Part shown: positions 1 through 49,704 of the stretch, piece by piece
Layout of the letters: every line of letters begins with the position of its first letter
Position numbering within the stretch: the first letter of the stretch is position 1
Assembly (NCBI GenBank): GCA_024280095.1
Contig: JAJRQU010000084.1
Location: 1 to 49,704 of the forward strand
Origin: Alphaproteobacteria bacterium
Lineage (GTDB): Bacteria; Pseudomonadota; Alphaproteobacteria; Sphingomonadales; Emcibacteraceae
Reading direction: 5' to 3'
DNA length: 49,704 nt
Program-made: the position numbers and the translations under genes
The notes under the pieces: model-generated
The model's database searches: none
Told to the model about the DNA's origin: nothing
What the model saw: the letters and a program-made list of their open reading frames with translations, nothing else

Positions 1-42
1 AAATCCTGTTCTCACATATATTCAGCCTGAATTTATTGACAC

Positions 43-132
43 GGAGAGGTGGCAGAGCGGTTGAATGCACCAGTCTTGAAAACTGGCAAGGGTGCAAGCC
101 CTTCGAGGGTTCGAATCCCTCCCTCTCCGCCA
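43..132 (+). tRNA. tRNA-Ser (anticodon UGA)
   Basis: A complete class II tRNA decodes UCA serine codons. The acceptor stem GGAGAGG (43-49) pairs with CCTCTCC (122-128), followed by discriminator G and an encoded CCA (130-132). The anticodon stem CCAGT/ACTGG closes the loop CTTGAAA, which gives anticodon TGA. A long variable arm and a GGTTCGAATCC T-arm are visible, as expected for tRNA-Ser. The 90-nt length fits. It is not followed by another tRNA. Confidence 0.97.
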
Positions 133-235
133 CTCAAATCCCCCTTATTTGCCACAATCCCATAAAAGGAAAATATCTTGGTTGTAATCTACTCGCAACT
201 TGGTCAATCAAAAACTTAGCTACCTTTTTTATCAG

Positions 236-805
236 TCACTCCACAGCCACAAACGTTTGTTTTGTTAAAATCTCCGTTTCAGCATTTAGATCATAAACCA
301 TGCAATAAATTATATATTCTCCAAGCTCGTCTTTGGGCTCAATAATAGTACCTAGATAATTCACGCTTAGCTGCAATGTCCCTTTTGGCGGCGCGGGCTT
401 ATCTATCCAGGCCTCTATCATGTCCGTGGCGTGATATAATTTTCCTGAAGGGGTCACAACCTTATAGGCCAACCCCAATTTGCAATTATTTTTTTCATCA
501 GCTTTGCAACCTGTGAACAAAAGAAAAGAAACTATAGGATCCCCTTTTGAAACTTGTTTAGCAAGCTCAATATGAGCACCTTTAATCGATTTGTCCCAGT
601 TGTCCAAAAACTCTTCTGGCTTAGTGGTTAGCATCTGCATGACGCCCAATGAACCATTTGACTTCTGCCAGGGCTTTTCTGCTATTGCTTTGCCATCTTT
701 ATCCAACCAACCTTGCGGTTCCTCAAGATTCTGTCCTTGTACCGTCACTATGCCAATATAAATGATGCAGGTAATGACAATCACACGCCTGATTATAGAT
801 TTCAT
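236..805 (-). CDS. exported hypothetical protein
   Basis: I do not recognise this family. The product (about 189 residues from the ATG at 805) begins with a basic N-terminus and a hydrophobic stretch of about 15 residues, consistent with a signal peptide or membrane anchor ending near a VQGQN sequence, so it is probably periplasmic. The body is soluble, with two cysteines in an FTGCKADEKNNC segment that could form a disulfide, plus one later cysteine. A longer TTG-initiated frame reaches 817, but ATG 805 is preceded by GGGA at a good distance and gives a cleaner signal peptide. It lies downstream of the flippase gene on the same strand, about 80 bp away. No function can be inferred. Confidence 0.7.
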   Translation of the reverse strand: MKSIIRRVIVITCIIYIGIVTVQGQNLEEPQGWLDKDGKAIAEKPWQKSNGSLGVMQMLTTKPEEFLDNWDKSIKGAHIELAKQVSKGDPIVSFLLFTGCKADEKNNCKLGLAYKVVTPSGKLYHATDMIEAWIDKPAPPKGTLQLSVNYLGTIIEPKDELGEYIIYCMVYDLNAETEILTKQTFVAVE

Positions 806-885
806 TTCAATTCCCAAACTTTCATTTCTTTTATTTACGTCTACCCAGAAAATGATATCAAAACATTATCGGTTCAAAAATGAAA

Positions 886-2412
886 CTATTTATCTTTACG
901 GTCAAATTTCGTCATGAGCTTTGCCTTGTCACCGGCAGTCAGGCAGAAAGTGATAACAGAGAGAATATAGAGGAGGATAAGTAACGATATTCCAATGATG
1001 CTTCCGCTTCCGCCCAGAATATCGATGGGGGAATAATGGGAAAGCAGTTTAAACAACAGGCCACTGCCCACAGCCGCCAGAACCACTTTTAGCAAGCTCA
1101 TCTGCAACATATTAATCCCCATTAACCGCCGAACGGTAATGATCCGAACCAAATTCATCAAAATATATATGGCGCATAAGGCCATGGCGACGCCTTCGAC
1201 CCCAAGGTCAAGAACGGTAACAAAGACGGCGGCCAAAACCACATAGAGCGGCACCATAATAACCGATATAATAGGATTGAATATGGGATAGCGGTAAAGA
1301 ATAGGCATGTCCGTCATGCCAAAACCGCCGTTGACAGTCTCCCCAATCATCAAAAAGATCAGAATGATTCCGCTTGAAACCAGAAGGGCCTTTTCCGTAT
1401 CTTCGCCCGCAATCAACCCCATTAAAGCTTCGCCATAAAATACCGCAATCACCACAAGCAAACATTGCACCATTAATGTCCATCGGCTCACCATAACCAT
1501 TTGGCGTTCAACAACACTATAGTCATTCTCCACAAGGTTTTTGGACATAACCGGGGCAAGGATCGGATAAAAGCTTTGATAGATTTTCTCAACGCTTGTG
1601 GTGATCTGCTGGGCAACATTGTAAATGCCAAGCACCCCTTCGGCGAAGAAAAACTTAACGGTAAAAATATCCATCCGCATAAAAACCAACAGGGCCAGAT
1701 CATGAAAAGCCGTTGGCGCAGAGAATCTGCCCATATCGCGCATCAAGGCGATGCTTGGCCGAGCGGCAAGAAAATTCTTAAGGCTGAATAGCTGCGCGCA
1801 GCCCCATAAAGCCATCATTAACGCGGCAACTATGGAGGTGCCATATGCCATAATAAGGCCGACCTCTCCCATGCCCAAGAAATAAAATAACAGCATGGCA
1901 AAAAGTAAAACATAAGGCTCTATGAAACTTCTGGCCATCATTTCATATTTCATATTGCGCGAAAATCGCGTGCCGGCAAGGATAATGTCCACCATGGAAA
2001 TGACCAGAATGATAGGAACCAGCATTTTTAAACCCGGCAGCATTTCCGGGTAATCAAACCAGTGGGCAAGCTGCTGCGCGGACATTATAATAACGCCAAT
2101 CATCAATAATCCGACGATGAAGGAACATATCAGGGCGGCCGTGATCACCTCTTCTGATGTATGACCTTTGCTTACTTTATTATCCTGAATAAATTTGAAT
2201 AAAGAGCGTTTAAATCCAAAAACCGCTAAGGCCGCCCCTAATTCAACGATAGTGATGATAAAAATATACCGGCCATAAAGCTCCGCACCAAAAAGAGCCA
2301 TGACCAACAGAATAAACGGCAGGCGGGAGCTGAGGCGAACAATGAAGCCAAAAAAATTTACGCCCGCACCTTTTACAATATCTTTTTTGTCTTTATCTTC
2401 TGAAGGGGTCAT
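886..2412 (-). CDS. Wzx/MATE-like polysaccharide flippase
   Basis: A 508-residue, very hydrophobic protein with roughly 12-14 membrane-spanning segments. It resembles the MOP/PST superfamily of polysaccharide exporters, which flip lipid-linked oligosaccharides across the inner membrane. The N-terminal helix pair (about 12-55) and the charged loop near FSRNMKYEMMARSFIEP are typical. The C-terminus is short and basic and ends in the cytoplasm. No glycosyltransferase or polysaccharide cluster lies nearby in this window, so the substrate is unknown: it could be O-antigen, capsule or a lipid-II-like carrier. It is divergent from fhs, with 184 bp between. The family call is firm; the precise role is not. 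Confidence 0.85.
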   Translation of the reverse strand: MTPSEDKDKKDIVKGAGVNFFGFIVRLSSRLPFILLVMALFGAELYGRYIFIITIVELGAALAVFGFKRSLFKFIQDNKVSKGHTSEEVITAALICSFIVGLLMIGVIIMSAQQLAHWFDYPEMLPGLKMLVPIILVISMVDIILAGTRFSRNMKYEMMARSFIEPYVLLFAMLLFYFLGMGEVGLIMAYGTSIVAALMMALWGCAQLFSLKNFLAARPSIALMRDMGRFSAPTAFHDLALLVFMRMDIFTVKFFFAEGVLGIYNVAQQITTSVEKIYQSFYPILAPVMSKNLVENDYSVVERQMVMVSRWTLMVQCLLVVIAVFYGEALMGLIAGEDTEKALLVSSGIILIFLMIGETVNGGFGMTDMPILYRYPIFNPIISVIMVPLYVVLAAVFVTVLDLGVEGVAMALCAIYILMNLVRIITVRRLMGINMLQMSLLKVVLAAVGSGLLFKLLSHYSPIDILGGSGSIIGISLLILLYILSVITFCLTAGDKAKLMTKFDRKDK

Positions 2413-2480
2413 GCAAAATCACCAGACAGGTAAATGAAGTGCAAATTTTATTCCTTAAAGATTGGTGAAATTCAGACTGC

Positions 2481-2517
2481 ACGCTAACAGAATTTACCAT
2501 GACATTCAAGTTAGCGT
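2481..2517. repeat. 8-bp inverted repeat between flippase gene and fhs
   Basis: ACGCTAAC (2481-2488) and its exact complement GTTAGCGT (2510-2517) are separated by 21 bp in the divergent intergenic region. No T-run follows, so it does not look like a terminator. It could be an operator for fhs or for the flippase gene, or chance. Confidence 0.35.
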
Positions 2518-2596
2518 TAAACAGCTATTTTTGGCTTTTATATCTCCGCCAAGTTGGTTAATATAAACAAAATTTTAATCAAAGGAATTACGCCTT

Positions 2597-4294
2597 ATGA
2601 CATCCCATAAGATATCCAGGCCCTATCTTAGCGACATAGAAATAGCGCGCGCGGCAGCAGCCCTGCCAATAGATGATGTTGCTGAAAAAATTAATATCCC
2701 TGCCTCGGCCCTGATAAGATACGGCGATGATAAAGCTAAGGTGAAACTTGATTACATAGATAGCCTGAAAAACAAGCCGGACGGCAAATTAATATTGGTC
2801 ACGGCCATCACGCCGACACCTGCGGGCGAAGGCAAAACCACGACCACCGTTGGATTGGGCGATGGCCTGAACAAAATTGGCAAGAAAGCCATGATCTGCA
2901 TTCGCGAACCGTCCCTTGGCCCCTGTTTTGGTATGAAAGGCGGCGCGGCGGGCGGCGGTTATGCCCAAGTGATCCCCATGGAAGATATAAATCTTCATTT
3001 CACAGGTGATTTTCATGCCATAAGCGCCGCCAATAACCTTCTGGCGGCCTTAATTGACAATCATGTTTATTGGGAAAATGCCGCCGAGCTTGATACGCGG
3101 CGCATTACCTGGCGCAGGGTTCTGGATATGAATGACCGCTCTTTGCGCCAGATCACCACGTCTCAAGGCGGCGTTGCCAATGGTTACCCCCGTGAGGGCG
3201 GCTTTGACATCACTCCGGCATCAGAGGTCATGGCGTGTTTTTGTCTGGCAACTGATATGGCCGATTTACGCCGCAGGCTGGGCAAAATCATGGTCGGCTT
3301 TACCCGCAACCGCAAGCCCGTCTATGCCTGTGACGTTCTGGCCGATGGCCCGATGGTCGCCTTGCTCAAAGATGCCATGATGCCCAACATTGTTCAGAGT
3401 CTTGAACATAATCCTGCGTTCATTCACGGCGGGCCTTTTGCCAATATTGCCCATGGTTGTAACACGGTGATTGCCACCAAGGCCGCCTTAAAAATGGCCG
3501 ATTATGTTGTCACAGAGGCCGGATTTGGTGCTGACCTCGGGGCCGAGAAATTTTTTAACATTAAATGCCGTAAAGCCGGATTAAAGCCGGACGCCGCCGT
3601 TCTTGTGGCCACTATTCGCGCACTAAAAATGCACGGCGGCATTGGTAAAGAAGACTTAGGGTTAGAGAATATCTCTGCGGTTAAAAAAGGCTTGGAAAAC
3701 CTGAAACGTCATGTGGAAAATCTACGCAAATTTGGCGTCAAAGAAGTCGTCGCCATTAATCGTTTCCCGACTGATACCGATGCAGAAATCAAATGTGTCG
3801 TTGATGAATGTGCCAAGCTCGGCGTGAAAGCTATCGAGGCCACCCATTGGGCCGACGGAGGCGATGGCACCACAGAACTCGCGCGGCATATTGTCGATAT
3901 GGTCGATGGACAGGCAAGCAGTTTTCGGACGCTCTATAATGATGACATATCCCTCTGGACAAAGATTCAAACGGTGGCCCGTGAAATTTATGGGGCCAGT
4001 GAGGTGGTCGCGGATCAAAAAGTCCGTGATCAGATCAAACAATTTCAGAATCAGGGTGTTGGTCATTACCCGGTCTGCATGGCCAAAACCCAATATAGTT
4101 TCTCAACCGACCCCAACCTGAAAGGCAACCCAAAGGATCATGTGGTTCCGATCCGCGAAGTGCGCCTGTCCAACGGCGCTGAGTTCCTGCTCGTTGTCTG
4201 CGGCGACATCATGACCATGCCCGGCCTCCCCCGCACCCCCGCCGCTAATAATATTGAGGTAGATGAAAATGGACTGATTCAGGGGTTGTTTTAG
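2597..4294 (+). CDS. fhs: formate--tetrahydrofolate ligase
   Basis: This enzyme joins formate to tetrahydrofolate using ATP, making 10-formyl-THF for one-carbon metabolism in the cytoplasm. The 565-residue length is right for the monofunctional bacterial enzyme. The P-loop [12 protein letters not shown] sits at residues 73-84, followed by the family's [20 protein letters not shown] segment. [10 protein letters not shown] and the C-terminal [15 protein letters not shown] block are also typical. The start at 2597 has AAAGGA about 9 nt upstream. It stands alone, convergent with the Sel1 gene 26 bp downstream. It is sporadically distributed in alphaproteobacteria and usually works alongside FolD. 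Confidence 0.97.
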
Positions 4295-4320
4295 AAAAAA
4301 TCAAGTGCCAGATGCCAGCA

Positions 4321-5979
4321 CTATATTGGATGTTCACTTAACCAGTTCGCGGCCATTTTATCAGCTTTTTTAATCTGATCTTCGCTCATTCTCCCCCCAA
4401 TGTTTTCCTTGTTTTTAACGGCCTTATATTCTCCGTTTTCGGCGGCGATATTAAACCACATATGGGCCAATATGACGTCTTTTCCAACAGCATTTCCTTT
4501 GGCATACATAGCACCTAAATTATTTTGCGATCGGGCGGACCCCTGTTCTGCCGCCTTATGAAACCAGTGAATGGCGGCCTTGTCGTTCTTTACAATAAAA
4601 TCACCTTTTAAATATGACATAGCGAGAAATTCCTGTGCCGGTCTATGTCCCTTTTTTGCAGACTTAGTAATCCAGTATAGATAGTTATCCCTATTTCTTG
4701 GCGTTCCATATCCATGGTAATATATGTAGGCGAGATTATGTTGAGCCATGACATCAGATTGTTTAGCGGCTTTTTCCAGCCAAATTTTTGCACGTTGATA
4801 ATCTTTAGAACGACCTTCACCCTGCAAATATATAAAACCCAAATTCGATTGTGCGCCTACGTGATTCTTTTTCGCCGCCAACGTGAGCCATTTTATAGCT
4901 TCGTCGTATTTTCGTTCTATTCCCACAGCTTTACGATAAAATATACCAAGATTAGCTTGAGAATTAACATTCCCTAAAACGGCGGACTTCTTAGTCCAAA
5001 ACAAGCCTTTTTCATAATTCTTGAGAACGCCGTCTCCCTCTAAATACATTGCACCAATCGATGCCGTTGCTTTTTTATGTCCTTTGTTTGCGGCTTTTTC
5101 AAATAACCCTGCAGCCGAGACATAGTTTTGACTTACATTTTCGCCAAAGTAATACATATTCCCAAGTTTATACTGAGCGTTAGCATTTCCATAATCGGAA
5201 GCTCTGGTCAGCCATTCAATAGCCTGCTCAATATCCTTTTCCACTGACAGCCCAAGTTCATACATGATACTAAGATTATATTGTGCTTTATGATTACCCT
5301 GTAGTGCTGCTTTAGAAAACCAGCCGAATGCTTCGGAAAAACCCTGAGGGACAGATTCAGCGTGATAATATATAACTCCCATATGAAATTGAGCATTACT
5401 ATCTCCATTATCGGCGGCTATCTGATACCATTTCAGAGATTCAGCAGCATCCTTGTGAACTAGCCCCTTTCCTTCCTTATACATCCGCGCAAGGCAATAT
5501 TGTGCCTGCGCGTGATTATTTTCGGCCGCCAGTTTAAGCCATTTAAAAGCTTCATTATAATTTTTGGTTATATATTTACCGTGGTAATATATTTTTCCGA
5601 TAAGGAATTGTGCGGTTTTATTCCCATTTCCAGCCGCAAGTCGAAACCATTTGATGGCTTCTGATTGATCTTTTGGGACACTATGCCCATTGAAATACAT
5701 TACACCTAAGCTAAATTGTCCACCGGCATGACCTCCTTCGGCGGCCCTGCGGTACCATCTAAAGGCCTCCTCTATATTTTTTTCTGTCTCAACCCCACCT
5801 TGGTACATAAGTCCAACCTTATGTTGTGCTTCGTGATTACCCATCTGGGCATCTATAAGATATTCATTAAACGCTAAAACTTTATCGTCTTCTGCTATAG
5901 TGACCTTTTTCATATCAGCGAAAGACACAAATATATGCGAAAAACAGAAAAATAAAATCAGACCAAGAAATCGTTGCAT
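4321..5979 (-). CDS. exported Sel1-repeat protein (13 repeats)
   Basis: A 552-residue protein with an N-terminal signal peptide (about 1-21, cleavage near VSFA) followed by 13 consecutive 36-residue Sel1-like repeats from about residue 52 to 520. Each has the AQ.xLG.xYxxG...xA..W...AA..G pattern. Sel1 repeats form an alpha/alpha solenoid used for protein-protein contacts, so this is a periplasmic or exported scaffold rather than an enzyme. A strong GGGGGTGAT ribosome-binding site precedes the ATG. Related proteins act in exopolysaccharide regulation, signalling or host interaction, but nothing nearby points to a partner. It is monocistronic. Confidence 0.9.
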   Translation of the reverse strand: MQRFLGLILFFCFSHIFVSFADMKKVTIAEDDKVLAFNEYLIDAQMGNHEAQHKVGLMYQGGVETEKNIEEAFRWYRRAAEGGHAGGQFSLGVMYFNGHSVPKDQSEAIKWFRLAAGNGNKTAQFLIGKIYYHGKYITKNYNEAFKWLKLAAENNHAQAQYCLARMYKEGKGLVHKDAAESLKWYQIAADNGDSNAQFHMGVIYYHAESVPQGFSEAFGWFSKAALQGNHKAQYNLSIMYELGLSVEKDIEQAIEWLTRASDYGNANAQYKLGNMYYFGENVSQNYVSAAGLFEKAANKGHKKATASIGAMYLEGDGVLKNYEKGLFWTKKSAVLGNVNSQANLGIFYRKAVGIERKYDEAIKWLTLAAKKNHVGAQSNLGFIYLQGEGRSKDYQRAKIWLEKAAKQSDVMAQHNLAYIYYHGYGTPRNRDNYLYWITKSAKKGHRPAQEFLAMSYLKGDFIVKNDKAAIHWFHKAAEQGSARSQNNLGAMYAKGNAVGKDVILAHMWFNIAAENGEYKAVKNKENIGGRMSEDQIKKADKMAANWLSEHPI

Positions 5980-6105
5980 ATCACCCCCATTTTGATAATT
6001 TCAATCTAGATTAGCACACCCGCCGCTAAATCAATATTAAAGTCAGGCTAATCACCATTCTGGCCGTCCAATGATTCTACGATGGCATGACCTTTTACTC
6101 ATCCC

Positions 6106-8155
<2,050 letters not shown>

Positions 8156-8258
8156 AATTTACCGTATGGTCGCCTTTTTTTGCTGAAAACTCAAGAGCGA
8201 AATTCTAAAATATCGATTTTTATGGGTTTTATGATGACATTTCTATATAACGCCCCCC

Positions 8259-8723
8259 ATGTTAGTCGAAATAGAAGAAATTAAAAGTCATATGAAAGTC
8301 GGGCAACGTCTGCTTGGGCTTGATCTGGGCAGCAAGACTATCGGCGTGGCGCTGTCAGATACCTTATGCAATATTGCCACTGCAATGGAAATCATCAGGC
8401 GCACCAAATTCACCAAGGATGCAGAGCGGCTTATCACAATTATTTCAGAACAAAATGTGGGGGGACTGATTTTAGGATTTCCCCTTAATATGGATGGTAC
8501 CGAGGGCCCCAGATGTCAATCAACCCGCCAATTTGCCGTCAATATATCTGAAAAAATTGACATACCTATTGCCTTTTGGGATGAACGGCTTTCTACCATG
8601 GCCGTCACCCGTACGCTGCTGGAGGCTGATGCCAGCCGCAAACGCCGCAAAGAATTGATCGATAAACTGGCGGCGGCCTATATCCTGCAAGGTGCTTTGG
8701 ACAAGCTTTCTTACGCGGGATAA
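8259..8723 (+). CDS. ruvX: RuvX/YqgF Holliday-junction resolvase-like nuclease
   Basis: An RNase H-fold nuclease of the YqgF/RuvX family, implicated in pre-16S rRNA 5' maturation and in Holliday-junction processing. The family motifs are all present: LGLDLGSKTIGVALSD (first catalytic Asp), GLILGFPLNMDGTEG, and FWDERLSTMAVTRTLLE with the catalytic DER, followed by a helix ending DKLAAAYILQ. The start is uncertain: ATG 8259 has no clear ribosome site, and ATG 8292 begins just before the first strand. It heads the rightward pyrimidine/DNA cluster and is divergent from thiC. Confidence 0.95.
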   Translation: MLVEIEEIKSHMKVGQRLLGLDLGSKTIGVALSDTLCNIATAMEIIRRTKFTKDAERLITIISEQNVGGLILGFPLNMDGTEGPRCQSTRQFAVNISEKIDIPIAFWDERLSTMAVTRTLLEADASRKRRKELIDKLAAAYILQGALDKLSYAG

Positions 8724-8828
8724 TTCCGGGTCTGTGGACAATAAGGGAAATTGACTTGCGCCCTCGGGGGTTTGTTCCTATAAAATGTCTTTTCAGTGAT
8801 AATGTAACAAGCTTTAAGGACTGAAAAT

Positions 8829-9794
8829 ATGTCAGAAGCCGACAATACGGCGGATTTCATCTTCCCCCATCAACATTTACTTGGCATTGAAGGCTTAAAA
8901 GAGCAGGATATAAATCATATTCTTGATCTTGCGGATCAATATGTCGAACAGAATAGAAGAACCAATAAAAAAACCAATATTTTGACAGGCCTGACCCAGA
9001 TAAATCTCTTCTTTGAAAATTCGACAAGAACGCGCATGTCTTTCGAGCTCGCGGGCAAAAGACTTGGCGCAGATGTGATTAATATGTCCAGCAGCGGATC
9101 ATCGATTACAAAAGGCGAAACTTTGCTGGACACAGCCTCTACGCTTAATGCCATGCAGCCTGATCTTCTGGTGGTTCGGCACGGCAGTTCGGGCGCCGTG
9201 ATGCTCTTGTCGCGAAAGGTCAACTGCGCTGTTTTGAACGCAGGCGACGGACAACATGAACATCCAACTCAGGCCCTTCTTGATGCCCTGACCATTCGGC
9301 GGCGCAAAGGAAAGATAGCGCGGCTTACAATTGCCATCTGCGGCGATATATTGCATAGCCGGGTTGCAAGATCCAATATCCATTTACTTAACATCATGGG
9401 CGCGCGCGTGCGCGTGATTGGCCCCGCGACCCTTGTGCCTGAAAATTTAAAGGAACTTGGCGCAGAGGTTTTTCATGATATGAAAGAAGGCCTTAAAGGC
9501 TGCGATGTTGTCATGATGCTGCGCCTTCAGACAGAACGTATGGCGGGCGGGTACTTCCCGACAATCAGTGAGTATTTTACGCTTTATGGTTTGGATTATA
9601 ACAAGCTGTCCGTTGCAAAACCTGATGCCATGATCATGCATCCCGGCCCCATGAACCGGGGCGTGGAAATTGATGCCGAAGTTGCCGATGACCTCACCCG
9701 CAGCGCCATTAAAGAACAGGTGGAAATGGGTGTCGCCGTCCGAATGGCCTGCCTTGATATACTCACGAGAAAGAAAAGAAGGACGGGGAAATGA
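8829..9794 (+). CDS. pyrB: aspartate carbamoyltransferase catalytic chain
   Basis: It catalyses carbamoyl phosphate plus aspartate to carbamoyl-aspartate, the first committed step of pyrimidine synthesis. The carbamoyl-phosphate loop STRTR is at residues 65-69, and HPTQALLDA and [12 protein letters not shown] are present. At 321 residues it is a normal class B-like ATCase chain. AAGGA precedes the ATG. The stop codon overlaps the next gene in an ATGA junction, implying translational coupling to the degenerate dihydroorotase. In related bacteria such inactive homologues form a complex with PyrB. No pyrI regulatory chain gene is present. Confidence 0.97.
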
Positions 9795-11068
9795 GCGCAT
9801 ATACCCTCTATAAGAATGCCCGCCTTCTGGATCCTGAATCTGGATTGGATAGGGTCGGGCAGATCATGGCTCACAAAGGAGAAATTACGGCGCTGGGCAA
9901 AGAAATTACCGCCCCGAGTAATGCCACAGTTATAGATTGTCACGGCAAATGCCTTTGTCCCGGCCTGATAGATATGCGGGTATTTGTGGGTATTCCGGGG
10001 GCTGATTATAAAGACACCATAGAAAATACCGGCGATGCTGCCGCAGCGGGCGGCATCACCACAGTTTGCGTTCAGCCGGTAACCGATCAGATTATGGATG
10101 ATATGGCCCGTGTGGAATTTCTGGAAAATCGTGCCAAAAAAGCCAAAGTCAATTTCATTCCTTTTCCCGCCATTACCAAACGGCTCGAAGGAAAAGAAAT
10201 GGCCGAGATCGGCCTCATGAGCAAAGCTGGGGTCAAGGCCTTTACAGATGGCAACAAGAGCATTGCGAACCCGGCCCTGATGTCGCGTATATTGAAATAT
10301 GCCGCCATGTTTGACGCCTTAATCATCCAGCATTTAGCCGTCCCTGAATTATCCGAAAATGGTGTTATGAATGCCGGCGCGCTCGCCATACGCCTTGGAC
10401 TTCCCGGCATCCCTACAGCCGCTGAAACAATCATGCTGGAGCGGGATATCCGTCTGTTAAAATCAGTTTCCACACGGTATCATGCGGCGCAGATAACCTG
10501 CCAGGATAGTATAGAGGTCATGAAAACCGCGAAGAAAAACAAAATGAATGTCACCGCCGGCGTTGCTGTCGCGCATTTCGCGCTCAATGAATATGCCATC
10601 GAGGAATATCGCACATTCACCAAGATTTCTCCGCCGCTAAGGTCAGAAGAAGACAGGGTCGCCGTCGTGAATGCCCTGAAGGACGGCACCATTGATGTTA
10701 TCGTCAGCGGCCATGATCCCGAAGACCCTGAAAGCAAGAGAGTTCCCTATGAACTCGCTGAAGCCGGTGTTGTCGGCCTTGAAACCATGTTGCCTGTCGC
10801 GTTGGAACTCTATCATAATGGATTTATGTCTCTGCTTGACCTTCTTGCCAAAATGACCAGTAATCCAGCAAGGATCATTGGGCTGAAGGCCGGTCAGTTA
10901 AAGGCCGGCTATCCGGCGGATTTTTGTATTTTTGATCCTGATACGCCTCAGAGAATAGACCCCGAAACAATGGTGTCCCTGACCAAAAACACGCCTTTTG
11001 ACGGGCGGCCCGTACAGGGACGCATTCTTAAAACCATTGTGGCCGGAGAAATAATATTCGAGGTTTAA
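9791..11068 (+). CDS. dihydroorotase homologue lacking catalytic residues (PyrX/PyrC' type)
   Basis: The 425-residue amidohydrolase fold aligns with class I dihydroorotases, but the metal site is gone. The DxHxH motif after PGLID reads DMRVF (residues 61-65). The usual HCED segment reads QHLAVPELS, and the TDHAPH catalytic-Asp loop reads SGHDPEDP. It is therefore unlikely to hydrolyse dihydroorotate. This fits the class of inactive homologues (PyrX/PyrC') known in Pseudomonas to hold ATCase in an active assembly. It overlaps pyrB by 4 bp and is followed one base later by plsY. A true dihydroorotase must be encoded elsewhere. Automated annotation will probably call it pyrC. Confidence 0.9.
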
Positions 11069-11069
11069 T

Positions 11070-11687
11070 ATGTCAGTTTTAATCAATGATATTCCCTTAA
11101 ATTATTTTTTTATGTGCCTCATTGGCGGCTATATACTCGGCTCCCTCCCCTTTGGCATAATTTTAACGGGGCTCGCGGGTCAAGGCGACCTGCGTAAAAT
11201 TGGCTCCGGCAACATCGGGGCCACCAATGTCCTCAGAACCGGAAATAAACCTCTTGCCCTCGCCACCTTGTTTTTAGACGGCGGCAAAGGCGCCTTGGCC
11301 GTATTAATCGCCTATCTGATTTTTAACGAAATTGATCTATTGTATTTTGCTGGCGGCGGGGCTTTTTTTGGTCATCTATATTCTATTTTTCTGAAGTTCA
11401 AAGGGGGCAAAGGCGTGGCGACTTTCTTAGGCACCCTGCTCGCTATCAACTGGCCCCTTGGGCTTATCTGTTGCTTGATTTGGGGCGGCGTGATGTTGAT
11501 TTTCCGCATGTCTTCTCTTTCAGCACTTGTTGCTTCGGCATTGTCCCCCTTGATAAGTTATTTCATACTGGAGAATTCGGGACTTGCAATTTTTGCGGGC
11601 ATACTATGTATTATGATTTTCATAAGACATGCTGAGAATATCAAACGAATATTATCCGGTACAGAGCCAAGGATAGGCAAAAAATAA
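11070..11687 (+). CDS. plsY: glycerol-3-phosphate acyltransferase PlsY
   Basis: An integral inner-membrane enzyme that transfers the acyl group of acyl-phosphate to glycerol-3-phosphate, the first step of phospholipid synthesis. The 205-residue length and about five to seven membrane helices fit. The three signature loops are present: GYILGSLPFGIILTG, GSGNIGATNVLRT, and KFKGGKGVATFLG, plus the late RHAENIKRIL motif. It starts one base after the stop of the degenerate dihydroorotase gene, so it is co-transcribed. It depends on PlsX, which is not in this window. Confidence 0.97.
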   Translation: MSVLINDIPLNYFFMCLIGGYILGSLPFGIILTGLAGQGDLRKIGSGNIGATNVLRTGNKPLALATLFLDGGKGALAVLIAYLIFNEIDLLYFAGGGAFFGHLYSIFLKFKGGKGVATFLGTLLAINWPLGLICCLIWGGVMLIFRMSSLSALVASALSPLISYFILENSGLAIFAGILCIMIFIRHAENIKRILSGTEPRIGKK

Positions 11688-11715
11688 TCATTTAAGTTGG
11701 GGGTGGAAATCATAG

Positions 11716-12840
11716 ATGACACAAAAAAAAGACTTAAGCCAAGAAGAAAAAATCGCGCGACTTCAATTAATCAGGACAGAAAATGTCGGGCCAGTGACCT
11801 TTCGTCATCTATTGTCCAGATATAATACGGCCATTTCGGCGCTTGAGGCACTGCCTGCGTTAGCCCGAAGCGGCGGCCGGAAAAAACCTTTGGTCGCCGC
11901 AAAAAAATCCGCTATTATCAGAGAAATAGATTTCCTTACGAAACAAGGCGGTCACTTGATCATTTATGGCGATCAATATTATCCGGAAAACCTGATGGCG
12001 ACAGAGGATGCCCCGCCTGCACTCATGGCATTCGGCCATCTTCACTTGTTGGAACGTAAGAATTTTGCCATTGTTGGTGCAAGAAATTGTTCTGCTGTGG
12101 GAACACGGCTTGCAACCACTCTGGCCCGTGACATCGGGCAAGCGGGCTACGTTGTTTCCTCTGGTCTAGCGCGCGGCATTGATACGGCCGTGCATGATGG
12201 TGCGCTGGAGACCGGCACTATTGCCGTATTGGCCGGCGGCGCAGACATTATATATCCCCGCGAAAATGCCAAACTTTATGAATCTATTGTCAGAACAGGT
12301 CTGGTTCTGTCTGAAATGCCGCTTGGAACTCAGCCTCAGGCGCGGCATTTTCCGCGAAGGAACCGGATTATTTCCGGAATTTCCAAGGGGGTTCTCGTTG
12401 TTGAGGCAACCTATAAATCCGGCTCGTTAATTACCGCGAGGCTTGCCCTTGAACAGGGCCGAGAAGTTTTTGCGGTACCCGGATCACCTTTGGACCCCCG
12501 GGCAAAAGGCCCCAATGACTTAATCCGGCAAGGCGCGGTATTGGTGGAGAATGCGGAAAATATACTTGACGTTTTACGCCTGATGGATGATCAAAGAATA
12601 TCCGAACCGCAATATGATTTTTTTGAAAATACTTATCACCCTGAAATTCTTACCGATAACGATAAGCAAAACAGCATAAGGGGCATCATTCGAGACAAAC
12701 TATCTCATACGCCTGTGCCGATAGATGACCTGATCAGGTTAACTGAGTTTAGTCCTGCAGAAGTACAATCCATCCTGCTAGAACTGGAATTAGCGGGAGA
12801 AATCATCCGTTATCCCGGAAATAGGGTAGCTTTTTGTTAA
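11716..12840 (+). CDS. dprA: DNA-processing protein DprA
   Basis: DprA (Smf) binds incoming single-stranded DNA and loads RecA during transformation. It is widespread even in species not known to be competent. The 374-residue protein has an N-terminal helical region, then the Rossmann-like core with GARNCSAVGTRLA, SSGLARGIDTAVHDGAL, VLAGGADIIYPREN and FPRRNRIISGIS, and a C-terminal winged helix (about 310-374). The start at 11716 follows GGGGGTGG with a somewhat long spacer. It sits 28 bp after plsY and 72 bp before topA, the usual dprA-topA pairing. Confidence 0.96.
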   Translation: MTQKKDLSQEEKIARLQLIRTENVGPVTFRHLLSRYNTAISALEALPALARSGGRKKPLVAAKKSAIIREIDFLTKQGGHLIIYGDQYYPENLMATEDAPPALMAFGHLHLLERKNFAIVGARNCSAVGTRLATTLARDIGQAGYVVSSGLARGIDTAVHDGALETGTIAVLAGGADIIYPRENAKLYESIVRTGLVLSEMPLGTQPQARHFPRRNRIISGISKGVLVVEATYKSGSLITARLALEQGREVFAVPGSPLDPRAKGPNDLIRQGAVLVENAENILDVLRLMDDQRISEPQYDFFENTYHPEILTDNDKQNSIRGIIRDKLSHTPVPIDDLIRLTEFSPAEVQSILLELELAGEIIRYPGNRVAFC

Positions 12841-12912
12841 ACAAAAGAGTAAAAGCCCCTAGAACTAGGATTATAAGCTTTGTATAATTAATAACTGCAG
12901 AAACATACATAT

Positions 12913-15525
12913 ATGAAAACCGTTGTTGTAGAATCTCCGGCAAAAGCCAAAACCATTAATAAATATCTTGGTAAGGACTATATTGTTCTCGCCAGCTTTG
13001 GGCATGTGCGCGATTTGCCGTCCAAAAATGGTTCTGTCGATCCCGATGCAGACTTCTCAATGGTTTGGGAAGTTGATAGCGACAGCAAAAAACGCATAAA
13101 GGATATCGCCGACGCAACCCGGGATTCTGATGAACTTATTCTCGCAACCGACCCTGACCGCGAGGGAGAAGCCATATCATGGCATGTTCTTGAATTATTA
13201 AAAGCCAAGCGCGGTGTCATGAAAAATGTCGCCGTCAAGCGCGTGGTTTTCAATGAAATTACCAAATCCGCCATTTTAAAAGCAATGGATGCGCCCCGCG
13301 ATATTGATGAGCCGCTTGTTGATGCATATCTTGCACGAAGAGCGCTGGACTATCTTGTGGGCTTTAATTTGTCGCCGGTTTTATGGCGAAAACTTCCCGG
13401 CTCAAGGTCTGCGGGCCGCGTACAATCCGTATCCTTACGCCTGATTTGTGACCGTGAGCTGGAAATTGAACAATTTATTTCAGAAGAATATTGGAGCATT
13501 GATGTTCAATTGTCCACACCGGCAAAAGACATTTTTTCAACCCAGCTTTATCTTCTGAACGGTGAAAAAACAAAGAAGTTTACGTTAACCACGCAGCAGC
13601 AAGCTGCCGCTGCTGTTGACGCCATTAACAACAGCCAGTTTACCATATCAACTGTGGACAGCAAACCGGCCAACAGATATCCGTCTGCGCCCTTTATCAC
13701 GTCAACATTGCAGCAGGAAGCGGCAAGAAAACTCGGGTTTAATGCCCAACGTACCATGCGCTGCGCCCAAAAATTATATGAAGGCATTGATATCGGCGGT
13801 GAAACCGTTGGTTTAATTACCTATATGCGTACGGACGGCGTTACCATAGCGCAGGAGGCTATTGAGGGCTGCCGGAATGTTATCGCTTCTGAATATGGTC
13901 AGAATTATGTACCAGCAAAGCAGCGCCATTATAAAACCAAAGCAAAAAATGCGCAGGAAGGTCATGAAGCCGTCCGTCCCACAGATATGAAACGTTTGCC
14001 AAAGCATGTGGCCGCGCGCCTTGATGATGATCAAAAACGGCTTTATGAACTCATATGGAAACGGACTGTCGCCAGCCAAATGGCGGAAGCAAAATTCGAG
14101 CGTACCACGGCGGACATTCTGTCTCAAGATGGGAAAACAGGCCTACGCGCCACAGGTTCTGTGCAAATATTTGATGGTTTCCTGAAGCTGTATCAGGAAG
14201 GCCGCGATGATAGTGATACCGATGACAGCGATAATCGTCTTCCCAAATTGATTGAAGGCGAGAATGTTGAGCAGAATAAGGTGACGCCAAATCAGCATTT
14301 TACCGCGCCGCCGCCGCGTTTTACCGAGGCTTCACTGGTTAAAAAGATGGAAGAGCTCGGCATTGGCCGGCCCTCAACCTATGCCTCCGTATTGACTGTT
14401 CTTAGAGACCGTAATTATGTGGTCATGGATAAAAATCGTTTTATCCCCGAAGACAAAGGGCGTTTGGTTACTTCATTTCTGCAAATTTATTTTAGCAAAT
14501 ATGTGGAATTTGATTTCACCGCCAATCTGGAGGGGCTTCTTGATAAAGTCTCCAATGGGGAAATCCCATGGAAAAAAGTTTTGGCCGATTTCTGGGGTGA
14601 ATTTCATGAGGCAATTAACGACACAAAAGACCTGCGCGTATCCGAAGTGTTGGAAAATCTTAATCAGGTTTTAGCCCCCTTTATTTTTCCGGAAAAAGAA
14701 GATGGGTCAAAGCCGCGCGCCTGCCCGAAATGTAAAACCGGCACCCTCAGCCTTAAAACAAGCCGGTACGGCGCCTTTATTGGATGCTCTGATTATCCAG
14801 AATGTAACTACACCCGCAAAATGAATAACAGCAATGGTGATGATCCTGAGGGGGACGGCACGCGCCTGTTAGGTATCGATCCTGCAACCGAAATGGAAGT
14901 GACGGCCCGGTCAGGCCGCTTCGGGCCTTATGTTCAACTTGGCGAGCCTGTTGAAAAAGAAAAACCTAAACGAAGCTCTATTCCAAAAGGCATGCCGCCA
15001 GAGTCTGTGGATCTTGCCAAAGCATTGCAGCTTTTATCCTTGCCGCGCACCGTTGGCGATCACCCGGAAGATGGCAAAATCATTAAAACCGCCATTGGCC
15101 GCTTTGGGCCTTACGTTTCTCATGCCGGTATTTTTGCCAGCCTGAAAGATCCCGAGGATGTTTTCAACTTGGGTCTTAATCACGCCGTAGAACTGCTTGC
15201 GGAAGCCAAAAAGAAAAAAGGCGCGGCCGCCGTACCGATAAAAGAACTTGGCAATCATCCTGTGGACGGCGAACCGATCAATGTTTTTGAAGGGCGTTAT
15301 GGCCCTTACGTTAAGCATAAAAAGACCAATGCGACCATTCCAAAAGAGAAGGACCCCAAATCCGTAACTCTGGAAGAGGCCGTGGAATTAATCAAGGCGA
15401 GAGAAGCCAAGGGCAAGAATAAACCCGCCAAAAAGCCCGTCAAAAAGAAAGCCGCACCCAAGAAAAAAGCGGCCCCTAAGAAGAAGAAGAAGGCGGCGGT
15501 AAAGAAAACTGTGGCAAAGAGTTAG
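12913..15525 (+). CDS. topA: DNA topoisomerase I
   Basis: A type IA topoisomerase that relaxes negative supercoils by a single-strand break. The TOPRIM domain starts at ESPAKAKTINKYLG and includes the metal-binding DPDREGEAISWH. The active-site tyrosine is Y304 in TYMRTDG. A four-cysteine zinc module (CPKCKTGTLS...CSDYPEC) lies around residues 605-635. It is followed by zinc-less TopA C-terminal repeats (RFGPYVQLG, RFGPYVSHA, RYGPYVKHK) and a very Lys/Ala/Pro-rich tail of about 40 residues that probably binds DNA. No clear ribosome site precedes the ATG. The 870-residue length is normal for alphaproteobacteria. Confidence 0.97.
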   Translation: MKTVVVESPAKAKTINKYLGKDYIVLASFGHVRDLPSKNGSVDPDADFSMVWEVDSDSKKRIKDIADATRDSDELILATDPDREGEAISWHVLELLKAKRGVMKNVAVKRVVFNEITKSAILKAMDAPRDIDEPLVDAYLARRALDYLVGFNLSPVLWRKLPGSRSAGRVQSVSLRLICDRELEIEQFISEEYWSIDVQLSTPAKDIFSTQLYLLNGEKTKKFTLTTQQQAAAAVDAINNSQFTISTVDSKPANRYPSAPFITSTLQQEAARKLGFNAQRTMRCAQKLYEGIDIGGETVGLITYMRTDGVTIAQEAIEGCRNVIASEYGQNYVPAKQRHYKTKAKNAQEGHEAVRPTDMKRLPKHVAARLDDDQKRLYELIWKRTVASQMAEAKFERTTADILSQDGKTGLRATGSVQIFDGFLKLYQEGRDDSDTDDSDNRLPKLIEGENVEQNKVTPNQHFTAPPPRFTEASLVKKMEELGIGRPSTYASVLTVLRDRNYVVMDKNRFIPEDKGRLVTSFLQIYFSKYVEFDFTANLEGLLDKVSNGEIPWKKVLADFWGEFHEAINDTKDLRVSEVLENLNQVLAPFIFPEKEDGSKPRACPKCKTGTLSLKTSRYGAFIGCSDYPECNYTRKMNNSNGDDPEGDGTRLLGIDPATEMEVTARSGRFGPYVQLGEPVEKEKPKRSSIPKGMPPESVDLAKALQLLSLPRTVGDHPEDGKIIKTAIGRFGPYVSHAGIFASLKDPEDVFNLGLNHAVELLAEAKKKKGAAAVPIKELGNHPVDGEPINVFEGRYGPYVKHKKTNATIPKEKDPKSVTLEEAVELIKAREAKGKNKPAKKPVKKKAAPKKKAAPKKKKKAAVKKTVAKS

Positions 15526-15527
15526 GC

Positions 15528-17813
15528 ATGGCTTCACGCGCGAACATCCCCTTCCCCACCAAGGATGACATACTTGCCTATGTAAAAGATAATCCTGGAA
15601 AGATTTCAAAACGGGATATTTCCAGAGCCTTCCACATACGCGGTGATCAACGTATATTTCTTAAACAACTGCTTCGTGAGATGACCGAAGAGGGGCTTTT
15701 GGATAAGGGCCATAAGAGGCAAATACATATGGGCGGGGAATTGCCGCCTGTTACGGTTGTTGAAATTACGGGCATTGATAAAATGGGCGATCTTATGGCC
15801 CGGCCAGCCGAATGGAAATTTGATGATAAGCCGCCGCCGATCACCATTTTCGCCAATGACAAACGCGCAAACTTACGCATTCGGGATCAAGCCCTCGTGC
15901 GGCTTAATCGCGACCGTGATGTCAAAGAAACCTCCTATGTCGCTAGCGTGATCCGCAAGCTCGAAACAACTTCTGCATTGGTCATGGGCGTATTCACCAT
16001 AGAAGACGAGAATATTGCCCATGTTCAGCCCACCGATAAAAAAAACCGCGATCAATATCTGATTGCCAAATGTGATTGGAACGGGGCAAAGGACGACGAA
16101 CTCGTCCTAATAGATACGCGAATAAAGAAAACATCCCGCAGGCATATGGGGCCAAAACGCGGCGTTGTAAAAGAATGTTTGGGAACATTGGATGAACCAA
16201 AATCCATTAGCCTTATTGCCATCCATTCTCAAGGCATCCTAACCGAATTTTCTGATCAAGCCGTTATAGAGGCAGAAAAATCTGTGCCGCCTGAACTGGG
16301 CAATAGAACAGATTTACGGGATATTCCCCTCATCACGGTTGATCCGGCGGATGCCCGTGATCATGATGATGCCATTTGGGCCGAAAAAGATGAAGACCCC
16401 AAAAATGAAGGGGGCTGGCATGTGATGATTGCCATTGCCGATGTGGCCCATTATGTAACGCCGGGATCAGCTCTTGAAAAAGATGCCTGGATAAGAGGAA
16501 ATTCCACGTATTTCCCAGACCGGGTTGTCCCCATGCTGCCTGAGGCCCTGTCTAACGGCTTATGCTCGCTAAAAGAGGGCGAAGATCGCTATACGCTGGC
16601 GGTTCATATCTGGTTCGATAAACGCGGCAAGAAAATTCGTCATAAATTTGTCCGGGGCTTGATGCGGTCTGCCGCCGGGCTGTCCTATGAAGAATTCCAG
16701 AATGCCCATGAGGGTGTGGTAAGCGACAAAGCGGCCAATTTGCTGGATACGGTCATAAAACCGTTATATGACGCTTATGAATGCCTTAAAAAGGGCAGAG
16801 AATACCGTGAGCCTTTAAATCTCGTCATGCCGGAACGTAAAATTGAATTAGACGACATAGGCAATGTCATTGGCATACATCCCCGAAAATCTCTGGAAGC
16901 CCATAAGCTGGTCGAGGAATTTATGATTCAGGCCAATGTGGCCGCTGCAGAGGAGCTGGAGTCTAAAGTTTGGCCTTGTATATACCGCGTTCATGAACAG
17001 CCAAGCGAAGAAAAGCTCAATAACTTACGTGAATTTCTGGCCAGCCTGGGATATAATTTTGCCAAGGGCATGGTACAGCAGCCGAAACTATTCAATAATA
17101 TTCTGCGTAAAGTAGTGGACAGCCCCCACCAAGAGGTGATCAACGTCATTATCCTGCGCACCCAGTCCCAAGCCATATATAGCACAGACAATCTTGGCCA
17201 TTTTGGCTTGTCCCTTGCCCGCTACGCCCATTTCACCTCGCCTATCCGCCGCTATGCGGATTTAATGGTGCATCGGGCCTTGATTGGTGCTTTAAACCTC
17301 GGGCCCGACGGTCTTGCTAAACTTGACCGGGCGAAACTTGTTGAAACAGCAGCGCATATTAGTAAAACAGAGCGAATCTCCATGATCGCGGAGCGGGAAT
17401 CTACGGATCGATATGTGGCCGCCTATATGGCGCAGCATGTGGGCGAGCAGTTTTCCGCTAAAATAGCGGGTGTCAGCCGGGCGGGCCTGTTTGTTGCCTT
17501 TGATGAAAGCGGCGGCGATGGCTTTATTCCTGTCTCCTCCATGGTGGGGGATTACTTCCGTCATGATAAAGAGCTTCACATGCTGGAAGGAGAATATACC
17601 GGCCTTATATACCAGCTTGGCGCAGCCGTTACCGTGCGTCTTAAAGAGGCAAACAGGATGACCGGCGGATTACTTTGTGAATTGATTGATGAGCAGTTAA
17701 CGTCTAAGGCAAACCGTAAAAAAAGCGCCTCACGCGGGCGGGGCAAAGGCGGCAAACACCGCAAAGGTGCCCCGTCAAACAGAGGCCACAAAACGCGCCA
17801 GCAGAAAAGATAG
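15528..17813 (+). CDS. rnr: ribonuclease R
   Basis: A 3'-to-5' exoribonuclease that degrades structured RNA. The 761-residue protein has an N-terminal winged-helix region, cold-shock OB domains, an RNB catalytic domain (the metal-binding Asp cluster is in the DPADARDHDDAIWAEKDED region; HFTSPIRRYADLMVHR is near 560), a C-terminal S1 domain (about 640-720) and a strongly basic tail rich in Arg, Lys and Gly. Its ATG is two bases after the topA stop, so the two are co-translated. This topA-rnr-rpmG order is common in alphaproteobacteria. Confidence 0.97.
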   Translation: MASRANIPFPTKDDILAYVKDNPGKISKRDISRAFHIRGDQRIFLKQLLREMTEEGLLDKGHKRQIHMGGELPPVTVVEITGIDKMGDLMARPAEWKFDDKPPPITIFANDKRANLRIRDQALVRLNRDRDVKETSYVASVIRKLETTSALVMGVFTIEDENIAHVQPTDKKNRDQYLIAKCDWNGAKDDELVLIDTRIKKTSRRHMGPKRGVVKECLGTLDEPKSISLIAIHSQGILTEFSDQAVIEAEKSVPPELGNRTDLRDIPLITVDPADARDHDDAIWAEKDEDPKNEGGWHVMIAIADVAHYVTPGSALEKDAWIRGNSTYFPDRVVPMLPEALSNGLCSLKEGEDRYTLAVHIWFDKRGKKIRHKFVRGLMRSAAGLSYEEFQNAHEGVVSDKAANLLDTVIKPLYDAYECLKKGREYREPLNLVMPERKIELDDIGNVIGIHPRKSLEAHKLVEEFMIQANVAAAEELESKVWPCIYRVHEQPSEEKLNNLREFLASLGYNFAKGMVQQPKLFNNILRKVVDSPHQEVINVIILRTQSQAIYSTDNLGHFGLSLARYAHFTSPIRRYADLMVHRALIGALNLGPDGLAKLDRAKLVETAAHISKTERISMIAERESTDRYVAAYMAQHVGEQFSAKIAGVSRAGLFVAFDESGGDGFIPVSSMVGDYFRHDKELHMLEGEYTGLIYQLGAAVTVRLKEANRMTGGLLCELIDEQLTSKANRKKSASRGRGKGGKHRKGAPSNRGHKTRQQKR

Positions 17814-17910
17814 ATTTATCTGACTTTTCCAATGCTTTTACTTGACTTGAACGCCAATAACTGTATTTTCCCCACACGTATTTTAGAATTTTAATGAGGG
17901 AGTCAGAAAC

Positions 17911-18078
17911 ATGGCGAAATCTACAGTGGTAAAAATTAAACTCGTCAGCACGGCAGGTACTGGCTACTATTATGTCACAAAGAAAAACCCGCGTAATATT
18001 ACGGAAAAAATGACTTTCCGCAAATATGATCCGGTTGTGCGCAAGCATGTGGAATTTAAAGAGCATAAAATTAAATAA
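17911..18078 (+). CDS. rpmG: 50S ribosomal protein L33
   Basis: A 55-residue protein beginning [20 protein letters not shown] and ending EHKIK, the full length for bacterial L33. There are no cysteines, so this is the zinc-independent (C-minus) form, and there is no zinc-ribbon dependence to expect. The ATG has AGGGAG about 10 nt upstream. It closes the rightward cluster that includes rnr and topA, and a hairpin terminator lies about 25 bp downstream. Confidence 0.97.
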
Positions 18079-18101
18079 TTTTTTGTTTTTGGCTAAAAAT
18101 T

Positions 18102-18139
18102 AAACGATCTGCGCCAATTGGTTCAGATCGTTTTTTTTA
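18102..18139. terminator. rho-independent terminator after rpmG (probably bidirectional)
   Basis: AACGATCTG pairs with CAGATCGTT across a 12-nt loop and is followed by a run of eight T on the plus strand. On the minus strand the same stem is followed by TAATTTTTAG, so it may also terminate pleD transcripts coming from the right. Confidence 0.88.
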
Positions 18140-18165
18140 TTTAAAAACATGAGAGTAAACAATTC

Positions 18166-19536
18166 TCAATCTAGGCTCATAACTTGATTTCGGCCATTTT
18201 CTTTTGCCTTATATAACGCGGTATCAGCAGAAACCAATAGTTTACTGCTGGATAGATTTTTATCACCCGCAAGGGCAAGGCCTATACTAACCGTTACCCT
18301 TATGGGCGTTTCAGAGCCAGAAATAACGAACGGTTCATCTGCGATAGCCCGGCAAAGCCGATCTGCGACAAAACGGGCATATTCCAAATTGGTCTCCGGC
18401 ATTACGATGACAAATTCCTCACCGCCGAAACGTGCGGCAAGGTCAATATTTCTTATATTATTCGTCACCCTATCCGCAAACTCTTTGAGGACTTCATCAC
18501 CGGATATATGGCCGTAGGTATCATTGACAACTTTAAACTTATCAAGGTCCATCATCAACAAAGATACTTTTTTACGTTTATCATTTTCTTTCGCCATAAG
18601 GTTATCCAAATGGGTTGATAGAAAATGCCGATTATACAGTCCCGTGACAGAATCAGTCATGGCCATTTGAATGCTTTTTTGGTTATTACGGCGCAAACTA
18701 TTCGCATATCTATTCTGACGAATTTGTGATTTAGCACGGGCGACCAATTCATTTTTATCAACAGGACGCGTAATATAATCTGAAACACCAAGCTCCATAG
18801 CCTTCACCATCTGATTACCCTCCCCCTCCTCAACAAGAACCAGAATCGGGATTTTTCGCGTAATTTCAGATGATCGCAGTTGCGAACATAACCGAAAACC
18901 ATCCGTTTCATTGAGGCTCAAGCTGATGATAAAAAGATCATATTGATCAAGATTTGGGGCAGTAATTTCTCCTGTTTCCACAGCATCTACATCAATTTTT
19001 GCAATATCTGCCATATAGTTGGATATTCTTTCAGCTACTCTTGAATAATCTTCAACCAAAAGAACTTTTGCATTTCGCATATTTACATTCTGATTTAAGT
19101 CCGTCCCCATGTTTATACCGAAATTCTGGCTTGTCGTTTCGCGCATACGCAGCTCATCCATCAACAGCTTTAAGCGTGCCAATGATCGAACACGCGCAAA
19201 TAATGGCAAGTCTGATACAGGTTTCGTCAGGAAATCATCCGCGCCGGCCTCAATACCCGCCACGCGGTCTTTTGCTTGATCAAGGGCTGTTACCATTATG
19301 ACAGGAATATGCGCGGTTTTAGGGTTTGACCGTATGCGCCGGCATACTTCAAACCCGTCCATACCCGGCATCATAACATCCAAAAGAATAATATCAGGAT
19401 GTTCTTCATCAATAATTTTCAGGGCTTCTTCACCGTTCATAGCTGTTAAAACATCAAAATATTCGCTGGTTAATTTTGCCTCCAGCAATTTAACATTTTG
19501 AATCACGTCATCAACAACAAGTACGCGTGCCGTCAT
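18166..19536 (-). CDS. pleD: response regulator/diguanylate cyclase PleD
   Basis: PleD makes cyclic di-GMP when phosphorylated and drives the motile-to-sessile cell-pole transition in stalked alphaproteobacteria. The 456-residue protein has a receiver domain with phospho-acceptor D53, a second degenerate receiver (about 150-270), and a GGDEF domain with active site GGEEF at 371-375. The inhibitory I-site RxxD (RNID) is intact five residues before it, so product feedback is expected. It lies 8 bp downstream of divK on the same strand, the conserved divK-pleD operon. DivK, the kinase PleC and the kinase DivJ are its known partners in Caulobacter. Confidence 0.97.
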   Translation of the reverse strand: MTARVLVVDDVIQNVKLLEAKLTSEYFDVLTAMNGEEALKIIDEEHPDIILLDVMMPGMDGFEVCRRIRSNPKTAHIPVIMVTALDQAKDRVAGIEAGADDFLTKPVSDLPLFARVRSLARLKLLMDELRMRETTSQNFGINMGTDLNQNVNMRNAKVLLVEDYSRVAERISNYMADIAKIDVDAVETGEITAPNLDQYDLFIISLSLNETDGFRLCSQLRSSEITRKIPILVLVEEGEGNQMVKAMELGVSDYITRPVDKNELVARAKSQIRQNRYANSLRRNNQKSIQMAMTDSVTGLYNRHFLSTHLDNLMAKENDKRKKVSLLMMDLDKFKVVNDTYGHISGDEVLKEFADRVTNNIRNIDLAARFGGEEFVIVMPETNLEYARFVADRLCRAIADEPFVISGSETPIRVTVSIGLALAGDKNLSSSKLLVSADTALYKAKENGRNQVMSLD

Positions 19537-19544
19537 TTAAATTC

Positions 19545-19910
19545 TCACTTCACAAATTTTTTGACAGTTTCAATAAAATTACCCACAGAAATCGGTTTTG
19601 CAATATAGGCTTCGCAGCCGCCGGCCCTGATTTTTTCTTCATCGCCTTTCATGGCGAAAGCCGTTACGGCGATAATGGGGATAGACCGTAAATCTTCGTC
19701 TTCTTTGATCCATTTGGTTACTTCCAAACCAGAAACTTCCGGAAGTTGAATATCCATCAAAATAAGATCAGGCTTTTCCTCCCGCGCAAGGGCGAGTGCC
19801 TTCATACCTTCTTGCGTTTGGATCGTATCATATCCATGCGCATGAAGAAGGTCACAAAAAAGTTTCATATTTAATTCATTGTCTTCAACAACAAGTATTT
19901 TTTTTCGCAT
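19545..19910 (-). CDS. divK: single-domain response regulator DivK
   Basis: A 121-residue stand-alone receiver domain with no output domain. The acidic pair is E9/D10, the phospho-acceptor is D53 in [10 protein letters not shown], and the switch T (VTAFAM) and K (IAKPIS) are present. In Caulobacter DivK shuttles between DivJ and PleC and, through DivL, lowers CtrA activity to control polarity and cell-cycle progress. Its pairing with pleD supports the specific name rather than a generic receiver. The upstream region (19911-20082) carries a 17-bp palindrome. Confidence 0.95.
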
Positions 19911-19974
19911 TCAACTATCCTGATTATTTCTTTAGTGAACTGCACCCTAATATTGATGTAGGTTTATAGTTTAC

Positions 19975-19991
19975 TGTAGCATTATGCTACA
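19975..19991. repeat. 17-bp perfect palindrome in divK/DUF3572 intergenic region
   Basis: TGTAGCAT-T-ATGCTACA lies between the divergent divK and DUF3572 genes. On either strand it is not followed by a T-run (A-run on the plus side), so it is not a terminator. A dimeric-regulator operator is a reasonable reading. Confidence 0.45.
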
Positions 19992-20082
19992 AAAATATTA
20001 GCATCTTATGAATAAGCTGTTAACAAAAGCTTTCTCGTGTATAAATAACCTTAGATTTCTTCAATAAAGGTTAGTATTTATC

Positions 20083-20364
20083 ATGAATTATGATCAAGCT
20101 GAAATTCTTGGCTTGTTGGCTTTGACCCATATGGCGGAAAATCATGATGTTTTAGCCGCCTATCTAGACCTGTCAGGCATTACGCCAGATGAATTAAAAA
20201 AATCTGCCTCTGATCCGCTAACATTAGGTAGTATACTGGATTACTTCCTGCAAAACGAAAAAAGATTGATCACATTTTGTGACGTTAATAATATTCCGCC
20301 GGAACAGCTGGCTAAAGCGAGATTGCACCTTCCAGGCGCAGAAACGCCGCCCTACTCACCCTGA
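20083..20364 (+). CDS. DUF3572 family protein
   Basis: A 93-residue, mostly helical cytoplasmic protein matching the DUF3572 family of alphaproteobacteria (the ALTHMAENHDVLAAYLDLSGI pattern near the start and LGSILDYFLQNEKRLITFC in the middle). Its function is unknown. AAAGG precedes the ATG. It is regularly found beside divK-pleD in alphaproteobacteria, which may mean shared regulation, but this is context only. It is followed 34 bp later by the HAD-like gene on the same strand. Confidence 0.85.
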   Translation: MNYDQAEILGLLALTHMAENHDVLAAYLDLSGITPDELKKSASDPLTLGSILDYFLQNEKRLITFCDVNNIPPEQLAKARLHLPGAETPPYSP

Positions 20365-20398
20365 ATTATTGCTCTAAATTAAATAAGAAACCATAAAA

Positions 20399-21049
20399 AT
20401 GAAATTTGCTCTAGAGCAATTAAAAACCGTTTCCTTAACGTCATCCCGGCCCCTTATTATTTCAGATGCTGATGAGGTTATTTTACATTTTTCAAATTTA
20501 CTGTCTCAATATCTGCTTACTCAAGGAATGTACGTCATATTTACCAGCTATAATCTGGAAGGAAATATCAAATATATTGATACGGATAAGCCTGTTGATA
20601 GCGGGCTGTTTAAAGAATTAATTGATGATTATTTTGAAAATAACGTTGAAAAACAAGCCGTTGTCAAGGGAGCCGTAGAGCATCTTGGTAATTTATCAGA
20701 ATATTGTGACATTATAATTCTCACCAATATTCCCCATGCTTATGCCGATCGTCGGCGCACGAAATTAGCACAATTGGGCATAAATTATCCTATGATATCA
20801 AGCAGTGGCCCAAAAGGCCCCATCATGAAAGCCATCCGAAAAAAAACAGCTGAGAAATTAATTTTCATTGATGACATCAGTCACCACCATGAATCAGTCG
20901 CACAACATGTCCCTGAGGCTCTTCGGATACAGTTTATTGCGGATAGGCAGCTTAATAAACTGGAAAAACAGGCCGCACACAGCCATCACAGATGTCATGA
21001 GTGGTCTGATATAGAGCATGTTATCAAAGGATATTTACATGACACGTGA
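20399..21049 (+). CDS. HAD-like hydrolase of unknown substrate
   Basis: A 216-residue protein with the four HAD signatures in reduced form: IISDADEVI near residue 22 (a DxDE version of motif I), IIILTNIP (motif II Thr), a Lys in SGPKGPIMKAI, and FIDDISHH (motif IV Asp pair). The second motif-I aspartate is followed by Glu rather than the usual Gly/Thr/Val. The C-terminus is rich in histidine (HHHES, HSHHRCHEW). It could be a phosphatase, but the substrate is unknown. Its stop overlaps the next gene by 11 bp, suggesting coupling with the MmcQ/YjbR protein. Confidence 0.7.
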   Translation: MKFALEQLKTVSLTSSRPLIISDADEVILHFSNLLSQYLLTQGMYVIFTSYNLEGNIKYIDTDKPVDSGLFKELIDDYFENNVEKQAVVKGAVEHLGNLSEYCDIIILTNIPHAYADRRRTKLAQLGINYPMISSSGPKGPIMKAIRKKTAEKLIFIDDISHHHESVAQHVPEALRIQFIADRQLNKLEKQAAHSHHRCHEWSDIEHVIKGYLHDT

Positions 21050-21395
21050 AGAATTTGATGTATTTTGCAGCAAACTAAAGTCTACAACAAATGTGATCCA
21101 GTGGGGCAATGCTACTGTCTGGAAAATAGGCGGAAAAATATTTGCCGTATGCTCACATTGGGGTTTGGGTGAAGAACAAAAAGTAAGTTTCAAATGCTCG
21201 GATCACAGCTATCATATCTTGTGTGAACTTCCCGGAATTATCCCTGCGCCCTATCTCGCCCGCGCCAAATGGGTGCAAATCACCAATAAAGATGCCATGG
21301 GTGACGATGATATTCGCGCATATATTGACATAGCCTATAAGATAATCTGCAAAAAACTTACCCGCGCCAAAAGAGCAGAACTCGGCATTGAGTAA
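21039..21395 (+). CDS. MmcQ/YjbR family protein
   Basis: A protein of about 118 residues from ATG 21039, with the MmcQ/YjbR fold features: MTREEFDVFCSKL, then a hydrophobic WKIGGKIFAV strand pair, SFKC, and a WVQI segment. Members are small alpha/beta proteins annotated as DNA-binding or double-wing motif proteins, but a role has not been established. A longer frame begins at 21018 within the HAD-like gene. The ATG at 21039, with AAAGGA 8 nt upstream, matches the family N-terminus and overlaps the preceding gene by 11 bp. Confidence 0.8.
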   Translation: MTREEFDVFCSKLKSTTNVIQWGNATVWKIGGKIFAVCSHWGLGEEQKVSFKCSDHSYHILCELPGIIPAPYLARAKWVQITNKDAMGDDDIRAYIDIAYKIICKKLTRAKRAELGIE

Positions 21396-21411
21396 GCCTG
21401 CGCACCATGCT

Positions 21412-21435
21412 TATGGTTAATGAATATTAACCATA
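21412..21435. repeat. 10-bp-arm inverted repeat upstream of GGDEF gene
   Basis: TATGGTTAAT-GAAT-ATTAACCATA is a perfect 10-bp inverted repeat just after the MmcQ/YjbR gene. The following bases are not T-rich, so a terminator is unlikely. It contains opposed GTTAA/TTAAC half-sites that resemble CtrA half-sites, but the spacing of six differs from the usual seven. Confidence 0.45.
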
Positions 21436-21528
21436 CACGGTGACATTTTTACCTAGTATCCGGCAGGTAAAATTTTCCTCCCATAAAGGAAACTGGAAAT
21501 TCGTCCTTTAATATCAACCTCTTATTTG

Positions 21529-21545
21529 TTGGCACAGTGCTTGCT
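21529..21545 (+). promoter_or_regulatory. sigma-54 (RpoN) -24/-12 promoter
   Basis: TTGGCAC-N5-TTGCT fits the sigma-54 consensus TGGCAC-N5-TTGCW in every defined position: the GG at -24 and GC at -12 are correctly spaced. Transcription would start near 21556, about 33 nt before the ATG of the GGDEF gene. An enhancer-binding protein site upstream was not identified. Confidence 0.8.
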
Positions 21546-21588
21546 AATATATCGCTAGGTATAATTTAATCCGTGCGAAGGGACAATC

Positions 21589-22278
21589 ATGAACCATTTT
21601 ACGCTGCCATTAAAACAACAAGCACCTGCGCCTGAAAATGAAATCAATAAACTTACCAATGAGCTGTTGATGAATTTCAAGGTATCTGGAAAAAAACTTT
21701 CCACCAAGAGCTGGGATATTCTTGCTGAGATTCTTGATTTCGTCGTCGAAGCCGAACAAACAATCGCTGAACAAAATATACATATCGAAAATCTTAAAGT
21801 TTTGACAACAACGGATACGCTCACCGGTTTGCTGAATAGACGAGGCATTCTGCAAGAACTGGAACGTGCCGTCGCGGCGGCAGAACGTCACAGTGAACCA
21901 GCCATATTGGCCTATATTGATTTAGATAACTTCAAATATGTCAATGATACATATGGTCATGCTGCGGGGGATGCCAAGTTACAATATGTCGCGCATATGC
22001 TTCTTTCTTCAATACGGCAAACCGACTGTGCGGCGCGAATGGGCGGGGATGAATTTGCCATACTTCTCAGCCATTCTGATTTAGAAGGCGGAATGCATCG
22101 TACAAAATTCATTCAGCAGCAATTAAATTTCACAAAATTTTCCTATAAAGGCCATGTCATTCCGATAAGGGCGAGTTTTGGTATCGCAGAAATATCTCCC
22201 GGAAAATCTGTAGAAGATATTATTAGCTTGGCTGACAGCCATATGTATCGCAATAAAACATGCCGTAATAAACGATAA
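21589..22278 (+). CDS. stand-alone GGDEF diguanylate cyclase
   Basis: A 229-residue soluble protein with a helical N-terminal region (about 1-75, no known sensor domain) and a GGDEF domain. The active site GGDEF is at 152-156, and the inhibitory I-site RQTD is at 143-146, five residues upstream, so a feedback-controlled cyclase is expected. No membrane segment or EAL domain is present. AAGGGA precedes the ATG. It stands alone, 75 bp before the RidA gene, with a strong sigma-54 promoter in front, which suggests it is switched on under particular conditions. Confidence 0.93.
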   Translation: MNHFTLPLKQQAPAPENEINKLTNELLMNFKVSGKKLSTKSWDILAEILDFVVEAEQTIAEQNIHIENLKVLTTTDTLTGLLNRRGILQELERAVAAAERHSEPAILAYIDLDNFKYVNDTYGHAAGDAKLQYVAHMLLSSIRQTDCAARMGGDEFAILLSHSDLEGGMHRTKFIQQQLNFTKFSYKGHVIPIRASFGIAEISPGKSVEDIISLADSHMYRNKTCRNKR

Positions 22279-22353
22279 ATGCAAACTGGCTTTTCTTATT
22301 TTGTAAGGCAGTGTAACCTGCCAAGAAAATAACATTTTACAAGAAGGAAAAGC

Positions 22354-22824
22354 ATGACGCGTACAATTGAACAAAATCTGAAAAATCTAGGCATTATATT
22401 GCCGCGCCCTGTGGCGCCGGTTGCCAATTACGTCCCCTTTGTACAAACCGGTAATTTATTATCCATTTCAGGGCAAATTCCTGTCGATTCTGAAGGCAAG
22501 TTTCCCTTTATCGGAAAGGTTGGCCAGAACGTAAGTCCGGAAGACGCCGTTAAAGCCGCCCAGCTTTGTGCTGTTAACATTATTAGCCAGATCAATGTCG
22601 CCTGCGGCGGTGATTTAAGCCGCGTTGTCCGCATCGTCAGACTTGGGGTTTTCGTCAATTGTATTGACGGGTTTCCGGGACAGCCCGCTATTGCAAACGG
22701 CGCATCCGACCTTATGGTTGCCGTCTTTGGTGATCTGGGAAAACATTCCCGGTCAGCCGTAGGCACCAATGCCCTTCCCTTAAATGTTCCTGTTGAAATA
22801 GATGCACTTATTGAAATATCTTAA
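22354..22824 (+). CDS. RidA family protein
   Basis: A 156-residue member of the RidA/YjgF/UK114 family, longer than canonical RidA by about 25 residues. RidA proteins hydrolyse reactive enamines and imines, but this subgroup has not been well characterised. Family features seen: VQTGNLLSISGQIPVDSEG, QLCAVNIISQI, RIVRLGVFVNC and the SRSAVGTNALPLNVPVEID segment with the conserved Arg. AAGGA precedes the ATG. It begins an operon with a GDPD gene 8 bp downstream. Confidence 0.92.
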   Translation: MTRTIEQNLKNLGIILPRPVAPVANYVPFVQTGNLLSISGQIPVDSEGKFPFIGKVGQNVSPEDAVKAAQLCAVNIISQINVACGGDLSRVVRIVRLGVFVNCIDGFPGQPAIANGASDLMVAVFGDLGKHSRSAVGTNALPLNVPVEIDALIEIS

Positions 22825-22832
22825 GGTATCAG

Positions 22833-23558
22833 ATGAATAAAATATGGTTGACAGACTTTCCTTTTGCACACCGTGGGCTCCATGACCGTTCTATGGGCAT
22901 GGTTGAAAATTCTTTATCCGCTTTTCATGCAGCCAATGACCGTGGCCATGGGTTTGAGCTGGATATATTGTTAAGTAAAGATGACAGGGCTATGGTGTTT
23001 CACGATGTGAGTCTTGATCGCCTGACAGGCACATCTGGCAACATTCAAGATTTTACCTCCTTGGCGCTAGCAGAAATTAAACTCAAGCATACATCAGACA
23101 GCATTCCCACCCTATCCAAGGTTTTGTCAGAAATAGACCAAAATTACCCGATTTTAATAGAAATTAAAGGTGACCAAGGCCATCCAATAGAAATTTCCAA
23201 GGCCGTTTTTAAGGATATCAAAGACTATAACGGCCCCATAGCGATCATGTCTTTTTATCCAGAAATTATTAAATGGTTTAAAATAAATGCCCCGCAAGTC
23301 TTACGCGGACTTGTCGCCACAAGTATAAATGACGGGGAAATGACCGATGATTTTTTTTCCGTTGAAACACAAAAAGAATATGTAGAGAGTCTGGAGGTTG
23401 ACTTTATTGCCTATGATATTAAGGCGTTACCCAATAGCCTAACCGAATATTGCCGAAAGAAAGATATTCCTGTATTAACCTGGACGGTACGGTCTGAACC
23501 CTTACAAAAAAAAGCCGCGCAATATACCGACAATATCATCTATGAGAATTTGAAATAA
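22833..23558 (+). CDS. glycerophosphodiester phosphodiesterase
   Basis: A 241-residue GDPD-fold enzyme that splits glycerophosphodiesters to glycerol-3-phosphate and an alcohol. It has AHRGLHD (first catalytic His), the metal-binding ENSLSAF and ELDI segments, the VFHDVSLDRLTG block containing the second His, and a late VLTWTVRS strand. There is no signal peptide, so it is likely cytoplasmic. The start codon lies 8 bp after the RidA gene and 8 bp before the acyltransferase gene. This three-gene unit recurs in alphaproteobacteria. Confidence 0.95.
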   Translation: MNKIWLTDFPFAHRGLHDRSMGMVENSLSAFHAANDRGHGFELDILLSKDDRAMVFHDVSLDRLTGTSGNIQDFTSLALAEIKLKHTSDSIPTLSKVLSEIDQNYPILIEIKGDQGHPIEISKAVFKDIKDYNGPIAIMSFYPEIIKWFKINAPQVLRGLVATSINDGEMTDDFFSVETQKEYVESLEVDFIAYDIKALPNSLTEYCRKKDIPVLTWTVRSEPLQKKAAQYTDNIIYENLK

Positions 23559-23566
23559 ATACAATT

Positions 23567-24784
23567 ATGACGGGCATCTATCAGACGCAAACCATTACAA
23601 GTCTTTCTGAAATCTCTGAAAAAGAGTGGAACGCTTGCTGCTTTACGCCCGAAACTCAACATAACCCTTTTCTGTCCCATCAATTCCTCTATGCCTTGGA
23701 AGAAAGTGGCTGTGCAACCAGTGAAACCGGCTGGCAAGCGCAGCATATCCTTATTCACAAAGGTAATAAACTGGTTGGTGTCATGCCGTTATATTTAAAA
23801 AGTCATTCATATGGGGAATATGTCTTTGACCACGCCTGGGCAGAAGCCTATCAACATGCCTTTCAAAATACTGGCCAAAATATTGGCCAAAAAACAGGAG
23901 ATAATTATTATCCCAAGTTACAATCCGCCGTACCTTTTTCGCCTGTAACAGTGTCAAAACTAATGGTGAGGCCCTCTGAAATACTGGCGCAAAATACCCC
24001 GGAAATCCAAGAGAAAATACTTAATGCTGCCCTGTCTCTGGTCAAAGAATATCAACTGTCTTCCCTGCATGTAACATTTGCGGAAAAAGCAGAATGGGCT
24101 TTTATGGCAGAACACGGATTTTTAAAACGGCTGGATCAACAATTTCACTGGCATAACGAAGGTTATGATACATTTGAAGATTTCCTCATGGCCCTATCAT
24201 CCCGTAAAAGAAAAAATATCCGCAAAGAAAGAAAACAAGCTGTCATTAAGAATGTTGAAATTGAAATTCTCAGCGGAAAAGAGATTACCGAGGAACATTG
24301 GGATCATTATTTTACTTTTTACTTGGAAACGGGGCATCGAAAATGGGGCCAGCCCTATTTAAACAGGCGTTTTTTTTCACTTCTTAGCGAGAAAATATCT
24401 GAGAAAATTGTTCTTATCATGTGTAAGCGCGATAATAAATATATTGCGGGAGCCTTAAATATGCTTAGTGATGATACCCTTTATGGCCGCTATTGGGGCG
24501 CGATTGAAGACCATAAATATCTTCATTTTGAGGTTTGTTATTATCAGGCCATTGAATATGCCATCAGGCATGGCTTGAAAAAAGTAGAAGCCGGGGCGCA
24601 GGGGGAACATAAGCTGGCCCGAGGTTACCGCCCCGCAGCCACCTATAGCGCCCATTGGATCAGCAACCCGCAATTCAGGAAGGCAGTAGCGGATTATCTC
24701 TTGCAAGAAAGAGAAGTGGTTAAGCAAAACCAGAAAATTTTAATGAATTTTACCCCATTTAAAAAAGGCAACATTCAAAGCTAA
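23567..24784 (+). CDS. FemAB-like/DUF482 GNAT acyltransferase
   Basis: A 405-residue protein with the DUF482 (peptidogalycan biosynthesis/recognition) fold, related to Fem-type acyltransferases: YLKSHSYGEYVFDHAWAEA, LMALSSRKRKNIRKERKQA and EAGAQGEHKLARGYRP are typical. The substrate is not known; the family name is predicted from similarity to acetyl or aminoacyl transferases. An internal near-duplicate repeat of about 12 bp encodes TGQNIGQKTG around residues 103-112. It is the third gene of the RidA-GDPD operon, with a weak ribosome site, and is convergent with the next gene. Confidence 0.85.
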   Translation: MTGIYQTQTITSLSEISEKEWNACCFTPETQHNPFLSHQFLYALEESGCATSETGWQAQHILIHKGNKLVGVMPLYLKSHSYGEYVFDHAWAEAYQHAFQNTGQNIGQKTGDNYYPKLQSAVPFSPVTVSKLMVRPSEILAQNTPEIQEKILNAALSLVKEYQLSSLHVTFAEKAEWAFMAEHGFLKRLDQQFHWHNEGYDTFEDFLMALSSRKRKNIRKERKQAVIKNVEIEILSGKEITEEHWDHYFTFYLETGHRKWGQPYLNRRFFSLLSEKISEKIVLIMCKRDNKYIAGALNMLSDDTLYGRYWGAIEDHKYLHFEVCYYQAIEYAIRHGLKKVEAGAQGEHKLARGYRPAATYSAHWISNPQFRKAVADYLLQEREVVKQNQKILMNFTPFKKGNIQS

Positions 24785-24799
24785 GGCTGTTACAGTGCC

Positions 24800-25222
24800 T
24801 TATTCTTCTTTAGCTTTTGATGGTTTTTTCTTATATTCTATGAATTTTCCCAACCCGCAAGATGGCCCTTGAATGCCGCCGGTTGAATCAAAGACAGTTA
24901 TAATATCAACGTTACAGAGCCTGCTATTATGAAGTTTATAACTAAAGGCTCTTTCAAAACCAAGGCGCGAGCAGCGACGCGGAAGTTTATTCAGATAGGC
25001 CTTTTTGCCTTTCATTTCAAAGAGAATATGATAATCATCAATCACATCTGATCTATCAATACGATTAACACTTATACAGCGTTCAACTTTTCCGGTTTTT
25101 TCATATTTTTTAAGGGCCTTGGCGAGTTTATCCTCTTTTGCGTCATCCGCCATCGCAAATGCCGGAACTAAGAACATAGATAAAACAAAGACCAAAACAA
25201 CATGAGATTTTTTTACAAGCAT
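24800..25222 (-). CDS. exported hypothetical protein
   Basis: I do not recognise this family. The ATG at 25222 gives 140 residues beginning with a classic signal peptide (basic start, about 15 hydrophobic residues, cleavage near AFAMA), preceded by AAGGA. An upstream frame to 25294 adds 24 poorly conserved-looking residues and no better ribosome site. The mature part is basic, with several cysteines (RCIS, RRCSR, RLCNVDI, PSCGLG) that probably pair in the periplasm. It has features of the small alphaproteobacterial exported proteins that lack an assigned function. It is convergent with the acyltransferase gene. Confidence 0.75.
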   Translation of the reverse strand: MLVKKSHVVLVFVLSMFLVPAFAMADDAKEDKLAKALKKYEKTGKVERCISVNRIDRSDVIDDYHILFEMKGKKAYLNKLPRRCSRLGFERAFSYKLHNSRLCNVDIITVFDSTGGIQGPSCGLGKFIEYKKKPSKAKEE

Positions 25223-25314
25223 CGATTTTTCCTTAAATGGAGCGTTACCATTAAGGTGACTATACAGCATCTTTCCTGAATCCAAAATGAACAAAAAATA
25301 TTAGGATAGAGTTT

Positions 25315-27630
25315 TTATTTTACAAATTCTTTTGATTTGCCAGAACTGCCGTCAGTGATTTTTTTGATCGGGCCGGTGCCGGCTTCAATATCAAAGATTA
25401 ATTTACCCTCTTTCACCCTGACCAAAACTTCCCCGCCTTTGAGTAGCTTGCCAAATAGAAGTTCATTCGCCAAAGGTTTTTTAACATATTCCTGAATGGT
25501 TCGTGCAAGTGGGCGGGCGCCATAAAGACGGTCATAACCTTTTTCTGAAAGCCATGTTTTTGCTGCAGGCGTCATGCTTATATGTACGTTACGCTCTTCT
25601 AACTGCATCTCAAGCTCAAGGATAAACTTCTCAACCACTTGCCCCATAATATCCATGGAAAGATTTTTGAAGGACACCGTGGCATCAAGACGATTTCTGA
25701 ATTCCGGACTAAAGAGCTTCTTAATGGCTTCTTCATCATCCCCTTCGCGCACATTTGCCCCAAAACCCATAGCTTCTTTGCTTAACTCTACCGCCCCTGC
25801 ATTGGTGGTCATTACAAGTATGACATTGCGGAAATCAATTTTCTTGCCATTACTGTCCGTAAGTTTCCCATGATCCATGACCTGAAGCAGAATATTATAA
25901 ATATCCGGATGAGCTTTTTCAATTTCATCCAGCAAAATAACGCAGTGCGGTGATTGATCCACAGCGTCCGTTAACAACCCCCCCTGGTCATAGCCAACAT
26001 AGCCCGGAGGCGCGCCTATCAGGCGGGAGACAGAATGTCTTTCCATATATTCCGACATGTCAAACCTATGTAATTCAAGCCCCAGCAGGCTCGCCATCTG
26101 TTTGGTCACCTCAGTTTTTCCGACCCCTGTCGGGCCGCAGAATAAATAACTGCCAATAGGCTTGTTATCTTGCCGCAACCCCGCCCGAGACAACCGGATC
26201 GCATCGGTCAGCACTTCAATAGCTGCGTCTTGCCCGTAGATCACCCGTTTCAAGTCTTTATCAAGGCTTGCCAATACGGCGGTATCATCTTTAGAAACAG
26301 ACTTTGCTGGAATACGGGCAATTTTAGAAACCACGATCTCAACATCTTCGACAGTGATTTCTTTTTTACGTTTATTCTTCGCAAGCAGCATTTGGGATGC
26401 CCCAACCTCATCTATGACATCAATAGATTTATCCGGCTGTTTGCGGTCAGTAATATGGCGTGATGAAAGATCCACGGCGGCGTCGATAACATCATCACTA
26501 TAGATGACACTATGATGCGCCTCAAAATATTTTTTCAAGCCCTTTAAAATTTCTTTGGTTTCAGGAATCGTCGGTTCTTTAATGTCTATTTTTTGAAACC
26601 TTCTGAGCAACGCACGGTCTTTTTCAAAATGAGACCTGAATTCCTTGTATGTTGTGGAACCAATACAGCGAATAGCCCCGGATGACAAAGCGGGTTTCAA
26701 CATATTAGACGCATCCATTGCACCGCCGCTGGTGGCCCCTGCCCCAATGATGGTATGTATTTCATCAATGAAAAGAATAGCCCCCTCATAATCCTCTACT
26801 TCAGCCATAACGGCCTTCAGTCGTTCTTCAAAATCACCTCGGTAGCGGGTCCCCGCAAGAAGCGTTCCCATATCCAGACAAAAAATGGTGGCATTCAATA
26901 AAACTTCGGGCACTTTTTTATCGACAATATGTAGGGCCAAGCCCTCTGCTATCGCTGTTTTTCCAACGCCCGGGTCACCAACATAGAGGGGATTATTCTT
27001 TGACCTGCGGCATAAAATCTGAATAGTACGCTCCACCTCATGCTCTCGTCCGATAAGCCGGTCAATTTTACCATCTCTTGCTTTCTGATTAAGGTCAACG
27101 CAGTATTTCTCAAGGGCGGTTTCTTGTTTTTCTTCGCCGCCTAATTCATCATCTTCACCAAAAACACTATCGTCTTCACCTATTTTTCCCGACGATTTGG
27201 CCAGACCATGAGACACATAGCTTACTGCGTCCAACCTTGTCATATTATATTGTTGCAGGAAATATACCGCATGGCTTTCCCGTTCTGAAAAAATAGCAAT
27301 AAGAACATTTGCGCCGCTGACTTCCTCGCGGCCTGAGCTTTGCACATGCAAAATTGCTCTTTGAATAACGCGCTGAAAACTGGATGTTGGCGTTGCTTCT
27401 GCGCCTTGATCTGTTTTTATATTATCAAGTTCAAGGTCAAGATACGATTTTATTTCTGCCCTAAGCTTACGAATATTAACATCACAGGCCCGAAAAACGG
27501 CCACAGCATCCTTGTCATCCAGTAATCCGATGAGCAAATGCTCCAAAGTGGCAAATTCATGTTTTCGCAAGGTCGCCTCACCGATTGCGCGGTGCAGGGT
27601 ATGTTCAAGATTTGGAGAGAATGTTGGCAT
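25315..27630 (-). CDS. clpA: ATP-dependent Clp protease ATP-binding subunit ClpA
   Basis: A 771-residue Hsp100 unfoldase that feeds substrates to ClpP. It has an N-terminal Clp-N double repeat (about 1-140), a first AAA domain with Walker A GDPGVGKTAIAEG and Walker B ILFIDEIHTIIG, a second AAA domain with GPTGVGKTEVTKQ and ILLDEIEKAH, and a C-terminal D2 small domain. The second module is shorter than in ClpB and there is no middle coiled-coil, which supports ClpA. AAAGGAAT precedes the ATG. It follows clpS with a 6-bp gap. Confidence 0.97.
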   Translation of the reverse strand: MPTFSPNLEHTLHRAIGEATLRKHEFATLEHLLIGLLDDKDAVAVFRACDVNIRKLRAEIKSYLDLELDNIKTDQGAEATPTSSFQRVIQRAILHVQSSGREEVSGANVLIAIFSERESHAVYFLQQYNMTRLDAVSYVSHGLAKSSGKIGEDDSVFGEDDELGGEEKQETALEKYCVDLNQKARDGKIDRLIGREHEVERTIQILCRRSKNNPLYVGDPGVGKTAIAEGLALHIVDKKVPEVLLNATIFCLDMGTLLAGTRYRGDFEERLKAVMAEVEDYEGAILFIDEIHTIIGAGATSGGAMDASNMLKPALSSGAIRCIGSTTYKEFRSHFEKDRALLRRFQKIDIKEPTIPETKEILKGLKKYFEAHHSVIYSDDVIDAAVDLSSRHITDRKQPDKSIDVIDEVGASQMLLAKNKRKKEITVEDVEIVVSKIARIPAKSVSKDDTAVLASLDKDLKRVIYGQDAAIEVLTDAIRLSRAGLRQDNKPIGSYLFCGPTGVGKTEVTKQMASLLGLELHRFDMSEYMERHSVSRLIGAPPGYVGYDQGGLLTDAVDQSPHCVILLDEIEKAHPDIYNILLQVMDHGKLTDSNGKKIDFRNVILVMTTNAGAVELSKEAMGFGANVREGDDEEAIKKLFSPEFRNRLDATVSFKNLSMDIMGQVVEKFILELEMQLEERNVHISMTPAAKTWLSEKGYDRLYGARPLARTIQEYVKKPLANELLFGKLLKGGEVLVRVKEGKLIFDIEAGTGPIKKITDGSSGKSKEFVK

Positions 27631-27636
27631 AAGTGA

Positions 27637-27963
27637 TTATTCCTTTTCCAAAGTACACTGAAGCGGGTGTTCATTGCGCTTTGCATCGTCAATTACCTGC
27701 ATAACCTTTGTTTCAGCAATTTCAAAACTATAAACGCCGCATATTCCGACGCCTGTTTGATGGACATTTAACATTATCTGCACGGCTTCATCTTCTGATT
27801 TTTGAAAATATTTCAAAAGAATATGCACAACAAAATCCATTGGCGTATAATCGTCGTTCAGCATGAGAACTTTATACATGGACGGTTTCTTCGTTTTGGG
27901 CTGTGTCTTCGTTAAAACACCGATCTTATTGCCCGCTTGATCGTCCTTTTGGTCTTCACTCAT
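27637..27963 (-). CDS. clpS: ClpS adaptor protein
   Basis: ClpS binds N-degron substrates (Leu, Phe, Trp, Tyr at the N-terminus) and passes them to ClpAP. The 108-residue protein has the conserved core [20 protein letters not shown], with the D-D and M residues that line the binding pocket, and the [12 protein letters not shown] segment. The N-terminal 20-30 residues are flexible and rich in Asp and Lys. It sits upstream of clpA with a 6-bp spacer, the conserved clpS-clpA operon, and downstream of the phasin gene on the same strand. Confidence 0.97.
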
Positions 27964-28159
27964 TGCTCTGCCATTTAGTTTTAAAATCCATTCATTCTAT
28001 AGCCATTAGTCTATAAATAGATAGTTCAAAGCAGATTTAAAGGTATAAATAAGAATTCATCATACTTATTTTCTGCTCTAACCTTAACATTTCAATCCTA
28101 ATGTAAGGTTAAATAAATTTCCAGTTGGAATGACTATTCCTCCATTATTGATTTTATTA

Positions 28160-28303
28160 AATCTCGTAGGGGATTTATTCCCCGCCCCTTGGTGCGAGAT
28201 TGAAGGAGTGAAGCGACGACTAGTGACCGACGGGAGCGCAGCCTCTAGCGGCGCTTGAGCGGAATTCAAAGAGGATAAATACCCCGCTGCTTGGCAGTGG
28301 GGA
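28160..28303. repeat. structured repeat-like element between phasin and clpS
   Basis: This 140-bp stretch has two hairpins about 80 bp apart. The first nests AATCTCG (28160-28166)/CGAGATT (28195-28201) around GGGG/CCCC. The second pairs CCCCGCTGC (28282-28290) with GCAGTGGGG (28294-28302). Between them the sequence is GC-richer than the surroundings, and the only open frames are short and implausible. The look is that of a REP-like or miniature mobile element, but copy number elsewhere cannot be checked here. Confidence 0.5.
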
Positions 28304-28324
28304 TGTTTATTTCTTCCGATCTAA

Positions 28325-28362
28325 AAAAAGGACCCGAAATATATCGGGCCCTTGTTTTAAAA
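28325..28362. terminator. terminator downstream of phasin gene
   Basis: On the minus strand GGGCCCGA pairs with TCGGGTCC across TATAT and is followed by seven T, just after the phasin stop. On the plus strand the same stem is followed by a shorter, interrupted T-run. It separates the phasin from clpS-clpA. Confidence 0.85.
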
Positions 28363-28382
28363 ATTTTGGTTAAAACGTTAAA

Positions 28383-28838
28383 TTAGCCTGCAACCGGAAA
28401 TTTGTATTTTTCAGCAACTTCTTCATAGCGTGCCTTTAAAGGCTCAGTCACTTCACCGGCTGTATTTGATAGATTTTCATTTGCGCGCGCTGATTCAACA
28501 ACAAATTCATCATAGCGTGCTTTAAACATGCTCGCCTGTAGCTCAAAGAACTCAGCCGGCGTTTTTGCAGAAAATAATGTTTTAGCATCGGCCACATTCT
28601 TTTCGATAACATTTTTAGAATTCTTAATGAAGTCTGCATTTGTCTTTTTGGCGACCTTAACGGCGGCATTACTTGAAGCCACAAGCGCCTCGTAATTCGC
28701 CTTGCTGAATTCAGCAACATTGTCAAGATTGACTGTTGCTTCTTTTACAGTCTTTTCAACCGTTTCCTTAACGGTCTCAGCCGCGGCTTTAAATGTTGTT
28801 TCATCTGTGGTTTTTTTTGATGTTTTCGCTTTTGTCAT
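28383..28838 (-). CDS. phasin family protein
   Basis: A 151-residue, Lys- and Ala-rich helical protein of the phasin family, which coats polyhydroxyalkanoate granules. The pattern NYEALVASSNAAVKVAK, then SAKTPAEFFELQASMFKARY, is typical. AAGGA precedes the ATG. The upstream region carries two copies of a 14-bp ATTGTGCACTGCAA motif, consistent with control by the granule-sensing repressor PhaR. No PHA synthase gene is in this window. Its place upstream of clpS is also seen in other alphaproteobacteria. Confidence 0.9.
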   Translation of the reverse strand: MTKAKTSKKTTDETTFKAAAETVKETVEKTVKEATVNLDNVAEFSKANYEALVASSNAAVKVAKKTNADFIKNSKNVIEKNVADAKTLFSAKTPAEFFELQASMFKARYDEFVVESARANENLSNTAGEVTEPLKARYEEVAEKYKFPVAG

Positions 28839-28867
28839 AATATTATCCTTTTAAATTCCCGTTGTTA

Positions 28868-28942
28868 ATTGTGCACTGCAATATACATAGGTTGTTTCTA
28901 CAGATAAAAGCCATGACTGTCAATCATTATTGTGCACTGCAA
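28868..28942. promoter_or_regulatory. paired 14-bp sites, probable PhaR operators
   Basis: ATTGTGCACTGCAA occurs exactly twice (28868-28881 and 28929-28942), 61 bp apart, in the 131-bp region between the phasin start and the J-protein gene. TGC-rich motifs of this kind are the known targets of PhaR, the repressor of phasin genes. One copy lies about 30 bp from the phasin ATG and the other further upstream. Confidence 0.7.
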
Positions 28943-28969
28943 CAAAAACTTCGTGAATGAGGTGGAATA

Positions 28970-29428
28970 TTATAAAAGCGTATCTCGGGCCTGATTAAGT
29001 TTTGAGGCGAAATAATCTGAGCCGCCCTGATCTGGATGCACCTTTAACATCATTTTGTGATGAGCATCTTTAATAGTATCAGGCTCGGGATTGCCTGAAA
29101 GGCCCAAAACATCAAGAGCCTCCGCACGGGTCATAATGCCATTCCCTTTACGGCTTATATTATTGTTTGAATTGACATTGGCCTCAGAACCGCTGCCAAA
29201 GAAACGCCATAGACCACCCTGCGCTGATGAAAAGGCCAACAACCCTAATATGCCGCCAATAGGCATAAGTTTTGCAATCACCAAAAAGAAGAATGCCAAA
29301 AGTCCAAATACAGCTGCAAAACTATATCGGATAATTTTCTTTGTTCTTGGGGAATTTGATTTCTGCATAAAACGCGCAATAACGTAAAGCAAAAATATAA
29401 AACCAGCTAAAATCAAGATAATATGCAT
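28970..29428 (-). CDS. membrane-anchored J-domain protein
   Basis: A 152-residue protein with two hydrophobic N-terminal segments (about 1-20 and 31-65), a linker, and a compact C-terminal J domain (about 100-152). The J domain has the HPD motif (KVHPDQGGSDYF), the key for stimulating DnaK. This layout resembles Tim14/Pam18-like J proteins of alphaproteobacteria rather than DnaJ itself. AGTAGGA precedes the ATG. It is translated 11 bp downstream of mipZ, so the two are likely co-expressed. Its target is unknown. Confidence 0.88.
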   Translation of the reverse strand: MHIILILAGFIFLLYVIARFMQKSNSPRTKKIIRYSFAAVFGLLAFFFLVIAKLMPIGGILGLLAFSSAQGGLWRFFGSGSEANVNSNNNISRKGNGIMTRAEALDVLGLSGNPEPDTIKDAHHKMMLKVHPDQGGSDYFASKLNQARDTLL

Positions 29429-29439
29429 AATTCTATGTC

Positions 29440-30288
29440 CTACTCAGCCGCATTAATTTTAGGGGTATTCCAACCCGGAAGCTTCAAATCATCCATTAGT
29501 CGCCTGATTTCCTGACGCGCCGCCACATGGGACATGGTCATTTTTTCCTTATTATTATTACTAAAATCCACGAGCGTTAATCCTTTTGGAAATAGCTCTC
29601 GGTAAATCACACGTTCTCCAAAACCCGGGACATATCTGAAAGCGACCCGTTTTTGCAGTTCCGTCAATACCTCATGAACCCGCCGTTTGTTTTTAGCATC
29701 CAACGCAGACGTACGGTTCCTTAAAACAATCCAGTCGATCGTCCCGCGATCTTTCATAGCCCTGATTTTACGGGCTTCCCAAACCATTTCACTATAAAGG
29801 CTGAGTTTTTCCACTTTATAGGTATCCGGACTGACTTTTGCCAATAGATCCACATCCACGAAGCTATCATTTACTGGCGTAATCAAGGTGTCCGCAGATG
29901 TATGGGCAAGTCTGGAGAGAAAGCTGTCACTACCCGGGCAGTCTATAAGTATATAGTCAAACTTTTGTTTAAATTCATCAAGCAAGCTGGAAAATTTCTC
30001 CGTATCCTCTTGATTCATTTTCTGAATACTGTCCCCGTCAGCGCGTTTCAGAACATGTAAGTCCGGCATAACCAGTTTTAAATTATGCTGCTCGGCATAG
30101 GCTTGGCGATTTTCCACATAGCGTGCCAGCGATTTCTGGCGGGCATCAAGGTCAATGATTGCCACAGTATAATCCCGTTCAAGAAGGCTAACGACAATAT
30201 GAATAGCGGATGTTGACTTTCCTGAGCCGCCTTTCTCATTACCAACAACGATAGTATAGGCTTTATTGTTTTTATTTGGGCTTGTCAT
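29440..30288 (-). CDS. mipZ: division-plane positioning ATPase MipZ
   Basis: A ParA/MinD-type ATPase that forms a gradient from the poles and blocks FtsZ assembly away from midcell. The 282-residue protein has the deviant Walker A KGGSGKST (residues about 17-24), the IIDLDARQKSLARY switch I-type segment, and DYILIDCPGSDSFLSRLAH as Walker B. The WIVLRNR strand and the FPKGLTLVDF segment match MipZ of Caulobacter and relatives. AGGGGAG precedes the ATG. It is upstream of the J-protein gene and divergent from the glucosaminidase gene. Confidence 0.95.
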   Translation of the reverse strand: MTSPNKNNKAYTIVVGNEKGGSGKSTSAIHIVVSLLERDYTVAIIDLDARQKSLARYVENRQAYAEQHNLKLVMPDLHVLKRADGDSIQKMNQEDTEKFSSLLDEFKQKFDYILIDCPGSDSFLSRLAHTSADTLITPVNDSFVDVDLLAKVSPDTYKVEKLSLYSEMVWEARKIRAMKDRGTIDWIVLRNRTSALDAKNKRRVHEVLTELQKRVAFRYVPGFGERVIYRELFPKGLTLVDFSNNNKEKMTMSHVAARQEIRRLMDDLKLPGWNTPKINAAE

Positions 30289-30443
30289 ATAGGCTCCCCT
30301 AAAATCTTAAATACTGAAAGTCTCAAATCTAATCTCTGGTGTTTTTCGAACATCTCAGTATAAACTGCCTAATATCATCTTGCTAGATAATGTTTATTGC
30401 CTAATGACGTTTTATTGACTTAATGTTTTAATGATTGACCGAA

Positions 30444-31394
30444 ATGTACAAACGATCAAACCATAATCCCCTCAAAGACACTATTCTAATCTTCATTGCA
30501 ATAGTGTTCTTCTTTGGTGCCCCCATTCAACTTGCAAACTGGCAGGTTCATAAAGCGAACCAACAGGTTTCGCCGATTTTAATGGTCAAAAATATTCAGC
30601 TTCGCGACGGTGAACATGCTTTGAAATACCTTGCTTCTTATGGCTTTGATATGAAGAAAATTCGCCGTAAAGATAGCACAGTTCCGGAAATTTACTTTGC
30701 AAATATTCCGCGCGAACTTGTTCGAATGAAGGATGTTCGGATGAAAAAAGAATTATTTTTATCCTCATTATTGCCGCCCATTTTGAAGGTAAATGAAGCA
30801 ATTCGTCAAGATCGCAAAAAACTTAAAAAAATGATTCTCAGTATCACCCTTGGCGCAGATATATCAGAAATTGATTATTATTGGCTAACTCGGAAATTGG
30901 TTCAATATAGAGTTCAAGTCGATGATGTTCAGGACTTCGTCACGCGCATGGGGGAAATTTTTGAAGAATTACTCAATAGAATGAATATTATTCCCCCCGA
31001 ACTGGCGCTGGCACAAGCGGCTCAAGAAAGCGGCTGGGGCTCCTCACGGTTCGCACAGCAAGGAAATGCTTTATATGGGCAATGGACATGGGGTAAGGGT
31101 TGTGGCATGGTGCCGCAACAACGTGACGAGGGCAAAACACACCGAATGAAATGCTTTAAAAATATCATAGAAGCCGTTGACAGTTACATGTTAAATCTGA
31201 ACACACACAGAGCCTACAAAGCCTTAAGACATGAAAGACGATATTTTCGGGACGATCAGGAAATTGACGTCCTGCCCTTGGTGGAAACCTTGATCAATTA
31301 TTCGGAAGAAGGTCAGGAATATGTGGAAAAAATCAAAAGTATCATTCGGGTTAATAAGTTAAGTGATTTTAAAGATGCCCGATTAGATAATTAA
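30444..31394 (+). CDS. Bax-like glucosaminidase-domain protein
   Basis: A protein of 316 residues from ATG 30444, with an N-terminal membrane anchor (about 12-32). Its C-terminal Bax/glucosaminidase-like domain (about 165-305) has the LALAQAAQESGWGSSRFA active-site segment with the catalytic Glu, then GNALYGQWTW and VDSYMLNLNTHRAY. It probably cleaves peptidoglycan N-acetylglucosaminyl bonds in the periplasm. The start is unclear: a TTG at 30435 adds three residues and no clear ribosome site is seen for either start. It is divergent from mipZ and 18 bp before panC. Confidence 0.9.
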   Translation: MYKRSNHNPLKDTILIFIAIVFFFGAPIQLANWQVHKANQQVSPILMVKNIQLRDGEHALKYLASYGFDMKKIRRKDSTVPEIYFANIPRELVRMKDVRMKKELFLSSLLPPILKVNEAIRQDRKKLKKMILSITLGADISEIDYYWLTRKLVQYRVQVDDVQDFVTRMGEIFEELLNRMNIIPPELALAQAAQESGWGSSRFAQQGNALYGQWTWGKGCGMVPQQRDEGKTHRMKCFKNIIEAVDSYMLNLNTHRAYKALRHERRYFRDDQEIDVLPLVETLINYSEEGQEYVEKIKSIIRVNKLSDFKDARLDN

Positions 31395-31412
31395 TAGAGT
31401 ACGGAAATAAAT

Positions 31413-32282
31413 ATGATTGCGTCCACAGTAAAAATTATTCGCGCAAAAAAAGAACTTCGGACCCAAATCAAAGAATGGCACATGAAGGGATTAAGAGTTG
31501 GTATGGTACCAACTATGGGTGCCCTTCATCATGGGCATTTATCCTTAATCAAGGAAATTCAAAAGCATGTGGATAAAGTTGTCGTCAGTATTTTTGTTAA
31601 CCCAAAACAATTTGGCCCAAATGAGGATTTTGATAAATACCCAAGGCAAGAAACCGCCGACATTAAAAAATTAGCCGAAGTCCATACTGATCTGCTTTAT
31701 GCCCCGAGCGCGAAAGAAATTTATCCTGAGGGCTTTTTAACCAATGTAAAAGTAACCAAGATCACTGAGGGGCTTTGTGCCTCCAAACGCCCCGGGCATT
31801 TTGATGGCGTGACAACGGTGGTTACCAAACTTTTGTTGCAGTGTTTGCCTGATGTGGCTCTGTTCGGTGAAAAGGATTTTCAGCAATATACGGTTTTAAA
31901 ACAGCTCGCCGATGATCTGGACATCCCGACAGAAGTCATGTGCGGCAAGTTGATCCGGGATGAAGACGGCTTGGCCACTTCATCCCGAAATGTTTATTTA
32001 ACCCCGGATGCGCGCCAGATTGCTTTGGAAATTCCAAAAACCTTAAAGCGGATAGTCGATGAGATTGAAGGTAATATTCGTCCAATCGAAGAAAGCCTTA
32101 ACAGGGGGATTGAACATCTTCTTAAGTCTGGGGTTAAGGAAATACAATATCTGGAAATTCGCAAATCCCAAAATCTGGAGCCGGTCACAGATGCCATAAC
32201 CGAACCTTCCCGGGTTCTGATCGCGGCGGTTGTCGGCGGCGTACGGCTCATTGACAATATGCCAATTCAAAAACCCCAATAA
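31413..32282 (+). CDS. panC: pantothenate synthetase
   Basis: It ligates pantoate and beta-alanine using ATP to make pantothenate for coenzyme A. The 289-residue protein has the nucleotidyltransferase HxGH motif in PTMGALHHGHLSLI, KRPGHFDGVTTVV, FGEKDFQQYTVL and the SSRNVYL segment. It contains one mobile-loop residue set as in other PanC enzymes, without fusion to cytidylate kinase. It follows the glucosaminidase gene by 18 bp and ends 1 bp before the DUF1489 stop on the opposite strand. panB is not in this window. Confidence 0.97.
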   Translation: MIASTVKIIRAKKELRTQIKEWHMKGLRVGMVPTMGALHHGHLSLIKEIQKHVDKVVVSIFVNPKQFGPNEDFDKYPRQETADIKKLAEVHTDLLYAPSAKEIYPEGFLTNVKVTKITEGLCASKRPGHFDGVTTVVTKLLLQCLPDVALFGEKDFQQYTVLKQLADDLDIPTEVMCGKLIRDEDGLATSSRNVYLTPDARQIALEIPKTLKRIVDEIEGNIRPIEESLNRGIEHLLKSGVKEIQYLEIRKSQNLEPVTDAITEPSRVLIAAVVGGVRLIDNMPIQKPQ

Positions 32283-32283
32283 A

Positions 32284-32709
32284 TTATATCAAGCCCATTT
32301 TTCTGAGCTCTCGGGATAGTTCCAGCGGTATATCATCGGCTTTTGTCCCCTTTACAATATCTTTTGGGGCATCGGCAGGTGCCAGATAGCGCCAACCCTG
32401 ATGAGGCCGGCGCGGTTGACTTTCTGTACGAACAATCGTTGAATCCATGATGATTTTACATTTTGTCACATCGTCGATTTTAATGCTCTCTAATCCAATG
32501 ATTTTCTGGCGCAACTGAATAAAGCCTTTAATGATCCAATAAATGGACCCGCCGTCCAGTATTTCTTCTGCCCGCTTTGGACGAAACCTTGTCACATGAT
32601 AGTTGTAAGGGGTTCCATCTGGAAGCTGATGCTCCCTGCCCTTCCTGACATCTATCAGATGTTTAATACTGTCGATCCCGACACAAAGTTTTAAAATATG
32701 AACTGCCAT
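32284..32709 (-). CDS. DUF1489 family protein
   Basis: A 141-residue cytoplasmic protein of the DUF1489 family, which is largely restricted to alphaproteobacteria. Conserved segments: LKLCVGIDSI, YHVTRFRPKRAEEILDGGSIYWIIKG, and a C-terminal RRPHQGWRYLAP. Its function is unknown. GTAGGGG precedes the ATG. It lies 7 bp downstream of mgtE on the same strand, so they are probably one transcript. The family is often described next to housekeeping genes and cannot be tied to magnesium by this evidence. Confidence 0.92.
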   Translation of the reverse strand: MAVHILKLCVGIDSIKHLIDVRKGREHQLPDGTPYNYHVTRFRPKRAEEILDGGSIYWIIKGFIQLRQKIIGLESIKIDDVTKCKIIMDSTIVRTESQPRRPHQGWRYLAPADAPKDIVKGTKADDIPLELSRELRKMGLI

Positions 32710-32716
32710 GAGGCCC

Positions 32717-34114
32717 CTACATTAAGAAGATTGACGCGAGGCCCAGAAAGGCAAAAAAGCCGACAACATCGGTGACGGTCGTTACAAATATACTGCTGGC
32801 CAAGGCCGGATCAATGTTAATTCTGTCCAAACCTACCGGGATGAGAATACCCGCCAAACCGGCCATCACCATATTAATTATCATGGCCGCAGAAATAATG
32901 AAACCAAGAAGTGAATTATCAAAATAAACAAAAGATAACCCGCCAATAATAATTGCAATAACGGTACCATTTAACGTGGCAATGGAAAACTCCTTCAAAA
33001 CAACCCGTTTTATATTAGAGGAGGTTAAGTCTTTTGTCGCCAGCGAGCGAACCGTGACCGTCATTGTCTGCGTGCCGGCATTTCCGCCCATACTTGCCAC
33101 GATTGGCATCAATACGGCCAGTGCGACCATCTGTTCAATGGTGCCGTCAAACATGGCAATAACCATAGAGGCGATAATAGCGGTTCCAAGATTTACCAAA
33201 AGCCAGACAATACGGTTCTTTGAGGCATCAAAGACAGATTCTGTAATATCGGTTTCCCGAACGCCCGCCATGCGCAGGATATCTTCTTCGGCTTCCTCGT
33301 CAATGACGTCCACCACGTCATCAACCGTGATCATGCCAATCAAGCGACCACTTTCATCCGCAACCCCCATAGATGTCAGGTCATATTGACGGAACATATG
33401 AGCGACTTCTTCCTGGTCTTTATCAGCGGGGATTATTTTAGGATCAGTGTTCATAATCTCACTAACCGGCACGTTACCATCTGTTCGAATAAGCTTGTTT
33501 AATGAAACCATGCCAACGGGATGATGGAGCGGGTCAACAATAAAAATTTCATAAAATTCAGAGGGTAACTCCTCTTCAGTTCTCAAGAAATCTATGACCT
33601 GCCCAACGGTCCATGCGCCCGGAACTGTGACGATATTTCTTTGAACCATGCGGCCCGCGCTGTCTTCAGGATAAGACAGGCCCTCTTCAACAGCGAGCCT
33701 CTCTTCATCCGGCATGGCGGCAATAATTCGGCTACGGTCTTCTTCGTCGATGTCCTCCAGGACGTCAACCGCATCATCACTTTCCAACTGCGTGATCGCC
33801 TTGATAACAACCTGATCATCCATTTCGCGCATGATCTGGTCAAGCGCATTATCTTCCAGTTCGGTCAGGACTTCCGGATCAAGCTCAGGGCCGAAATGAG
33901 AGGTAAACCCAGTGCGGTCTTCTGCGCCGAGTTGCTCGTAAATCTTGGCTATATCCGCTGAATGTAATGGCCTGAGAAGATATTCAAGCTGTTCTGTATT
34001 ATGCTCCCTCAGGGCGTGAGAAATTTCCTCAATCAGCTCGGGCGTCACTTCGAACATATCCTGATGAGAAATAACCTTGTTTTTATCCATTTTTGGAAAA
34101 TCGCGCGTTTCCAT
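32717..34114 (-). CDS. mgtE: magnesium transporter MgtE
   Basis: An inner-membrane Mg2+ channel. The 465-residue protein has a cytoplasmic N-domain of alpha-helical repeats (about 20-140), two CBS domains (about 150-275) with acidic Mg-sensing residues, and five transmembrane segments (about 305-465) including the conserved pore region MPIVASMGGNAGTQT. Closing the channel at high Mg2+ through the N and CBS domains is the known mode of control. AGAAAGG precedes the ATG. No M-box riboswitch is visible in the short upstream gap. Confidence 0.96.
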   Translation of the reverse strand: METRDFPKMDKNKVISHQDMFEVTPELIEEISHALREHNTEQLEYLLRPLHSADIAKIYEQLGAEDRTGFTSHFGPELDPEVLTELEDNALDQIMREMDDQVVIKAITQLESDDAVDVLEDIDEEDRSRIIAAMPDEERLAVEEGLSYPEDSAGRMVQRNIVTVPGAWTVGQVIDFLRTEEELPSEFYEIFIVDPLHHPVGMVSLNKLIRTDGNVPVSEIMNTDPKIIPADKDQEEVAHMFRQYDLTSMGVADESGRLIGMITVDDVVDVIDEEAEEDILRMAGVRETDITESVFDASKNRIVWLLVNLGTAIIASMVIAMFDGTIEQMVALAVLMPIVASMGGNAGTQTMTVTVRSLATKDLTSSNIKRVVLKEFSIATLNGTVIAIIIGGLSFVYFDNSLLGFIISAAMIINMVMAGLAGILIPVGLDRINIDPALASSIFVTTVTDVVGFFAFLGLASIFLM

Positions 34115-34154
34115 GAGAGCCTTTCTCCAGATTAATCAATTAAATGGTGTCTGG

Positions 34155-34832
34155 TTATTGAATGGAAATTATCTCATCTTGCAACGGGATAATACAGCCC
34201 TTACAATCCGGAACGATGTCATTGTCCTGATGATGGTAAATAATGATTTTTTTAGCTTCCGGCAACATGTCATTCATTTTTGCCTTCCGGTAAAACCATG
34301 GTGTAATAAAAAGAGCATTAAGAACCGGCAATTCCTTTAGCACCTCCAGATCCTCCGTATCACCGGTAAAAAACAAGCTTTTTCCATGCCACTTCACAAG
34401 GTATGAATAATGTTCCGTGTTTGCATGCGTGGTTTCTCTCGGGAAAATATTTATAGGGCCATAGGTAATAGCCTTGGTCATTTTTATGATTTTATTTTGT
34501 TCCAATTGCTGGGTGACTTCTTTTGGACCAATAATTTTCCAATTTTGTTCCGTGAATAATAACGGCGCGAAATGATCCAAATGCCTGTGAGTAATAAGGG
34601 CGAGTATATTTTGTGTGGCACCTGCAAAATTGAAATTATATTCCATATACCCATAAACACCTGATTCATAAGGAAAGTCCGTCACAAGAGTAAAATTTCC
34701 ATCCGTAATTCGAAAAGCTTCATTGCCGATGAATTGCGCCTCAATAGATTTAGAAGATGCCGTATCAATTTGAAAAAAAGATATTAGAAAGATAAATAAT
34801 ATAAAAAATAAAGGATTTTTTCTTTTCGTCAT
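34155..34832 (-). CDS. exported MBL-fold metallo-hydrolase
   Basis: A 225-residue protein with an N-terminal signal peptide (about 1-27) and a metallo-beta-lactamase fold. The metal motif HRHLDHFAP fits HxHxDH, and FFTGDTEDLEV supplies a second metal-binding Asp. It resembles the UlaG-like/Zn-dependent hydrolase group rather than true beta-lactamases. The substrate is unknown; the periplasmic location is inferred from the signal peptide. TAGGGG precedes the ATG. It is monocistronic, 40 bp from mgtE. Confidence 0.85.
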   Translation of the reverse strand: MTKRKNPLFFILFIFLISFFQIDTASSKSIEAQFIGNEAFRITDGNFTLVTDFPYESGVYGYMEYNFNFAGATQNILALITHRHLDHFAPLLFTEQNWKIIGPKEVTQQLEQNKIIKMTKAITYGPINIFPRETTHANTEHYSYLVKWHGKSLFFTGDTEDLEVLKELPVLNALFITPWFYRKAKMNDMLPEAKKIIIYHHQDNDIVPDCKGCIIPLQDEIISIQ

Positions 34833-35088
34833 TTTGAACCCCTAAGTGCCAAATATTTCATTTCCCAGAGTTTACATCATTAAGCCTTAAACAACAAACT
34901 TTCTCAATATGCAGGATTATCAATTGAATTTGGTAAAGTGCTTAAAGAAAATTGGTTCTCAATAATGAAAATTATTGCTTTTATTTACAGTTTGGTATCA
35001 AATGCGCCTTATAAAAGATGAAGTATAAAATATACGTGAGTTCCGGTTGATCAAGAGGACGTAAATAATTACCAGTTTAACCAAGAAA

Positions 35089-36309
35089 TTGAATCGGCTA
35101 AGCGCACGCCTTTTCCCTGAAAGACAGTTGTATTTCAGGACGAATGGTGTTGTGCGTTTTATTTCCATCTCCCACAGAACCCAAATATTTATCTCTCTGG
35201 GGTTTATTTCTGTTCTATTATGGTCTGTTTTAACATCATATAGTTATATGCAGCGCGCAAATATTCTGGCCCATAAGGATAGGGAGCTTGCCGCAGCGGA
35301 AAAGAATTACGCCGATGCCAATGATCAATTCAGCAAACTGAAAAACAACATTCAAAAATCCACAATTGCCCTTGAACAGCGCCAAATTTACCTGCAACAA
35401 CTCATGGATGAGGATAAATCTCTTTCCGAAAATATTTTGTCAAAAGAACAAAGCACCAATGCGGATAAGGCTTTGGGTGGTTCAAATGATAAGGAGCAAA
35501 AGAACAGGTTTTTACCCCTGAATATCAGTTATAGTGATGATGATACGGATATTCATTCAAAGCAACAGCAGCAGCTCGCGAACTTACATTTCAATATTTC
35601 CCGCATTGAACAGCAACAGCAGAAGCTTGCTGAAAAAATGATCGCTCATATCTCTTCAAAAATTGATTATGTCGAATACACCCTTAACAAATCAGGTATT
35701 AAAAGCAAAAAGCTAATACATCTGGCCGAAAACAGGCCGTCTCTGTCCATGGCCATGGGCGGCCCCTTCATTCTTTATTCTGAGAGTTTTGACATTGACT
35801 TTTCCAATTCTGAACCTTTTGCCAAGCTCTATTCTCATTATAATCGATTGATAGACCTTGAAAGTGCCGTGCGGCATATTCCCATCGGCAAACCCGCCAA
35901 AAAATATTATATCTCAAGCTCTTTTGGTATTCGTAAAGACCCCTTTAAGAAGAAATGGGCAAAGCACCAAGGCATTGATATGGCGGGTTGGTGGGATACC
36001 CCGATCTACGCATCAGCTAATGGCACCGTGTTGAAGGCCGGCGTGAACGGGGCATTTGGTAAATTCATCGAAATAGATCACGGAAATGGCTTTCGGTCAC
36101 GATATGGCCATCTTTCCACAATAAAAGTCAAAAAAGGTGAGCAGGTAACCTTAGAGCAGGAAATTGGTTTAATGGGCTCAACAGGCCGCAGTACAAGCAC
36201 TCACCTGCATTATGAAATTTGGTTTAATGGCAAGCCCATTAATCCCATGAAAATATTTAAGGCAGCAGATAATGTTCTCAAAATCCAACGACAAGAGTAT
36301 GATAGTTAA
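35089..36309 (+). CDS. M23 family peptidase (bactofilin-linked LmdC-like)
   Basis: A LytM-domain endopeptidase that probably cuts peptidoglycan peptide cross-links. It has one N-terminal membrane anchor (about 30-50), a coiled-coil stretch (about 60-190), and an M23 domain (about 275-385) with the metal motifs HQGIDMAG and STSTHLHYE, so it looks catalytically complete. The start is uncertain: TTG 35089 has no clear ribosome site, while ATT 35068 has AGAGGA at 8 nt. It overlaps the bactofilin gene by 38 bp. In Caulobacter and others this peptidase acts with bactofilin. Confidence 0.9.
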   Translation: MNRLSARLFPERQLYFRTNGVVRFISISHRTQIFISLGFISVLLWSVLTSYSYMQRANILAHKDRELAAAEKNYADANDQFSKLKNNIQKSTIALEQRQIYLQQLMDEDKSLSENILSKEQSTNADKALGGSNDKEQKNRFLPLNISYSDDDTDIHSKQQQQLANLHFNISRIEQQQQKLAEKMIAHISSKIDYVEYTLNKSGIKSKKLIHLAENRPSLSMAMGGPFILYSESFDIDFSNSEPFAKLYSHYNRLIDLESAVRHIPIGKPAKKYYISSSFGIRKDPFKKKWAKHQGIDMAGWWDTPIYASANGTVLKAGVNGAFGKFIEIDHGNGFRSRYGHLSTIKVKKGEQVTLEQEIGLMGSTGRSTSTHLHYEIWFNGKPINPMKIFKAADNVLKIQRQEYDS

Positions 36310-36718
36310 TACAATGAATAAAACAACACGCCCCGCAAATTCCGCTCCCTCGATTATCGGTTCTGACGTTTCCATAAAAGGCGACGTGACAACCCTTGGG
36401 GAAATACAACTTGACGGCACAATTGAAGGTGACGTTCGTTCAGCCTCCTTGACGGTCGGCGAACATGGCTGCGTCCAAGGCACTGTGATCGCAGAAGAAG
36501 TCATTGTGAAAGGTGCGGTCACCGGACAAATCAAAGGCCGCAACATTCGGCTCGAGAAAACGGCTAAGGTCAAAGGCGACCTGTTCCATGAAACGTTAAG
36601 CGTTGAAGCCGGTGCCTTTATCGAAGGAAACCTGACCCATAAAGATAATGCGGCTCAAGAAAAACCTGCGAAAGCCGATGCTCCCGAGATCAAAGCCCCC
36701 GAAAAGAAATTGGCTTAA
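36272..36718 (+). CDS. bactofilin
   Basis: A 148-residue polymer-forming cytoskeletal protein of the bactofilin (DUF583) family. It has a short N-terminal tail, a right-handed beta-helix core (about 28-125) made of repeats such as SIKGDVTTLGEIQLDGTIEG, and a Pro/Lys/Ala tail. Bactofilins act as scaffolds for local cell-wall synthesis. The first ATG at 36272 overlaps the M23 gene by 38 bp and has AAGG upstream; ATG 36299 or 36314 could also be used. It is convergent with prfB. Confidence 0.93.
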   Translation: MFSKSNDKSMIVNTMNKTTRPANSAPSIIGSDVSIKGDVTTLGEIQLDGTIEGDVRSASLTVGEHGCVQGTVIAEEVIVKGAVTGQIKGRNIRLEKTAKVKGDLFHETLSVEAGAFIEGNLTHKDNAAQEKPAKADAPEIKAPEKKLA

Positions 36719-36732
36719 GTAAAGAAAACGGG

Positions 36733-37861
36733 TTAAGTCAGGTCTTCAACGGAATCTGAACTGCCGTGAACCCGCGCCGCAAGAGCAGCATTAAGGAATA
36801 AATCAATATCCCCGTCCAAAACCTTGTCAGGCTGGCCGGATTCAACGCCTGTGCGCATGTCCTTGACCATTTGATAAGGCTGTAATACATACGATCTGAT
36901 CTGATGCCCCCAGCCGATATCTGATTTGCTGTTATGAGTTTCGTTGGCAGCATCCTCGCGCCGCTGTAATTCAGCCTCATAGAGCCGGGCTTTCAGCATA
37001 TTCATGGCCGTGGCGCGGTTTTTATGTTGTGAACGGTCATTTTGGCATTGGACAACGATATTTGTGGGTATATGAGTGATGCGAACGGCACTATCCGTGG
37101 TATTCACATGCTGCCCTCCGGCCCCTGATGCGCGGTAAGTATCAATGCGCAGGTCTTTATCCTCAACATCTACTTCAAAATTATCATCAATCACCGGAAA
37201 AACCCAAACACTGGCAAAGCTTGTGTGGCGGCGGGCATTGGAATCATAGGGTGAAATACGCACAAGGCGATGGACCCCACTTTCGGTTTTTAACCAGCCA
37301 TAAGCATTCTCGCCCGTGACCCGAATGGTGGCAGACTTAATGCCGGCCTCATCACCGTTATGCTGTTCAATCAGGTCAACCTTATAACCATGGGCCCCCG
37401 CCCAGCGGCTATACATTCTGAGCAGCATATTGGCCCAGTCCTGACTTTCTGTTCCGCCAGCACCAGAATGAATTTCAAGATAACTATCATTGGCATCGGC
37501 CTCACCCGAAAGCAAGGTTTGAAATTCCAATTCCCCCGCTTTTGCCGTTAACGCCTGTATGGCGGCTTCGGCCTCCTGAATGATGTCTTCAGCCCCCTCC
37601 ATTTCGCCCATCTCGATCAGTTCGATATTATCGCTTAATTCCTGATCAACGTTGTTGCAAAGGTTGATCGACCGCTCAAGGCGATTCTTTTCCTGCATCA
37701 ATTTTTGGGCGTTCGCTGGATTGCTCCAAAGATCAGGATCTTCGGAAAGGGCGGTCAATTCATCTAGTCTGTCTGTGGCAACATCCCAGTCAAAGATGCC
37801 TCCTCAGCAGTTCGAGCGACTGCTTGATTTTATCTATTGAAATTTGTATTTCGGCTTTCAT
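36733..37861 (-). CDS. prfB: peptide chain release factor 2, with programmed +1 frameshift
   Basis: RF2 recognises UAA and UGA stop codons. The gene starts at ATG 37861 and reads 23 codons to an in-frame TGA (37790-37792), then continues in the +1 frame. The site is CTT-TGA-C preceded by an internal AGGAGG, the known autoregulatory frameshift. Downstream the frame gives [13 protein letters not shown] and the full RF2, including the GGQ motif (SGAGGQHVN) and an SPY variant of the SPF anticodon tripeptide (RISPYDSN). About 375 residues in all. It lies 22 bp downstream of the PBP1A gene. A frame starting at 37758 is an artefact of ignoring the frameshift. Confidence 0.96.
37790..37815 (-). promoter_or_regulatory. 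prfB recoding site (internal Shine-Dalgarno plus CTT TGA C)
   Basis: On the minus strand AGGAGG (the frameshift-stimulating ribosome site) is followed by CATCTT, then TGA and C. Low RF2 makes the ribosome slip from CTT TGA into the +1 frame at the next codons, GAC TGG. It is the classic RF2 feedback element, in the position and order known from Escherichia coli. Confidence 0.95.
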
Positions 37862-37883
37862 AATATGGTGCAATCAAATAAGA

Positions 37884-40403
37884 TTAATATATTCCGCCAG
37901 TACCCGTGCGGAGCTTTGTCTTTGTTTGCACCAGAGAATTAAATCCGTCAAGTACTTCGCCTTTTTTTGTTGGAAAAGATCCTTGGCGGAAGGCCTCAAG
38001 GATTGTGCCTTTCTCGCCAACAGCGGCGATTTGGCCCGTTACAGGATTAACCCTGACGCGCCGAACGCCCTCGGGAATTCGGAACGGAATAACCGCAGAA
38101 CCTTTGGTCGCATCGGCCATAAACTCCTTGAATATAGGAACCGCGACCGACGAGCCTTCTTCGCCTTTACCCAATGACCGGGGCTTGTCAAAACCAACAA
38201 ATACGCCAACAACCAGGTCTGGCGAAAAGCCAATGAACCATGTATCAAAACTGTCATTAGACGTGCCTGTTTTACCCGCGAGCGGTTTCCTAAGTGATCT
38301 TATCCTGATGCCCGTTCCTCTTTGTACTACGCCTTCCATCATGGAAACCATTTGATAAGAGGTCACAGGGTCTAAAATCTGCTTACGGTTATCGGGAATT
38401 TCCGGTTTTTTTTGATGGCGCCATTCCTGAAGGCGGCAATCCTGACATTCCCTCTGATCATGGCGAAAAATGGTCTTGCCGTAACGATCTTGTATCCTGT
38501 CAACAAACGTTGGGGTAATTTCTTTGCCGCCATTAACGATCATGCCGTATGCGCTGGTCATATTAAGTAGAGTAGACTCACCCGCCCCAAGCGCCATGGA
38601 CAATACGGCGGGCATATCATTCATGATATGCATACGTTCCGCAATTTCAACGATACCCTCCATTTTTAAATATTGCGCAAGCCGTACCGTCATCAGATTA
38701 CGGGATTTCTCGATTCCCAAACGCAATGTGCTGGCACCGTAGAATTTATTACTGGAATTTTGCGGCTTCCACTTACCAAGGCCATAGCCCTGTTCAATGA
38801 CAAACGGCGCATCAAGAACCAGACTTGACGGCGTGAAGCCATGTTCAAGAGCAACCGCATAGACAAAGGGTTTAAACGCTGACCCCGGCTGCCTTTTGGC
38901 TTGAGTCGCGCGGTTAAATTCACTGCGCTTAAAATCAAAACCGCCGACCATAGCCAAAACGCGCCCCGTATGGGGATCCATTGCCACCAACGCGCCATCT
39001 ATTTCCGGTATCTGCCTCAATCCATAAGTTCGGGTTGCTTCAATTTCCTGAAGCAACAAGTCACCGCTAGTCTCTGGGCCAGTCTTTAGGTCAGCTTCAG
39101 CCTTTGATTTAAAAATTTCTTCTACAACGATGACATCACCGGCCTTAAGAACCTCGGTGACGGCTTTAATTTTTGGTCCTAAATATTCTTTTTTCTTCCA
39201 GGCTCTTGCCCATTTCACTTCATCCAGGTCTATGCGGCCCCGGCTACCTTCGGGCAGGAGAATAATGGCCTTCTCTTGGTTCACTTCTGTGATCAGGGCG
39301 AGTTGCCATGCCTTGATACCAAGCGGAATATCCCGTTTGATAATAGCCTTTAAATTGTCCAGTTTTTCAGCAATATTTTCCATATTTTCGATCACTATGC
39401 GTGCAATCGGCCCGCGCCAGCCATGCCGCCTGTCATAGGCAATCAGGCCTCTTTTCAGCTCACGCTCGGCTATGATTTGATATTTCGGTAAAAGTGATGT
39501 TTTGACAAATAAACCACCCTCATAAAGTTCTTGATTCCCATACATGGCCTTAAGTTCACGGCGCACCTCTTCTGTAAAATATTCTGCCTTAAAAGTGCGC
39601 GTTTTATCACGGCTAATGGTTATAAGCGGTTTGCTCTGAGCGATGAACTTTTCTTCTTCGGTGATAAAACCTTCATCATGCATTCGCTTCAGAACCCAGT
39701 TACGGCGACCCACGGCACGATCATATTTACGGACGGGGTGATAATTATTTGGTGCCTTGGGCAAAGCCGCCAGATAGGCAATCTCATCCAGTTCCAGCTG
39801 ATTGATTGATTTGTTAAAATAGCTGAGCGCGGCCGCCGCAATACCATACGAGCCATAGCCCAGATAATTTTCATTCAAATATAATTCTAGAATCTGATCT
39901 TTGCTGAAAGCTTTTTCAATTCGATATGAAAGAATGGCCTCTTTAATTTTCCGCTCATAGGTTTGTATCCCAGACAGAAGGAAATTTTTGGCTACTTGCT
40001 GGGTAATCGTCGAAGCCCCGACTTTGCCGCCGCCTGTAAACATATTTTTTACATTGGTAACAACCGCCCGCATCAGCCCCAGATAATCAAGCCCCCCATG
40101 ACTGTAAAAATTTTTATCTTCCGCAGAAAGATAGGCTTGAATAACGCGAGGCGGAACGGCGGATATGGGAATGAAAAGTCTTTTTTGTTTGGCAAATTCG
40201 GATAGAAGGCTACCATCCCCCGCATAGATACGGCTTACAATTGGCGGCTCATAATTCGCCAGTTGCGTGTAATCGGGCAAATCTTTACCATAAAGATTCA
40301 GAATGTAAATAATCCCAATGATCCCGGAAAGGCCGCCCAGCAAAATAGCGACGATAGTGCCGCCCAATATATTAATTAATATTCTACGCTTTAAAATTGT
40401 CAT
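37884..40403 (-). CDS. mrcA: penicillin-binding protein 1A (bifunctional transglycosylase/transpeptidase)
   Basis: A class A PBP that polymerises and cross-links peptidoglycan. The 839-residue protein has an N-terminal anchor (about 10-32), a glycosyltransferase domain with AEDKNFYSHGGLD and GASTITQQVAKNF, an OB-like insert (about 330-410), and a transpeptidase domain with the SxxK motif in PGSAFKPF, SRN in EKSRNLMTV, and the KTG motif in AGKTGTSNDSFDTWF. It follows amiC by 98 bp and is 22 bp from prfB. The amiC-PBP1A-prfB order is common in alphaproteobacteria. Confidence 0.96.
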   Translation of the reverse strand: MTILKRRILINILGGTIVAILLGGLSGIIGIIYILNLYGKDLPDYTQLANYEPPIVSRIYAGDGSLLSEFAKQKRLFIPISAVPPRVIQAYLSAEDKNFYSHGGLDYLGLMRAVVTNVKNMFTGGGKVGASTITQQVAKNFLLSGIQTYERKIKEAILSYRIEKAFSKDQILELYLNENYLGYGSYGIAAAALSYFNKSINQLELDEIAYLAALPKAPNNYHPVRKYDRAVGRRNWVLKRMHDEGFITEEEKFIAQSKPLITISRDKTRTFKAEYFTEEVRRELKAMYGNQELYEGGLFVKTSLLPKYQIIAERELKRGLIAYDRRHGWRGPIARIVIENMENIAEKLDNLKAIIKRDIPLGIKAWQLALITEVNQEKAIILLPEGSRGRIDLDEVKWARAWKKKEYLGPKIKAVTEVLKAGDVIVVEEIFKSKAEADLKTGPETSGDLLLQEIEATRTYGLRQIPEIDGALVAMDPHTGRVLAMVGGFDFKRSEFNRATQAKRQPGSAFKPFVYAVALEHGFTPSSLVLDAPFVIEQGYGLGKWKPQNSSNKFYGASTLRLGIEKSRNLMTVRLAQYLKMEGIVEIAERMHIMNDMPAVLSMALGAGESTLLNMTSAYGMIVNGGKEITPTFVDRIQDRYGKTIFRHDQRECQDCRLQEWRHQKKPEIPDNRKQILDPVTSYQMVSMMEGVVQRGTGIRIRSLRKPLAGKTGTSNDSFDTWFIGFSPDLVVGVFVGFDKPRSLGKGEEGSSVAVPIFKEFMADATKGSAVIPFRIPEGVRRVRVNPVTGQIAAVGEKGTILEAFRQGSFPTKKGEVLDGFNSLVQTKTKLRTGTGGIY

Positions 40404-40501
40404 GGTGATGAAATCTTAATCCATAATAAATCAAATTGTTTCCATATCCATAAGGCCTAAGTATGTCAACATGATGACTTGACCAAGGGAAATCCTGGTT
40501 G

Positions 40502-41722
40502 TTAATTGGCCACATATGTCTTATTGAAAAAACGATCCGCCGCTTTCACAATAGCTCTGCCTATATCTTGCTGCGTTTCTTTTTGCATAAGGATTTTAGC
40601 ATCATATATATTGGTTAAATAGCCAAGTTCCAGCAATATGGATGGCACATCAAGCCCCTTAAGAACCAGCAAGTTTGCTGTTCTGTGGGGCCGCGTTCTT
40701 ACGAGGACAACCCTTTCGAGCTGCGGAACCAGTTCATTGGCAAAACTGCTGGATAAATTCATTGTTTCGCGCATAACAAGGTCAATCAATATAGATTGCA
40801 CGATATGTATTTCTTCTTCCAAATCCATGCCGGCGATAATATCTGATTTATTTTCCCGCGCCGCAAGGGCCGCCGCCTCATGATCAGAGGCTTTTTCCGA
40901 AAGCGTATAAACTGTTGCGCCCCGCACCTTTGGATTGGCGATAGAATCAGCATGAACAGAAATAAACAGATCTGCCTGCTTATTATGGGCAATCGCACTG
41001 CGATCACGGTGTTTAAGGAAAATATCCCGATTTCGGGTCATAATGACGTCATAGCGTCCAGTTTTCTCCAATTCCCTTTTTATGGCGCGAGAGGCACTTA
41101 AAACAACGGTTTTTTCCGGAAAACCGCGATATTTTTTTCCGCCAAGATTTCCCGGATCATGTCCGCCGTGCCCAGGATCCAAGACAATTAATTTTTTCGT
41201 CCGACCAGTTTTTAAATCCCTATCCAGTTCGGCCAGACGAGGGTTTTTCGCAGGTCTGGAAGACGGTTTTTTAACGCTGGCCTCAAAGTTCCTCTTGCTT
41301 TCCTTCTTTAAATCTATGACAAAACGATAGGGCTTGTTTTTAGTAGGGTTTATAATGAATGATTTGTGAATTTTAACAGGTTCCTTAACGTCCAGAACAA
41401 TACGAGATGTTCCCGGCTTAAACAAACCAAAGCGATATTTATCAATCAATCCCCTGCCCGAGGCACCGCCATAATCACTTTTCCATTCGACTTCAGTAAT
41501 ATCTATAACGACCCGGTTCGGGTTGGCAAGCGTGAATATATTGAATTTAATTTTCTTATTAATATCCAGTACAAAACGTGTATTGCTTTTGGTATGACCA
41601 ATACGGATACTGGATACTTCCGGCGGGTTTGCCAATAGATCCGTTGCCGGAACGGACAGGAAAGCACCGCCAAAAAAAACCGCCAAACAATATTTAACTA
41701 TTTTTCGTATAATTTGCTTCAT
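40502..41722 (-). CDS. amiC: N-acetylmuramoyl-L-alanine amidase AmiC-type
   Basis: A periplasmic amidase that cleaves the glycan-peptide bond during daughter-cell separation. The 406-residue protein has a signal peptide (about 1-32), an AMIN domain (about 35-145) that usually targets the enzyme to septal peptidoglycan, a linker with basic residues, and an Amidase_3 domain (about 175-400). The zinc site includes VLDPGHGGHDPGN and FISVHAD, and catalytic Glu residues appear in ETMNLSSSFANELV and LLELGYLTN. It is the first gene of the amiC-PBP1A-prfB run. Confidence 0.95.
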   Translation of the reverse strand: MKQIIRKIVKYCLAVFFGGAFLSVPATDLLANPPEVSSIRIGHTKSNTRFVLDINKKIKFNIFTLANPNRVVIDITEVEWKSDYGGASGRGLIDKYRFGLFKPGTSRIVLDVKEPVKIHKSFIINPTKNKPYRFVIDLKKESKRNFEASVKKPSSRPAKNPRLAELDRDLKTGRTKKLIVLDPGHGGHDPGNLGGKKYRGFPEKTVVLSASRAIKRELEKTGRYDVIMTRNRDIFLKHRDRSAIAHNKQADLFISVHADSIANPKVRGATVYTLSEKASDHEAAALAARENKSDIIAGMDLEEEIHIVQSILIDLVMRETMNLSSSFANELVPQLERVVLVRTRPHRTANLLVLKGLDVPSILLELGYLTNIYDAKILMQKETQQDIGRAIVKAADRFFNKTYVAN

Positions 41723-42310
41723 ATCTATTAATTCTACGACCTGCCTAAATCACCTTGGTTTTAAAAATTATCCGTTAATATATCTGAACAATAGGAAAAG
41801 CTCATTAATTATTTATAAAAATAAATACTTTAGCTATTGTAGAGCACCTATTGTATGGTTATGTTACTAAAGCAGTCAAATGTCCAAATATATTAATGGC
41901 ATAGAAATTAATTATGAATATTTGAATAGCATACTTAAGCGAGCCTGGGAGAATTACATTTCCAACTGCGTTGGTAACATGATCATAATATCTGATGATA
42001 TTAATATCATGTCATAACAACGACATGGGCCGTAAATTACAGGATTATTTGAGGTCAGCTGATCCAAAAAAATCCAATATAACAAAGACGAAAAGATAAA
42101 TGAATTTCAGCATTAACAGCATTAAGGTTATTGGTCAGGCCATGCGGATGAAACAAATACTTCATCTGCTTGGGATGATGTTTGCCGTGAAGAAGTCTGT
42201 GAATGCCACCTTTTTTAACCCCATAAATAATAACAACCTAAAACCAGCACGCCTGTTATTTGCCTTACGCAAACCTGGCTCGAGCGGATATGGTTGTGGA
42301 GAGAATTTAA
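41723..42310. other. 588-bp leader/intergenic region before rne
   Basis: AT-rich, with no convincing gene. It holds a 16-bp perfect palindrome, ATGATATTAATATCAT (41995-42010), and a 45-codon frame at 41880-42017 without a ribosome site. A second frame from 42100 overlaps the rne start. It would contain the amiC promoter on the left and the rne promoter and leader on the right. RNase E leaders in other bacteria carry autoregulatory structures, but none could be recognised here. Confidence 0.5.
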
Positions 42311-45112
42311 ATGACAATAAAAATGTTAATCGATGCAACGCACGAGGAAGAGACTCGCGTTGCAATCGTTCATGGCAACCGTGTTGAGGAATTTGATTAC
42401 GAATCTTCAGCAAAAAAACAAATCAAAGGCAATGTATATTTAGCAAAAATCACCCGCGTAGAGCCTTCTCTGCAGGCTGCTTTTGTGGATTATGGCGGGA
42501 ACCGTCACGGCTTCCTTGCTTTCAGCGAGATACATCCAGACTATTATCAAATTCCTGTTTCCGACCGCGAAGAGTTGATCGCGGAAGAAACGGCAGCCTA
42601 TGCCAAGCTTCTCAATGAAGAAGAAGAGGAAATTGTAGAAAAAAAACCAAAAAGAAGACCCCGAAGAAAAGCAAAAAGCAATTCTGATAAGAAGGATGAT
42701 GTTAAAGAAGAGACATCAGAGTCCAGCACGGCACCTAAAGACTCCGGCGAAGAGACAGTAGCTGAACCTGTTTCAGATAATGTTACAAGAGAAGAGCCTT
42801 CCGATGAGATTGCCCAGCCTGAGTTAGAGACTGAATTAGAGACTGAATTAGAGCCTGAATTAAAAACTGAACCAGCACCAGATGATGAGCCAAAAGATAA
42901 AGCAGAAAATGATCCTGGTTCAATCACCAAGGCAGAATCTGTCGCGGGGCCTGAAACCATATCAGAAAAGATAACCTCTGATGACGATTCAGATGATGAC
43001 AGCGATGACGAAGACGATGATGCAGAAATCACGGACACTCATATTATCGACGATGAAGAAGCAGAAGAAAAAATACGCATAAAAATTGCCAAGGGACTGC
43101 GCCGGAAATATAAAATTCAGGAAGTCATTAAAAAGAACCAAATCATTCTGATACAGGTTGTTAAAGAAGAACGCGGAAATAAGGGCGCGGCCCTGACCAC
43201 TTATTTATCTCTGCCGGGACGCTATTGCGTTCTTATGCCAAACACGCTTCATGGCGGCGGCGTTAGCCGTAAGATTGCCAGCGTAAGTGAACGCAAATCC
43301 CTGAAGAAAATCCTTACTGACCTTGAAATGCCGAGCGGCATAGCTTGCATTATCAGAACAGCGGGGCAAAGCCGAACCAAGACCGAAATTAAACGAGATT
43401 TTGATTACCTCATCCGTACTTGGGAAGGTATTCGTGAGCGCACGCTTAAATCTGTGGCACCGGTTTTGATCAATGAAGAAGGCGACCTTATTAAGCGAAG
43501 CATCCGCGATCTTTACACACGTGAAGTTGATGAAATTCTGGTTGAAGGGGAAAAAGGCTATAAAACCGCACGCTCCTTTATGCGCCTGCTTATGCCCAGC
43601 CATGCCCGTAAAATAAAACATTATACGGACTCGATCCCGCTGCTCCATAAATTTCAGGTGGAAAGCCAATTGGACGCAATGTATTCCCCAACAGCGCAAT
43701 TAAAATCCGGCGGATATATTGTTATTAATCCAACCGAAGCCTTAGTGTCCATTGATGTAAATTCTGGCAAGGCGACGAAAGAACATAACATCGAAGAAAC
43801 CGCCCGCAAGACCAACCTTGAAGCTGCTGAGGAAATTGCCCGCCAGCTGCGCCTGCGGGATATGGCCGGATTGATCGTCATTGATTTCATTGATATGGAA
43901 AACAGGGGGAACAACCGGGCTGTTGAACAGAGAATGAAAGAATGCCTGAAATCTGATCGTGCCCGAATACAGGTTGGCAGAATAAGCTCTTTTGGCTTGA
44001 TGGAAATGTCACGTCAACGTCTGCGTGCCGGTGTTTTGGAATCCAGTACAACCGCTTGCCCTCATTGTGAAGGAGCCGGCGTTATTCGATCTGTGGAATC
44101 CCAAGTCTTGCATATTTTACGGGCTTTAGAAGATGAGGGAATAAAATCACGAAACGATAAAGTTTCCGTTCATCTTCCAGAGCAGGCCGCAATCTATTTA
44201 TTAAATAACAAGCGGAAGAAACTGGTTAGCCTGGAAGAAAAATATAACTTCATCATCGAAATCATCATTGATTCAAGCCTGACTGAATCTGCTTATAAAT
44301 TGGATGCTCCCAATTCAGACAATAAGAAATTCGAAAAATCAAGCGGGGGCCATCAGAATAAATCTCGTGAGACAAGCCAGCGCGCTCAAAGTAAAAACCG
44401 TTCGGGGCAGGATCGTAGTAACAGGCAGCGTGACCAGTCTCGCAAACATAAAGAAAAAACCGAAAACCAATCGGCAAATATCAACAATAATCAGGAAAAC
44501 CCAGATACCTCCGCCGGTGCAAAGCCGGATAACGCGCCGGAGACAACATCGCCTGAAAATCAGGATGGTAAACCGCGCCGCCGTAGAAGGAGATCACGCC
44601 GCAATCATAAAGATCAGACTGATACAATGGGCCGCGCAAATAATAATGAAGAGAGCAATATAGGTAACGTTGATCCATCGCCGAGCACGCCCATATCCCC
44701 TTCAGGTGAGGACGCAAGTGAACCAATTCCTGAATCCAGCGAAGAAAAGCCAAAGCGCAACAGACGTGCGCGCGGCGGAAAAAAACTTTCTGAAGAAAGC
44801 AAGTCAAAAACAGTTGCCCTAGATACATCTGTTACTTCAGATGAGAGCCCTGCAAAGAAATCAGAAGAGAAACCTGCAAGGCGGCCTTATCCGCCGCAGG
44901 CAAGAAGCAGAAGAAACGCGGCGAGTAATAAAAAAACATCCGCCGCCGCAACTGAAGATTCCATTGCACCATCTGCCGTAAAATCAACCAAATCTGCCCC
45001 TTCCAAGGATTCATCTGTAAAAACAGAAGTTAAATCTGCGGCACCAAAGGCACCAGAAGCTGAAAGCACCGGCCCTAAAAAATCAGGTTGGTGGCAACGT
45101 ACATTCGGTTAA
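42311..45112 (+). CDS. rne: ribonuclease E/G
   Basis: The main endoribonuclease for mRNA decay and rRNA processing. The 933-residue protein has an S1 domain split by an acidic, Lys/Glu-rich insert (about 100-260), the catalytic core with IDVNSGKATKEHN and DLIVIDFIDME-like metal residues (GLIVIDFIDMENRGN), the zinc-link CPHCEGAGV, and a long disordered, basic/acidic C-terminal half for degradosome partners, ending GWWQRTFG. A 12-bp unit (GAGACTGAATTA) is repeated about four times near 42826-42873. GGAGAG precedes the ATG. Confidence 0.96.
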   Translation: MTIKMLIDATHEEETRVAIVHGNRVEEFDYESSAKKQIKGNVYLAKITRVEPSLQAAFVDYGGNRHGFLAFSEIHPDYYQIPVSDREELIAEETAAYAKLLNEEEEEIVEKKPKRRPRRKAKSNSDKKDDVKEETSESSTAPKDSGEETVAEPVSDNVTREEPSDEIAQPELETELETELEPELKTEPAPDDEPKDKAENDPGSITKAESVAGPETISEKITSDDDSDDDSDDEDDDAEITDTHIIDDEEAEEKIRIKIAKGLRRKYKIQEVIKKNQIILIQVVKEERGNKGAALTTYLSLPGRYCVLMPNTLHGGGVSRKIASVSERKSLKKILTDLEMPSGIACIIRTAGQSRTKTEIKRDFDYLIRTWEGIRERTLKSVAPVLINEEGDLIKRSIRDLYTREVDEILVEGEKGYKTARSFMRLLMPSHARKIKHYTDSIPLLHKFQVESQLDAMYSPTAQLKSGGYIVINPTEALVSIDVNSGKATKEHNIEETARKTNLEAAEEIARQLRLRDMAGLIVIDFIDMENRGNNRAVEQRMKECLKSDRARIQVGRISSFGLMEMSRQRLRAGVLESSTTACPHCEGAGVIRSVESQVLHILRALEDEGIKSRNDKVSVHLPEQAAIYLLNNKRKKLVSLEEKYNFIIEIIIDSSLTESAYKLDAPNSDNKKFEKSSGGHQNKSRETSQRAQSKNRSGQDRSNRQRDQSRKHKEKTENQSANINNNQENPDTSAGAKPDNAPETTSPENQDGKPRRRRRRSRRNHKDQTDTMGRANNNEESNIGNVDPSPSTPISPSGEDASEPIPESSEEKPKRNRRARGGKKLSEESKSKTVALDTSVTSDESPAKKSEEKPARRPYPPQARSRRNAASNKKTSAAATEDSIAPSAVKSTKSAPSKDSSVKTEVKSAAPKAPEAESTGPKKSGWWQRTFG

Positions 45113-45155
45113 TCCGATCTTTCTGGATAGTTTCAGTATAATTCATACCAAATTC

Positions 45156-45187
45156 AAGGCTCGGCATTTGCCGGGCCTTAATTTTAT
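45156..45187 (+). terminator. terminator after rne
   Basis: A 10-bp stem, AAGGCTCGGC/GCCGGGCCTT, with loop ATTT, is followed by AATTTTAT on the plus strand. It closes the rne transcript about 45 bp after the stop. Confidence 0.85.
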
Positions 45188-45292
45188 CAAAATCATCTTC
45201 TATGGTAAAACTATATTAGAATAAAATATGACAATCCAATTGACGAATGAATTTGCACTATTTAACGTGATGTTATGATAAAGAAGGTTCAT

Positions 45293-46708
45293 ATGCTTTT
45301 TTCGCCCCAAATTATAAATCGCAGGCTTTGGCAGTTTTTCTGCCAATTCATTTGTATGATTTTAATCTTCACCCTTGGAATAGCTCACACCAGTTACGCC
45401 CAAAAAGGCGGTGGCTTGTCCATATTGCGGGATGCGGAAATTGAAAGAACCATTCGGCATATGTCAGAGCCGATTTTCAAAGCGGCCGAACTTGATAATA
45501 ATTCGGTTAACACATATTTGATCAATGACAACAGCCTGAATGCCTTTGTTGCAGGTGGTCAGAATATTTTTCTTCACTCCGGCCTATTGATACAGGCAAA
45601 GGATGCCAATCAGGTTATTGGGGTTATTGCCCATGAAGTTGGCCATATCACCGGGGGACATTTATCGCGTTTTTCCGATGGCATCCGAAGCGCCACTATT
45701 ATGACACTACTTGGTGCCCTTCTTGGTGCGGCGGCTATTGCTGCGGGGTCAGGTGACGCTGGCATGGCGCTCATCCTTGGCGGGCAACAAATTGGCACAA
45801 GAACTTTTCTTAAATATAGCCGCACGCAAGAATCAGCCGCTGATCAGGCGGGCTTAACTTTCCTCGAGAAAACAGGACAGTCTGGTATAGGCTTAATTGG
45901 TTTTCTTGATTATCTGGGTGATCAGGAGCTTATGACGGCGCGCTACCGGGATCCATATGCAGGTACCCATCCCGTAAGCGGTCAAAGAATCTCGAAACTT
46001 CGGGGACGGGTGGAAAGCTCAATTTATTTTAAGGCCAAAACTCCTGAAAAAATTGAACATGAATTCAAACGCCTGCAAGCAAAATTATATGGTTATCTAA
46101 AACCGCCTTATGCGACCCTCAATAAATATACCCAAAAAGATCAAAGCCTTTACGCCAAATATGCCCGCGCATTTGCCTATCACAAGCAGCATGAAATGGA
46201 CAAGGCTATCGGCGAAATAGATACACTCTTGCAAGAATATCCCCATGACCCCTTTTTCTGGGAAACAAAAGGCCAGATTTTATTTGAAAATGGCTTGATC
46301 ATTGACTCGCTTCAACCTTACCGTAATGCTGTCAGAATTCTTCCTGAGGCATCTTTAATACGTATTTCTTTGGCCCAGTCACTGATTGCGACTGAAGATG
46401 ATCTATATTTGGACGAAGCCCTGGACAATCTTGAATTCGCATTGTCACGCGATCCAAAAAATTCCTTCGCCTGGTATCAGGCCTCTATCGCCTATCATCG
46501 AAAGAAAGATAAGGCCATGACATATTATTCCACTGCAGAGAGATTTTTATTGATCGGAAATATGCAGGGAGCAATGATTAATGCCAAACATGCTGTTGAT
46601 ACTCTGCCCCATGATATCCCGCAATGGATCAGAGCGCAGGATATACTTGTTGTAACGCAATCAAACATGAGCGATAAAGATCGTAAGAAACACGAAAAAA
46701 AACATTAA
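45293..46708 (+). CDS. M48 metalloprotease with TPR repeats (BepA/YfgC-like)
   Basis: A periplasmic protease/chaperone that probably surveys outer-membrane protein assembly. From ATG 45293 (471 residues; AAGAAGG precedes it) it has a signal peptide (about 1-36), an M48 peptidase domain with HEVGH at about 114-118 and a distal Glu, and TPR-type helices at the C-terminus (about 270-465). An alternative ATG at 45275 adds six residues but lacks a ribosome site. The DsbA-like gene follows by 12 bp, consistent with a shared role in envelope protein quality. Confidence 0.93.
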   Translation: MLFSPQIINRRLWQFFCQFICMILIFTLGIAHTSYAQKGGGLSILRDAEIERTIRHMSEPIFKAAELDNNSVNTYLINDNSLNAFVAGGQNIFLHSGLLIQAKDANQVIGVIAHEVGHITGGHLSRFSDGIRSATIMTLLGALLGAAAIAAGSGDAGMALILGGQQIGTRTFLKYSRTQESAADQAGLTFLEKTGQSGIGLIGFLDYLGDQELMTARYRDPYAGTHPVSGQRISKLRGRVESSIYFKAKTPEKIEHEFKRLQAKLYGYLKPPYATLNKYTQKDQSLYAKYARAFAYHKQHEMDKAIGEIDTLLQEYPHDPFFWETKGQILFENGLIIDSLQPYRNAVRILPEASLIRISLAQSLIATEDDLYLDEALDNLEFALSRDPKNSFAWYQASIAYHRKKDKAMTYYSTAERFLLIGNMQGAMINAKHAVDTLPHDIPQWIRAQDILVVTQSNMSDKDRKKHEKKH

Positions 46709-46720
46709 GTAGAAAAAAAT

Positions 46721-47482
46721 ATGTCTCAAATATATATAAAGATTACAACATTTCTCTTAGGCCTTTTTGGAATTATTTTTATAATTTCCAGTTCCGCCGT
46801 ATCTGCCGCAGAAGAACAGCCGGCCTTATCCGCAACACAAAAGGCCGAAATCAATCAGATGATCCGTGATTATATTCTGGATCATCCCGAAATTTTACCC
46901 GAAGCCATTCAAATTCTGCAAAATCGTACAAAAAAAGCCATGTTAGAGCGACATCATACGCGGCTTTATGATGATGGCTTTAGCTACGTCGGCGGCAATA
47001 AGAATGGCGACGTCACGATTATCGAATTTTTCGATTATAACTGTGGTTATTGTAAAACTGCCCTTGATACTATGGAAAAATTAATTAAAGAGGATAAAAA
47101 TCTTCGCGTTATTTACAAGGAATTTCCTATCCTTTCAGAATCATCATATGTCATGTCCAAAGCGGCAATGGCATCCATAAAACAAGGTAAATATCCTGAA
47201 TTTCACGCGGCTCTTATGAAAAGTTCAGGAAAAATGACAGAAAACCGTATTTTTAAAATTGCCCGCGACCTTGGGCTAGACCCACAGCTTTTGGCAAAAG
47301 ATATGACCAGCCCGGTCTTAGAGCGAAACATACAAATAAATCATGGTCTGGCAAAGGCGCTGAAAATTACAGGAACGCCCGGATTCATAATCGGAAATAC
47401 CGTTATACCCGGGGCGGTTCCTTACGAAAAACTCGTAGAAGCTATTGAACGGACAAGACGTTCAGCCAAGAAGACAAATTAA
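46721..47482 (+). CDS. DsbA-family thiol:disulfide oxidoreductase
   Basis: A 253-residue periplasmic protein with a signal peptide (about 1-29), an N-terminal helical segment, and a thioredoxin fold with active site CGYC (108-111) in FFDYNCGYCKTA. The cis-Pro loop TGTPGFIIGN is present. It resembles the DsbA/Com1-like group with an N-terminal extension (Asp/Glu-rich), which in related bacteria helps fold envelope proteins. It follows the M48 protease gene by 12 bp and ends 11 bp before the thiG stop. Confidence 0.94.
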   Translation: MSQIYIKITTFLLGLFGIIFIISSSAVSAAEEQPALSATQKAEINQMIRDYILDHPEILPEAIQILQNRTKKAMLERHHTRLYDDGFSYVGGNKNGDVTIIEFFDYNCGYCKTALDTMEKLIKEDKNLRVIYKEFPILSESSYVMSKAAMASIKQGKYPEFHAALMKSSGKMTENRIFKIARDLGLDPQLLAKDMTSPVLERNIQINHGLAKALKITGTPGFIIGNTVIPGAVPYEKLVEAIERTRRSAKKTN

Positions 47483-47493
47483 TCCAATATTTC

Positions 47494-48267
47494 TTATATA
47501 AGCCCCGCAAGCGGTGATGAAGGGTCAGCATAGAGTTTTTTCGGCATTCTTCCGGCAAAATAGGCGGCCCTGCCCGCTTGAACAGCAAGGTTCATCGCCC
47601 GCGCCATGGCGATCGGATCTTTTGCTTCGGCTATGGCCGTATTCATCAAAACGCCGTCACAGCCGAGTTCCATTGCAACAGCAGCATCAGAAGCCGTGCC
47701 AACACCGGCATCAACCAAAACAGGAACATTCGCCTGTTCGATAATCAACCTTATTTGCACGGGATTTTGAATGCCCAGCCCCGATCCGATTGGCGCGCCC
47801 AGCGGCATAATTGCGCAGCACCCCAGATCTTCCAATCGCTGTGCCATAATCGGATCATCACTGCAATAGACCATGACATCGAAATTTTCCTTGATCAATA
47901 CTTCTGCGGCATGCAGCGTTTCAACCATATTGGGATAAAGGGTTTTCTGATCACCGAGAACCTCCAGTTTAACCAGATTCCAGCCCCCAGCCTCACGGGC
48001 CAGGCGCAGCGTTCGTATGGCATCATCGGCGGTAAAACATCCCGCCGTGTTGGGTAAATAAGTGTATTTTTTCGGGTCAAGAAAATCCACCAGCATAGGC
48101 TGATTCGGATCCATGACATTCACACGGCGAACGGCGACGGTCACAATTTGCGCTCCGGATGCCTCTACCGCCAATGCCGTTTCCTCAAAATCCTTGTATT
48201 TACCTGTGCCCACGATCAACCTAGACGAAAAATTCATGCCGGCTATATTAAATCTGTCGTTATTCAT
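47494..48267 (-). CDS. thiG: thiazole synthase ThiG
   Basis: It forms the thiazole phosphate of thiamine from deoxyxylulose phosphate, dehydroglycine and sulfur carried by ThiS. The 257-residue TIM barrel has the catalytic Lys in [10 protein letters not shown], and the [13 protein letters not shown] and [20 protein letters not shown] segments. It overlaps thiS by 4 bp. The C-terminal residues ASSPLAGLI match the family. No thiE, thiF, thiO or thiH is in this window. Confidence 0.97.
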
Positions 48268-48476
48268 ACTGTTTTTCCACCACCTATAAAATGAACTATT
48301 TCAAGTCTATCACCTTCATCAAGTTTTATATCTTGATAAGTCGACTTGGGCACAATTTCAAGATTTCTTTCAACCGCAACTTTGCCGGGGTCAAGTTTTA
48401 AATCCTGTAACAAATCGAATAAACGCTGACCTTTTTGAACTTTATGAGGGTCACCGTTTAAAGTTATATTAACCAC
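48264..48476 (-). CDS. thiS: sulfur carrier protein ThiS
   Basis: A 70-residue ubiquitin-like sulfur carrier. The beta-grasp features and [11 protein letters not shown] segment are typical. The start is a GTG at 48476 with AGGA at 9 nt. The C-terminus reads [10 protein letters not shown], so three residues follow the Gly-Gly that must be terminal for activation. The frame is certain because the stop overlaps the thiG ATG (ATGA junction). It is upstream of thiG in the same operon. Confidence 0.95.
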
Positions 48477-48627
48477 TAATTTTAATCCTGTTTTTATAGT
48501 TTGTCTATGCAGAGTAACATCAATCCTTTATAGTCCGGAAATATTTCGCGTCAAATGTATATTCTTGGTTTCCATAAGGATACAAAATATTATATATTGC
48601 GGCACTAAATAAAAAATACAGGTTAGC

Positions 48628-49080
48628 ATGATTGAAAATAGCAGAAAATATATTCTGGTTCTAAACGGGCCAAATTTGAATATGCTGGGTACGCGAGAGC
48701 CTGAAATTTACGGCTCGATGACCCTTGAGGATATAAAAAATAACATTACCTCTCATGGGCAAGAATTGGGTTACAATATTGATTTTCGCCAAAGTAATAT
48801 TGAAGGCGAGCTTGTGGATTGGATTCAACAATCACGCGGGAATATGGCAGCAATTATAATTAATGCGGGGGCGTATACCCACACGTCCGTTGCCTTGCTT
48901 GATGCCCTGCAAACTGTGGAAATTCCCATTATCGAAGTGCATCTGTCGAATATCTTCAAAAGAGAAAAATTTCGACATCATTCTTATATTTCTCCTGTTG
49001 CAAATGGTGTAATCTGCGGATTCGGAGTGAATAGTTATATTCTGGCGCTGGAAGCAGCCCATGATATTTTGAAAGTATAA
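48628..49080 (+). CDS. aroQ: type II 3-dehydroquinate dehydratase
   Basis: It converts 3-dehydroquinate to 3-dehydroshikimate in the shikimate pathway. The 150-residue protein has LNGPNLNMLGTREPEIYG with the catalytic Tyr and Arg, FRQSNIEGELVDWI, INAGAYTHTSVALLDAL, and EVHLSNIFKREKFRHHSY. These match the dodecameric type II enzyme, not AroD. CAGG precedes the ATG. It is followed 25 bp later by accB; the aroQ-accB-accC order is conserved in alphaproteobacteria. Confidence 0.97.
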   Translation: MIENSRKYILVLNGPNLNMLGTREPEIYGSMTLEDIKNNITSHGQELGYNIDFRQSNIEGELVDWIQQSRGNMAAIIINAGAYTHTSVALLDALQTVEIPIIEVHLSNIFKREKFRHHSYISPVANGVICGFGVNSYILALEAAHDILKV

Positions 49081-49105
49081 TATAATAATAAAGGGACTGT
49101 AATAT

Positions 49106-49564
49106 ATGTCAAAAATGTTTGTGGATCAGGATGTTATCCGGGACTTGGCAACATTGCTTAATGAAAATGACCTCAGCGAGATTGAGGTTCAGAACGGGGA
49201 AAGAAAAATCAGAGTTGCGCGAAATATTCAGGCGGCAGCAATGGTTGTCTCAGCCCCTGCTGTCCAACAAGTAGCTGCTGCAGAAACAACCATTGCTGTT
49301 GCCGCCAGCGCCGCCCCCGATAAAGAACATCCCGGTGCCATTAAATCACCAATGGTGGGAACGGCCTATACGGCGCCTGACCCTGATAGTAGTGATTTCA
49401 TCAAGGTGGGCGATAAAGTATCCGTTGGCCAGACATTGCTGATCATAGAAGCCATGAAGGTTATGAACCAGATACCTGCGACAATTAGCGGTACTGTCAC
49501 CAAGATCCTCGTTGAAAGCGCACAGCCGATTGAATACGGTGATGTTCTCGTCATTATAGAATAA
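49106..49564 (+). CDS. accB: acetyl-CoA carboxylase biotin carboxyl carrier protein
   Basis: A 152-residue carrier with an N-terminal dimerisation region, an Ala/Val/Thr/Pro-rich linker (about 48-75), and the biotinyl domain with EAMKVMNQI, where the Lys is biotinylated. It accepts CO2 from AccC and passes it to acetyl-CoA through AccA/AccD. AAGGGA precedes the ATG. accC follows 12 bp later in the same operon. The length and linker are normal. Confidence 0.97.
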
Positions 49565-49576
49565 AACGGACCCCAT

Positions 49577-49704
49577 ATGTTTGACAAAGTTTTAATTGCC
49601 AATCGCGGCGAAATTGCCCTTCGTATCCATCGCGCCTGTCAGGAAATGGGCATCTCAACCGTTGCGGTTCATTCCACAGCAGATGAAAATGCGATGCATG
49701 TTCG
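49577..49704 (+). CDS. accC: acetyl-CoA carboxylase biotin carboxylase AccC (5' end)
   Basis: The window ends after 42 codons of this gene. The start [20 protein letters not shown] is the typical AccC N-terminus, with the nucleotide-binding loop RGEIA. ACGGA precedes the ATG. It carboxylates the biotin of AccB with bicarbonate and ATP, the first step of fatty-acid synthesis. The catalytic part lies outside the window. Confidence 0.95.

Follow-up and report, generated by a model that had tools for sequence, protein, structure and literature searches.

A conserved sigma-54 promoter ahead of a stand-alone GGDEF gene, with candidate FlbD-type and CtrA-type sites

Introduction

In Caulobacter, the class III and class IV flagellar promoters combine sigma-54 with the activator FlbD, whose role at the ftr sites is described in the part of PMC3930126 drawn on here. 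According to excerpts of further sources, a Caulobacter strain free of c-di-GMP lacks class III flagellar protein and has a low level of class IV (PMC3764195), and in Bradyrhizobium the FlbD-FliX pair controls flagella together with exopolysaccharide (as cited in PMC8921679). For the cell-cycle regulator CtrA, the portion of PMC6180460 used here reports both TTAACCAT and a 6-nt spacing as site variants, the N6 form being known from Rhodobacter and Magnetospirillum. The subject at stake is the coupling of flagellum building to the rise in c-di-GMP that ends swimming. If a diguanylate cyclase belonged to the FlbD/CtrA regulon, there would be a direct transcriptional link from flagellum building to c-di-GMP.

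The present analysis concerns such a candidate in an alphaproteobacterium of the family Emcibacteraceae. The window is the whole stretch of DNA that was analysed, 49,704 nucleotides (49.7 kb) of a draft genome of 2.63 Mb and 85% completeness. The features discussed below are as follows.

18166-19910, - strand: pleD (18166-19536), with PleD domains, and divK (19545-19910), divergent conserved neighbours
21413-21434, unstranded: inverted pair of CtrA-type half-sites, ATGGTTAA-N6-TTAACCAT (TTAA-N6-TTAA), candidate from conservation
21441-21453, unstranded: upstream dyad A (TGACATTTTTACC), candidate half of an enhancer pair, from column conservation
21466-21478, unstranded: downstream dyad B (GGTAAAATTTTCC), candidate FlbD-type enhancer, from a flagellin-trained matrix
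21512-21524, + strand: IHF-like site TATCAACCTCTTA, past the dyads and ahead of the promoter, matching WATCAANNNNTTR
21529-21545, + strand: sigma-54 promoter, -24/-12 elements, from sequence and orthologue conservation
21556, + strand: predicted transcription start, about 12 nt past the -12 GC
21578-21583, + strand: ribosome-binding site AAGGGA, from sequence, in a conserved block before the ATG
21589-22278, + strand: GGDEF protein of 229 amino acids, putative diguanylate cyclase (PF00990, E 2.5e-42)
22354-22824, + strand: RidA/YjgF-type gene (PF14588/PF01042), possibly cotranscribed with the cyclase gene; 21390-22400 holds no + strand terminator-like site, the sole hit there lying on the minus strand

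The sigma-54 site and the cyclase gene

An earlier note on this DNA had claimed a consensus sigma-54 motif ahead of a stand-alone cyclase gene, and its letters and positions proved accurate. The motif TTGGCAC-N5-TTGCT (TTGGCAC 21529-21535, AGTGC 21536-21540, TTGCT 21541-21545) lies on the + strand, 43 nt 5' of the ATG of the GGDEF gene at 21589, and the gap of 10 nt between the GG of the -24 element and the GC of the -12 element agrees with sigma-54 spacing. From sigma-54 promoters, transcription usually begins some 12 nt beyond the GC of the -12 element, and the predicted start follows this geometry. The exact form TGGCACN5TTGC occurs once on the two strands of the window, where simple arithmetic gives a chance expectation of about 0.1, so that the site by itself is just mildly unlikely. 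Genome-wide, TGGCAYN5TTGCW was found 14 times as against none for a reversed-pattern control, and RpoN is encoded in the same genome (PF04552, E 1.4e-67).

The encoded protein carries the GGDEF catalytic signature, and the Pfam search of its 229 residues found no domain besides GGDEF. An RxxD motif, the inhibitory site of diguanylate cyclases, stands five residues before GGDEF; its R143 and D146 are invariant in 28 aligned orthologues, whereas the leading G of GGDEF is variable in a single genus. These features point to a cytoplasmic diguanylate cyclase that is probably open to feedback inhibition.

The earlier note had also placed the cyclase gene next to divK-pleD, which it called a second, separately controlled source of c-di-GMP. 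The neighbourhood is indeed shared and old, but divK-pleD are encoded on the other strand at a distance of about 1.7 kb, and the ORFs 20399-21049 and 21018-21395 separate them from the cyclase gene. In all eight fetched regions, from genomes of five families, divK-pleD were found near the cyclase gene and divergently oriented; ridA follows the cyclase gene in seven of them and is not shown in the eighth (G037), and clpA/clpS are found further on in the two longest. The order divK-pleD, cyclase, ridA thus recurs across samples from the whole order, and the proximity to pleD is therefore considered an old neighbourhood. It is plausible that the cyclase is controlled separately from PleD.

Conservation of the sigma-54 site

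Some match to the cyclase protein was obtained in 57 of the 60 genomes searched (the window's own included); the best 30 loci of these 57 were taken, and omission of L016, whose sequence ends at the gene, left a set of 29. With a site defined as keeping the GG/GC and deviating at no more than one position, within 250 nt upstream, a coding-strand sigma-54 site was found in 29/29 orthologue loci with upstream sequence, compared with 5 of 1160 dinucleotide shuffles and 0/29 for the opposite strand of the same regions, many of the loci being related and the 29 thus not being independent events. All four later loci, from two further families outside the footprint set, likewise have a site 50-80 nt before the likely start, exact in G049, with one mismatch in G037 and G039 and with two in G054. 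The GG/GC pair, whose loss in close relatives the earlier note had named as grounds for giving up its claim, is therefore retained. In a 14-sequence alignment the sigma-54 block shows a mean column identity of 0.88 versus 0.48 in the leader just downstream. Among 80 named loci a sigma-54-like site was identified upstream in four, of which just two look like relatives in the right geometry, both with comparable sites: L056 of Azospirillum brasilense, with its site below two GGCA/TGCC dyads, and L065 of a Rhodospirillaceae genome.

Mildly unlikely when taken alone, the site is considered real because it is conserved in the orthologues; there is very little doubt that the sigma-54 promoter upstream of the cyclase gene is genuine, and it is taken to be old. 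The idea of a chance match to a loose consensus can be regarded as refuted and deserves almost no credence: arithmetic gives odds of roughly 1 in 10 for finding one exact match by itself in a window of this length, but the site recurs in every one of the 29 loci and the four later ones. A further explanation accepts the conserved match but denies that it is the main promoter, transcription depending instead on a CtrA-dependent sigma-70 promoter past 21434 or on some other start. The conserved CtrA-type boxes described below would fit such a promoter, and a TATAAT is present at 21560-21565; however, no two-hexamer sigma-70-type promoter was scored in 21390-22400, the TATAAT is kept no further than the closest relative (L003), and the sigma-54 elements rank among the best-kept columns, all of which makes this explanation quite unlikely.

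CtrA-type boxes, dyads and the IHF-like site

As judged from its letters, the cyclase promoter holds more than a sigma-54 site, namely a CtrA-type pair, two dyads placed as enhancers and an IHF-like site, each of them a candidate. The inverted pair at 21413-21434 reads in full ATGGTTAATGAATATTAACCAT, and the only two copies of TTAACCAT in the whole window are those of this pair. The mean column identity of the region 21412-21435 is 0.82 across 14 orthologues. On either strand, TTAACCAT was found in 24 of the 29 cyclase promoters, compared with 0/20 flagellin promoters and 2/31 other sigma-54 promoters; one of the five loci without it, L017, has little upstream sequence. TTAA-N6/7-TTAA boxes are present in 18/29 cyclase promoters, and relatives of another genus have direct TTAACC repeats instead, often with a spacing of 7 nt. 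Two orphan genes of the genus, encoding proteins of about 158 and about 47 amino acids, likewise pair sigma-54 sites with CtrA-type boxes, TTAACCAT being found in seven of nine of their promoters (L048, L160, L165, L203, L208, L224; L042, L211, L221). The 158-residue protein gave no family above cut-off in a Pfam search.

The flagellin genes of these genomes also have sigma-54 promoters with two dyads in similar placement. Dyad matrices were trained on 20 flagellin promoters alone, L247 and L252 having been dropped as near duplicates, and were applied to the cyclase promoters and to 43 control sigma-54 promoters, consisting of 39 hand-picked from 106 hits and four psp loci. The matrix for dyad B scored above the 95th percentile of shuffles in 26/29 cyclase promoters versus 3/43 controls (Mann-Whitney p 2e-11, a value overstated by the relatedness of the loci). 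The result for dyad A is weak, at 11/29 versus 3/43 (p 3e-6, relatedness ignored). Together with this weakness of dyad A, the spacing of the dyads, 25 bp in the window where the flagellin promoters show about 21 bp when judged by eye, counts against control by FlbD. In the same genomes the promoters of P-II genes carry a dyad of another type (TGCCTA..TAGGCA), and the cyclase-type dyad is absent from them by inspection.

Between the dyads and the promoter, TATCAACCTCTTA at 21512-21524 matches WATCAANNNNTTR, which is taken here to be the IHF consensus. The region 21512-21526 has a mean column identity of 0.75 in the 14-sequence alignment, and the stretch separating it from the dyads 0.56. The IHF-like site is not specific to the cyclase promoter, since flagellin and psp promoters have similar elements.

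FlbD as the putative activator

FlbD is encoded in the window's genome (NCBIfam NF050807, 754.6 bits, just over the cut-off of 750), where its gene adjoins fliN-like, motA-like and flhA-like ORFs. In total, nine regulators of the enhancer-binding type are encoded there, eight with GAFTGA or GAYTGA, the exception being NtrX. Across the 60 genomes, a close cyclase and FlbD were found together in 39, the cyclase only in six, FlbD only in five and neither in 10 (Fisher p 2e-4, for a threshold chosen afterwards and genomes that are related); the five genomes with FlbD and without a close cyclase speak against the link. The earlier note had suggested that the cyclase answers to nitrogen, flagellar or other enhancer-dependent signals. 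Of these, a flagellar signal is favoured by the flagellin-like dyad B and the co-occurrence with FlbD, and a nitrogen signal is disfavoured by the differing P-II dyad. In the flagellate from which the window derives, FlbD is the likeliest activator because dyad B is flagellin-like and unlike the dyads of P-II promoters, and its action at the cyclase promoter is proposed here with moderate confidence.

In the mechanism envisaged, FlbD would bind at both dyads, which lie some 50-90 bp ahead of the -24 element, with an IHF-like site between dyads and promoter and with CtrA-type boxes further upstream. Sigma-54 and FlbD would together have the cyclase made as a late flagellar gene, timed by CtrA, and the outcome would be a c-di-GMP source apart from the phosphorylation-controlled PleD encoded nearby. 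This overall model, of a diguanylate cyclase under an old sigma-54 promoter, driven by FlbD and timed by CtrA, is considered reasonably probable.

The genomes without flagella are serious evidence to the contrary. Searches for flagellin, FlbD and FlhA gave no match in four genomes (G021, G023, G026 and G030), all of which retain the cyclase, the sigma-54 site and dyad B; loss of the promoter along with FlbD had been expected, and the promoter was found to be kept. Their dyad B scores (14.5, 10.7, 7.8 and 11.0, respectively) show no clear loss against the 8.5-12.0 of six flagellated congeners. FlbD is consequently not the whole story, and its standing as sole activator is weakened. In the cyclase tree, the support of which is modest with several weak forks, the four do not form one clade. 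Either flagella were lost several times and recently, or another activator acts in the flagellum-less genomes. Another genome, G019, was considered as a flagellate free of FlbD and was rejected. In this single-contig genome there is no flbD. Its flhA (L341, G019:C1, around 348082) is without profile positions 1-75 and comes after a flgE-like ORF, at the spot where flbD stands in G020; the case is therefore read as a recent deletion and was given no weight.

Alternative activators

Another activator at a real sigma-54 promoter would account for its retention in the flagellum-less genomes. One candidate is L036 beside GapR, presumably a TacA-like regulator in view of this GapR-type neighbour, which would answer to late-stage or surface signals and not to flagellar assembly, with c-di-GMP possibly feeding back. 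Relatives of L036 (54-65% identity) are present in G021, G023 and G026, but none was found in G030 or in the single-contig G019, both of which keep the promoter; in addition, the cyclase dyads look like flagellin ones, and the TacA label derives from the GapR-type neighbour. For Caulobacter, the passages used of two sources report that c-di-GMP stimulates the kinase ShkA (PMC7010744) and that ShkA starts the phosphotransfer activating TacA (PMC7885107). Activation by L036 or the like is on balance unlikely, and since G030 and G019 lack the TacA-like regulator, no single alternative activator fits all genomes. Control by NtrC, which would tie c-di-GMP to nitrogen status, could draw on the presence of NtrC with GAFTGA in the window's genome and of NtrC in G019, G021, G023 and G030, all with the promoter kept. 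It is nevertheless highly unlikely, because the P-II promoters of the same genomes carry, by inspection, the TGCCTA..TAGGCA type of dyad and not the cyclase type; in addition, no NtrC turned up in G026, another genome that retains the promoter, and G025 has NtrC and no cyclase.

Three further regulators were rejected as candidates. For PspF, no conserved cyclase-type dyad is found in psp promoters, with modest matches in L302 and L307 out of the four psp sequences. For the LuxO-like L037, a search at E 1e-95 gave nothing in most of the second-genus genomes where the promoter is retained. As for the regulator of that genus with a GSFTDA motif, none of the nine encoded in the window's genome is orthologous to it.

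Some observations on the regulators themselves may be recorded. The response-regulator AAA protein in which GSFTDA replaces GAFTGA is encoded by five second-genus genomes (L295, L296, L299, L300, L304). The flagellum-less genomes encode TacA-like regulators (L291, L293, L298) with GAFTGA altered in all (GAFTDA, GSFTGA), and the complete ones, L293 and L298, are without a receiver domain. Directly upstream of the LuxO-like enhancer-binding protein lies a receiver protein, L037:591-953, presumably CpdR-like. In the genus, many of the sigma-54 sites lie ahead of secreted proteins whose ends are PEP-CTERM-like (L049, L054, L137, L142, L167, L212 and others), and a PEP-CTERM-matching regulator is encoded in the window's genome (TIGR02915, 685 bits).

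Comparison with known systems

With FlbD as the preferred activator, the arrangement suggests that some bacteria may make the c-di-GMP 'settle down' signal within the flagellum-building programme itself. It can be put forward only tentatively that, in several families of the order, the cyclase was built into the flagellar programme through a CtrA/FlbD-dyad/sigma-54 promoter near divK-pleD, so that completion of the flagellum would switch on a second c-di-GMP source, and that flagellum-less lineages gave this promoter to another activator. No description of an FlbD-controlled cyclase was found in the open-access literature searched. Where a sigma-54 promoter precedes a GGDEF gene, known parts come together in a new case; the apparent union of CtrA boxes with flagellin-type dyads, retained even in genomes without flagella, is the variant worth a direct test.

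PleD resembles the protein studied here as a GGDEF protein and as a neighbour of the cyclase, and differs in having two receiver domains and control by phosphorylation, the 229-residue cyclase consisting of GGDEF alone. DgcB of Caulobacter is likewise a diguanylate cyclase tied to the flagellum, in the part of PMC7885107 drawn on; DgcB is linked via a stator protein, whereas the link proposed here would lie at transcription. CtrA-regulated promoters (TTAA-N7-TTAA, TTAACCAT) share the TTAACCAT boxes, with N6 here and N7 in several relatives, but here the boxes lie about 95-115 nt before the sigma-54 element and not at the -35 region. There is also a likeness to the class III/IV flagellar promoters of Caulobacter, in the -24/-12 elements, the upstream dyads, the IHF-like element between them and the encoded FlbD; the cyclase promoter differs in preceding a GGDEF enzyme and not a structural gene, in having CtrA-type boxes alongside these elements, and in being kept in genomes without flagella.
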